From contig JANYDO010000158.1 in assembly GCA_025363605.1 (NCBI GenBank), positions 1 to 43,124 on the forward strand: a DNA stretch of 43,124 nucleotides, written 5' to 3'. This DNA comes from Candidatus Kapaibacterium sp. (GTDB lineage: Bacteria > Bacteroidota > Ignavibacteria > Kapaibacteriales > UBA4661). The first letter of the stretch is position 1. Every line of letters starts with the position of its first letter. The notes beneath the pieces are model-generated. The model was not told where the DNA came from. It saw nothing but the letters and a program-made list of their open reading frames with translations, and did no database searches. This document shows, one piece after another, positions 1 through 43,124 of this stretch. The position numbers and the translations under genes were made by a program.

Positions 1-2772
1 ATTAAACTGCGCCGCCGTCCCCGTAGCATCATTCCAGCCTGCAACGCCGCTTCCTGCCAACGTCGTAACAACGCCCGCAGGAGTAATTTTGCGAATGCGG
101 TGATTATTACGGTCTGACTCATAAATGTTTCCACCTGCATCTATGGCAATACCATATGGATTGTTCAACAATGCTGCACCTTGCGTGCCATCAGCATATC
201 CCGCGCCCGCGCCATTCCCCGCAACGGTCGAAACCTGCGGCACTGTTCCCGTAAAGGTAAAGCCCGCCAGCGAACCCGTGCCGCCGCCGTTGGTAACGCT
301 CACCGAGCCGCTTGCACCACCCGCCGGAACTGCCGCCACAAGCTGCGTGGGGGAAATAACGGTGAAAGACGGCGAATTTACGCCGCCGAACTGCACTTGG
401 GTAACGCCCGTGAAGTTTGTGCCGTTTATCACGATGCCGAGACCGGGATAGCCTGTGGTGGCGGTGAAGGAGGTAACGGTGGGTGCTTCCGGCACGGTGA
501 GGAATTTTGTAACGAAACCGTCTGCAGTGCCGCCGCCGTAAGAAGTTTGGTACGCGCCTGCGGTAGTGGGAAATGAGGAGCTGGCTGTACCTGAAAGATA
601 CACGGTGTTTGTAGCACTAAAGGTAATAAATTTACCGATGTCGTCTGCTGTACCGCCTATGTAACTTGAATACAAAATTGTAGAAGCTGCGCTATTGAGC
701 TTTGTTAGCACGATGTCGTACCCTCCAGCAATAGCAGTTTGGTAGGCACTGACAGACGTAGGATAGTTTGGGCTGTCGGTATAACCAACTACGAATATTT
801 CACCTGTTGCTCCATCTCGACAAAGACTTTGTAAATCATCTAGCCCCGAACCGCCAATGTAGCGTGAAAAACTCATGGATGACAAGGAGGAATTCAGCTG
901 ACACACAATTCCATCAAAAGAACCCCCAGAATATGCCGGACCTGTTGTAATAGGAAATCCCCCGGCCGATCGTCCTGCAGCATATGCATTACCAGTTGCA
1001 TCCACAACTAATCCGCCAAAAAGCTCGTCTTGCAAGGCTCCTCCGACAAAAGTGGAAGCTACTAGAGTTGTAAGTGTAGAATTAAATTTTGCAACATAAC
1101 CATCAAAAGCTCCGCCCCCATAAGTTGTTTGATATGCTCCGGCAGTGGTAGGAAATGTTCCGCCGTCAGTAACACTAGAAATATATATTTCTCCCACACC
1201 ATTTACACCTATGTAGGACGCATAATCATTCCCGTTGCCCCCGAAGTATGTGCCAGCAACAATAGCTGACCCCGTGGCATTCATTTGCACAACGGCACCA
1301 TCCCATCCTCCGTTTGCAGTCATATCATATGCCCCGGCAGTAACGGGAAAATTTCCGCTGTTTGTCGAAGTTGAGGCAAATAAATTTCCCGAGCCGTCCA
1401 GACACAATCCCACGCCTTGTTCACTCAAACTACCTCCCAAATAGGTAGAATATACGCGAGCAGTACCAGTAGAATTAAACTTCACTATAAAACCATCGGT
1501 TCCACCGCCGGGAGTTATTGTTTGTAAAGCGCCAGCCGTAGTAGGAAAATCCGTTGAACCTGTTTGTCCCCCACAATATACATTTCCCGAACCATCAATC
1601 ACCATTGACGTTGCTCTGTCAGTACCTGTTGTGCCTCCAAAGTATGTAGAAAAAACAAGAGTGGATCCCGAAGGATTCAGTTTGGTCAAAAATCCATCAT
1701 CAAGACCACCTGCATAGGTTAATTGATAAGCTCCCGCGGTGGTTGGAAAGTTTGTCGAAGCTGTGTATCCGGTCGTGTAGGTACTGCCTGAGCCATCCAC
1801 CGTGATTGCGATCGGATTGTCTGCAATCGTCCCGCCCAAAAAGGTACTCCACAAAACGGGGTCAATCACCAGCGGGAGTGCGGGGTCGTAGCTGCCAAGG
1901 GCGAAGGAGATGTTGTCAGTGTTGAGTGTTGAGTGTTGATTTTTAAGTGCGAAAGTGCATGGAATCTGGTGTTTTTTGCCATTTATGACTTGATACGCAA
2001 AGAGTTTCCCCTGCACCACGTCGCCGAGCGAGGTTTTCATCACAAGGTCGCCCGAAGAATTGGTGAAAATATGTTCAGTGCCTTCAAAGGAAAGAGCTAT
2101 GTTGCTGGGGTCTGCGCCGGGCTGAACAATCATGTCGTAGCGGACGGAATTACCTTCAAAGTATATTTTGGCAGCAATGCCGTCGTACACCTCACCAATA
2201 ATAGCTTCGTCGTAAAGCGGCACGTCGGTTGCCCATTTGGTGCTGTCGTTACCAAGAAAGTAGTTGTGGAAGCCCGATTGTTGCTTCATTCCACGCACGG
2301 TGGTTTTTGCGTTTGCATTTTTTGCATTTGCGCCGTCGAACTTCATTTTCACGACGTGTCCTTCGACGCGCTCAGGCTTTTGTGCTTCTTCTGCGGCATG
2401 CAATACATCAAGGTGCGGAAGCAGTTTCATTCGTGATGCCGCCGCTCCTGACTTCTCACGCTTGTAGAAATCATAGACCAAGCCGTCGTCGGTAACCCAG
2501 ATGTTTGCGCCACCGAGTTTTGCGAGAAAGCGCGGTGTACCGAGTTCGGCGTTGCCCTGCCACTGCCCTTTGTTTTCGATAAAGGTGAGTTGCTTCGGCG
2601 GCGAAAATGCTTGCCTTTGAGACTCATGATGCTTTTTCAGCATTTCCGTTATCTGCGGTGTTGTTTGCGCAGAGAGCGGCAAAGAAGTACCGAATGCGAA
2701 TACCGTGACCACAAGTAGTGGTAAGCATTGCAAGACGTTCTGCCAGCGAGGGAAGAGTGTAAGGACATTCAT
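1..2772 (-). CDS. Secreted SBBP-repeat protein with IPT/TIG and NHL modules (3' end beyond window)
   Basis: The reading frame is open for 924 codons from the ATG to the window edge with no stop, so the gene is truncated here and the C-terminus is unseen. Residues 1-36 look like a Sec signal peptide ending in SAQ. Residues about 62-305 form the N-terminal domain typical of SBBP proteins, with FIENKGQW at 64-71. Seven SBBP beta-propeller repeats follow, each marked by FPTTAGAYQ or a variant, at 342, 409, 475, 540, 606, 670 and 734 (period about 65). An IPT/TIG immunoglobulin-like domain spans about 762-842. NHL repeats begin near 846, with NPYGIAIDAGGNIY at 871-884. Such proteins are large exported, probably surface-associated proteins of unknown ligand, and in this group often end in a type IX sorting tail. 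The architecture is clear; the specific role is unknown. Confidence 0.9.
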   Translation of the reverse strand, partial: MNVLTLFPRWQNVLQCLPLLVVTVFAFGTSLPLSAQTTPQITEMLKKHHESQRQAFSPPKQLTFIENKGQWQGNAELGTPRFLAKLGGANIWVTDDGLVYDFYKREKSGAAASRMKLLPHLDVLHAAEEAQKPERVEGHVVKMKFDGANAKNANAKTTVRGMKQQSGFHNYFLGNDSTKWATDVPLYDEAIIGEVYDGIAAKIYFEGNSVRYDMIVQPGADPSNIALSFEGTEHIFTNSSGDLVMKTSLGDVVQGKLFAYQVINGKKHQIPCTFALKNQHSTLNTDNISFALGSYDPALPLVIDPVLWSTFLGGTIADNPIAITVDGSGSTYTTGYTASTNFPTTAGAYQLTYAGGLDDGFLTKLNPSGSTLVFSTYFGGTTGTDRATSMVIDGSGNVYCGGQTGSTDFPTTAGALQTITPGGGTDGFIVKFNSTGTARVYSTYLGGSLSEQGVGLCLDGSGNLFASTSTNSGNFPVTAGAYDMTANGGWDGAVVQMNATGSAIVAGTYFGGNGNDYASYIGVNGVGEIYISSVTDGGTFPTTAGAYQTTYGGGAFDGYVAKFNSTLTTLVASTFVGGALQDELFGGLVVDATGNAYAAGRSAGGFPITTGPAYSGGSFDGIVCQLNSSLSSMSFSRYIGGSGLDDLQSLCRDGATGEIFVVGYTDSPNYPTSVSAYQTAIAGGYDIVLTKLNSAASTILYSSYIGGTADDIGKFITFSATNTVYLSGTASSSFPTTAGAYQTSYGGGTADGFVTKFLTVPEAPTVTSFTATTGYPGLGIVINGTNFTGVTQVQFGGVNSPSFTVISPTQLVAAVPAGGASGSVSVTNGGGTGSLAGFTFTGTVPQVSTVAGNGAGAGYADGTQGAALLNNPYGIAIDAGGNIYESDRNNHRIRKITPAGVVTTLAGSGVAGWNDATGTAAQFN
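1919..1939. repeat. Heptamer array (three exact 7-bp units) inside the SBBP-protein gene
   Basis: On the coding strand this reads tcaacac three times in a row. It encodes the polar stretch NQHSTLNTDN around residues 278-287, near the end of the N-terminal domain. Similar word repeats lie at gene junctions elsewhere in the window, so this may be a member inserted in frame. Confidence 0.7.
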
Positions 2773-2814
2773 GGGGGCTCCCGTTTCTGTCTGAGGGATA
2801 TTACAAAGTGATAC

Positions 2815-2850
2815 GGCCGAGTTTGGGCATAATCATATGGAAACTCGACC
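2815..2850 (-). promoter_or_regulatory. Stem-loop upstream of the SBBP-protein gene
   Basis: In gene orientation ggtcgagttt and aaactcggcc flank a 16-base loop, giving a 10-bp stem with one G-U pair. It ends about 42 bases before the ATG, inside the 250-base gap 2773-3022. It could be an operator or a leader structure; there is no T-run, so it is unlikely to be a terminator. The rest of this gap shows nothing I can name. Confidence 0.35.
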
Positions 2851-3022
2851 AAAACGCAAGATAGCACTTTTTGAGCCGGAGAATCATACCAAAAAAGTGG
2901 TATTTTCGTGTAATGGATATACGTTCAGTGAACAAAAAAGCAGGTAGGAAGGGCACTCCCAATAGCACACAGAAACCGCACAGAAACCAGATATAACCTT
3001 ACTCCGACAACAAAAAATATCA

Positions 3023-4231
3023 TCACACCGCCTGAAGCGCCACGAGCGTAATATCATCGTGTTGATGGGCTTTGCCCGCAAATTTACGGACATCGGCTAA
3101 AGCTGCTGAAACAATATCCGCAGCATTGAGCGGGGCGGCTTGGACGGCTTGCATCATGCGCTCTTCTCCGTATTCCGCATGATTAGTGTTCATTGCTTCG
3201 GTTACGCCGTCAGTATAGAGCAAGATACAATCGCCTTTTTCCAGCGTTACGCTTGCCGTCGTTACGGCTCGTTCAAAACGTTCGCCTTTGTCTAAGCCAA
3301 TCGCCATCCCTTTTGCAGAAATTGTTTGCATTTCACCATTCACACGTCGCACCACAAGCGGGTTATGCCCGGCATTGGAAAAGGAAAATTCGCGTGAATG
3401 TGTATCGTAAATGCCGTAGATCATGGACACAAATTTGCCACGCTCCATCACGCCATAGAGCAGCGAGTTCACGCGGTGCAGCACATCCGACGGCGAACCG
3501 ACATTACGTACCTGCGAAACAATCACACCTTTGGCAAGAGTAATATAGAATGCAGCCGAAATACCCTTCCCCGACACGTCACCAATCAAGACCCCAAGCC
3601 GTTTGTCATCAAGCGGAAAAAAGTCGTAGTAATCTCCGCCCACTTCATACGCCGGAATACACGCTGCGCTTACGACAACACTGTCAAACGTAGGCAGAGA
3701 ACGGGGCAAGAGCTTTTGCTGCACACTTTTGGCAGCAGCGATTTCTTGGTGCATTCGCTCATTTTCTTCCAAAAGCGAAAGGAAATCGGGCTTGTAATCG
3801 GCTTCACTGACCGCTTCCGGTGCATTCTTTTGATAGGCAATGCCTCCCAAAACAACAACCAGAAAGAGTACCGCTCCAAGACAAACAAGCAATATCGGAT
3901 GCGAGGCAAACGTGCCTATGGAAATCAAAAACGACTCCACCGCCACAAATGCTACCAATGCGAGCATATCACCATAGTACAATACCGCAAACCCTATCCA
4001 TCCCCGGATAATAGCTTGCGCGAGGATTGTCGGCACATTCAGACCTTGCGTTGCCTCGAATAAACCCCACAAAAGAGATGTGAAAAGCAATGCGAACAGA
4101 GCAGCATATTTTCGCGGCAAAAGCCAATACGCCAGCATCACAGGAATTGTGGTAACGATAAATGAAACGGTCATCACCCCACCTATTGCATTGGCTACCG
4201 AAGCAATTGCAGAACGCAGCATAAAAGGCAA
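3023..4231 (-). CDS. Membrane-anchored SpoIIE/PP2C-type serine/threonine phosphatase (RsbU-like)
   Basis: The 402-residue protein has several membrane helices in residues about 20-132, a helical linker (about 146-176, with LLEENERMHQEIAAAKSVQQ) and a SpoIIE/PP2C domain to the end. Metal-binding motifs are intact: GGDYYDF (198-204), GDVSGKG (217-223), NAGHNPL (286-292), YTDGVTEA (339-346) and HDDITLVAL (391-399). Family members dephosphorylate anti-anti-sigma proteins in partner-switching control of sigma factors. No STAS or anti-sigma kinase gene is in the window. The gene follows the 410-residue membrane protein in the same frame after one TAG, so it is probably the C-terminal half of a formerly single receptor phosphatase. 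The start used is TTG with AGGA 10 bases upstream; ATG at 4222 would shorten it by three residues. Confidence 0.92.
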   Translation of the reverse strand: MPFMLRSAIASVANAIGGVMTVSFIVTTIPVMLAYWLLPRKYAALFALLFTSLLWGLFEATQGLNVPTILAQAIIRGWIGFAVLYYGDMLALVAFVAVESFLISIGTFASHPILLVCLGAVLFLVVVLGGIAYQKNAPEAVSEADYKPDFLSLLEENERMHQEIAAAKSVQQKLLPRSLPTFDSVVVSAACIPAYEVGGDYYDFFPLDDKRLGVLIGDVSGKGISAAFYITLAKGVIVSQVRNVGSPSDVLHRVNSLLYGVMERGKFVSMIYGIYDTHSREFSFSNAGHNPLVVRRVNGEMQTISAKGMAIGLDKGERFERAVTTASVTLEKGDCILLYTDGVTEAMNTNHAEYGEERMMQAVQAAPLNAADIVSAALADVRKFAGKAHQHDDITLVALQAV

Positions 4232-4243
4232 CGTGTAATAATC

Positions 4244-5476
4244 CTATTTGAGATGAAAAACAGCCAGAGAAGGGATGCCATAACGTTCACCCATGTATGG
4301 CAATAGAAGAAGGGATGCCGAACAAAAAGCACCGAAACTCAGCCCCAAAAGCAGCATCCGCCCCAAGTGAAATGAGTTCAGTGGCTTATCACGAAAACGC
4401 ATAATCGTATAAAATTTCTCCGGGATAACTTCGCGCATGATAGAGACGATGCTTGCTATTGGCACGGAAATAAAAAAGAAACCAAATCCCAAGGTATAAA
4501 AAATAAATACGACTACAACTACTATCCACGGAATATCCGTTACGCCCATCATATATGCAGTCCACGAAAAACCAGTGAGAACGGATATTCCCAAAATCCA
4601 AAGATTCACCGCCTTGATACGCAAGCGAGTTATCCAGACAATTCCCAATCCAAAAATGCAAATGATAACGATAACCCAGAAGATAATCGTAACGACAGTC
4701 TTCGGGGAGAAAGCGCTTCCATTGCCATTTTTAGGGCTTGGAGGCGCAATCGTACTCACGCGGCGCTGCCACTCCACAGACCAAACAACCGGCGAGGTAG
4801 AAACTTTAGTAGCTGAGACCAGTAATTCTTTTTTGAGCAGAGAGTCTTTCCCAAGCAAAGCCACAAAGCCAAATTTTTCCGCACTGTTTGTATCCGCTCT
4901 CCAGACCAGAGACTGCTTTTTGAAAGACTGCGGGATAAATCCAACAAGGCGCTCACGCACGGCATTGGTATCCGTTCCCGGAGGCAGGGAGTCATTCAGA
5001 TGCTGAGTTGCCCCGACAATATCACAATGCTCATTCAACCAAAGCGTGCGTAAAAAATCTTCATCAGCAACGCTTTGACTGGACTTTGAGGGCGTACGTT
5101 CACGATTGCCGGCAGAAAAATTGATGCCCATACTACCCTTTTCTTTTTTGCGAATTTTGACGCGATACAGCACTTGTTGAGCGTCTGCCGTATCAAGGTA
5201 CATTCGCGTACCGACTCCATATCGAGACTTCAGCGTATCCAGAAGCTCCGTGTCCACGCTCACTTCGGTCATTATTTCGACGGAATCCCGCACCAAACCT
5301 GATTTCGTAATTACACTATCGCTCACCGCCGTCAATCGCTCTTGAAACGTCGGCTCAAGCGGCTTAAAGACCCAATAATCACGTAAGAGAAAACACACCA
5401 CCAGCGATAATGCGCCGAGGGCAAAGATAAGCGCATCAGTGCGTGGTTTACGACTAGGGAAAATGGGGTGAATCAT
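4244..5476 (-). CDS. Membrane sensor-like protein, likely N-terminal half of a split SpoIIE phosphatase
   Basis: The 410-residue protein has one membrane helix at about 14-31, a probable periplasmic region at about 32-258, and four C-terminal membrane segments (about 261-283, 289-309, 316-345, 372-394). I recognise no named domain. The stop is TAG at 4244-4246. Reading through it gives four codons (DYYT) and then runs in frame into the phosphatase gene, for a total of about 817 codons. A sensor helix, an extracytoplasmic domain, a membrane block, a coiled coil and PP2C form a sensible single-receptor layout. The split may be a true nonsense mutation, a base-calling error, or two proteins that work together. 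There is no clear Shine-Dalgarno before the ATG. Confidence 0.8.
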   Translation of the reverse strand: MIHPIFPSRKPRTDALIFALGALSLVVCFLLRDYWVFKPLEPTFQERLTAVSDSVITKSGLVRDSVEIMTEVSVDTELLDTLKSRYGVGTRMYLDTADAQQVLYRVKIRKKEKGSMGINFSAGNRERTPSKSSQSVADEDFLRTLWLNEHCDIVGATQHLNDSLPPGTDTNAVRERLVGFIPQSFKKQSLVWRADTNSAEKFGFVALLGKDSLLKKELLVSATKVSTSPVVWSVEWQRRVSTIAPPSPKNGNGSAFSPKTVVTIIFWVIVIICIFGLGIVWITRLRIKAVNLWILGISVLTGFSWTAYMMGVTDIPWIVVVVVFIFYTLGFGFFFISVPIASIVSIMREVIPEKFYTIMRFRDKPLNSFHLGRMLLLGLSFGAFCSASLLLLPYMGERYGIPSLAVFHLK

Positions 5477-5625
5477 GGTTTGTCGGCATGAAGTGAAATA
5501 AAGAAGTAACGCGTCACGGTCTTACCTACGCAATTTCAAAGAGCGAAGTTACAGAATTTTGCCCATTTGGGAAGATATTTTTCCTCATCTCCCTCACTAA
5601 CTAAATGCGACCGAAACATTGCGCT

Positions 5626-6291
5626 CTATCCTGCAAAATAAATCCATAGTGGAATCAGCGCCAGCATACCCGGCACAAGCACGGCATACACATACCCTGC
5701 GATGCGTACCGCACGAGCTGAACGCGACGACTGCAAGCCAAAGGTCTGAAGGGCGCTCTGCACGCCATGCGCAAGGTGAATTCCGAGCAGAATCATTGCC
5801 ACGACATAAAACGCTACGTACCAAGGATTGCTGAACGCAAGCCGCGTATCGGCATATAAATCCAGATGGCTTGTGTGTAAGACTTTGTGCGGCACGAAAA
5901 ATCGTCCCAGATGCACCGTGAGGAAAATAAACGTAATGCTCCCCGAAAATAACATCGCCCGCGAGAACCACGACTTTGCGGAGCGGCGCTGCACGGCGTA
6001 GCGGGCGGGACGTGCCTGACGGTTATTGAACTGCACCAGCAACGCCGATGCGATATGCAGAGCGAAACCAAGAAACAAGCTGATTTCCAGAACGCGAATA
6101 ATGATATTTGTTCCCATGAATGCTGCATACGCAAGGTATGGCGCGGGGTCAGGGTTGAGCAGAAGAAGATTACTAACGGCGTGTTCCAAGAGAAATCCCA
6201 CGAGCGAAATTCCCGTTAGCGCAACGGTGAATTTTTTGCCAATACTGCTCGTCAGAAAGATACTCGGCGAAAGAGTTGATGCGGTATTCAT
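5626..6291 (-). CDS. sdhC: Succinate dehydrogenase/fumarate reductase cytochrome b subunit (b558 family)
   Basis: The 221-residue, five-helix protein matches the b558-type SdhC family: SSIGKKF (15-21), FNNRQARP (88-95) and HLAHGVQSALQTFG (172-185). Histidines at 37, 79, 127, 172 and 175 lie in or near the helices and include the likely axial ligands of two haem b groups. In a full enzyme it anchors the flavoprotein SdhA and iron-sulphur SdhB to the membrane and passes electrons to or from the quinone. The usual downstream sdhA and sdhB are absent; a 149-base gap and the sensor/phosphatase genes follow instead. It is preceded 30 bases upstream by another cytochrome-b-like gene, with which it is probably co-transcribed. 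Family assignment is strong. Confidence 0.9.
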   Translation of the reverse strand: MNTASTLSPSIFLTSSIGKKFTVALTGISLVGFLLEHAVSNLLLLNPDPAPYLAYAAFMGTNIIIRVLEISLFLGFALHIASALLVQFNNRQARPARYAVQRRSAKSWFSRAMLFSGSITFIFLTVHLGRFFVPHKVLHTSHLDLYADTRLAFSNPWYVAFYVVAMILLGIHLAHGVQSALQTFGLQSSRSARAVRIAGYVYAVLVPGMLALIPLWIYFAG

Positions 6292-6321
6292 ATCGTTTTG
6301 GAGAAAGTGAAAAAATGTATC

Positions 6322-7002
6322 TTACCACCACTTGTAAGCAGGCGGAATTCTAATTTCATACACAGCACCTGAAAATACAAGCAAAATCAGCACCGTGATA
6401 ACAACTCCTATTCCAACAATCGCCAATGCTTGTGTTTGTGCGCGTTGTGGGCTTGTGCGAGGCAGCATTTTTTGATAATGAATACTGGCTACGTGCGTAA
6501 AGACCGACACAACCGACAAACCATAATACACCACATAAAAGAGCCACACAGGGCTAAAAAGCACAGCAGAAGCAAAGTAAAAATTTGTGTCAACGTGAAA
6601 AAAGTAGCGCCCCATCATCACGGCAAACACGTGAGCGACAAGAAAAAATGCTAAATACCCGCCGGAAGCCACTTGCGCCCGCTCTGCAAGCGGCAGACCA
6701 CGCCATCCCTTGCGCCTAACGAGCATAATGCCACTCGGCACTTGCACCATAATCGCAAGCAGCAGCAACGCCTCGCCAAGAGGATTGCGATAGATAAGGC
6801 GAAAAGCATCCATAACTTTGATATGCTGCGCAATCGAAACCAGCGCAAAAAGGTGATTGATAAGGTGCAAACCAATAAACACTGCAAGCGTCAGCCCTGC
6901 AAAACGGTGAAGTTGGCGAAGGCGGTCAACACTTATTTTGTTCGACGCAGCACCCTGAGCGTGTTTTGTACGCTGTACGGGAGAATCAAGCAAGGAATTC
7001 AT
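6322..7002 (-). CDS. Five-helix cytochrome-b-like membrane protein (succinate dehydrogenase anchor-like)
   Basis: The 226-residue protein has membrane segments at about 35-55, 76-95, 113-131, 148-172 and 192-213. Histidines at 32, 46, 50, 124, 136, 170 and 175 are placed as in membrane cytochromes b: LHRFAG, LHLINH, VAHVF, HVDTNFYF and THVASIHY. The pattern resembles the succinate dehydrogenase/fumarate reductase transmembrane superfamily, but I cannot name an exact family. It lies 30 bases before sdhC in the same direction, suggesting a shared redox role. The start chosen is the ATG at 7002; a GTG 72 bases upstream would add a Cys/Trp-rich stretch that does not look like a native N-terminus. 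Confidence 0.75.
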   Translation of the reverse strand: MNSLLDSPVQRTKHAQGAASNKISVDRLRQLHRFAGLTLAVFIGLHLINHLFALVSIAQHIKVMDAFRLIYRNPLGEALLLLAIMVQVPSGIMLVRRKGWRGLPLAERAQVASGGYLAFFLVAHVFAVMMGRYFFHVDTNFYFASAVLFSPVWLFYVVYYGLSVVSVFTHVASIHYQKMLPRTSPQRAQTQALAIVGIGVVITVLILLVFSGAVYEIRIPPAYKWW

Positions 7003-7180
7003 ATATTCGTAAAAAAGTGAAATAAATCGTTGATAGAAGTAAGACCACCATGAGCACGATTTGTGACAAGACACTCAAAAAAAATTTCGTAACAACTTTT
7101 CCTGCTCCGCCGTACACAAGCCACAAACCGCTTCATTGCTTCTCTTCACGGCTTTTCAACTTTATCAATTCCGAGCGAAT

Positions 7181-8278
7181 ATGATTTCTCCCTTTCTCAG
7201 TCAAAAATTTCGATTTTGGGCATTTGTTTCGATGCTGCTCTTGGTATTTGTACATGGCTACAACCTGACAGACCGCTATTTGGAGCCGTTTTCACACGTT
7301 GCCGACAAACTCACCGTTACCAGCTTTTTCGAGTATTTCACGGCAAACGGCATTTTTCGGTTTCGTATTCCGATGCTTTTTGCGATTTCGGGATATTTGT
7401 TTGCATTGGGCGACACAAAACCACACGGAGAGCGCATGAAAGGTCGTGTGCGAACACTTTTGCTTCCGTATCTGCTCTGGAGCGCGCTGGGTTTGCTGAT
7501 GACATGGGGTTTGGAAGAGTGGTCGCTTTCGGTTGAATCCGTGCGGGCAGCGCAACTCAGCCAACCCATTGCTGAATACAAGTGGCAGGATACGCTTTTG
7601 CGCTGGGTGCTTTCGCCCCTGCCATTTCAGTTGTGGTTTATTCGCGTGCTGTTTGTCTATAATGCCGCTTACCCACTGCTTTTGCGGGCTGTTGAGCGAG
7701 TGCCGAAAGTATGGTTTGGTTTTATCGTGAGCGTTTGGCTTTTGCTGCCGATACATCTTGGTTTTGCCGAACCGGAAGGATTACTTTTTTTCACGGTGGG
7801 AATATGGCTACAAAAGACAAATTTCAATCTGGACACCCCGCCTTCATGGTTGAAGCTCCCCTCCGTAGCAACCGCATGGATGCTGCTTGCTGCCGCGAAA
7901 ACCATTATCGCCTTTTACGCCCAACCCTCTCCGCCAGTATTCATCGGGCTACTTGTGCTGCATCGCGTCGTCGAAGGCTTGGGGATTGGCGTGGCGTGGT
8001 TTGGCATGGATGCCCTTGTGCGGTGGTGCATGGCGCGGCAGTGGTTTCGGTGGTCGTCGGCATTTTCGTTTATGATTTATGCACTCCATGTGCCGATGAT
8101 TAATTATCTTTTGTACTCCGCATTCCAGATATGGAGCGCTCTGCCGATGTATCGCTTGACGTTGTATTTCGTGCTGCCACTCACGGTGATAGGTGTATGC
8201 GTGAGTTTTGGAGCGGTTTTGCGGCGATTTGCGCCGCCCGTCTATGGTGCGCTGACAGGAGGGCGAGGGCTGCAGTAA
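7181..8278 (+). CDS. Acyltransferase 3 family integral membrane protein
   Basis: The 365-residue protein has about ten hydrophobic helices. It shows the family hallmarks: a histidine in the first helix (FVHGYN, His25), FRFRIPMLFAISGYLFA (59-75), and a basic loop leading to LLLPYLLWSALG (93-104). Members of this family transfer acyl groups such as acetyl or succinyl onto sugars, lipids or envelope polymers at the cytoplasmic membrane. The substrate cannot be told from sequence. The gene stands alone, divergent from the cytochrome-b-like gene (178-base gap) and convergent with the sigma-factor gene. ATG 7181 is chosen over an upstream TTG (7136) because the family normally starts just before the first helix. 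Confidence 0.85.
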   Translation: MISPFLSQKFRFWAFVSMLLLVFVHGYNLTDRYLEPFSHVADKLTVTSFFEYFTANGIFRFRIPMLFAISGYLFALGDTKPHGERMKGRVRTLLLPYLLWSALGLLMTWGLEEWSLSVESVRAAQLSQPIAEYKWQDTLLRWVLSPLPFQLWFIRVLFVYNAAYPLLLRAVERVPKVWFGFIVSVWLLLPIHLGFAEPEGLLFFTVGIWLQKTNFNLDTPPSWLKLPSVATAWMLLAAAKTIIAFYAQPSPPVFIGLLVLHRVVEGLGIGVAWFGMDALVRWCMARQWFRWSSAFSFMIYALHVPMINYLLYSAFQIWSALPMYRLTLYFVLPLTVIGVCVSFGAVLRRFAPPVYGALTGGRGLQ

Positions 8279-8284
8279 TTTTTT

Positions 8285-8475
8285 GACACGGATTTGAAAA
8301 GGATTTCGCAGATTACACGGATTTTTTTTGGACGAAATGCCAACAGCTGAAAATACTTACCATTATCCGTGAAATCCGTGTCATCTCTTCAAATCCGTGT
8401 TAAAATTTTTAACCTTTAACACAAAAAACTCCTCCATCCGTCTTTATCCGTCCTCATTCGTTACATCTGTGTCCC
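8285..8475. repeat. Word-repeat block with long imperfect hairpin (ACACGGAT / ATCCGTGT words)
   Basis: The convergent gap between the acyltransferase and sigma-factor genes is built from repeated words. The 5' side carries acacgga at 8286 and 8315; the 3' side carries atccgtg at 8365, 8374 and 8393. Together they can fold into a long imperfect hairpin. Related words (ccatccgtc, tatccgtc) continue to about 8475. The position would let it end transcription from both sides. Its word structure, rather than a compact GC stem with a T-run, sets it apart from an ordinary terminator. Confidence 0.75.
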
Positions 8476-8480
8476 CAAAA

Positions 8481-9410
8481 TCACAATCTGATCATCAAAC
8501 TCTTGAGTTTATCGGGATTGCGCACGGAATACATTTCGGTAATACCATTCTCATCGGCTTCCATCGTGAGTGCTGCGAGAACTTCACCCGTTTCATTATG
8601 CAAAGAAACCGCGCCCAAACGCCCGTTAATCCAGTATGGAAGCCACGTAGAAGGCTCGTTTTTTGCTGCCCATTCAGCAATATTTCGCAGGGCGAGAATA
8701 TTTTTCTCACGCCCATGCACAGGAATACGCGAGGCAACGACTTTACCGCCACCGTCGGAGTACATCACTACGTCTTCTTTAAGCAGGCTGCGAAGATCGT
8801 CATATCTACCTTCTTGTGCAGCAAGCGCAAATGCCTGAAAAAATTCGGCATGGCGCTGCGGCGTGGCGGAAAAGCGCTTTTTGCCGGATTCGAGTTTGGT
8901 GCGAGCGCGTTCCATGAGTTTTCGCGCGTGAGCTTCGGTAATATCCAGCATCTCTGCCGTTGCTGAGTAGGGTTCGTCAAAAAGTTCTGCCAGTACGTAC
9001 ACAGCTCGCTCAAGCGGCGTGAGCGCTTCCATCAGTCGTAGAAGCCCTATGCTCACTGCCTTTGGCGTATCAAAATCCTGCACCCGTGCTTCCGCTCCGG
9101 CATCGGGCAAAGCATCCGTCAGTGAGGTAACAAGCGGCTCCGGCAGCCATACGCCCCAATACGACTCCGCAATTTCGCGCTGCATCGCTTCTTTGCGCGT
9201 CAGCGCACGATTTACGACCGATTTTCCGCAATATGCCCGCACGTTCTGTATCTCGGCGTGGTCACGCTCGGTTTTTTCCCAGACCCTCGTAATAACATCT
9301 TGCACAACGTCTTCGGCTTCTGCTCGTGCGCCCAAGATGTTGTATGCCAGATGAAACAAGTACGGACGGTACTCGTGCAATGCTACGTTGTGATTAACCG
9401 CGTCCTTCAT
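8481..9410 (-). CDS. ECF sigma factor with C-terminal SnoaL-like domain (ECF41-like)
   Basis: The 309-residue protein has sigma region 2 at about 11-78 (AEDVVQDVITRVWEK), a linker with WLPEPL (88-93), sigma region 4 at about 123-178 (LTPLERAVYVLAELFDEPY, then a helix-turn-helix), and a SnoaL-like domain at about 184-305. The linker motif, DGGGKVVA (219-226) and NPDKL (298-302) are signatures of the ECF41 group. In that group the fused C-terminal domain takes the place of a separate anti-sigma factor and tunes activity. ECF41 genes usually sit beside oxidoreductase or carboxymuconolactone decarboxylase-type genes. Here the next gene upstream is a creatininase-family hydrolase, 48 bases away. 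The inducing signal is unknown. Confidence 0.9.
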   Translation of the reverse strand: MKDAVNHNVALHEYRPYLFHLAYNILGARAEAEDVVQDVITRVWEKTERDHAEIQNVRAYCGKSVVNRALTRKEAMQREIAESYWGVWLPEPLVTSLTDALPDAGAEARVQDFDTPKAVSIGLLRLMEALTPLERAVYVLAELFDEPYSATAEMLDITEAHARKLMERARTKLESGKKRFSATPQRHAEFFQAFALAAQEGRYDDLRSLLKEDVVMYSDGGGKVVASRIPVHGREKNILALRNIAEWAAKNEPSTWLPYWINGRLGAVSLHNETGEVLAALTMEADENGITEMYSVRNPDKLKSLMIRL

Positions 9411-9430
9411 GTTCGTTCTCTATTGTTGTT

Positions 9431-9470
9431 CGCTATTCACACAGATTCGCTATTCATGCTATTCATACAG
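9431..9470. repeat. Short word repeat across the creatininase-gene stop codon
   Basis: The heptamer gctattc occurs at 9432, 9449 and 9458. The last copy covers the TAG stop of the creatininase-family gene (9459-9461), and the rest fills most of the gap before the sigma-factor start. Confidence 0.6.
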
Positions 9471-10214
9471 GTTTGTGGTGTCCGCGTTGGCAAATTCCAC
9501 AAGGAAATCTGTCAAATATGCAATAACAGCATCCAGAAACGCTTTCCCTTTCTCCTGCGTAGCTTTGTAAGGGCTTCCAACGCCTGTATCGGCAGAAATT
9601 TTCGTCCACGGACGAGGTGACCACACTTTGCCCTCGCGCATAGCTTTTATGCGGTTTGTGCGCTGCTTGCCGTCGCCCGCTTCACTCAAGGGGCGCACAA
9701 GATTCGGCGCAATGTGCAGCATCACACTCGTTTCCAGTTCGTCGGCATGGTCGCCGTTTTCTTCAAAAAATTTCGCGCGGTCGGCGCATTGATACCAGTT
9801 TGCCGTGCAAAGAAACACGCGGGTTCTAGCCTGCAATTCTCGTATCATTTGACGGAAATCATTGCCGCCGTGACCGTTCAGAATCAGCAACTTGTCAATC
9901 CCTTGCACTTCCAAAGAATGCACAATATCCGCCAGCAATACCGCTTGTGTGCTGGGGTTCATGTTGATACAGAGCTTAATGTCAAGTTGCCCTGTCTGCA
10001 CACCAAAAGGAATACACGGCAGCACAACGACCTTTGCGCCTCGACCGAAAGCAGTTTTTGCTGCTTCAGCCGCAACATAATCCGCTTGTATGCAATCGGT
10101 GGCGTAAGGCAGGTGGTAATTGTGCGCTTCGGTAGCGCCCCACGGCAGCACAGCGACGGTGTAATCAGTGTTCTGCACCGTTTTCCACGTCGCAGAGGCA
10201 AGGAGGTGAGACAT
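9459..10214 (-). CDS. Creatininase-family metal-dependent amidohydrolase
   Basis: The 251-residue length fits the creatinine amidohydrolase family. The metal-site motif is PWGATEAHNYHLPYATD (24-40), with likely ligands Glu29, His31 and Asp40. NGHGGND (113-119, His115) and HADELETSVML (156-166, with Glu161 a possible ligand) complete the pocket. Family members open cyclic or linear amides (creatinine, formamidopyrimidines) or cleave peptide-like substrates during cofactor maturation. The substrate is not predictable, and no creatine, riboflavin or mycofactocin genes are nearby. It is cytoplasmic with no signal peptide. It lies between the 526-residue unknown gene (61 bases) and the sigma factor (48 bases), all in one direction. 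Confidence 0.9.
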   Translation of the reverse strand: MSHLLASATWKTVQNTDYTVAVLPWGATEAHNYHLPYATDCIQADYVAAEAAKTAFGRGAKVVVLPCIPFGVQTGQLDIKLCINMNPSTQAVLLADIVHSLEVQGIDKLLILNGHGGNDFRQMIRELQARTRVFLCTANWYQCADRAKFFEENGDHADELETSVMLHIAPNLVRPLSEAGDGKQRTNRIKAMREGKVWSPRPWTKISADTGVGSPYKATQEKGKAFLDAVIAYLTDFLVEFANADTTNLYE

Positions 10215-10230
10215 AATCGGAGGGAAATGA

Positions 10231-10258
10231 ATGAGAAATTACGAATGAGAAATTACGA
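10231..10258. repeat. Exact 14-bp tandem duplication in an intergenic gap
   Basis: atgagaaattacga is repeated twice without a gap in the 61-base space between the 526-residue gene and the creatininase-family gene. Each unit reads as two alternating heptamers, atgagaa and attacga. Confidence 0.75.
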
Positions 10259-10275
10259 AGCGGAAGCAAGCATCA

Positions 10276-11856
10276 TCAAGCGTAGTATGGAAGAGGGTTT
10301 GAGGCATTCAGCAGCACCAACCGCGATGGTGTGTGCGTCCGCTCGTTTTTGTTTGCCATGCGAAAGAGAATAAGCGCCCAGAGATGTTCGTAGGGCAGAA
10401 CTTCCAGCGTTTGCGCCTTCACGAGGTCAAATTTTCGTGCCGAAGCGAGCCAGTCACAGTATTTGCGGGTCTTGCGGATAGTTTCGGTTAGTTCAAAATT
10501 ACACATCACCGCGTAATTCACCATGCGCAAGAAGCATTGCAAACGATAATTCATCGCGTCTTTGCGCAAGTATTTGTCGTGATACGGAAGTAATTCGGCA
10601 TTGACGGCACGAATACCATCAAAATCGCCATCGTCTAAGAGAAAAAACACCTGCGCCAAAAGCCATGCACAGTTCATAAACGCTGCATCGTTCGCAAATG
10701 ATGGGCGCTCGGCAAGCATTTTATTCACCGAAAATCGCGGCTTGAAGAGCGTCGGACGCTGCGGCATATCGGCTTTGAGAATGAACCGCGCATAGAGTTC
10801 ATACACTCTCCAGCGAGTAGAATGATTGTCTGCAAAGCGTGTGAAGGCTTGTGTTTGATACACCTGTTCCAGCATTCCCGACGTTGCCTCGTAGTTCTGA
10901 CTCTGCATAGCGGTCGCAAAATAATACTCAAATGTAGTGAGTATTTCGGGCATTTCCGGCAGCGTCTCTTTCGCTAGGCGCTCTATGGCTTGCTTGCAGC
11001 GCTCAAAGTCCCGTGCGGCAAGTGTATATGGCAGTGCTTCGGCAGCAAAAGCGTTTTGTTCCTCGTTCTCTAGCCCGTGCGGGTACTCTGCACACAGGCG
11101 TTGGGCATTTTCCAGCGTAGAGAGAACGCTTGGGTACGACTGACGAGCTTCGGCAAGATATTGGGCGGCTTTACTAGCGAGTGCAGTGAGAACGTAGGTA
11201 GGATGTTGCTTTTGGAGGCGCTCTATCTCCGCGAGGGCAGTTTGGCAGAGATTCTCATGTTCGCTCCCAAGCAAGGTTTCACGCGCCTTAAAGACTTCAA
11301 TTTCAGCAAGCAGCGTTTCTGCTTGAATTTCCGATGTCTGGCGCTGAAGAGCGCTTTGGAGCAAAGCATCATACTTTTTCAGTAAGACCATCGAACCCTG
11401 CTGCGCCTGAAATGTGCGGATAGAGCGATAGGCAAAGATGCAAACATCGCTCCAACCGAGTATTTCTGCTTCTTCTGCGAGTTTTTCGAGACGCTGCACG
11501 GCGGTTTCATGCGCTCCGACGCGCCAGAGCATCCACACGATAATCTGCTCCTTCCATGCGGCATATCGGCGGGCAGTACGGTGCGAAAAGCGCTCGGTGG
11601 AAAGGAAAAAGAAACCGCTTTCTATGCGGTCTTTCAGGCGGGACTTCAGTGTGAAATAGCGTGTAGTGGTCTTGGAATCTCGTGCGCCAAAGAGGTCATC
11701 CGCGACATCTTCTTCGTTTTCGTGATTGCCCTTGCGAATAATCTCGAAGAGTTTGTCATAGTCGCCGGCGACTGTCTTACGCGGATAATAAATTGCTTCG
11801 TATTTTGCCGGATGCAACGTCAATACGCGCACTAAATCCTGAAATGAACGAAGCAT
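10276..11856 (-). CDS. Unrecognised 526-residue helical (TPR-like) cytoplasmic protein
   Basis: I do not recognise this protein. It has no signal peptide or membrane helix and is almost entirely predicted helix. Repeated pairs of amphipathic helices, such as VQRLEKLAEEAEILGW near 120 and FERCKQAIERLAKETLPEMPEI near 280, look like a TPR or other alpha-solenoid scaffold. The N-terminal 90 residues are more charged and may be a separate domain. No catalytic motif stands out. It is the second gene of a same-direction run: small membrane protein, this gene, creatininase-family hydrolase, ECF41-like sigma factor. A protein-interaction role is an inference from fold type only. The long frame and coherent composition make it a convincing gene. 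Confidence 0.8.
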   Translation of the reverse strand: MLRSFQDLVRVLTLHPAKYEAIYYPRKTVAGDYDKLFEIIRKGNHENEEDVADDLFGARDSKTTTRYFTLKSRLKDRIESGFFFLSTERFSHRTARRYAAWKEQIIVWMLWRVGAHETAVQRLEKLAEEAEILGWSDVCIFAYRSIRTFQAQQGSMVLLKKYDALLQSALQRQTSEIQAETLLAEIEVFKARETLLGSEHENLCQTALAEIERLQKQHPTYVLTALASKAAQYLAEARQSYPSVLSTLENAQRLCAEYPHGLENEEQNAFAAEALPYTLAARDFERCKQAIERLAKETLPEMPEILTTFEYYFATAMQSQNYEATSGMLEQVYQTQAFTRFADNHSTRWRVYELYARFILKADMPQRPTLFKPRFSVNKMLAERPSFANDAAFMNCAWLLAQVFFLLDDGDFDGIRAVNAELLPYHDKYLRKDAMNYRLQCFLRMVNYAVMCNFELTETIRKTRKYCDWLASARKFDLVKAQTLEVLPYEHLWALILFRMANKNERTHTPSRLVLLNASNPLPYYA

Positions 11857-11945
11857 AAAGCGTAAAAATTACAGTAAAAAGAAAACTATTTTTTGCAATA
11901 ATGAAAAATATAGAAGCCAAGAATACTATCTTGAAGGGCGATACT

Positions 11946-12305
11946 TTATTTCCAAATATTCCAGACAAAATAGCCCACACCAATAGCACCGGCAAGGATA
12001 GCAGCAATTTGTACGTTATAGACACGATTCAGTGTGCGGAGCGCTTCGACCAAATGATCCATATCGCGTGTCTGCGTGGTCGTAATTTTGCGAAAAGCCT
12101 GTGCAGCATAGATAGCAAGTGAGCCAAAGGCAATAGCCAATCCCGCAATTAGCATTGCCAACAGGTTTCCGGTGCGAGCAAACATCATCAGGAGAACTCC
12201 CACACCAATAAGGAAACAAACAGCACCGATAATGGTTAAGCGCAGCGCCAAACCAGCGATAATAGCATTTTGCTCCGTATCGAATTCATAGCGTTGTCGT
12301 ACCAT
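11946..12305 (-). CDS. Small three-helix membrane protein of unknown function
   Basis: The 119-residue protein has membrane helices at about 17-42, 47-69 and 97-117, and a charged amphipathic stretch (FRKITTTQTRDMDHLVEALRTLNRVYNV) between helices two and three. I recognise no family. GAGG lies a few bases before the ATG. It may open the operon leading to the 526-residue protein (89 bases downstream), the hydrolase and the sigma factor, and it diverges from trhO. Confidence 0.72.
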   Translation of the reverse strand: MVRQRYEFDTEQNAIIAGLALRLTIIGAVCFLIGVGVLLMMFARTGNLLAMLIAGLAIAFGSLAIYAAQAFRKITTTQTRDMDHLVEALRTLNRVYNVQIAAILAGAIGVGYFVWNIWK

Positions 12306-12371
12306 AGTATTGCCTCACTTTTTTGATATTTTTTGTAATAAAAAATGCAAGAATTTCGTTATCAAGATTAC

Positions 12372-12399
12372 AAAAACTTGCTTACATACACAAGTTTTT
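12372..12399. promoter_or_regulatory. AT-rich hairpin with T-run in the divergent gap before trhO
   Basis: aaaaacttg and caagttttt form a 9-bp stem around a 10-base loop, followed by further Ts. It lies about 180 bases before the trhO ATG, in the 273-base divergent gap 12306-12578. A leader hairpin or weak terminator is possible; the stem is AT-rich, so support is modest. Confidence 0.3.
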
Positions 12400-12522
12400 T
12401 TGCAACGATATATTTACTTAGATTAACTTACGCAAGAGGCAAGCGATTATCAAGAACTTTCGGAAAATTTCGTGCTGCGGTGTTATTTCGCACTTTCGTA
12501 TTTTTGTGTTCACGATTTTTTT

Positions 12523-12566
12523 GGACACGGATAAACACGAATACAACAGATTTTTTACGGATTCAG
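12523..12566. repeat. ACACGGAT / CACGAAT word repeat upstream of trhO
   Basis: The run ggacacggataaacacgaat, then a spacer and acggattcag, shares its words with the block at 8285-8475. It ends 12 bases before the trhO ATG and would lie in or next to the mRNA leader. Confidence 0.5.
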
Positions 12567-12578
12567 ATTTCAAGCATC

Positions 12579-13409
12579 ATGCAGAACATAACGCTTCCTT
12601 ATCGCATTTTACTCTATTACAAATATATCGCCATTCCCGATTTTGAAAGTTTTGCCGATGAGCATCTCGCTTTCTGCGAATCGCTGGGACTGAAAGGGCG
12701 CATCGTTGTTGCGCCGGAAGGCATCAATGGCACGGTGTCGGGTACGCCGGAGCAGACGAACGCTTATATCCGCGAGATGCGCACCGATTCACGATTTGAA
12801 GACCTCTGGTTCAAAATTGATGAAGCTGACGAAAATGCGTTCAAAAAAATGTACGTCCGCGCCAAACACGAAATCGTCACGTGGCGATTCGACACTGAGA
12901 TTGACCCTAATGAAATCACGGGAAAGCACCTTTCGCCCGAAGAATTTCGCCGCTCTATGCTGGAGGAAGATGTCATTATTCTGGACGGGCGCAACGGCTA
13001 CGAATATGATTTGGGACACTTCGAGGGCGCTATCCGTCCCGATGTGGATTCGTCGCGCGAGTTTCCCGAATGGATTCGGGAACATTTAGGTGAATACAAA
13101 AACAAAAAAATCCTGACCTATTGCACCGGCGGTATTCGCTGCGAGAAACTGAGCGGCTTCCTGCTCAAGGAAGGTTTTACGGACGTGGCGCAGTTAAACG
13201 GCGGCATTGTGAGCTACGCCAAAGATCCCGTTGTACGCGGAAAGGGCTTTGAGGGACGCTGCTACGTCTTCGATGAACGCATTTCCGTGCCTGTTGACCA
13301 AGACGACGATTTCCGCGTGGTGTACTGCGCCACCTGCGGCAAGCCTGCGGATAATCGGTTTCACTGCTCGTGGCAGCCGGAGTGCGGGTTTGTGGAGCAA
13401 ACAATATAA
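12579..13409 (+). CDS. trhO: tRNA uridine(34) hydroxylase, rhodanese-domain TrhO (UPF0176)
   Basis: The 276-residue protein has the UPF0176 N-terminal domain (residues 1-105, with GRIVVAPEGINGTVSG at 40-55) and a rhodanese domain (about 118-215). The active loop is YCTGGIRCEK, with catalytic Cys182. GRCYVFDERISVPV follows at 227-239, as in the family. TrhO oxygenates U34 of tRNA to 5-hydroxyuridine, part of wobble-base modification. The C-terminal cysteine region is short: Cys250 and Cys253 (CATC), then Cys263 and Cys269, and the protein stops six residues later, whereas many homologues continue with more cysteine pairs. The ATG at 12579 is chosen because the upstream in-frame extension to 12345 is low-complexity repeat sequence with no similarity to the family. 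Confidence 0.93.
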   Translation: MQNITLPYRILLYYKYIAIPDFESFADEHLAFCESLGLKGRIVVAPEGINGTVSGTPEQTNAYIREMRTDSRFEDLWFKIDEADENAFKKMYVRAKHEIVTWRFDTEIDPNEITGKHLSPEEFRRSMLEEDVIILDGRNGYEYDLGHFEGAIRPDVDSSREFPEWIREHLGEYKNKKILTYCTGGIRCEKLSGFLLKEGFTDVAQLNGGIVSYAKDPVVRGKGFEGRCYVFDERISVPVDQDDDFRVVYCATCGKPADNRFHCSWQPECGFVEQTI

Positions 13410-13439
13410 AATTATCGCACTTGAATTCAAGCAATAGAA

Positions 13440-15011
13440 TTATCTCATTACGGTCAATAACCGTGTACACCGCATACCGCCTAATTCTAGTTCAACAATG
13501 TACGAACCGCTTGCCCAAAGGCGAACGTCGAAAATAACTTCTACTTCCTGAAGCGATGTTTCGACAGCGCGGCTCTCTATCAGGCTACCACGCATATCGC
13601 TCACAAGCACCGAGAGTGGTAAATTTCGCTTACTCTTCGGCAAAGCAGACACATTCACAATCACAGCCGCCTGTATCGAAGCCGGATTAGGACAAATAGG
13701 GCTTACATCCAAGACCGAACTTGATAGCTCTCGCCGCCATGCCGTAGCAAACGCCCCGCGAATAAGCGGCAATTGCTCCACAGCGTGTGGCAAGGCTGAA
13801 GGTGATATTTCGTCAGGCTTTGCACCGAGCCACTGTGCCAACAGTGACGCATATATTTGCCTGAAGTCATATTGCCAACGGATATTCCCGTCAGCATCAG
13901 TGTTTGAGCAATCAGGGTCGCTGCCGATAATGCCAGCATTGACGCGCTCTCCCACAAGAAAAAGGCATGAAGCCGCGCCGTGATCAGTACCACTATGCGT
14001 CGTTTCGAGCCTTCTGCCAAATTCGCTTATTGTCAGCACTACAACACGCTTGGCTACGCCAAACGCCTCAAGGTCTCGCTGGAAAGCATAGATTGCATCG
14101 CCCAAATCGCGGAGCATTTGGGCTTGGTCAGCAAGTTGGTTGTGGTGGAAATCCCACAGCGCGGTGTTTACCAGATACAAACGGGTTTTCATACCGCCGG
14201 CAATCAGTCGTGCCACACGCGCAAGATGGCTCGACCACTCATGCTTGGGATATTCCACGCGATTGCGGGCTTCCTTCTCCCAAACACGTGCAATTTCTGT
14301 CAAAAACACATTCGATTGCCGCAGCGATTCCCGCACAAATTCTACTTCGCGGGCAGCTTTGCCGTAAGGCGCGGACGTGGCAGTAGGCGGCTGTGGAATA
14401 AATGACGCATCGTTCACATTCACCCCCAGCGTCGTGTTATTGCGCCCCGCAAGCGTCCGGCTTAGACTACGCCCCATTTCGAGAGCAAACGGTGCTTCGG
14501 GCAGAATACGAGGATAATCGGGATACCGCGCCTCCAAAAAACGTCCAAGCCAGCCGGACTGCTCATATACACTTGGATCGCTGGCAGTGAGCCAAATTTC
14601 ATTGGAGCGGAAGTGCGATAAATCCTGTTCAGCATAGCCAACATTCTGCACAATCAGCACTTTATTCTCATCGTAGAGTGTTTTCAGCGAACCAAGTGCA
14701 GGATGCAAGCCCGCCGTAGAAGAATTGGGTAACTTTAATGCGTCTTCCGGCGTGATGCTGATGTCGTATTGCCTATCACGTCTGGCTTTGTAGTAGTTTT
14801 CATCGGTGTAGGGCACGACTGTATTGAGACCATCGTTGCCGCCAAAGAGCCGTACAATGACGAGAACCGTATTGTCTTGCTCCTTCGTATCGCCGCTGAG
14901 AAGCGAATGAGGCGACAGCGTGTGCGCAAATGCTTGTAATGACGGCAGACCCGGCAAACTAGCACCCGATGCAGCAAGCATTGTCAAAAAATTCCTTCGG
15001 GAAATACTCAT
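13440..15011 (-). CDS. DUF1501 protein with Tat signal and type IX secretion-like C-terminal tail
   Basis: The 523-residue protein starts with a twin-arginine motif (SRRNFLTML, 4-12) and a hydrophobic, Ala-rich stretch. The DUF1501 (sulfatase-like) core shows LFGGNDGLNTVVPY (55-68), SEFGRR (329-334), GTDHGAAS (341-348) and DFRQIYASLL (382-391). Residues about 439-523 resemble a type A sorting domain: CPNP near 440, LSVLVSDMRGSLIES, then WASGSYIVELELG and a final beta strand ending in VMR. DUF1501 genes are regularly paired with DUF1800; the joint function is not established. A good Shine-Dalgarno (GGGAGG) precedes the chosen ATG, ruling out the longer frame that overlaps DUF1800. It is the last gene of the operon deacetylase-like lipoprotein, DUF1800, DUF1501. 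Confidence 0.9.
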   Translation of the reverse strand: MSISRRNFLTMLAASGASLPGLPSLQAFAHTLSPHSLLSGDTKEQDNTVLVIVRLFGGNDGLNTVVPYTDENYYKARRDRQYDISITPEDALKLPNSSTAGLHPALGSLKTLYDENKVLIVQNVGYAEQDLSHFRSNEIWLTASDPSVYEQSGWLGRFLEARYPDYPRILPEAPFALEMGRSLSRTLAGRNNTTLGVNVNDASFIPQPPTATSAPYGKAAREVEFVRESLRQSNVFLTEIARVWEKEARNRVEYPKHEWSSHLARVARLIAGGMKTRLYLVNTALWDFHHNQLADQAQMLRDLGDAIYAFQRDLEAFGVAKRVVVLTISEFGRRLETTHSGTDHGAASCLFLVGERVNAGIIGSDPDCSNTDADGNIRWQYDFRQIYASLLAQWLGAKPDEISPSALPHAVEQLPLIRGAFATAWRRELSSSVLDVSPICPNPASIQAAVIVNVSALPKSKRNLPLSVLVSDMRGSLIESRAVETSLQEVEVIFDVRLWASGSYIVELELGGMRCTRLLTVMR

Positions 15012-15021
15012 AAACGCCTCC

Positions 15022-15041
15022 CATTGTGAATCATTGTGAAT
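15022..15041. repeat. Exact 10-bp tandem duplication at the DUF1800/DUF1501 junction
   Basis: cattgtgaat is repeated twice without a gap. The array begins just beside the DUF1501 ribosome-binding site and touches the DUF1800 stop codon (15041-15043), so it fills nearly the whole 29-base gap. Confidence 0.7.
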
Positions 15042-16579
15042 TACAGTAATTGAAATTTTGGCATCGAAACAAGTTGCGCAAGACATTTCCGCAAACGAGA
15101 TTCAGGGTGTTGAGCGGCATCGTCCAAACTCCATTCATAATCAATTCCGCCGTCTAAAAGCGATTCTAGCAAAATAGCGGTTTCTCCTTCGTCCGGCGGA
15201 ATGCTCCACAGCGCGGTTGCCATTGCAACAACTAATTCTTTCGGATGTGCTGCGCCAGAAAACTGCTTTGCGAAGCCGATGGGGTCAAACGTAAAACAGG
15301 GATAACCATCGTCGCGGAAAAGCATTGTGCCGTTCATTATCCGCGTGGCATATTTCAAGCGCACCGCCAAGGACGACGATGTTAGCCAGCCACGACCATC
15401 GCCCCACCCCGCAACGCTGGGCGGAAAGCACAGCCAATGCCCCAGCGACTCCATGCGGAGCAGCATATCGTTTTGATTCCACCGTTCAGCAAGAGTGCGG
15501 GTTTTCTGGAAATCCGGGACATCGGTAATGGCAAATGTGCGAAGCATTCCCACCAGCAATTCAATCCCATTTTTGGGCAAACATCCGATATTATCTTGCA
15601 TGAAGAACTCTTCGCTTGTGAGTAATTCTCGCACAACAGGTTCAATTTCCCAATCTGAGGCAATGAATATTTTTGCCATTTGTGCAATAATGACTTCGCT
15701 TTCTGACGTGTCCTCTCCTTCAGCCGCAACAAACCAACGATAGAGTTTACGGCAGATGAAATGCGCCACAGCGCCAGCTCGCTCACGAAAAATAATCTCT
15801 ACCACATCCAGCGCCTTCCATTTGCCTGTTTGCCCCAAAAATGTCTTGTCGCCACCATCCCAGTACCAAGGATAGAAGGCACTTTCAAGGCTTGCGTGGT
15901 GGTCATCTTGCCCCGGCTTAACTTTCCAACCCGTCAGTGACCGTGCGGCTTCGCGGACATCGTGTTGCGTATAGTTCGGAGCGCCCTTTCCATCCAGAAT
16001 GCCCATTGTGTAAAGCTCCATCAGCTCCCGTGCATAGTTTTCGTTAATGGCAGCACCATGTTCGGTTTTTTGATTTTCCAAACCGTTCAAATACCACAGC
16101 ATTGCTACGTCAACGGTTATATCTTTCACGAACTGCTTAAAATTACCCAACCCGTGGCGGCGCAAGAGTTGGTGCTGCGTCCACATCCATTCGGCGTGCT
16201 GCACAAAAGAAAACGAGGTCGTAAAATGTCCATGCCAAAAGAGCGTCATACGATCGCCAAGCGAGATAGGCGCTTCGACCATCGTTTGCATCCACCACTG
16301 ATTAAAGCCTGTTCTGCGCCCCATCACATCCCAAAACCATGCGTCGTAAACAGCACCCTCAGGGCGCGGAAACGTGTCCGGCTCTTTACCCACCCAGTCC
16401 GTAATAAATCCCAATGGCGGCGAATACGGCGTAAACAGGCGTTCAATAGTCTTTGCAAAACCCTCGTGCACAGCTCGCTCTATCTCACTTGGCTTTACAC
16501 CAATGGCAGTGCGGCGCAGTAAATGGGCGGCTTTTTCTGCATTCCAAGGGTTTGCAGGTGTAGGTATGTATGGTTTCAT
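15041..16579 (-). CDS. DUF1800 family protein
   Basis: The 512-residue length is usual for DUF1800. Motifs in order: AAHLLRRTAIG (17-27), FWHGHFTTSF (114-123), NENYARELMELYTMG (179-193), YTQHDVREAARSLTGW (203-218), FLGQTGKW (247-254) and FPPSVAGWGDGRGW (385-398). The biochemical function is unknown. The family is widespread in Bacteroidota, Planctomycetota and Proteobacteria, nearly always beside DUF1501, and is thought to act outside the cytoplasm. No signal peptide is obvious in this copy, which begins MKPYIPTPANPWNAEKA, so its route out, if any, is unclear. It lies 35 bases after the deacetylase-like lipoprotein gene and 29 bases before DUF1501. Confidence 0.9.
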   Translation of the reverse strand: MKPYIPTPANPWNAEKAAHLLRRTAIGVKPSEIERAVHEGFAKTIERLFTPYSPPLGFITDWVGKEPDTFPRPEGAVYDAWFWDVMGRRTGFNQWWMQTMVEAPISLGDRMTLFWHGHFTTSFSFVQHAEWMWTQHQLLRRHGLGNFKQFVKDITVDVAMLWYLNGLENQKTEHGAAINENYARELMELYTMGILDGKGAPNYTQHDVREAARSLTGWKVKPGQDDHHASLESAFYPWYWDGGDKTFLGQTGKWKALDVVEIIFRERAGAVAHFICRKLYRWFVAAEGEDTSESEVIIAQMAKIFIASDWEIEPVVRELLTSEEFFMQDNIGCLPKNGIELLVGMLRTFAITDVPDFQKTRTLAERWNQNDMLLRMESLGHWLCFPPSVAGWGDGRGWLTSSSLAVRLKYATRIMNGTMLFRDDGYPCFTFDPIGFAKQFSGAAHPKELVVAMATALWSIPPDEGETAILLESLLDGGIDYEWSLDDAAQHPESRLRKCLAQLVSMPKFQLL

Positions 16580-16614
16580 GGCATAGGAAAAAGTGATAGA
16601 CCTTCATGAGATGA

Positions 16615-17754
16615 TTATTCAGCAGTCAGAATATACGTTTTGCCATTTGGCAGAACTGTGAACCTCCACGATGCAGCGCGGCATGGGACAAGCGTTTGTG
16701 CGGCATTGGGATTATCTTGGGGAAAAGCCCGTAGCTTCTTGCCCTGCCATGCAAGCAGAGGCGTAACGACGACAGTGAGAGGTACGTCGTACACGTCATC
16801 AGGTAAGCCATCCTCAAGCCTGACTAATACTTGCTCCAAACGACCATTTGTATCACGACGACATTCTAGTGTCATCTTAGCCACTTCACGCTCTCGTGTG
16901 TAAAGCGTTACGTCACGCATCCGCGCGAACCAGCAATCATGCGCCCTTACGGCAGTAATATCCGTGAGGAAATCGTGCATTTCGTAGCTATTTTCTTCAT
17001 CATTGCGCCCGATTGCGTGATAGGTGAGAATCAGCCATGAACCACGCCGCACATTTTCGCTCAGAAACGGCTTCAATTCTTCAGTATCGTGCGTAATTGT
17101 TGTCCCTTTTTGCAATAATGGACTATGAGCTTGAAATGCTCGACTAAACATCGTAAGCGTAGGAAGCCTGTACCAATCAATCGTTGCACCACCTTCTGCA
17201 AGAATATAGGGGCTTTCCAGTGGAGCAAACATTCGGGCAGCCAAGAACCCCGCGTCTTCGGCGGCTTTTCGCGTACTGGGATTGTACCCATAACCGCCCG
17301 GATAGGCATACAAAAGTGGCTTCATGCCCAGCGAGCGCATAGAATCTTGACATTGACGAAAATTTGCAAGCGCTTCGACATAGCTCATTGCATCAGTATT
17401 GACGTGCAAATGACCATGCGCAAAAAATGAGATGCCAAGACGCTGCAAGGTGTCGGCAGCGCACCGTTGCTGACGTACTTCGTAGATATAGCTGGAAGTA
17501 TAATCGAAATCTGCGGGCAAAACAGAATCAGCGATAACACGGCGTAACCACATTTCACCAACGTCAGCATAGCCCCAAGCGTGGTCGAACGTCATAGAAA
17601 CGGCGGAGGGTCGGTCGGATTGCCATTTTGCAATGGAAATGCTACAAGAATCTTGCTCAGAGGGAATGACCAAACCGCCCGATGAGACACAAGCAGAAAG
17701 CAAAAACGTCGTCAGGGCAAAACAAGTATTGCAAACTCGACCGATGATTGGCAT
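16615..17754 (-). CDS. Polysaccharide deacetylase-like lipoprotein
   Basis: The 379-residue protein has a lipobox LSAC, making Cys22 the likely lipidated residue after cleavage. A NodB/polysaccharide-deacetylase-like domain follows: TFDHAWGY (55-62), FFAHGHLHVN (110-119), YPGGYGYN (151-158) and LTYHAIG (243-249). The HxxxH metal pair fits His113 and His117, but the usual TFDD has become TFDH, so one metal ligand is changed from Asp to His. It may still be an active de-N-acetylase with an altered site, or a binding protein. It is probably anchored in the envelope. It is first in an operon with DUF1800 and DUF1501, and a TAnnTTTG-type promoter candidate lies 25 bases before its start. Confidence 0.78.
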   Translation of the reverse strand: MPIIGRVCNTCFALTTFLLSACVSSGGLVIPSEQDSCSISIAKWQSDRPSAVSMTFDHAWGYADVGEMWLRRVIADSVLPADFDYTSSYIYEVRQQRCAADTLQRLGISFFAHGHLHVNTDAMSYVEALANFRQCQDSMRSLGMKPLLYAYPGGYGYNPSTRKAAEDAGFLAARMFAPLESPYILAEGGATIDWYRLPTLTMFSRAFQAHSPLLQKGTTITHDTEELKPFLSENVRRGSWLILTYHAIGRNDEENSYEMHDFLTDITAVRAHDCWFARMRDVTLYTREREVAKMTLECRRDTNGRLEQVLVRLEDGLPDDVYDVPLTVVVTPLLAWQGKKLRAFPQDNPNAAQTLVPCRAASWRFTVLPNGKTYILTAE

Positions 17755-17779
17755 GGTACTCCCGATACAGTTATGGACA

Positions 17780-17806
17780 CAAAAATAAAATGAAGATATT
17801 GTTCAA
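17780..17806 (-). promoter_or_regulatory. Candidate Bacteroidota-type promoter of the deacetylase-DUF1800-DUF1501 operon
   Basis: In gene orientation TTG is followed after 16 bases by TATTTTTG, an exact TAnnTTTG -7 element, ending 25 bases before the ATG. The spacing is at the short edge for this promoter class. The remaining divergent gap to the SDR gene (17755-18043) shows no other clear signal. Confidence 0.4.
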
Positions 17807-18043
17807 GACCTATTATGGAGTAGTAATGGGTACAAAGTTAGAAACAATTTGTATGCAGCACAAGTGACCAAAAGTCATATTTTGCGAAAACAAGGATTTA
17901 TCGTATTTTCAAAACGTTGGTGTTGTTCATTGCGGAGAAAGAGGGCAAAGCCTTATTCTACCTTGTTGATATTGTGTGTATTGCTGACACCAAACGCTAT
18001 TAGGCAAACAAATCATTACATTCCCCACGCGTCACTTTTAGCA

Positions 18044-18922
18044 ATGTCTATGAGCTTACCAGTTGCACTTATTACCGGCGCATCCACCGGCATCGGCTTG
18101 GAATCTGCTCTTGCGCTTGCCTCGCACGGCTACCGCGTCTATGCTGGCATTCGGAATATGAATAATGCCGCAAAAATACTCACTCTTGCGGATGAACGTG
18201 GCTGCAAGGAAAATGTTCGCCCCGTCAAAATGGATGTTCTGAACGTCAACGAGACGACACTGGCGATACAGCGCATGATGACCGAAGAATCTCGCATTGA
18301 TGTCCTCATCAATAACGCGGGGCAAGGAATGGTGCGCAGTTTTGAGCAGGCATCCATGAAGGAAATCCACGACCTCTTTGACCTCAATTTCATGGGCAAT
18401 ATCCGCACCTTGCGGCAAGTCGTACCGATAATGCGCGAACAGGGCGGCGGGCGCATCATTGCGGTTTCGTCCGTGGGCGGTCTGGTCGGGCAACCGATGA
18501 ATGAGATTTATTGTGCGTCAAAATTTGCCATCGAAGGCTTGTACGAAAGCATGGCGACATACTTCAAACCCTACTTCAATATTGACATTACCATTATCGA
18601 ACCGGGCGCTGTGGCAACGGAGTTTGTCAATACCGTGATGAAAAATGTCCAAGCCACAGGCGGCTTCAAAGATGATGCCTACAAGCCTGTGCTGGACGAT
18701 TACCTGCGCACCCGCCAAGAACGAACCTCTTCGGGAGCATCGCAAACGCAAACACCCGCCGACATTGCAGAGGTGATTCTGCGCTGCGTCCAAGACCCCG
18801 CACCGCCCTTACGCACACGTACCTCCGACGGCGGCGAAAAATTCTGCGCACTCAAAACCTCCGCCGACCCCGACGGAACAACGTTGCAACAACAAATACG
18901 CTCACTCATGCTTGACAAGTAA
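18044..18922 (+). CDS. Short-chain dehydrogenase/reductase (classical SDR)
   Basis: The 292-residue protein has the Rossmann NAD(P) motif TGASTGIG (11-18), NNAG (90-93), and the catalytic residues Ser143, Tyr156 and Lys160 (SSVGGLVGQPMNEIYCASK). EPGAVAT (187-193) contacts the cofactor. It would oxidise or reduce an alcohol/carbonyl pair on an unknown substrate in the cytoplasm; the C-terminal 90 residues resemble those of SDRs acting on hydrophobic substrates. The ATG at 18044 gives a normal SDR N-terminus; the in-frame 65-residue upstream extension is basic, non-homologous sequence and is rejected. It diverges from the lipoprotein operon and is separated from the DUF1569 gene by a 240-base repeat-rich gap. 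Confidence 0.9.
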   Translation: MSMSLPVALITGASTGIGLESALALASHGYRVYAGIRNMNNAAKILTLADERGCKENVRPVKMDVLNVNETTLAIQRMMTEESRIDVLINNAGQGMVRSFEQASMKEIHDLFDLNFMGNIRTLRQVVPIMREQGGGRIIAVSSVGGLVGQPMNEIYCASKFAIEGLYESMATYFKPYFNIDITIIEPGAVATEFVNTVMKNVQATGGFKDDAYKPVLDDYLRTRQERTSSGASQTQTPADIAEVILRCVQDPAPPLRTRTSDGGEKFCALKTSADPDGTTLQQQIRSLMLDK

Positions 18923-19010
18923 TCACGATTGAGGTTCAATCTTTGTAACTAGCGACCAATGCCAAAATTTGCTTGACTTTATCATAGAAATCAGGTCTTG
19001 ATTTGGTAAC

Positions 19011-19107
19011 GCGGACTGTAAGGACTGGCGAGGACTGTAAGGACTCTATCAACCATTGGAAAACAAGATAAAGTCCTGACCAGTCCTCAAAAGTCATCCA
19101 AATCCGC
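19011..19107. repeat. Long imperfect hairpin built from GGACTGTAA-type words
   Basis: The 5' side reads gcggactgta, aggactggcg, aggactgtaa, ggact (19011-19045). The 3' side reads agtcctgaccagtcctcaaa and then tccgc, ending at 19107. Paired together they form a long imperfect hairpin with repeated words on each arm. It sits in the 240-base gap between the SDR and DUF1569 genes. The design matches the block at 8285-8475, but the words are different. Confidence 0.75.
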
Positions 19108-19162
19108 GCTCCCTGCTACAATAACCTAAATAATTGCCAATCTTTTTCAAACGATATTACCA

Positions 19163-19618
19163 ATGTCTCATCTTATCACGTTCTCCTCTCTCGACGAGGC
19201 TCTTCGCCGCATTGAAGACTTTGCCAAAGGCGGCATTGAGCCGAAATCAGGCGCTTGGTCGCTCTACAAGACGCTTTCACACGGAGCGCAAAGCATTGAG
19301 TTTTCACTCACGGGCTATCCGGCGCATAAATCCTCGCTATTCAAAGGTACTGCGGGAAAACTGGCATTGCATATTTTCCTTGCACGAGGCGCAATGTCGC
19401 ACGACATCACTATGCCCATTCCCGATGCTCCTGCCATTACCGAAGGAGGCGAAGCAATGCAAGGCTTTCTGCGCCTCCAAGAAGCCGTTCAGAAATTTTG
19501 GCATCACAACGGCGACTTCAAAGACCACTTCGCCTACGGTAAACTCACGAAGGCGCAATACGACAAAATTCAAGCACTCCACCTCGCCAATCACCTTTCC
19601 GAAGGCTTCAGACTATGA
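19163..19618 (+). CDS. DUF1569 family protein (DinB-like helical bundle)
   Basis: The 151-residue cytoplasmic protein matches DUF1569, a four-helix DinB-like family. It has WSLYKTLSHGAQSIEFSLTG near residues 32-51 and the C-terminal HFAYGKLTKAQYDKIQALHLANHL. Conserved histidines in such folds often bind a metal, but the activity of this family is unknown. The stop TGA overlaps the start of the 53-residue membrane-protein gene (ATGA), so the two are translationally linked and lead into the symporter gene. Confidence 0.85.
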   Translation: MSHLITFSSLDEALRRIEDFAKGGIEPKSGAWSLYKTLSHGAQSIEFSLTGYPAHKSSLFKGTAGKLALHIFLARGAMSHDITMPIPDAPAITEGGEAMQGFLRLQEAVQKFWHHNGDFKDHFAYGKLTKAQYDKIQALHLANHLSEGFRL

Positions 19619-19776
19619 GTAATCATGCGCCGTTGGAGGATGCTCAGCACGATGTATCGCAGGACAGCACAGCACCTGTTTTTTCATCGTGGCAAGCGTG
19701 GTATGGATTGGTGCTGGGCGTATTTGCTGCACTGGTGGGGCTAATGTACTGGTTTTCTCACGCTTTTGCGTCTTAA
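19615..19776 (+). CDS. 53-residue single-helix membrane protein preceding the sodium:solute symporter
   Basis: Begins MSNHAPLEDAQ and ends FSHAFAS. The N-terminal 24 residues are polar; one membrane helix (about 27-47, WQAWYGLVLGVFAALVGLMYW) is flanked by aromatic residues. The start overlaps the DUF1569 stop as ATGA, and the stop TAA is 25 bases before the symporter ATG, so it is enclosed in a tight operon. Short one-helix genes beside symporter genes occur in Bacteroidota and may encode accessory subunits; that role is inference. Its short length makes it easy to miss. Confidence 0.72.
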   Translation: MSNHAPLEDAQHDVSQDSTAPVFSSWQAWYGLVLGVFAALVGLMYWFSHAFAS

Positions 19777-19801
19777 AACATTTTCTTGAGTAAAGGATTT
19801 C

Positions 19802-21526
19802 ATGCAACTTCTCGACTGGATTGTTCTCGCTTCCGCACTTTCGTTTGTTGTTCTCTGGAGTATTCGCAAAAGCCGCCTTGCCTCGAAAGGCGCAACCATG
19901 CACGACTTCGTGCTGTCGGGACGCGAAGCAAAATGGTACACCGTCGCTATTTCGGTCATGGCGACTCAAGCAAGTGCCATCACCTTCATTTCCCTGCCCG
20001 GTCAGGCATACATGGACGGTATGCGCTTTGTGCAGTCGTACTTGGGTTTGCCGCTTGCTATGGTGCTGCTTTGCGTGGTCGCAATTCCGATGTACCACCG
20101 CCTGAATGTACTGACGGCGTACGAATTTCTCGAAAAGCGCTTCGACCTCAAAACCCGCACCCTTGCTGCATCGCTCTTCCTCGTGCAGCGCAGTCTTGCC
20201 GCCGCCATTTCCATTTATGCCCCGTCCATCGTGCTTTCCATCATCATGGGCTGGCACGTGAGCTATGTGATTTTTGTCATCGGAATACTGGTCGTCCTCT
20301 ACACCACCTCCGGCGGAACACGCGCCGTTAGCTGGGCGCAGTCGTACCAAATGGCAATCATCACGCTTGGCATGGTCTCGGTGGGTTTTCTCGTCGTCTG
20401 GTCGCTGCCGCACGATATTTCTTTTTCCGATGCTCTGCACGTAGCAGCCTTTTCGGGTAAATTCAACGCCGTAGATTTTACATTTGACCTCAATAACAAA
20501 TACACATTCTGGTCGGGCTTACTGGGTGGCTTATTCTTACAACTGTCGTATTTCGGCACCGACCAATCGCAAGTGCAGCGCTACTTGAGCGGGGAATCCG
20601 TCACGCAAAGCCGATTGGGACTGCTCTTCAACGGCATGATGAAAATTCCAATGCAGTTCGGGATTCTCTTTATCGGCGCAATGATGTTCGTGTTTTATCA
20701 ATTCAGTACACCGCCAATCTTTTTCAATCAAAGCGAAACGGCAAAACTCGCCGGAACACGCTACGAAGCGGAGTACAAGCACCTTTCCGGTGAGTATGAG
20801 CAAGAATCCGCGAAACGCGCGAAGGCATTACGCACATACACGCAAGCCGTCCGCACGGGCGACAACGCAAGCAAAGAAGCGGCTTCGGCACATCTTGAGG
20901 CAAGCGCACAAACGCTTACAACGCTCAAAAGCAAGGTGCGCGTGCTCTTGGAGAAAAACGACCCGAAAGCAGTTACCAACGACACGAACTATATTTTTCT
21001 CACCTTTGTCATCAATCACCTGCCCGTAGGCTTAGTGGGCTTGCTTATTGCGGTTGTATTTTCTGCTTCGATGTCTTCGGCTGCATCAGAAATCAATGCG
21101 CTTGCCTCGACGACGGTGATAGATATTTACAAACGAATTTTTCAAGGTTCGCTCACCGAAGCCCGTTCTGTCTGGGTGACGCGGCTCGCAACGGTCGCAT
21201 GGGGCGCAATCATCGTCGGTTTTGCGCAGTTCATGGGCAGCTTGGGTTCGCTCATCGAAGCGGTGAACAAGGTGGGTTCGCTCTTTTACGGTGCGATATT
21301 GGGAATTTTTCTCGCCGCATTTTATCTCAAGCGCACAAGCGGCACAGCGGTCTTTGTAGCGGCACTCATAACCGAAGCGGTGATTTTTTGCCTCAACACG
21401 TTCACGGAAATTGGCTTTTTGTGGTACAATCTCATCGGCTGTGTGCTTGTGTTGGCGCTGGCGCTGGCGGTTTCACCGTTGTTTCCCTTTGTACCCCAAA
21501 ACGAACAAAGCCCCGCAGAAAAATAG
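19802..21526 (+). CDS. Sodium:solute symporter (SSS family)
   Basis: The 574-residue transporter has about 13 membrane helices. SSS features include TQASAITFISLPGQAY (55-70) in the first core helix, TSGGTRAVSWAQSYQ (169-183), FGTDQSQVQRYLSG (251-264), and FSASMSSAASEINALASTTVIDIYK (420-444), which holds the serines and threonines of the Na2 site. It couples inward sodium flow to uptake of an unidentified organic solute. A charged, helix-prone insert at about 310-395 (EYEQESAKRAKALRT and following) lies between membrane helices. This appears in some Bacteroidota members of the family and may form a coiled coil. AAAGGA four bases before the ATG is a good ribosome site. Confidence 0.93.
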   Translation: MQLLDWIVLASALSFVVLWSIRKSRLASKGATMHDFVLSGREAKWYTVAISVMATQASAITFISLPGQAYMDGMRFVQSYLGLPLAMVLLCVVAIPMYHRLNVLTAYEFLEKRFDLKTRTLAASLFLVQRSLAAAISIYAPSIVLSIIMGWHVSYVIFVIGILVVLYTTSGGTRAVSWAQSYQMAIITLGMVSVGFLVVWSLPHDISFSDALHVAAFSGKFNAVDFTFDLNNKYTFWSGLLGGLFLQLSYFGTDQSQVQRYLSGESVTQSRLGLLFNGMMKIPMQFGILFIGAMMFVFYQFSTPPIFFNQSETAKLAGTRYEAEYKHLSGEYEQESAKRAKALRTYTQAVRTGDNASKEAASAHLEASAQTLTTLKSKVRVLLEKNDPKAVTNDTNYIFLTFVINHLPVGLVGLLIAVVFSASMSSAASEINALASTTVIDIYKRIFQGSLTEARSVWVTRLATVAWGAIIVGFAQFMGSLGSLIEAVNKVGSLFYGAILGIFLAAFYLKRTSGTAVFVAALITEAVIFCLNTFTEIGFLWYNLIGCVLVLALALAVSPLFPFVPQNEQSPAEK

Positions 21527-21538
21527 CTGCGAGGCTTT
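21507..21538 (+). terminator. Terminator-like hairpin overlapping the symporter stop codon
   Basis: aaagccccgcag pairs with ctgcgaggcttt (11 of 12 positions) around an 8-base loop holding the TAG stop. A T-rich stretch follows (catctttt). It lies 24 bases before the symmetry centre. Confidence 0.55.
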
Positions 21539-21598
21539 GGCTTCCATCTTTTGTGCGAACGCGCGTTCGCACAAAAGATGGAAGCCAAAGCCTCGCAG
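21527..21598. other. Palindrome centre / junction of the two arms
   Basis: Between the two symporter stop codons, 36 bases of downstream sequence meet their own complement. The centre reads gtgcgaacgc|gcgttcgcac with no unpaired base. There is no gene here. If the window is a fold-back artefact, everything right of 21562 is not independent sequence. Confidence 0.95.
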
Positions 21599-21618
21599 CT
21601 ATTTTTCTGCGGGGCTTT
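21587..21618 (-). terminator. Terminator-like hairpin (mirror copy)
   Basis: Mirror of the hairpin at 21507-21538, holding the stop codon of the second symporter copy in its loop. On the real molecule only one of the two probably exists. Confidence 0.5.
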
Positions 21619-23323
21619 GTTCGTTTTGGGGTACAAAGGGAAACAACGGTGAAACCGCCAGCGCCAGCGCCAACACAAGCACACAGCCGATGAGATTGTA
21701 CCACAAAAAGCCAATTTCCGTGAACGTGTTGAGGCAAAAAATCACCGCTTCGGTTATGAGTGCCGCTACAAAGACCGCTGTGCCGCTTGTGCGCTTGAGA
21801 TAAAATGCGGCGAGAAAAATTCCCAATATCGCACCGTAAAAGAGCGAACCCACCTTGTTCACCGCTTCGATGAGCGAACCCAAGCTGCCCATGAACTGCG
21901 CAAAACCGACGATGATTGCGCCCCATGCGACCGTTGCGAGCCGCGTCACCCAGACAGAACGGGCTTCGGTGAGCGAACCTTGAAAAATTCGTTTGTAAAT
22001 ATCTATCACCGTCGTCGAGGCAAGCGCATTGATTTCTGATGCAGCCGAAGACATCGAAGCAGAAAATACAACCGCAATAAGCAAGCCCACTAAGCCTACG
22101 GGCAGGTGATTGATGACAAAGGTGAGAAAAATATAGTTCGTGTCGTTGGTAACTGCTTTCGGGTCGTTTTTCTCCAAGAGCACGCGCACCTTGCTTTTGA
22201 GCGTTGTAAGCGTTTGTGCGCTTGCCTCAAGATGTGCCGAAGCCGCTTCTTTGCTTGCGTTGTCGCCCGTGCGGACGGCTTGCGTGTATGTGCGTAATGC
22301 CTTCGCGCGTTTCGCGGATTCTTGCTCATACTCACCGGAAAGGTGCTTGTACTCCGCTTCGTAGCGTGTTCCGGCGAGTTTTGCCGTTTCGCTTTGATTG
22401 AAAAAGATTGGCGGTGTACTGAATTGATAAAACACGAACATCATTGCGCCGATAAAGAGAATCCCGAACTGCATTGGAATTTTCATCATGCCGTTGAAGA
22501 GCAGTCCCAATCGGCTTTGCGTGACGGATTCCCCGCTCAAGTAGCGCTGCACTTGCGATTGGTCGGTGCCGAAATACGACAGTTGTAAGAATAAGCCACC
22601 CAGTAAGCCCGACCAGAATGTGTATTTGTTATTGAGGTCAAATGTAAAATCTACGGCGTTGAATTTACCCGAAAAGGCTGCTACGTGCAGAGCATCGGAA
22701 AAAGAAATATCGTGCGGCAGCGACCAGACGACGAGAAAACCCACCGAGACCATGCCAAGCGTGATGATTGCCATTTGGTACGACTGCGCCCAGCTAACGG
22801 CGCGTGTTCCGCCGGAGGTGGTGTAGAGGACGACCAGTATTCCGATGACAAAAATCACATAGCTCACGTGCCAGCCCATGATGATGGAAAGCACGATGGA
22901 CGGGGCATAAATGGAAATGGCGGCGGCAAGACTGCGCTGCACGAGGAAGAGCGATGCAGCAAGGGTGCGGGTTTTGAGGTCGAAGCGCTTTTCGAGAAAT
23001 TCGTACGCCGTCAGTACATTCAGGCGGTGGTACATCGGAATTGCGACCACGCAAAGCAGCACCATAGCAAGCGGCAAACCCAAGTACGACTGCACAAAGC
23101 GCATACCGTCCATGTATGCCTGACCGGGCAGGGAAATGAAGGTGATGGCACTTGCTTGAGTCGCCATGACCGAAATAGCGACGGTGTACCATTTTGCTTC
23201 GCGTCCCGACAGCACGAAGTCGTGCATGGTTGCGCCTTTCGAGGCAAGGCGGCTTTTGCGAATACTCCAGAGAACAACAAACGAAAGTGCGGAAGCGAGA
23301 ACAATCCAGTCGAGAAGTTGCAT
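21599..23323 (-). CDS. Sodium:solute symporter (SSS family), mirror copy
   Basis: Identical 574-residue protein to 19802-21526. The two copies converge tail to tail on the palindrome centre, 72 bases apart stop to stop. The stop is TAG, which with the creatininase-family gene shows that amber is used as a normal stop in this genome. Confidence 0.88.
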   Translation of the reverse strand: MQLLDWIVLASALSFVVLWSIRKSRLASKGATMHDFVLSGREAKWYTVAISVMATQASAITFISLPGQAYMDGMRFVQSYLGLPLAMVLLCVVAIPMYHRLNVLTAYEFLEKRFDLKTRTLAASLFLVQRSLAAAISIYAPSIVLSIIMGWHVSYVIFVIGILVVLYTTSGGTRAVSWAQSYQMAIITLGMVSVGFLVVWSLPHDISFSDALHVAAFSGKFNAVDFTFDLNNKYTFWSGLLGGLFLQLSYFGTDQSQVQRYLSGESVTQSRLGLLFNGMMKIPMQFGILFIGAMMFVFYQFSTPPIFFNQSETAKLAGTRYEAEYKHLSGEYEQESAKRAKALRTYTQAVRTGDNASKEAASAHLEASAQTLTTLKSKVRVLLEKNDPKAVTNDTNYIFLTFVINHLPVGLVGLLIAVVFSASMSSAASEINALASTTVIDIYKRIFQGSLTEARSVWVTRLATVAWGAIIVGFAQFMGSLGSLIEAVNKVGSLFYGAILGIFLAAFYLKRTSGTAVFVAALITEAVIFCLNTFTEIGFLWYNLIGCVLVLALALAVSPLFPFVPQNEQSPAEK

Positions 23324-23348
23324 GAAATCCTTTACTCAAGAAAATGTT

Positions 23349-23510
23349 TTAAGACGCAAAAGCGTGAGAAAACCAGTACATTAGCCCCACCAGTGCAGCA
23401 AATACGCCCAGCACCAATCCATACCACGCTTGCCACGATGAAAAAACAGGTGCTGTGCTGTCCTGCGATACATCGTGCTGAGCATCCTCCAACGGCGCAT
23501 GATTACTCAT
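23349..23510 (-). CDS. 53-residue single-helix membrane protein, mirror copy
   Basis: Second copy of the small gene between DUF1569 and the symporter; same ATGA overlap with the DUF1569 stop. Confidence 0.65.
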   Translation of the reverse strand: MSNHAPLEDAQHDVSQDSTAPVFSSWQAWYGLVLGVFAALVGLMYWFSHAFAS

Positions 23511-23962
23511 AGTCTGAAGCCTTCGGAAAGGTGATTGGCGAGGTGGAGTGCTTGAATTTTGTCGTATTGCGCCTTCGTGAGTTTACCGTAGGCGAAGTGG
23601 TCTTTGAAGTCGCCGTTGTGATGCCAAAATTTCTGAACGGCTTCTTGGAGGCGCAGAAAGCCTTGCATTGCTTCGCCTCCTTCGGTAATGGCAGGAGCAT
23701 CGGGAATGGGCATAGTGATGTCGTGCGACATTGCGCCTCGTGCAAGGAAAATATGCAATGCCAGTTTTCCCGCAGTACCTTTGAATAGCGAGGATTTATG
23801 CGCCGGATAGCCCGTGAGTGAAAACTCAATGCTTTGCGCTCCGTGTGAAAGCGTCTTGTAGAGCGACCAAGCGCCTGATTTCGGCTCAATGCCGCCTTTG
23901 GCAAAGTCTTCAATGCGGCGAAGAGCCTCGTCGAGAGAGGAGAACGTGATAAGATGAGACAT
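23507..23962 (-). CDS. DUF1569 family protein, mirror copy
   Basis: Identical to 19163-19618. No clear Shine-Dalgarno precedes the ATG (accaATG); the start is supported by the family N-terminus LITFSSLDEALRRIEDF. Confidence 0.8.
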   Translation of the reverse strand: MSHLITFSSLDEALRRIEDFAKGGIEPKSGAWSLYKTLSHGAQSIEFSLTGYPAHKSSLFKGTAGKLALHIFLARGAMSHDITMPIPDAPAITEGGEAMQGFLRLQEAVQKFWHHNGDFKDHFAYGKLTKAQYDKIQALHLANHLSEGFRL

Positions 23963-24017
23963 TGGTAATATCGTTTGAAAAAGATTGGCAATTATTTAGG
24001 TTATTGTAGCAGGGAGC

Positions 24018-24114
24018 GCGGATTTGGATGACTTTTGAGGACTGGTCAGGACTTTATCTTGTTTTCCAATGGTTGATAGAGTCCTTACAGTCCTCGCCAG
24101 TCCTTACAGTCCGC
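24018..24114. repeat. Word-repeat hairpin (AGTCCT/GGACTGTAA family), mirror copy
   Basis: Mirror of 19011-19107 in the gap between the SDR and DUF1569 copies. Confidence 0.7.
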
Positions 24115-24202
24115 GTTACCAAATCAAGACCTGATTTCTATGATAAAGTCAAGCAAATTTTGGCATTGGTCGCTAGTTACAAAGATTGAACCTCAATCGT
24201 GA

Positions 24203-25081
24203 TTACTTGTCAAGCATGAGTGAGCGTATTTGTTGTTGCAACGTTGTTCCGTCGGGGTCGGCGGAGGTTTTGAGTGCGCAGAATTTTTCGCCGCCGTCGG
24301 AGGTACGTGTGCGTAAGGGCGGTGCGGGGTCTTGGACGCAGCGCAGAATCACCTCTGCAATGTCGGCGGGTGTTTGCGTTTGCGATGCTCCCGAAGAGGT
24401 TCGTTCTTGGCGGGTGCGCAGGTAATCGTCCAGCACAGGCTTGTAGGCATCATCTTTGAAGCCGCCTGTGGCTTGGACATTTTTCATCACGGTATTGACA
24501 AACTCCGTTGCCACAGCGCCCGGTTCGATAATGGTAATGTCAATATTGAAGTAGGGTTTGAAGTATGTCGCCATGCTTTCGTACAAGCCTTCGATGGCAA
24601 ATTTTGACGCACAATAAATCTCATTCATCGGTTGCCCGACCAGACCGCCCACGGACGAAACCGCAATGATGCGCCCGCCGCCCTGTTCGCGCATTATCGG
24701 TACGACTTGCCGCAAGGTGCGGATATTGCCCATGAAATTGAGGTCAAAGAGGTCGTGGATTTCCTTCATGGATGCCTGCTCAAAACTGCGCACCATTCCT
24801 TGCCCCGCGTTATTGATGAGGACATCAATGCGAGATTCTTCGGTCATCATGCGCTGTATCGCCAGTGTCGTCTCGTTGACGTTCAGAACATCCATTTTGA
24901 CGGGGCGAACATTTTCCTTGCAGCCACGTTCATCCGCAAGAGTGAGTATTTTTGCGGCATTATTCATATTCCGAATGCCAGCATAGACGCGGTAGCCGTG
25001 CGAGGCAAGCGCAAGAGCAGATTCCAAGCCGATGCCGGTGGATGCGCCGGTAATAAGTGCAACTGGTAAGCTCATAGACAT
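24203..25081 (-). CDS. Short-chain dehydrogenase/reductase, mirror copy
   Basis: Identical to 18044-18922. A second in-frame ATG two codons later (MSMSLPV) would also be compatible with the SDR N-terminus; there is no strong ribosome site to decide between them. Confidence 0.85.
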   Translation of the reverse strand: MSMSLPVALITGASTGIGLESALALASHGYRVYAGIRNMNNAAKILTLADERGCKENVRPVKMDVLNVNETTLAIQRMMTEESRIDVLINNAGQGMVRSFEQASMKEIHDLFDLNFMGNIRTLRQVVPIMREQGGGRIIAVSSVGGLVGQPMNEIYCASKFAIEGLYESMATYFKPYFNIDITIIEPGAVATEFVNTVMKNVQATGGFKDDAYKPVLDDYLRTRQERTSSGASQTQTPADIAEVILRCVQDPAPPLRTRTSDGGEKFCALKTSADPDGTTLQQQIRSLMLDK

Positions 25082-25318
25082 TGCTAAAAGTGACGCGTGG
25101 GGAATGTAATGATTTGTTTGCCTAATAGCGTTTGGTGTCAGCAATACACACAATATCAACAAGGTAGAATAAGGCTTTGCCCTCTTTCTCCGCAATGAAC
25201 AACACCAACGTTTTGAAAATACGATAAATCCTTGTTTTCGCAAAATATGACTTTTGGTCACTTGTGCTGCATACAAATTGTTTCTAACTTTGTACCCATT
25301 ACTACTCCATAATAGGTC

Positions 25319-25345
25319 TTGAACAATATCTTCATTTTATTTTTG
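25319..25345 (+). promoter_or_regulatory. Candidate Bacteroidota-type promoter, mirror copy
   Basis: TTG at 25319-25321 and TATTTTTG at 25338-25345 precede the deacetylase-like gene; CGGGAG lies four bases before its ATG. Confidence 0.4.
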
Positions 25346-25370
25346 TGTCCATAACTGTATCGGGAGTACC

Positions 25371-26510
25371 ATGCCAATCATCGGTCGAGTTTGCAATACT
25401 TGTTTTGCCCTGACGACGTTTTTGCTTTCTGCTTGTGTCTCATCGGGCGGTTTGGTCATTCCCTCTGAGCAAGATTCTTGTAGCATTTCCATTGCAAAAT
25501 GGCAATCCGACCGACCCTCCGCCGTTTCTATGACGTTCGACCACGCTTGGGGCTATGCTGACGTTGGTGAAATGTGGTTACGCCGTGTTATCGCTGATTC
25601 TGTTTTGCCCGCAGATTTCGATTATACTTCCAGCTATATCTACGAAGTACGTCAGCAACGGTGCGCTGCCGACACCTTGCAGCGTCTTGGCATCTCATTT
25701 TTTGCGCATGGTCATTTGCACGTCAATACTGATGCAATGAGCTATGTCGAAGCGCTTGCAAATTTTCGTCAATGTCAAGATTCTATGCGCTCGCTGGGCA
25801 TGAAGCCACTTTTGTATGCCTATCCGGGCGGTTATGGGTACAATCCCAGTACGCGAAAAGCCGCCGAAGACGCGGGGTTCTTGGCTGCCCGAATGTTTGC
25901 TCCACTGGAAAGCCCCTATATTCTTGCAGAAGGTGGTGCAACGATTGATTGGTACAGGCTTCCTACGCTTACGATGTTTAGTCGAGCATTTCAAGCTCAT
26001 AGTCCATTATTGCAAAAAGGGACAACAATTACGCACGATACTGAAGAATTGAAGCCGTTTCTGAGCGAAAATGTGCGGCGTGGTTCATGGCTGATTCTCA
26101 CCTATCACGCAATCGGGCGCAATGATGAAGAAAATAGCTACGAAATGCACGATTTCCTCACGGATATTACTGCCGTAAGGGCGCATGATTGCTGGTTCGC
26201 GCGGATGCGTGACGTAACGCTTTACACACGAGAGCGTGAAGTGGCTAAGATGACACTAGAATGTCGTCGTGATACAAATGGTCGTTTGGAGCAAGTATTA
26301 GTCAGGCTTGAGGATGGCTTACCTGATGACGTGTACGACGTACCTCTCACTGTCGTCGTTACGCCTCTGCTTGCATGGCAGGGCAAGAAGCTACGGGCTT
26401 TTCCCCAAGATAATCCCAATGCCGCACAAACGCTTGTCCCATGCCGCGCTGCATCGTGGAGGTTCACAGTTCTGCCAAATGGCAAAACGTATATTCTGAC
26501 TGCTGAATAA
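25371..26510 (+). CDS. Polysaccharide deacetylase-like lipoprotein, mirror copy
   Basis: Identical to 16615-17754. In this arm the operon reads forward: lipoprotein, 35-base gap, DUF1800, 29-base gap, DUF1501. Confidence 0.75.
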   Translation: MPIIGRVCNTCFALTTFLLSACVSSGGLVIPSEQDSCSISIAKWQSDRPSAVSMTFDHAWGYADVGEMWLRRVIADSVLPADFDYTSSYIYEVRQQRCAADTLQRLGISFFAHGHLHVNTDAMSYVEALANFRQCQDSMRSLGMKPLLYAYPGGYGYNPSTRKAAEDAGFLAARMFAPLESPYILAEGGATIDWYRLPTLTMFSRAFQAHSPLLQKGTTITHDTEELKPFLSENVRRGSWLILTYHAIGRNDEENSYEMHDFLTDITAVRAHDCWFARMRDVTLYTREREVAKMTLECRRDTNGRLEQVLVRLEDGLPDDVYDVPLTVVVTPLLAWQGKKLRAFPQDNPNAAQTLVPCRAASWRFTVLPNGKTYILTAE

Positions 26511-26545
26511 TCATCTCATGAAGGTCTATCACTTTTTCCTATGCC

Positions 26546-28084
26546 ATGAAACCATACATACCTACACCTGCAAACCCTTGGAATGCAGAAAAAGCCGCCC
26601 ATTTACTGCGCCGCACTGCCATTGGTGTAAAGCCAAGTGAGATAGAGCGAGCTGTGCACGAGGGTTTTGCAAAGACTATTGAACGCCTGTTTACGCCGTA
26701 TTCGCCGCCATTGGGATTTATTACGGACTGGGTGGGTAAAGAGCCGGACACGTTTCCGCGCCCTGAGGGTGCTGTTTACGACGCATGGTTTTGGGATGTG
26801 ATGGGGCGCAGAACAGGCTTTAATCAGTGGTGGATGCAAACGATGGTCGAAGCGCCTATCTCGCTTGGCGATCGTATGACGCTCTTTTGGCATGGACATT
26901 TTACGACCTCGTTTTCTTTTGTGCAGCACGCCGAATGGATGTGGACGCAGCACCAACTCTTGCGCCGCCACGGGTTGGGTAATTTTAAGCAGTTCGTGAA
27001 AGATATAACCGTTGACGTAGCAATGCTGTGGTATTTGAACGGTTTGGAAAATCAAAAAACCGAACATGGTGCTGCCATTAACGAAAACTATGCACGGGAG
27101 CTGATGGAGCTTTACACAATGGGCATTCTGGATGGAAAGGGCGCTCCGAACTATACGCAACACGATGTCCGCGAAGCCGCACGGTCACTGACGGGTTGGA
27201 AAGTTAAGCCGGGGCAAGATGACCACCACGCAAGCCTTGAAAGTGCCTTCTATCCTTGGTACTGGGATGGTGGCGACAAGACATTTTTGGGGCAAACAGG
27301 CAAATGGAAGGCGCTGGATGTGGTAGAGATTATTTTTCGTGAGCGAGCTGGCGCTGTGGCGCATTTCATCTGCCGTAAACTCTATCGTTGGTTTGTTGCG
27401 GCTGAAGGAGAGGACACGTCAGAAAGCGAAGTCATTATTGCACAAATGGCAAAAATATTCATTGCCTCAGATTGGGAAATTGAACCTGTTGTGCGAGAAT
27501 TACTCACAAGCGAAGAGTTCTTCATGCAAGATAATATCGGATGTTTGCCCAAAAATGGGATTGAATTGCTGGTGGGAATGCTTCGCACATTTGCCATTAC
27601 CGATGTCCCGGATTTCCAGAAAACCCGCACTCTTGCTGAACGGTGGAATCAAAACGATATGCTGCTCCGCATGGAGTCGCTGGGGCATTGGCTGTGCTTT
27701 CCGCCCAGCGTTGCGGGGTGGGGCGATGGTCGTGGCTGGCTAACATCGTCGTCCTTGGCGGTGCGCTTGAAATATGCCACGCGGATAATGAACGGCACAA
27801 TGCTTTTCCGCGACGATGGTTATCCCTGTTTTACGTTTGACCCCATCGGCTTCGCAAAGCAGTTTTCTGGCGCAGCACATCCGAAAGAATTAGTTGTTGC
27901 AATGGCAACCGCGCTGTGGAGCATTCCGCCGGACGAAGGAGAAACCGCTATTTTGCTAGAATCGCTTTTAGACGGCGGAATTGATTATGAATGGAGTTTG
28001 GACGATGCCGCTCAACACCCTGAATCTCGTTTGCGGAAATGTCTTGCGCAACTTGTTTCGATGCCAAAATTTCAATTACTGTAA
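26546..28084 (+). CDS. DUF1800 family protein, mirror copy
   Basis: Identical to 15041-16579. An out-of-frame ATG five bases upstream (atgccatga) ends after two codons and is not the start; the family motif AAHLLRR lies 17 residues into the frame from ATG 26546, as expected. Confidence 0.86.
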   Translation: MKPYIPTPANPWNAEKAAHLLRRTAIGVKPSEIERAVHEGFAKTIERLFTPYSPPLGFITDWVGKEPDTFPRPEGAVYDAWFWDVMGRRTGFNQWWMQTMVEAPISLGDRMTLFWHGHFTTSFSFVQHAEWMWTQHQLLRRHGLGNFKQFVKDITVDVAMLWYLNGLENQKTEHGAAINENYARELMELYTMGILDGKGAPNYTQHDVREAARSLTGWKVKPGQDDHHASLESAFYPWYWDGGDKTFLGQTGKWKALDVVEIIFRERAGAVAHFICRKLYRWFVAAEGEDTSESEVIIAQMAKIFIASDWEIEPVVRELLTSEEFFMQDNIGCLPKNGIELLVGMLRTFAITDVPDFQKTRTLAERWNQNDMLLRMESLGHWLCFPPSVAGWGDGRGWLTSSSLAVRLKYATRIMNGTMLFRDDGYPCFTFDPIGFAKQFSGAAHPKELVVAMATALWSIPPDEGETAILLESLLDGGIDYEWSLDDAAQHPESRLRKCLAQLVSMPKFQLL

Positions 28085-28103
28085 TTCACAATGATTCACA
28101 ATG
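28084..28103. repeat. 10-bp tandem duplication at the DUF1800/DUF1501 junction, mirror copy
   Basis: attcacaatg repeated twice, directly followed by the GGGAGG ribosome site of DUF1501. Confidence 0.65.
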
Positions 28104-28113
28104 GGAGGCGTTT

Positions 28114-29685
28114 ATGAGTATTTCCCGAAGGAATTTTTTGACAATGCTTGCTGCATCGGGTGCTAGTTTGCCGGGTCTGCCGTCATTACAAGCATTTGCG
28201 CACACGCTGTCGCCTCATTCGCTTCTCAGCGGCGATACGAAGGAGCAAGACAATACGGTTCTCGTCATTGTACGGCTCTTTGGCGGCAACGATGGTCTCA
28301 ATACAGTCGTGCCCTACACCGATGAAAACTACTACAAAGCCAGACGTGATAGGCAATACGACATCAGCATCACGCCGGAAGACGCATTAAAGTTACCCAA
28401 TTCTTCTACGGCGGGCTTGCATCCTGCACTTGGTTCGCTGAAAACACTCTACGATGAGAATAAAGTGCTGATTGTGCAGAATGTTGGCTATGCTGAACAG
28501 GATTTATCGCACTTCCGCTCCAATGAAATTTGGCTCACTGCCAGCGATCCAAGTGTATATGAGCAGTCCGGCTGGCTTGGACGTTTTTTGGAGGCGCGGT
28601 ATCCCGATTATCCTCGTATTCTGCCCGAAGCACCGTTTGCTCTCGAAATGGGGCGTAGTCTAAGCCGGACGCTTGCGGGGCGCAATAACACGACGCTGGG
28701 GGTGAATGTGAACGATGCGTCATTTATTCCACAGCCGCCTACTGCCACGTCCGCGCCTTACGGCAAAGCTGCCCGCGAAGTAGAATTTGTGCGGGAATCG
28801 CTGCGGCAATCGAATGTGTTTTTGACAGAAATTGCACGTGTTTGGGAGAAGGAAGCCCGCAATCGCGTGGAATATCCCAAGCATGAGTGGTCGAGCCATC
28901 TTGCGCGTGTGGCACGACTGATTGCCGGCGGTATGAAAACCCGTTTGTATCTGGTAAACACCGCGCTGTGGGATTTCCACCACAACCAACTTGCTGACCA
29001 AGCCCAAATGCTCCGCGATTTGGGCGATGCAATCTATGCTTTCCAGCGAGACCTTGAGGCGTTTGGCGTAGCCAAGCGTGTTGTAGTGCTGACAATAAGC
29101 GAATTTGGCAGAAGGCTCGAAACGACGCATAGTGGTACTGATCACGGCGCGGCTTCATGCCTTTTTCTTGTGGGAGAGCGCGTCAATGCTGGCATTATCG
29201 GCAGCGACCCTGATTGCTCAAACACTGATGCTGACGGGAATATCCGTTGGCAATATGACTTCAGGCAAATATATGCGTCACTGTTGGCACAGTGGCTCGG
29301 TGCAAAGCCTGACGAAATATCACCTTCAGCCTTGCCACACGCTGTGGAGCAATTGCCGCTTATTCGCGGGGCGTTTGCTACGGCATGGCGGCGAGAGCTA
29401 TCAAGTTCGGTCTTGGATGTAAGCCCTATTTGTCCTAATCCGGCTTCGATACAGGCGGCTGTGATTGTGAATGTGTCTGCTTTGCCGAAGAGTAAGCGAA
29501 ATTTACCACTCTCGGTGCTTGTGAGCGATATGCGTGGTAGCCTGATAGAGAGCCGCGCTGTCGAAACATCGCTTCAGGAAGTAGAAGTTATTTTCGACGT
29601 TCGCCTTTGGGCAAGCGGTTCGTACATTGTTGAACTAGAATTAGGCGGTATGCGGTGTACACGGTTATTGACCGTAATGAGATAA
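28114..29685 (+). CDS. DUF1501 protein with Tat signal and type IX-like tail, mirror copy
   Basis: Identical to 13440-15011. The GGGAGG ribosome site five bases before ATG 28114 and the SRRNFL motif at residues 4-9 fix the start. The gene converges with trhO, 30 bases apart. Confidence 0.86.
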   Translation: MSISRRNFLTMLAASGASLPGLPSLQAFAHTLSPHSLLSGDTKEQDNTVLVIVRLFGGNDGLNTVVPYTDENYYKARRDRQYDISITPEDALKLPNSSTAGLHPALGSLKTLYDENKVLIVQNVGYAEQDLSHFRSNEIWLTASDPSVYEQSGWLGRFLEARYPDYPRILPEAPFALEMGRSLSRTLAGRNNTTLGVNVNDASFIPQPPTATSAPYGKAAREVEFVRESLRQSNVFLTEIARVWEKEARNRVEYPKHEWSSHLARVARLIAGGMKTRLYLVNTALWDFHHNQLADQAQMLRDLGDAIYAFQRDLEAFGVAKRVVVLTISEFGRRLETTHSGTDHGAASCLFLVGERVNAGIIGSDPDCSNTDADGNIRWQYDFRQIYASLLAQWLGAKPDEISPSALPHAVEQLPLIRGAFATAWRRELSSSVLDVSPICPNPASIQAAVIVNVSALPKSKRNLPLSVLVSDMRGSLIESRAVETSLQEVEVIFDVRLWASGSYIVELELGGMRCTRLLTVMR

Positions 29686-29715
29686 TTCTATTGCTTGAAT
29701 TCAAGTGCGATAATT

Positions 29716-30546
29716 TTATATTGTTTGCTCCACAAACCCGCACTCCGGCTGCCACGAGCAGTGAAACCGATTATCCGCAGGCTTGCCGCAGGTGGCGCAG
29801 TACACCACGCGGAAATCGTCGTCTTGGTCAACAGGCACGGAAATGCGTTCATCGAAGACGTAGCAGCGTCCCTCAAAGCCCTTTCCGCGTACAACGGGAT
29901 CTTTGGCGTAGCTCACAATGCCGCCGTTTAACTGCGCCACGTCCGTAAAACCTTCCTTGAGCAGGAAGCCGCTCAGTTTCTCGCAGCGAATACCGCCGGT
30001 GCAATAGGTCAGGATTTTTTTGTTTTTGTATTCACCTAAATGTTCCCGAATCCATTCGGGAAACTCGCGCGACGAATCCACATCGGGACGGATAGCGCCC
30101 TCGAAGTGTCCCAAATCATATTCGTAGCCGTTGCGCCCGTCCAGAATAATGACATCTTCCTCCAGCATAGAGCGGCGAAATTCTTCGGGCGAAAGGTGCT
30201 TTCCCGTGATTTCATTAGGGTCAATCTCAGTGTCGAATCGCCACGTGACGATTTCGTGTTTGGCGCGGACGTACATTTTTTTGAACGCATTTTCGTCAGC
30301 TTCATCAATTTTGAACCAGAGGTCTTCAAATCGTGAATCGGTGCGCATCTCGCGGATATAAGCGTTCGTCTGCTCCGGCGTACCCGACACCGTGCCATTG
30401 ATGCCTTCCGGCGCAACAACGATGCGCCCTTTCAGTCCCAGCGATTCGCAGAAAGCGAGATGCTCATCGGCAAAACTTTCAAAATCGGGAATGGCGATAT
30501 ATTTGTAATAGAGTAAAATGCGATAAGGAAGCGTTATGTTCTGCAT
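29716..30546 (-). CDS. trhO: tRNA uridine(34) hydroxylase TrhO, mirror copy
   Basis: Identical to 12579-13409. A 12-bp perfect palindrome (cttgaattcaag, 29694-29705) lies in the convergent gap after its stop; it has no T-run, so I do not call it a terminator. Confidence 0.88.
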   Translation of the reverse strand: MQNITLPYRILLYYKYIAIPDFESFADEHLAFCESLGLKGRIVVAPEGINGTVSGTPEQTNAYIREMRTDSRFEDLWFKIDEADENAFKKMYVRAKHEIVTWRFDTEIDPNEITGKHLSPEEFRRSMLEEDVIILDGRNGYEYDLGHFEGAIRPDVDSSREFPEWIREHLGEYKNKKILTYCTGGIRCEKLSGFLLKEGFTDVAQLNGGIVSYAKDPVVRGKGFEGRCYVFDERISVPVDQDDDFRVVYCATCGKPADNRFHCSWQPECGFVEQTI

Positions 30547-30558
30547 GATGCTTGAAAT

Positions 30559-30602
30559 CTGAATCCGTAAAAAATCTGTTGTATTCGTGTTTATCCGTGT
30601 CC
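30559..30602. repeat. ACGGAT/CACGAAT word repeat upstream of trhO, mirror copy
   Basis: Mirror of 12523-12566. Confidence 0.45.
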
Positions 30603-30725
30603 AAAAAAATCGTGAACACAAAAATACGAAAGTGCGAAATAACACCGCAGCACGAAATTTTCCGAAAGTTCTTGATAATCGCTTGCCTCTTGCGTAAGTT
30701 AATCTAAGTAAATATATCGTTGCAA

Positions 30726-30753
30726 AAAAACTTGTGTATGTAAGCAAGTTTTT
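30726..30753. promoter_or_regulatory. AT-rich hairpin in the trhO divergent gap, mirror copy
   Basis: Mirror of 12372-12399: 9-bp stem, 10-base loop. Confidence 0.25.
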
Positions 30754-30819
30754 GTAATCTTGATAACGAAATTCTTGCATTTTTTATTACAAAAAATATC
30801 AAAAAAGTGAGGCAATACT

Positions 30820-31179
30820 ATGGTACGACAACGCTATGAATTCGATACGGAGCAAAATGCTATTATCGCTGGTTTGGCGCTGCGCTTAACCATTATCGGT
30901 GCTGTTTGTTTCCTTATTGGTGTGGGAGTTCTCCTGATGATGTTTGCTCGCACCGGAAACCTGTTGGCAATGCTAATTGCGGGATTGGCTATTGCCTTTG
31001 GCTCACTTGCTATCTATGCTGCACAGGCTTTTCGCAAAATTACGACCACGCAGACACGCGATATGGATCATTTGGTCGAAGCGCTCCGCACACTGAATCG
31101 TGTCTATAACGTACAAATTGCTGCTATCCTTGCCGGTGCTATTGGTGTGGGCTATTTTGTCTGGAATATTTGGAAATAA
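30820..31179 (+). CDS. Small three-helix membrane protein, mirror copy
   Basis: Identical to 11946-12305. GTGAGG lies seven bases before ATG 30820, one of the clearer ribosome sites in the window. Confidence 0.68.
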   Translation: MVRQRYEFDTEQNAIIAGLALRLTIIGAVCFLIGVGVLLMMFARTGNLLAMLIAGLAIAFGSLAIYAAQAFRKITTTQTRDMDHLVEALRTLNRVYNVQIAAILAGAIGVGYFVWNIWK

Positions 31180-31268
31180 AGTATCGCCCTTCAAGATAGT
31201 ATTCTTGGCTTCTATATTTTTCATTATTGCAAAAAATAGTTTTCTTTTTACTGTAATTTTTACGCTTT

Positions 31269-32849
31269 ATGCTTCGTTCATTTCAGGATTTAGTGCGCGT
31301 ATTGACGTTGCATCCGGCAAAATACGAAGCAATTTATTATCCGCGTAAGACAGTCGCCGGCGACTATGACAAACTCTTCGAGATTATTCGCAAGGGCAAT
31401 CACGAAAACGAAGAAGATGTCGCGGATGACCTCTTTGGCGCACGAGATTCCAAGACCACTACACGCTATTTCACACTGAAGTCCCGCCTGAAAGACCGCA
31501 TAGAAAGCGGTTTCTTTTTCCTTTCCACCGAGCGCTTTTCGCACCGTACTGCCCGCCGATATGCCGCATGGAAGGAGCAGATTATCGTGTGGATGCTCTG
31601 GCGCGTCGGAGCGCATGAAACCGCCGTGCAGCGTCTCGAAAAACTCGCAGAAGAAGCAGAAATACTCGGTTGGAGCGATGTTTGCATCTTTGCCTATCGC
31701 TCTATCCGCACATTTCAGGCGCAGCAGGGTTCGATGGTCTTACTGAAAAAGTATGATGCTTTGCTCCAAAGCGCTCTTCAGCGCCAGACATCGGAAATTC
31801 AAGCAGAAACGCTGCTTGCTGAAATTGAAGTCTTTAAGGCGCGTGAAACCTTGCTTGGGAGCGAACATGAGAATCTCTGCCAAACTGCCCTCGCGGAGAT
31901 AGAGCGCCTCCAAAAGCAACATCCTACCTACGTTCTCACTGCACTCGCTAGTAAAGCCGCCCAATATCTTGCCGAAGCTCGTCAGTCGTACCCAAGCGTT
32001 CTCTCTACGCTGGAAAATGCCCAACGCCTGTGTGCAGAGTACCCGCACGGGCTAGAGAACGAGGAACAAAACGCTTTTGCTGCCGAAGCACTGCCATATA
32101 CACTTGCCGCACGGGACTTTGAGCGCTGCAAGCAAGCCATAGAGCGCCTAGCGAAAGAGACGCTGCCGGAAATGCCCGAAATACTCACTACATTTGAGTA
32201 TTATTTTGCGACCGCTATGCAGAGTCAGAACTACGAGGCAACGTCGGGAATGCTGGAACAGGTGTATCAAACACAAGCCTTCACACGCTTTGCAGACAAT
32301 CATTCTACTCGCTGGAGAGTGTATGAACTCTATGCGCGGTTCATTCTCAAAGCCGATATGCCGCAGCGTCCGACGCTCTTCAAGCCGCGATTTTCGGTGA
32401 ATAAAATGCTTGCCGAGCGCCCATCATTTGCGAACGATGCAGCGTTTATGAACTGTGCATGGCTTTTGGCGCAGGTGTTTTTTCTCTTAGACGATGGCGA
32501 TTTTGATGGTATTCGTGCCGTCAATGCCGAATTACTTCCGTATCACGACAAATACTTGCGCAAAGACGCGATGAATTATCGTTTGCAATGCTTCTTGCGC
32601 ATGGTGAATTACGCGGTGATGTGTAATTTTGAACTAACCGAAACTATCCGCAAGACCCGCAAATACTGTGACTGGCTCGCTTCGGCACGAAAATTTGACC
32701 TCGTGAAGGCGCAAACGCTGGAAGTTCTGCCCTACGAACATCTCTGGGCGCTTATTCTCTTTCGCATGGCAAACAAAAACGAGCGGACGCACACACCATC
32801 GCGGTTGGTGCTGCTGAATGCCTCAAACCCTCTTCCATACTACGCTTGA
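31269..32849 (+). CDS. Unrecognised 526-residue helical protein, mirror copy
   Basis: Identical to 10276-11856. The 89-base gap before it is AT-rich and shows no clear ribosome site; MLRSFQDLVRVLTLHP is the first plausible start. Confidence 0.75.
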   Translation: MLRSFQDLVRVLTLHPAKYEAIYYPRKTVAGDYDKLFEIIRKGNHENEEDVADDLFGARDSKTTTRYFTLKSRLKDRIESGFFFLSTERFSHRTARRYAAWKEQIIVWMLWRVGAHETAVQRLEKLAEEAEILGWSDVCIFAYRSIRTFQAQQGSMVLLKKYDALLQSALQRQTSEIQAETLLAEIEVFKARETLLGSEHENLCQTALAEIERLQKQHPTYVLTALASKAAQYLAEARQSYPSVLSTLENAQRLCAEYPHGLENEEQNAFAAEALPYTLAARDFERCKQAIERLAKETLPEMPEILTTFEYYFATAMQSQNYEATSGMLEQVYQTQAFTRFADNHSTRWRVYELYARFILKADMPQRPTLFKPRFSVNKMLAERPSFANDAAFMNCAWLLAQVFFLLDDGDFDGIRAVNAELLPYHDKYLRKDAMNYRLQCFLRMVNYAVMCNFELTETIRKTRKYCDWLASARKFDLVKAQTLEVLPYEHLWALILFRMANKNERTHTPSRLVLLNASNPLPYYA

Positions 32850-32866
32850 TGATGCTTGCTTCCGCT

Positions 32867-32894
32867 TCGTAATTTCTCATTCGTAATTTCTCAT
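32867..32894. repeat. 14-bp tandem duplication, mirror copy
   Basis: tcgtaatttctcat repeated twice just after the 526-residue gene and before the creatininase-family gene. Confidence 0.7.
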
Positions 32895-32910
32895 TCATTT
32901 CCCTCCGATT

Positions 32911-33666
32911 ATGTCTCACCTCCTTGCCTCTGCGACGTGGAAAACGGTGCAGAACACTGATTACACCGTCGCTGTGCTGCCGTGGGGCGCTACCGAAGCG
33001 CACAATTACCACCTGCCTTACGCCACCGATTGCATACAAGCGGATTATGTTGCGGCTGAAGCAGCAAAAACTGCTTTCGGTCGAGGCGCAAAGGTCGTTG
33101 TGCTGCCGTGTATTCCTTTTGGTGTGCAGACAGGGCAACTTGACATTAAGCTCTGTATCAACATGAACCCCAGCACACAAGCGGTATTGCTGGCGGATAT
33201 TGTGCATTCTTTGGAAGTGCAAGGGATTGACAAGTTGCTGATTCTGAACGGTCACGGCGGCAATGATTTCCGTCAAATGATACGAGAATTGCAGGCTAGA
33301 ACCCGCGTGTTTCTTTGCACGGCAAACTGGTATCAATGCGCCGACCGCGCGAAATTTTTTGAAGAAAACGGCGACCATGCCGACGAACTGGAAACGAGTG
33401 TGATGCTGCACATTGCGCCGAATCTTGTGCGCCCCTTGAGTGAAGCGGGCGACGGCAAGCAGCGCACAAACCGCATAAAAGCTATGCGCGAGGGCAAAGT
33501 GTGGTCACCTCGTCCGTGGACGAAAATTTCTGCCGATACAGGCGTTGGAAGCCCTTACAAAGCTACGCAGGAGAAAGGGAAAGCGTTTCTGGATGCTGTT
33601 ATTGCATATTTGACAGATTTCCTTGTGGAATTTGCCAACGCGGACACCACAAACCTGTATGAATAG
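32911..33666 (+). CDS. Creatininase-family hydrolase, mirror copy
   Basis: Identical to 9459-10214. CCCTCCGATT before the ATG is not a Shine-Dalgarno; the start is set by the family N-terminus, about 25 residues before the metal motif. Confidence 0.85.
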   Translation: MSHLLASATWKTVQNTDYTVAVLPWGATEAHNYHLPYATDCIQADYVAAEAAKTAFGRGAKVVVLPCIPFGVQTGQLDIKLCINMNPSTQAVLLADIVHSLEVQGIDKLLILNGHGGNDFRQMIRELQARTRVFLCTANWYQCADRAKFFEENGDHADELETSVMLHIAPNLVRPLSEAGDGKQRTNRIKAMREGKVWSPRPWTKISADTGVGSPYKATQEKGKAFLDAVIAYLTDFLVEFANADTTNLYE

Positions 33667-33694
33667 CATGAATAGCGAATCTGTGTGAATAGCG
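33655..33694. repeat. GAATAGC word repeat across the creatininase-gene stop, mirror copy
   Basis: gaatagc three times at spacings of 9 and 17 bases; the first copy supplies the TAG stop. Confidence 0.55.
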
Positions 33695-33714
33695 AACAAC
33701 AATAGAGAACGAAC

Positions 33715-34644
33715 ATGAAGGACGCGGTTAATCACAACGTAGCATTGCACGAGTACCGTCCGTACTTGTTTCATCTGGCATACAACATCTTGGGCGCACG
33801 AGCAGAAGCCGAAGACGTTGTGCAAGATGTTATTACGAGGGTCTGGGAAAAAACCGAGCGTGACCACGCCGAGATACAGAACGTGCGGGCATATTGCGGA
33901 AAATCGGTCGTAAATCGTGCGCTGACGCGCAAAGAAGCGATGCAGCGCGAAATTGCGGAGTCGTATTGGGGCGTATGGCTGCCGGAGCCGCTTGTTACCT
34001 CACTGACGGATGCTTTGCCCGATGCCGGAGCGGAAGCACGGGTGCAGGATTTTGATACGCCAAAGGCAGTGAGCATAGGGCTTCTACGACTGATGGAAGC
34101 GCTCACGCCGCTTGAGCGAGCTGTGTACGTACTGGCAGAACTTTTTGACGAACCCTACTCAGCAACGGCAGAGATGCTGGATATTACCGAAGCTCACGCG
34201 CGAAAACTCATGGAACGCGCTCGCACCAAACTCGAATCCGGCAAAAAGCGCTTTTCCGCCACGCCGCAGCGCCATGCCGAATTTTTTCAGGCATTTGCGC
34301 TTGCTGCACAAGAAGGTAGATATGACGATCTTCGCAGCCTGCTTAAAGAAGACGTAGTGATGTACTCCGACGGTGGCGGTAAAGTCGTTGCCTCGCGTAT
34401 TCCTGTGCATGGGCGTGAGAAAAATATTCTCGCCCTGCGAAATATTGCTGAATGGGCAGCAAAAAACGAGCCTTCTACGTGGCTTCCATACTGGATTAAC
34501 GGGCGTTTGGGCGCGGTTTCTTTGCATAATGAAACGGGTGAAGTTCTCGCAGCACTCACGATGGAAGCCGATGAGAATGGTATTACCGAAATGTATTCCG
34601 TGCGCAATCCCGATAAACTCAAGAGTTTGATGATCAGATTGTGA
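33715..34644 (+). CDS. ECF41-like sigma factor with SnoaL-like domain, mirror copy
   Basis: Identical to 8481-9410. GAGAACGAAC before ATG 33715 is a weak ribosome site. The sigma factor is last in its run of four same-direction genes, so it may be transcribed with the hydrolase. Confidence 0.86.
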   Translation: MKDAVNHNVALHEYRPYLFHLAYNILGARAEAEDVVQDVITRVWEKTERDHAEIQNVRAYCGKSVVNRALTRKEAMQREIAESYWGVWLPEPLVTSLTDALPDAGAEARVQDFDTPKAVSIGLLRLMEALTPLERAVYVLAELFDEPYSATAEMLDITEAHARKLMERARTKLESGKKRFSATPQRHAEFFQAFALAAQEGRYDDLRSLLKEDVVMYSDGGGKVVASRIPVHGREKNILALRNIAEWAAKNEPSTWLPYWINGRLGAVSLHNETGEVLAALTMEADENGITEMYSVRNPDKLKSLMIRL

Positions 34645-34649
34645 TTTTG

Positions 34650-34840
34650 GGGACACAGATGTAACGAATGAGGACGGATAAAGACGGATGGAGGAGTTTT
34701 TTGTGTTAAAGGTTAAAAATTTTAACACGGATTTGAAGAGATGACACGGATTTCACGGATAATGGTAAGTATTTTCAGCTGTTGGCATTTCGTCCAAAAA
34801 AAATCCGTGTAATCTGCGAAATCCTTTTCAAATCCGTGTC
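34650..34840. repeat. ACACGGAT/ATCCGTGT word-repeat block, mirror copy
   Basis: Mirror of 8285-8475, between the convergent sigma-factor and acyltransferase copies. Confidence 0.7.
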
Positions 34841-34846
34841 AAAAAA

Positions 34847-35944
34847 TTACTGCAGCCCTCGCCCTCCTGTCAGCGCACCATAGACGGGCGGCGCAAATCG
34901 CCGCAAAACCGCTCCAAAACTCACGCATACACCTATCACCGTGAGTGGCAGCACGAAATACAACGTCAAGCGATACATCGGCAGAGCGCTCCATATCTGG
35001 AATGCGGAGTACAAAAGATAATTAATCATCGGCACATGGAGTGCATAAATCATAAACGAAAATGCCGACGACCACCGAAACCACTGCCGCGCCATGCACC
35101 ACCGCACAAGGGCATCCATGCCAAACCACGCCACGCCAATCCCCAAGCCTTCGACGACGCGATGCAGCACAAGTAGCCCGATGAATACTGGCGGAGAGGG
35201 TTGGGCGTAAAAGGCGATAATGGTTTTCGCGGCAGCAAGCAGCATCCATGCGGTTGCTACGGAGGGGAGCTTCAACCATGAAGGCGGGGTGTCCAGATTG
35301 AAATTTGTCTTTTGTAGCCATATTCCCACCGTGAAAAAAAGTAATCCTTCCGGTTCGGCAAAACCAAGATGTATCGGCAGCAAAAGCCAAACGCTCACGA
35401 TAAAACCAAACCATACTTTCGGCACTCGCTCAACAGCCCGCAAAAGCAGTGGGTAAGCGGCATTATAGACAAACAGCACGCGAATAAACCACAACTGAAA
35501 TGGCAGGGGCGAAAGCACCCAGCGCAAAAGCGTATCCTGCCACTTGTATTCAGCAATGGGTTGGCTGAGTTGCGCTGCCCGCACGGATTCAACCGAAAGC
35601 GACCACTCTTCCAAACCCCATGTCATCAGCAAACCCAGCGCGCTCCAGAGCAGATACGGAAGCAAAAGTGTTCGCACACGACCTTTCATGCGCTCTCCGT
35701 GTGGTTTTGTGTCGCCCAATGCAAACAAATATCCCGAAATCGCAAAAAGCATCGGAATACGAAACCGAAAAATGCCGTTTGCCGTGAAATACTCGAAAAA
35801 GCTGGTAACGGTGAGTTTGTCGGCAACGTGTGAAAACGGCTCCAAATAGCGGTCTGTCAGGTTGTAGCCATGTACAAATACCAAGAGCAGCATCGAAACA
35901 AATGCCCAAAATCGAAATTTTTGACTGAGAAAGGGAGAAATCAT
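34847..35944 (-). CDS. Acyltransferase 3 family membrane protein, mirror copy
   Basis: Identical to 7181-8278; divergent from the cytochrome-b-like gene at 36123. Confidence 0.8.
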   Translation of the reverse strand: MISPFLSQKFRFWAFVSMLLLVFVHGYNLTDRYLEPFSHVADKLTVTSFFEYFTANGIFRFRIPMLFAISGYLFALGDTKPHGERMKGRVRTLLLPYLLWSALGLLMTWGLEEWSLSVESVRAAQLSQPIAEYKWQDTLLRWVLSPLPFQLWFIRVLFVYNAAYPLLLRAVERVPKVWFGFIVSVWLLLPIHLGFAEPEGLLFFTVGIWLQKTNFNLDTPPSWLKLPSVATAWMLLAAAKTIIAFYAQPSPPVFIGLLVLHRVVEGLGIGVAWFGMDALVRWCMARQWFRWSSAFSFMIYALHVPMINYLLYSAFQIWSALPMYRLTLYFVLPLTVIGVCVSFGAVLRRFAPPVYGALTGGRGLQ

Positions 35945-36122
35945 ATTCGCTCGGAATTGATAAAGTTGAAAAGCCGTGAAGAGAAGCAATGAAGCGGTTT
36001 GTGGCTTGTGTACGGCGGAGCAGGAAAAGTTGTTACGAAATTTTTTTTGAGTGTCTTGTCACAAATCGTGCTCATGGTGGTCTTACTTCTATCAACGATT
36101 TATTTCACTTTTTTACGAATAT

Positions 36123-36803
36123 ATGAATTCCTTGCTTGATTCTCCCGTACAGCGTACAAAACACGCTCAGGGTGCTGCGTCGAACAAAATAAGTGTTGAC
36201 CGCCTTCGCCAACTTCACCGTTTTGCAGGGCTGACGCTTGCAGTGTTTATTGGTTTGCACCTTATCAATCACCTTTTTGCGCTGGTTTCGATTGCGCAGC
36301 ATATCAAAGTTATGGATGCTTTTCGCCTTATCTATCGCAATCCTCTTGGCGAGGCGTTGCTGCTGCTTGCGATTATGGTGCAAGTGCCGAGTGGCATTAT
36401 GCTCGTTAGGCGCAAGGGATGGCGTGGTCTGCCGCTTGCAGAGCGGGCGCAAGTGGCTTCCGGCGGGTATTTAGCATTTTTTCTTGTCGCTCACGTGTTT
36501 GCCGTGATGATGGGGCGCTACTTTTTTCACGTTGACACAAATTTTTACTTTGCTTCTGCTGTGCTTTTTAGCCCTGTGTGGCTCTTTTATGTGGTGTATT
36601 ATGGTTTGTCGGTTGTGTCGGTCTTTACGCACGTAGCCAGTATTCATTATCAAAAAATGCTGCCTCGCACAAGCCCACAACGCGCACAAACACAAGCATT
36701 GGCGATTGTTGGAATAGGAGTTGTTATCACGGTGCTGATTTTGCTTGTATTTTCAGGTGCTGTGTATGAAATTAGAATTCCGCCTGCTTACAAGTGGTGG
36801 TAA
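36123..36803 (+). CDS. Cytochrome-b-like membrane protein, mirror copy
   Basis: Identical to 6322-7002. ATG 36123 has no Shine-Dalgarno (ttttttacgaatATG), like sdhC next to it, which is common in Bacteroidota-type genomes. Confidence 0.7.
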   Translation: MNSLLDSPVQRTKHAQGAASNKISVDRLRQLHRFAGLTLAVFIGLHLINHLFALVSIAQHIKVMDAFRLIYRNPLGEALLLLAIMVQVPSGIMLVRRKGWRGLPLAERAQVASGGYLAFFLVAHVFAVMMGRYFFHVDTNFYFASAVLFSPVWLFYVVYYGLSVVSVFTHVASIHYQKMLPRTSPQRAQTQALAIVGIGVVITVLILLVFSGAVYEIRIPPAYKWW

Positions 36804-36833
36804 GATACATTTTTTCACTTTCTCCAAAACGAT

Positions 36834-37499
36834 ATGAATACCGCATCAACTCTTTCGCCGAGTATCTTTCTGACGAGCAGTATTGGCAAAAAATTCACCG
36901 TTGCGCTAACGGGAATTTCGCTCGTGGGATTTCTCTTGGAACACGCCGTTAGTAATCTTCTTCTGCTCAACCCTGACCCCGCGCCATACCTTGCGTATGC
37001 AGCATTCATGGGAACAAATATCATTATTCGCGTTCTGGAAATCAGCTTGTTTCTTGGTTTCGCTCTGCATATCGCATCGGCGTTGCTGGTGCAGTTCAAT
37101 AACCGTCAGGCACGTCCCGCCCGCTACGCCGTGCAGCGCCGCTCCGCAAAGTCGTGGTTCTCGCGGGCGATGTTATTTTCGGGGAGCATTACGTTTATTT
37201 TCCTCACGGTGCATCTGGGACGATTTTTCGTGCCGCACAAAGTCTTACACACAAGCCATCTGGATTTATATGCCGATACGCGGCTTGCGTTCAGCAATCC
37301 TTGGTACGTAGCGTTTTATGTCGTGGCAATGATTCTGCTCGGAATTCACCTTGCGCATGGCGTGCAGAGCGCCCTTCAGACCTTTGGCTTGCAGTCGTCG
37401 CGTTCAGCTCGTGCGGTACGCATCGCAGGGTATGTGTATGCCGTGCTTGTGCCGGGTATGCTGGCGCTGATTCCACTATGGATTTATTTTGCAGGATAG
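36834..37499 (+). CDS. sdhC: Succinate dehydrogenase cytochrome b subunit, mirror copy
   Basis: Identical to 5626-6291. Both this gene and its upstream partner begin shortly after a similar ttcacttt stretch, possibly a shared leader feature. Confidence 0.86.
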   Translation: MNTASTLSPSIFLTSSIGKKFTVALTGISLVGFLLEHAVSNLLLLNPDPAPYLAYAAFMGTNIIIRVLEISLFLGFALHIASALLVQFNNRQARPARYAVQRRSAKSWFSRAMLFSGSITFIFLTVHLGRFFVPHKVLHTSHLDLYADTRLAFSNPWYVAFYVVAMILLGIHLAHGVQSALQTFGLQSSRSARAVRIAGYVYAVLVPGMLALIPLWIYFAG

Positions 37500-37648
37500 A
37501 GCGCAATGTTTCGGTCGCATTTAGTTAGTGAGGGAGATGAGGAAAAATATCTTCCCAAATGGGCAAAATTCTGTAACTTCGCTCTTTGAAATTGCGTAGG
37601 TAAGACCGTGACGCGTTACTTCTTTATTTCACTTCATGCCGACAAACC

Positions 37649-38881
37649 ATGATTCACCCCATTTTCCCTAGTCGTAAACCACGCACTGATGCGCTTATCT
37701 TTGCCCTCGGCGCATTATCGCTGGTGGTGTGTTTTCTCTTACGTGATTATTGGGTCTTTAAGCCGCTTGAGCCGACGTTTCAAGAGCGATTGACGGCGGT
37801 GAGCGATAGTGTAATTACGAAATCAGGTTTGGTGCGGGATTCCGTCGAAATAATGACCGAAGTGAGCGTGGACACGGAGCTTCTGGATACGCTGAAGTCT
37901 CGATATGGAGTCGGTACGCGAATGTACCTTGATACGGCAGACGCTCAACAAGTGCTGTATCGCGTCAAAATTCGCAAAAAAGAAAAGGGTAGTATGGGCA
38001 TCAATTTTTCTGCCGGCAATCGTGAACGTACGCCCTCAAAGTCCAGTCAAAGCGTTGCTGATGAAGATTTTTTACGCACGCTTTGGTTGAATGAGCATTG
38101 TGATATTGTCGGGGCAACTCAGCATCTGAATGACTCCCTGCCTCCGGGAACGGATACCAATGCCGTGCGTGAGCGCCTTGTTGGATTTATCCCGCAGTCT
38201 TTCAAAAAGCAGTCTCTGGTCTGGAGAGCGGATACAAACAGTGCGGAAAAATTTGGCTTTGTGGCTTTGCTTGGGAAAGACTCTCTGCTCAAAAAAGAAT
38301 TACTGGTCTCAGCTACTAAAGTTTCTACCTCGCCGGTTGTTTGGTCTGTGGAGTGGCAGCGCCGCGTGAGTACGATTGCGCCTCCAAGCCCTAAAAATGG
38401 CAATGGAAGCGCTTTCTCCCCGAAGACTGTCGTTACGATTATCTTCTGGGTTATCGTTATCATTTGCATTTTTGGATTGGGAATTGTCTGGATAACTCGC
38501 TTGCGTATCAAGGCGGTGAATCTTTGGATTTTGGGAATATCCGTTCTCACTGGTTTTTCGTGGACTGCATATATGATGGGCGTAACGGATATTCCGTGGA
38601 TAGTAGTTGTAGTCGTATTTATTTTTTATACCTTGGGATTTGGTTTCTTTTTTATTTCCGTGCCAATAGCAAGCATCGTCTCTATCATGCGCGAAGTTAT
38701 CCCGGAGAAATTTTATACGATTATGCGTTTTCGTGATAAGCCACTGAACTCATTTCACTTGGGGCGGATGCTGCTTTTGGGGCTGAGTTTCGGTGCTTTT
38801 TGTTCGGCATCCCTTCTTCTATTGCCATACATGGGTGAACGTTATGGCATCCCTTCTCTGGCTGTTTTTCATCTCAAATAG
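37649..38881 (+). CDS. Membrane sensor-like protein, N-terminal half of split phosphatase, mirror copy
   Basis: Identical to 4244-5476. The TAG stop is at 38879-38881; its last bases form part of AGGA (38880-38883), which could serve re-initiation at TTG 38894. Confidence 0.76.
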   Translation: MIHPIFPSRKPRTDALIFALGALSLVVCFLLRDYWVFKPLEPTFQERLTAVSDSVITKSGLVRDSVEIMTEVSVDTELLDTLKSRYGVGTRMYLDTADAQQVLYRVKIRKKEKGSMGINFSAGNRERTPSKSSQSVADEDFLRTLWLNEHCDIVGATQHLNDSLPPGTDTNAVRERLVGFIPQSFKKQSLVWRADTNSAEKFGFVALLGKDSLLKKELLVSATKVSTSPVVWSVEWQRRVSTIAPPSPKNGNGSAFSPKTVVTIIFWVIVIICIFGLGIVWITRLRIKAVNLWILGISVLTGFSWTAYMMGVTDIPWIVVVVVFIFYTLGFGFFFISVPIASIVSIMREVIPEKFYTIMRFRDKPLNSFHLGRMLLLGLSFGAFCSASLLLLPYMGERYGIPSLAVFHLK

Positions 38882-38893
38882 GATTATTACACG

Positions 38894-40102
38894 TTGCCTT
38901 TTATGCTGCGTTCTGCAATTGCTTCGGTAGCCAATGCAATAGGTGGGGTGATGACCGTTTCATTTATCGTTACCACAATTCCTGTGATGCTGGCGTATTG
39001 GCTTTTGCCGCGAAAATATGCTGCTCTGTTCGCATTGCTTTTCACATCTCTTTTGTGGGGTTTATTCGAGGCAACGCAAGGTCTGAATGTGCCGACAATC
39101 CTCGCGCAAGCTATTATCCGGGGATGGATAGGGTTTGCGGTATTGTACTATGGTGATATGCTCGCATTGGTAGCATTTGTGGCGGTGGAGTCGTTTTTGA
39201 TTTCCATAGGCACGTTTGCCTCGCATCCGATATTGCTTGTTTGTCTTGGAGCGGTACTCTTTCTGGTTGTTGTTTTGGGAGGCATTGCCTATCAAAAGAA
39301 TGCACCGGAAGCGGTCAGTGAAGCCGATTACAAGCCCGATTTCCTTTCGCTTTTGGAAGAAAATGAGCGAATGCACCAAGAAATCGCTGCTGCCAAAAGT
39401 GTGCAGCAAAAGCTCTTGCCCCGTTCTCTGCCTACGTTTGACAGTGTTGTCGTAAGCGCAGCGTGTATTCCGGCGTATGAAGTGGGCGGAGATTACTACG
39501 ACTTTTTTCCGCTTGATGACAAACGGCTTGGGGTCTTGATTGGTGACGTGTCGGGGAAGGGTATTTCGGCTGCATTCTATATTACTCTTGCCAAAGGTGT
39601 GATTGTTTCGCAGGTACGTAATGTCGGTTCGCCGTCGGATGTGCTGCACCGCGTGAACTCGCTGCTCTATGGCGTGATGGAGCGTGGCAAATTTGTGTCC
39701 ATGATCTACGGCATTTACGATACACATTCACGCGAATTTTCCTTTTCCAATGCCGGGCATAACCCGCTTGTGGTGCGACGTGTGAATGGTGAAATGCAAA
39801 CAATTTCTGCAAAAGGGATGGCGATTGGCTTAGACAAAGGCGAACGTTTTGAACGAGCCGTAACGACGGCAAGCGTAACGCTGGAAAAAGGCGATTGTAT
39901 CTTGCTCTATACTGACGGCGTAACCGAAGCAATGAACACTAATCATGCGGAATACGGAGAAGAGCGCATGATGCAAGCCGTCCAAGCCGCCCCGCTCAAT
40001 GCTGCGGATATTGTTTCAGCAGCTTTAGCCGATGTCCGTAAATTTGCGGGCAAAGCCCATCAACACGATGATATTACGCTCGTGGCGCTTCAGGCGGTGT
40101 GA
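38894..40102 (+). CDS. SpoIIE/PP2C-type phosphatase, mirror copy
   Basis: Identical to 3023-4231. It is in frame with the preceding gene (1245 bases, 415 codons, from start to start). TTG 38894 and ATG 38903 are both possible starts. Confidence 0.88.
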   Translation: MPFMLRSAIASVANAIGGVMTVSFIVTTIPVMLAYWLLPRKYAALFALLFTSLLWGLFEATQGLNVPTILAQAIIRGWIGFAVLYYGDMLALVAFVAVESFLISIGTFASHPILLVCLGAVLFLVVVLGGIAYQKNAPEAVSEADYKPDFLSLLEENERMHQEIAAAKSVQQKLLPRSLPTFDSVVVSAACIPAYEVGGDYYDFFPLDDKRLGVLIGDVSGKGISAAFYITLAKGVIVSQVRNVGSPSDVLHRVNSLLYGVMERGKFVSMIYGIYDTHSREFSFSNAGHNPLVVRRVNGEMQTISAKGMAIGLDKGERFERAVTTASVTLEKGDCILLYTDGVTEAMNTNHAEYGEERMMQAVQAAPLNAADIVSAALADVRKFAGKAHQHDDITLVALQAV

Positions 40103-40274
40103 TGATATTTTTTGTTGTCGGAGTAAGGTTATATCTGGTTTCTGTGCGGTTTCTGTGTGCTATTGGGAGTGCCCTTCCTACCTGCTTTTTTGTTCACTGA
40201 ACGTATATCCATTACACGAAAATACCACTTTTTTGGTATGATTCTCCGGCTCAAAAAGTGCTATCTTGCGTTTT

Positions 40275-40310
40275 GGTCGAGTTTCCATATGATTATGCCC
40301 AAACTCGGCC
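40275..40310 (+). promoter_or_regulatory. Stem-loop upstream of the SBBP-protein gene, mirror copy
   Basis: Mirror of 2815-2850. A second weaker inverted pair (cacttttt 40226-40233, aaaaagtg 40253-40260) lies just upstream. Confidence 0.3.
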
Positions 40311-40352
40311 GTATCACTTTGTAATATCCCTCAGACAGAAACGGGAGCCCCC

Positions 40353-43124
40353 ATGAATGTCCTTACACTCTTCCCTCGCTGGCAGAACGTCTTGCAATGC
40401 TTACCACTACTTGTGGTCACGGTATTCGCATTCGGTACTTCTTTGCCGCTCTCTGCGCAAACAACACCGCAGATAACGGAAATGCTGAAAAAGCATCATG
40501 AGTCTCAAAGGCAAGCATTTTCGCCGCCGAAGCAACTCACCTTTATCGAAAACAAAGGGCAGTGGCAGGGCAACGCCGAACTCGGTACACCGCGCTTTCT
40601 CGCAAAACTCGGTGGCGCAAACATCTGGGTTACCGACGACGGCTTGGTCTATGATTTCTACAAGCGTGAGAAGTCAGGAGCGGCGGCATCACGAATGAAA
40701 CTGCTTCCGCACCTTGATGTATTGCATGCCGCAGAAGAAGCACAAAAGCCTGAGCGCGTCGAAGGACACGTCGTGAAAATGAAGTTCGACGGCGCAAATG
40801 CAAAAAATGCAAACGCAAAAACCACCGTGCGTGGAATGAAGCAACAATCGGGCTTCCACAACTACTTTCTTGGTAACGACAGCACCAAATGGGCAACCGA
40901 CGTGCCGCTTTACGACGAAGCTATTATTGGTGAGGTGTACGACGGCATTGCTGCCAAAATATACTTTGAAGGTAATTCCGTCCGCTACGACATGATTGTT
41001 CAGCCCGGCGCAGACCCCAGCAACATAGCTCTTTCCTTTGAAGGCACTGAACATATTTTCACCAATTCTTCGGGCGACCTTGTGATGAAAACCTCGCTCG
41101 GCGACGTGGTGCAGGGGAAACTCTTTGCGTATCAAGTCATAAATGGCAAAAAACACCAGATTCCATGCACTTTCGCACTTAAAAATCAACACTCAACACT
41201 CAACACTGACAACATCTCCTTCGCCCTTGGCAGCTACGACCCCGCACTCCCGCTGGTGATTGACCCCGTTTTGTGGAGTACCTTTTTGGGCGGGACGATT
41301 GCAGACAATCCGATCGCAATCACGGTGGATGGCTCAGGCAGTACCTACACGACCGGATACACAGCTTCGACAAACTTTCCAACCACCGCGGGAGCTTATC
41401 AATTAACCTATGCAGGTGGTCTTGATGATGGATTTTTGACCAAACTGAATCCTTCGGGATCCACTCTTGTTTTTTCTACATACTTTGGAGGCACAACAGG
41501 TACTGACAGAGCAACGTCAATGGTGATTGATGGTTCGGGAAATGTATATTGTGGGGGACAAACAGGTTCAACGGATTTTCCTACTACGGCTGGCGCTTTA
41601 CAAACAATAACTCCCGGCGGTGGAACCGATGGTTTTATAGTGAAGTTTAATTCTACTGGTACTGCTCGCGTATATTCTACCTATTTGGGAGGTAGTTTGA
41701 GTGAACAAGGCGTGGGATTGTGTCTGGACGGCTCGGGAAATTTATTTGCCTCAACTTCGACAAACAGCGGAAATTTTCCCGTTACTGCCGGGGCATATGA
41801 TATGACTGCAAACGGAGGATGGGATGGTGCCGTTGTGCAAATGAATGCCACGGGGTCAGCTATTGTTGCTGGCACATACTTCGGGGGCAACGGGAATGAT
41901 TATGCGTCCTACATAGGTGTAAATGGTGTGGGAGAAATATATATTTCTAGTGTTACTGACGGCGGAACATTTCCTACCACTGCCGGAGCATATCAAACAA
42001 CTTATGGGGGCGGAGCTTTTGATGGTTATGTTGCAAAATTTAATTCTACACTTACAACTCTAGTAGCTTCCACTTTTGTCGGAGGAGCCTTGCAAGACGA
42101 GCTTTTTGGCGGATTAGTTGTGGATGCAACTGGTAATGCATATGCTGCAGGACGATCGGCCGGGGGATTTCCTATTACAACAGGTCCGGCATATTCTGGG
42201 GGTTCTTTTGATGGAATTGTGTGTCAGCTGAATTCCTCCTTGTCATCCATGAGTTTTTCACGCTACATTGGCGGTTCGGGGCTAGATGATTTACAAAGTC
42301 TTTGTCGAGATGGAGCAACAGGTGAAATATTCGTAGTTGGTTATACCGACAGCCCAAACTATCCTACGTCTGTCAGTGCCTACCAAACTGCTATTGCTGG
42401 AGGGTACGACATCGTGCTAACAAAGCTCAATAGCGCAGCTTCTACAATTTTGTATTCAAGTTACATAGGCGGTACAGCAGACGACATCGGTAAATTTATT
42501 ACCTTTAGTGCTACAAACACCGTGTATCTTTCAGGTACAGCCAGCTCCTCATTTCCCACTACCGCAGGCGCGTACCAAACTTCTTACGGCGGCGGCACTG
42601 CAGACGGTTTCGTTACAAAATTCCTCACCGTGCCGGAAGCACCCACCGTTACCTCCTTCACCGCCACCACAGGCTATCCCGGTCTCGGCATCGTGATAAA
42701 CGGCACAAACTTCACGGGCGTTACCCAAGTGCAGTTCGGCGGCGTAAATTCGCCGTCTTTCACCGTTATTTCCCCCACGCAGCTTGTGGCGGCAGTTCCG
42801 GCGGGTGGTGCAAGCGGCTCGGTGAGCGTTACCAACGGCGGCGGCACGGGTTCGCTGGCGGGCTTTACCTTTACGGGAACAGTGCCGCAGGTTTCGACCG
42901 TTGCGGGGAATGGCGCGGGCGCGGGATATGCTGATGGCACGCAAGGTGCAGCATTGTTGAACAATCCATATGGTATTGCCATAGATGCAGGTGGAAACAT
43001 TTATGAGTCAGACCGTAATAATCACCGCATTCGCAAAATTACTCCTGCGGGCGTTGTTACGACGTTGGCAGGAAGCGGCGTTGCAGGCTGGAATGATGCT
43101 ACGGGGACGGCGGCGCAGTTTAAT
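40353..43124 (+). CDS. Secreted SBBP-repeat protein with IPT/TIG and NHL modules, mirror copy (3' partial)
   Basis: Identical to 1-2772 and cut at the same codon (residue 924, within an NHL repeat). ACGGGAG lies before ATG 40353 as a ribosome site, and the following 36 residues form a signal peptide, which fixes the start. Confidence 0.88.
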   Translation, partial: MNVLTLFPRWQNVLQCLPLLVVTVFAFGTSLPLSAQTTPQITEMLKKHHESQRQAFSPPKQLTFIENKGQWQGNAELGTPRFLAKLGGANIWVTDDGLVYDFYKREKSGAAASRMKLLPHLDVLHAAEEAQKPERVEGHVVKMKFDGANAKNANAKTTVRGMKQQSGFHNYFLGNDSTKWATDVPLYDEAIIGEVYDGIAAKIYFEGNSVRYDMIVQPGADPSNIALSFEGTEHIFTNSSGDLVMKTSLGDVVQGKLFAYQVINGKKHQIPCTFALKNQHSTLNTDNISFALGSYDPALPLVIDPVLWSTFLGGTIADNPIAITVDGSGSTYTTGYTASTNFPTTAGAYQLTYAGGLDDGFLTKLNPSGSTLVFSTYFGGTTGTDRATSMVIDGSGNVYCGGQTGSTDFPTTAGALQTITPGGGTDGFIVKFNSTGTARVYSTYLGGSLSEQGVGLCLDGSGNLFASTSTNSGNFPVTAGAYDMTANGGWDGAVVQMNATGSAIVAGTYFGGNGNDYASYIGVNGVGEIYISSVTDGGTFPTTAGAYQTTYGGGAFDGYVAKFNSTLTTLVASTFVGGALQDELFGGLVVDATGNAYAAGRSAGGFPITTGPAYSGGSFDGIVCQLNSSLSSMSFSRYIGGSGLDDLQSLCRDGATGEIFVVGYTDSPNYPTSVSAYQTAIAGGYDIVLTKLNSAASTILYSSYIGGTADDIGKFITFSATNTVYLSGTASSSFPTTAGAYQTSYGGGTADGFVTKFLTVPEAPTVTSFTATTGYPGLGIVINGTNFTGVTQVQFGGVNSPSFTVISPTQLVAAVPAGGASGSVSVTNGGGTGSLAGFTFTGTVPQVSTVAGNGAGAGYADGTQGAALLNNPYGIAIDAGGNIYESDRNNHRIRKITPAGVVTTLAGSGVAGWNDATGTAAQFN
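41186..41206. repeat. Heptamer array inside the SBBP-protein gene, mirror copy
   Basis: tcaacac three times, in frame within the N-terminal domain. Confidence 0.65.

Follow-up and report, generated by a model that had tools for sequence, protein, structure and literature searches.

A word-repeat hairpin in a Candidatus Kapaibacterium contig as the probable core of an old IS66-type MITE

Introduction

The window analysed here, a stretch of 43,124 nucleotides from contig JANYDO010000158.1 of a Candidatus Kapaibacterium assembly (GCA_025363605.1), contains an intergenic hairpin whose arms are built from repeated GGACT words, with both flanking genes on one strand. The question raised by this locus is what such a structure represents. 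A first-pass annotation of positions 19011-19107 had treated it as a candidate selected hairpin or small RNA. The hairpin is real; a free-standing selected RNA hairpin is not what 19011-19107 represents. The feature is larger than those coordinates, spanning 18937-19145, and its interpretation as a MITE is well supported. The hairpin is probably the palindromic centre of an IS66-type MITE of some age, and this word-repeat core is itself likely to have descended from an ORF-bearing word-repeat element.

Results

Structure of the hairpin

The four GGACT words reported for the 5' arm were confirmed in the window sequence, where they start at 19013, 19022, 19032 and 19041, and the outer pairing of the arms (CGCGGA/TCCGCG) was evident from both the sequence and the fold. 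The further statement that all four words face their complements on the 3' arm was correct for two of them, which are matched exactly, and incorrect for the other two (Table 1). The RNA fold of 18920-19165 gave a z-score of -3.87 and the DNA fold of 18945-19137 a z-score of -3.61; none of 200 shuffles was as good in either case. Within the genome from which the window comes (the source genome), the triple-GGACT pattern was confined to the hairpin and its mirror copy, with 2+2 places that overlap, compared with 0+2 for the reversed pattern. The 9-mer GGACTGTAA by itself showed no genome-wide enrichment (7+10 compared with 9+10 for the control).

The entire window is its own reverse complement with 0 mismatches, centred on 21562/21563, and each feature is present twice. 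Because of this perfect palindrome, the mirror copy of the element is not independent. Of 20 other contigs of the source genome, three consisted entirely of N and were left out; none of the remaining 17, all readable, was palindromic. The window palindrome is probably an assembly artefact.

Ends of the element and the site in relatives

The sequence CAATCTTT was the sole 8/8 direct repeat shared by the left zone (18926-19000) and the right zone (19106-19180). Since some 8/8 repeat arose anywhere in 177 of 2000 shuffles of these zones, the weight of CAATCTTT comes from the adjoining remnant of the terminal inverted repeat (TIR). Only GTAACT and an inner part of the TIR are left in the window copy; with both TIRs decayed and the left one split by approximately 40 nt, the placement of the ends is based on the duplication together with homology to other copies. 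The 193-bp element has no transposase ORF, and among ORFs of at least 80 aa only the first bases of 19134-19622 enter it. A PDDEXK_3 ORF was absent from between the arms, where the loop is only 26 nt.

Table 1. Coordinates of the element, its parts and its neighbours in the window.
Feature	Position	Strand	Basis
Upstream gene, short-chain dehydrogenase (PF00106)	17849..18922	+	E 4e-45
Left target-site duplication CAATCTTT	18937..18944	+	Zone comparison
IS66-type MITE, 193 bp, containing the word-repeat hairpin	18945..19137	+	Copies within the genus with homologous frame and core
Left terminal inverted repeat remnant GTAACT	18945..18950	+	Comparison with GTAACTGGTCAGGTCTTGATTTGG copies
About 40 nt apparently splitting the left TIR	18951-18990	+	Comparison with GTAACTGGTCAGGTCTTGATTTGG copies
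Remainder of left TIR/frame TCAGGTCTTGATTTGG	18991..19006	+	Identical string in copies such as L137
5' arm, four GGACT words at 9-10 nt spacing	19010..19045	+	Sequence, fold, copy alignment
Loop, 26 nt, differs among copies	19046..19071	+	Sequence, copy alignment
3' arm AGTCCTGACCAGTCCTCAAAAGTCATCCAAATCCGCG	19072..19108	+	Sequence, fold, copy alignment
3' arm words	AGTCCT 19072 and 19082 (exact); AGTCAT 19092; AAATCC 19100 (fourth position)
Right terminal inverted repeat, decayed, AACCTAAATAATTGC (family form GACCTGACCAGTTAC)	19123..19137	-	Sequence and copies
Right target-site duplication CAATCTTT	19138..19145	+	Zone comparison
Downstream gene, DUF1569 protein (PF07606)	19163..19618	+	E 2.1e-39
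Mirror image of the element and duplications	23980-24188	-	Window palindrome

The distance from the dehydrogenase stop to the DUF1569 start is 240 nt, or 39 nt when the element and one repeat are subtracted. At the corresponding site of G396 there was a gap of 41 nt that lacked the hairpin, and the dehydrogenase gene there has a similar tail at its end; this site is rearranged, since the dehydrogenase match covers only 38 aa and most of the gene is missing. The family-A profile, of which the window copy is one of the seeds so that its own score arises by construction, had no match in the loci of five relatives that have the downstream gene (L120-L124). In three of these (L120, L122 and L124) the dehydrogenase and its preceding gene were both absent within the locus, and in L121 (G283) the preceding gene was present and the dehydrogenase absent. 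Because G396 is rearranged and the dehydrogenase is missing in the other four relatives, no clean empty site was seen.

Dispersed copies share their ends and target duplications

A DNA search with positions 18500-19620 revealed copies of the hairpin region scattered through G275, a genome of the same genus, together with fragments in G397 and a further copy in the source genome. The arm pattern CGCGGATTTN{0,5}GAGGACT occurred 51 times in G275 and three times in G397 and was absent from the other six genomes of the genus; reversed controls gave 0. Across copies, the conserved core consisted of GAACGCGGATTTTGAGGACTGAAGAGGACTTTTGAGGAC, a variable loop and then GAGTCCTGACCAGTCCTCAAAAGTCCTCAAAATCCGCGTTC, in which the words pair and the intervening spacers are largely unpaired. 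The copies lay mostly outside genes, with four of 23 under an open frame of at least 150 aa compared to 276 of 345 control windows. In a phylum-wide scan, triple-GGACT matches were obtained in 104 of 395 genomes, a figure to be read beside a reversed control that also matched many genomes; G275 stood out (18+17, reversed 2+1). Spaced GGACT triplets were also abundant in G241 (210+128), G350 (67+94), G231 (33+11), G099 (18+19) and G212 (14+8), with controls of 0-2 per strand, and the places listed for G350 and G099 were simple tandem arrays.

Outside the core, the copies have GTAACTGGTCAGGTC in common. At one mismatch or fewer this sequence was found 147 times in G275, 74 times in G397, 73 times in G395, 17 times in G396, five times in G283 and twice in the source genome, compared with 0-3 per genome for reversed controls; no such match was present in G398 or G341. 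Twenty-eight distinct short elements bounded by GTAACTGGTCAGGTC-type ends (at most three mismatches, 90-420 bp apart) were assembled, a set that excludes any element containing another left end and in which at least one member (L176) joins an inner left end to an outer right end. Target duplications of 8 bp with at most one mismatch flanked 20 of the 28 elements (16 perfect and four with one mismatch), in comparison to four of 756 cross-paired controls. When the right flank was shifted, duplications were found in 0/28 elements at seven offsets and in 1/28 at the eighth. The flanking 8-bp repeat had two or more mismatches in 8/28 elements, and that of the second source-genome copy (L133) had three mismatches in eight positions.

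Link to an IS66 transposase

One of the two source-genome matches to GTAACTGGTCAGGTC (L289) is one end of the second GGACT copy. The other (L295, one mismatch) bounds a broken frame that matches PF03050, DDE_Tnp_IS66, with an E value of 3.8e-5 and a score of 23.7 bits against a Pfam cut-off of 23.1. Two shorter pieces of the source-genome transposase (30 and 35 aa) had no Pfam match, and the search yielded no full-length IS66 element bounded by both ends. According to the part of PMC11946415 available to us, IS66 elements have ends starting GTAAGCG and 8-bp repeats; one IS66-family TIR in the available part of PMC10017437 starts GTCTG, not GTAA, also with 8-nt repeats. The sequence traits of an IS66-type MITE were present: short length, no ORF, an 8-bp duplication, and GTAA-starting TIRs in common with an IS66 transposase element of the same genome. 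Taken together, the duplication-flanked 193-bp insertion, the dispersed TIR-bounded copies and the terminus at the IS66 frame indicate that the element is a MITE of IS66 type whose core consists of word repeats.

Different cores between the same ends

In self-complementarity, the interiors of 25 of the 28 elements exceeded at least 197 of 200 shuffles. When grouped by simple patterns, nine of these 25 cores had GGACT words, five GATGAT/CATGATT words and two CACGAAT words, and nine were GC-rich REP-like palindromes; these shares are biased, since 13 of the 28 elements are from loci chosen by similarity to GGACT or the hairpin and the other 15 from loci chosen by the TIR. The terminus GTAACTGGTCAGGT is common to elements whose cores are of the GGACT, GAAGATGAT, CACGAAT and REP-like kinds, mostly with 8-bp duplications. 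Nesting was observed in G275, where the L176 locus has an element with CAGATT/CATGATT words within the loop of a GGACT element, and in L151, where a GGACT arm is interrupted by a hairpin element that has another frame and CTAAA on either side. The remaining three of the 28 represent a 202-bp non-palindromic element of G395 with IS66-like ends and several copies (L287, L327 and L328).

A second hairpin frame, family B, was noted in G275 (L149, L151, L173 and L174). Its members have ends TACATGATTCTTGAAT and 5-bp repeats (CTAAA/TTTAG/CTAAG) and share the AACGCGG-type core. The family B duplications were partly convincing, with at most one mismatch in 8/13 compared to 27/156 cross pairs.

The window also contains a ACACGGAT word hairpin at 8282-8400 (mirror 34725-34843) with a loop of approximately 42 nt, and its words are the arm words of a source-genome GxxExxY gene on contig C536 (L010, L037 and L038). 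No TIR of the type described above was found in this block or in the source-genome CACGGAT loci scanned (L016-L038), except for a single string in L023 that had three mismatches and lay about 500 nt away from the words. Among the source-genome CACGGAT rows, a second arm with a score of at least 34 was present in only six of 19, which represent three elements; the others appeared single-armed. The two word-repeat blocks of the window, which the first-pass annotation had attributed to one generating process with several word families, are therefore alike in architecture, without a demonstrated common carrier. The broader idea was upheld in part, in that cores with different words share IS66-type ends and that both GGACT- and CACGGAT-type arms surround GxxExxY genes.

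Word-repeat arms around small genes

The inverted-arm score was at least 34 at nine of the ten GxxExxY genes of the genus when flanks of 250 nt were used; the tenth locus (L009) scored 27, and 40 with flanks of 350 nt. By comparison, none of 340 control windows from the 17 readable source-genome contigs reached 30. The GGACT profile matched the arm beside the source-genome gene at L009 (E 1.7e-4), and in L191 a GxxExxY gene adjoins a GCGGAC/GGACT arm that is followed by three ORF-less copies. A pair of IS66-type TIRs was found at 0/10 of the genus GxxExxY loci, and we therefore infer, rather than observe, that such cores were captured by IS66 ends.

Beyond the genus, the best 80 of at least 574 GxxExxY loci, spread over many phyla, were examined, and two of the 80 were dropped for short flanks. 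Arms scoring at least 34 were present at 42/78, compared to 0/468 control windows, and these arms often end like TAGAACRCRGAT. A panel of 26 loci chosen by hand, each ORF-less or with a single arm, served as the comparison for nine GxxExxY arms. The best match was within the same genome for four of the nine (G397 L188 with L286/L313/L334; G395 L190 with L314; source-genome L010 with its CACGGAT loci; source-genome L011, weakly) and in another genome for the other five, as with G283 L189 and source-genome loci.

At the S23-type (PF05635) loci of the phylum, arms scored at least 34 at 10/30 and at least 30 at 14/30, with 0/174 for controls, from which one locus containing N was left out. Scores of at least 34 were likewise obtained at four of the seven Y1_Tnp loci for which both flanks were present, and these carry their own repeats. 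The arms are thus not private to GxxExxY genes, which tempers the claim that the GxxExxY protein moves them. Many S23-type genes of the phylum (L089-L118) lie between word-repeat inverted arms with other words, such as GGTTCTGAGGTTCTGAGTCGCTAAG in L115. PF05635 had no match in the source genome or in 14 control genomes and matched 192 of 247 genomes of the phylum.

Discussion

Alternative explanations

A selected RNA hairpin at an intergenic site, acting as a terminator, riboregulator or small RNA, would suit the stable RNA fold, the position between two same-strand genes and the pairing of 96.1% of cells over 24 copies and 27 pairs. Two-sided change, however, was seen in only one of these 27 pairs, a level also reached in 252 of 500 shuffles, so that the selected hairpin or small RNA proposed in the initial annotation is not supported by covariation. 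Furthermore, Rfam covariance models gave 0 matches to the window at the gathering score, the copies sit at unrelated loci within transposon ends, and the profile was without a match at all five relatives' loci with the downstream gene. An RNA role is accordingly very unlikely.

It is unlikely that the core arrived by its own mobility, whether linked to GxxExxY or otherwise, and that the IS66-like ends are coincidental or later. The occurrence of the core in other frames, namely in family B with its other ends and 5-bp repeats and around GxxExxY genes that lack IS66-type TIRs, speaks for such mobility; against it, the 8-bp duplication in the window adjoins GTAACT, and copies with IS66 ends have the same frame, TCAGGTCTTGATTTGG. 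It is highly improbable that the feature is a REP/BIME element mobilised by a RAYT (Y1) transposase. The hairpin is a palindromic, intergenic and dispersed repeat, and Y1_Tnp matches were obtained in seven of the eight genus genomes, but the element measures approximately 150-190 bp with 8-bp duplications, and the flanks of seven Y1_Tnp loci showed other repeats by eye. A RAYT origin was rejected since the GGACT hairpin was present at none of 12 Y1_Tnp loci, isolated words occurring only in L197, L198, L200 and L203. As a separate observation, other repeat families lie on either side of Y1_Tnp genes of the genus (L197, L200, L202, L204 and L205), among them GTGGCACAGACATTCTTGTCTGTG; GAGGGTCTCGCT; GTGAGACCCTCAC.

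Proposed origin and significance

For the favoured interpretation, an IS66-type MITE, the following course of events may be proposed. An IS66-family transposase acting in trans would have recognised the 15-bp ends by binding and transposed the element, a non-coding passenger, with duplication of 8 bp at the target. The GGACT core appears to be one of a broader group of inverted arms made of repeated words, which at other sites surround a small ORF, either of S23 type or coding for GxxExxY, a protein of the PD-(D/E)XK superfamily. The core is likely to have descended from such ORF-bearing elements, and the window core would most plausibly be an ORF-less descendant captured between IS66 ends. 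If transcribed, the core would form a stem with periodic internal loops; no selection on the fold was found.

An odd hairpin thus becomes a transposon insertion. MITEs are usually pictured as internal deletions of one parent; here, in contrast to that picture, a single set of 15-bp transposon ends carries several unrelated palindromic cores. More tentatively, with the balance slightly against it, word-repeat hairpins might be a widespread, undescribed class of mobile element that encloses a GxxExxY or S23 protein, of which ORF-less copies are non-autonomous, and IS66 transposons of the genus might repeatedly have captured such cores and REP-like ones, which then spread as MITEs. In such a class the arms would consist of short words with a period of approximately 10 nt, the words pairing and the spacers not, and ORF-less copies like the window core may relate to ORF-bearing ones by analogy as REPs do to RAYTs. 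A testable idea that follows is that GxxExxY proteins are the partners of the word-repeat arms surrounding them.

In the literature searched, with most subscription journals outside its scope, no REP/MITE or IS66/MITE case of this kind was found, including in the available part of PMC9769881. The same search returned nothing on PDDEXK_3 and word-repeat strings and no functional study of GxxExxY proteins, which received only passing mention in the text available.

Comparison with known systems

The element resembles IS66-family MITEs in its GTAA-starting ends, 8-bp duplications, lack of an ORF and a terminus common to an IS66 transposase sequence of the same genome. It appears to differ in its interior, since those examined are each one of several unrelated palindromic cores (25/28) and seem not to be pieces of a parent IS. 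With REP/RAYT systems, as described in the available part of PMC3733652, it shares small, dispersed intergenic palindromes, and some other cores within these ends are REP-like; the GGACT element is, however, larger and has target duplications, and its core has no RAYT link. In the same source, REPs are given an unpaired GTAG or CGTC tag at one end. Many GxxExxY/PDDEXK_3 genes (PF13366) lie between inverted arms of this word-repeat kind, with GGACT words in the L191 arm, whereas the window hairpin has no ORF. Compared to the 23S rRNA intervening sequences with an S23 ORF (PF05635; available part of PMC4990558), the window hairpin differs in lying between two protein genes, in a genome that has no PF05635 match; the likeness is that, within the phylum, word-repeat inverted arms often enclose S23-type ORFs.
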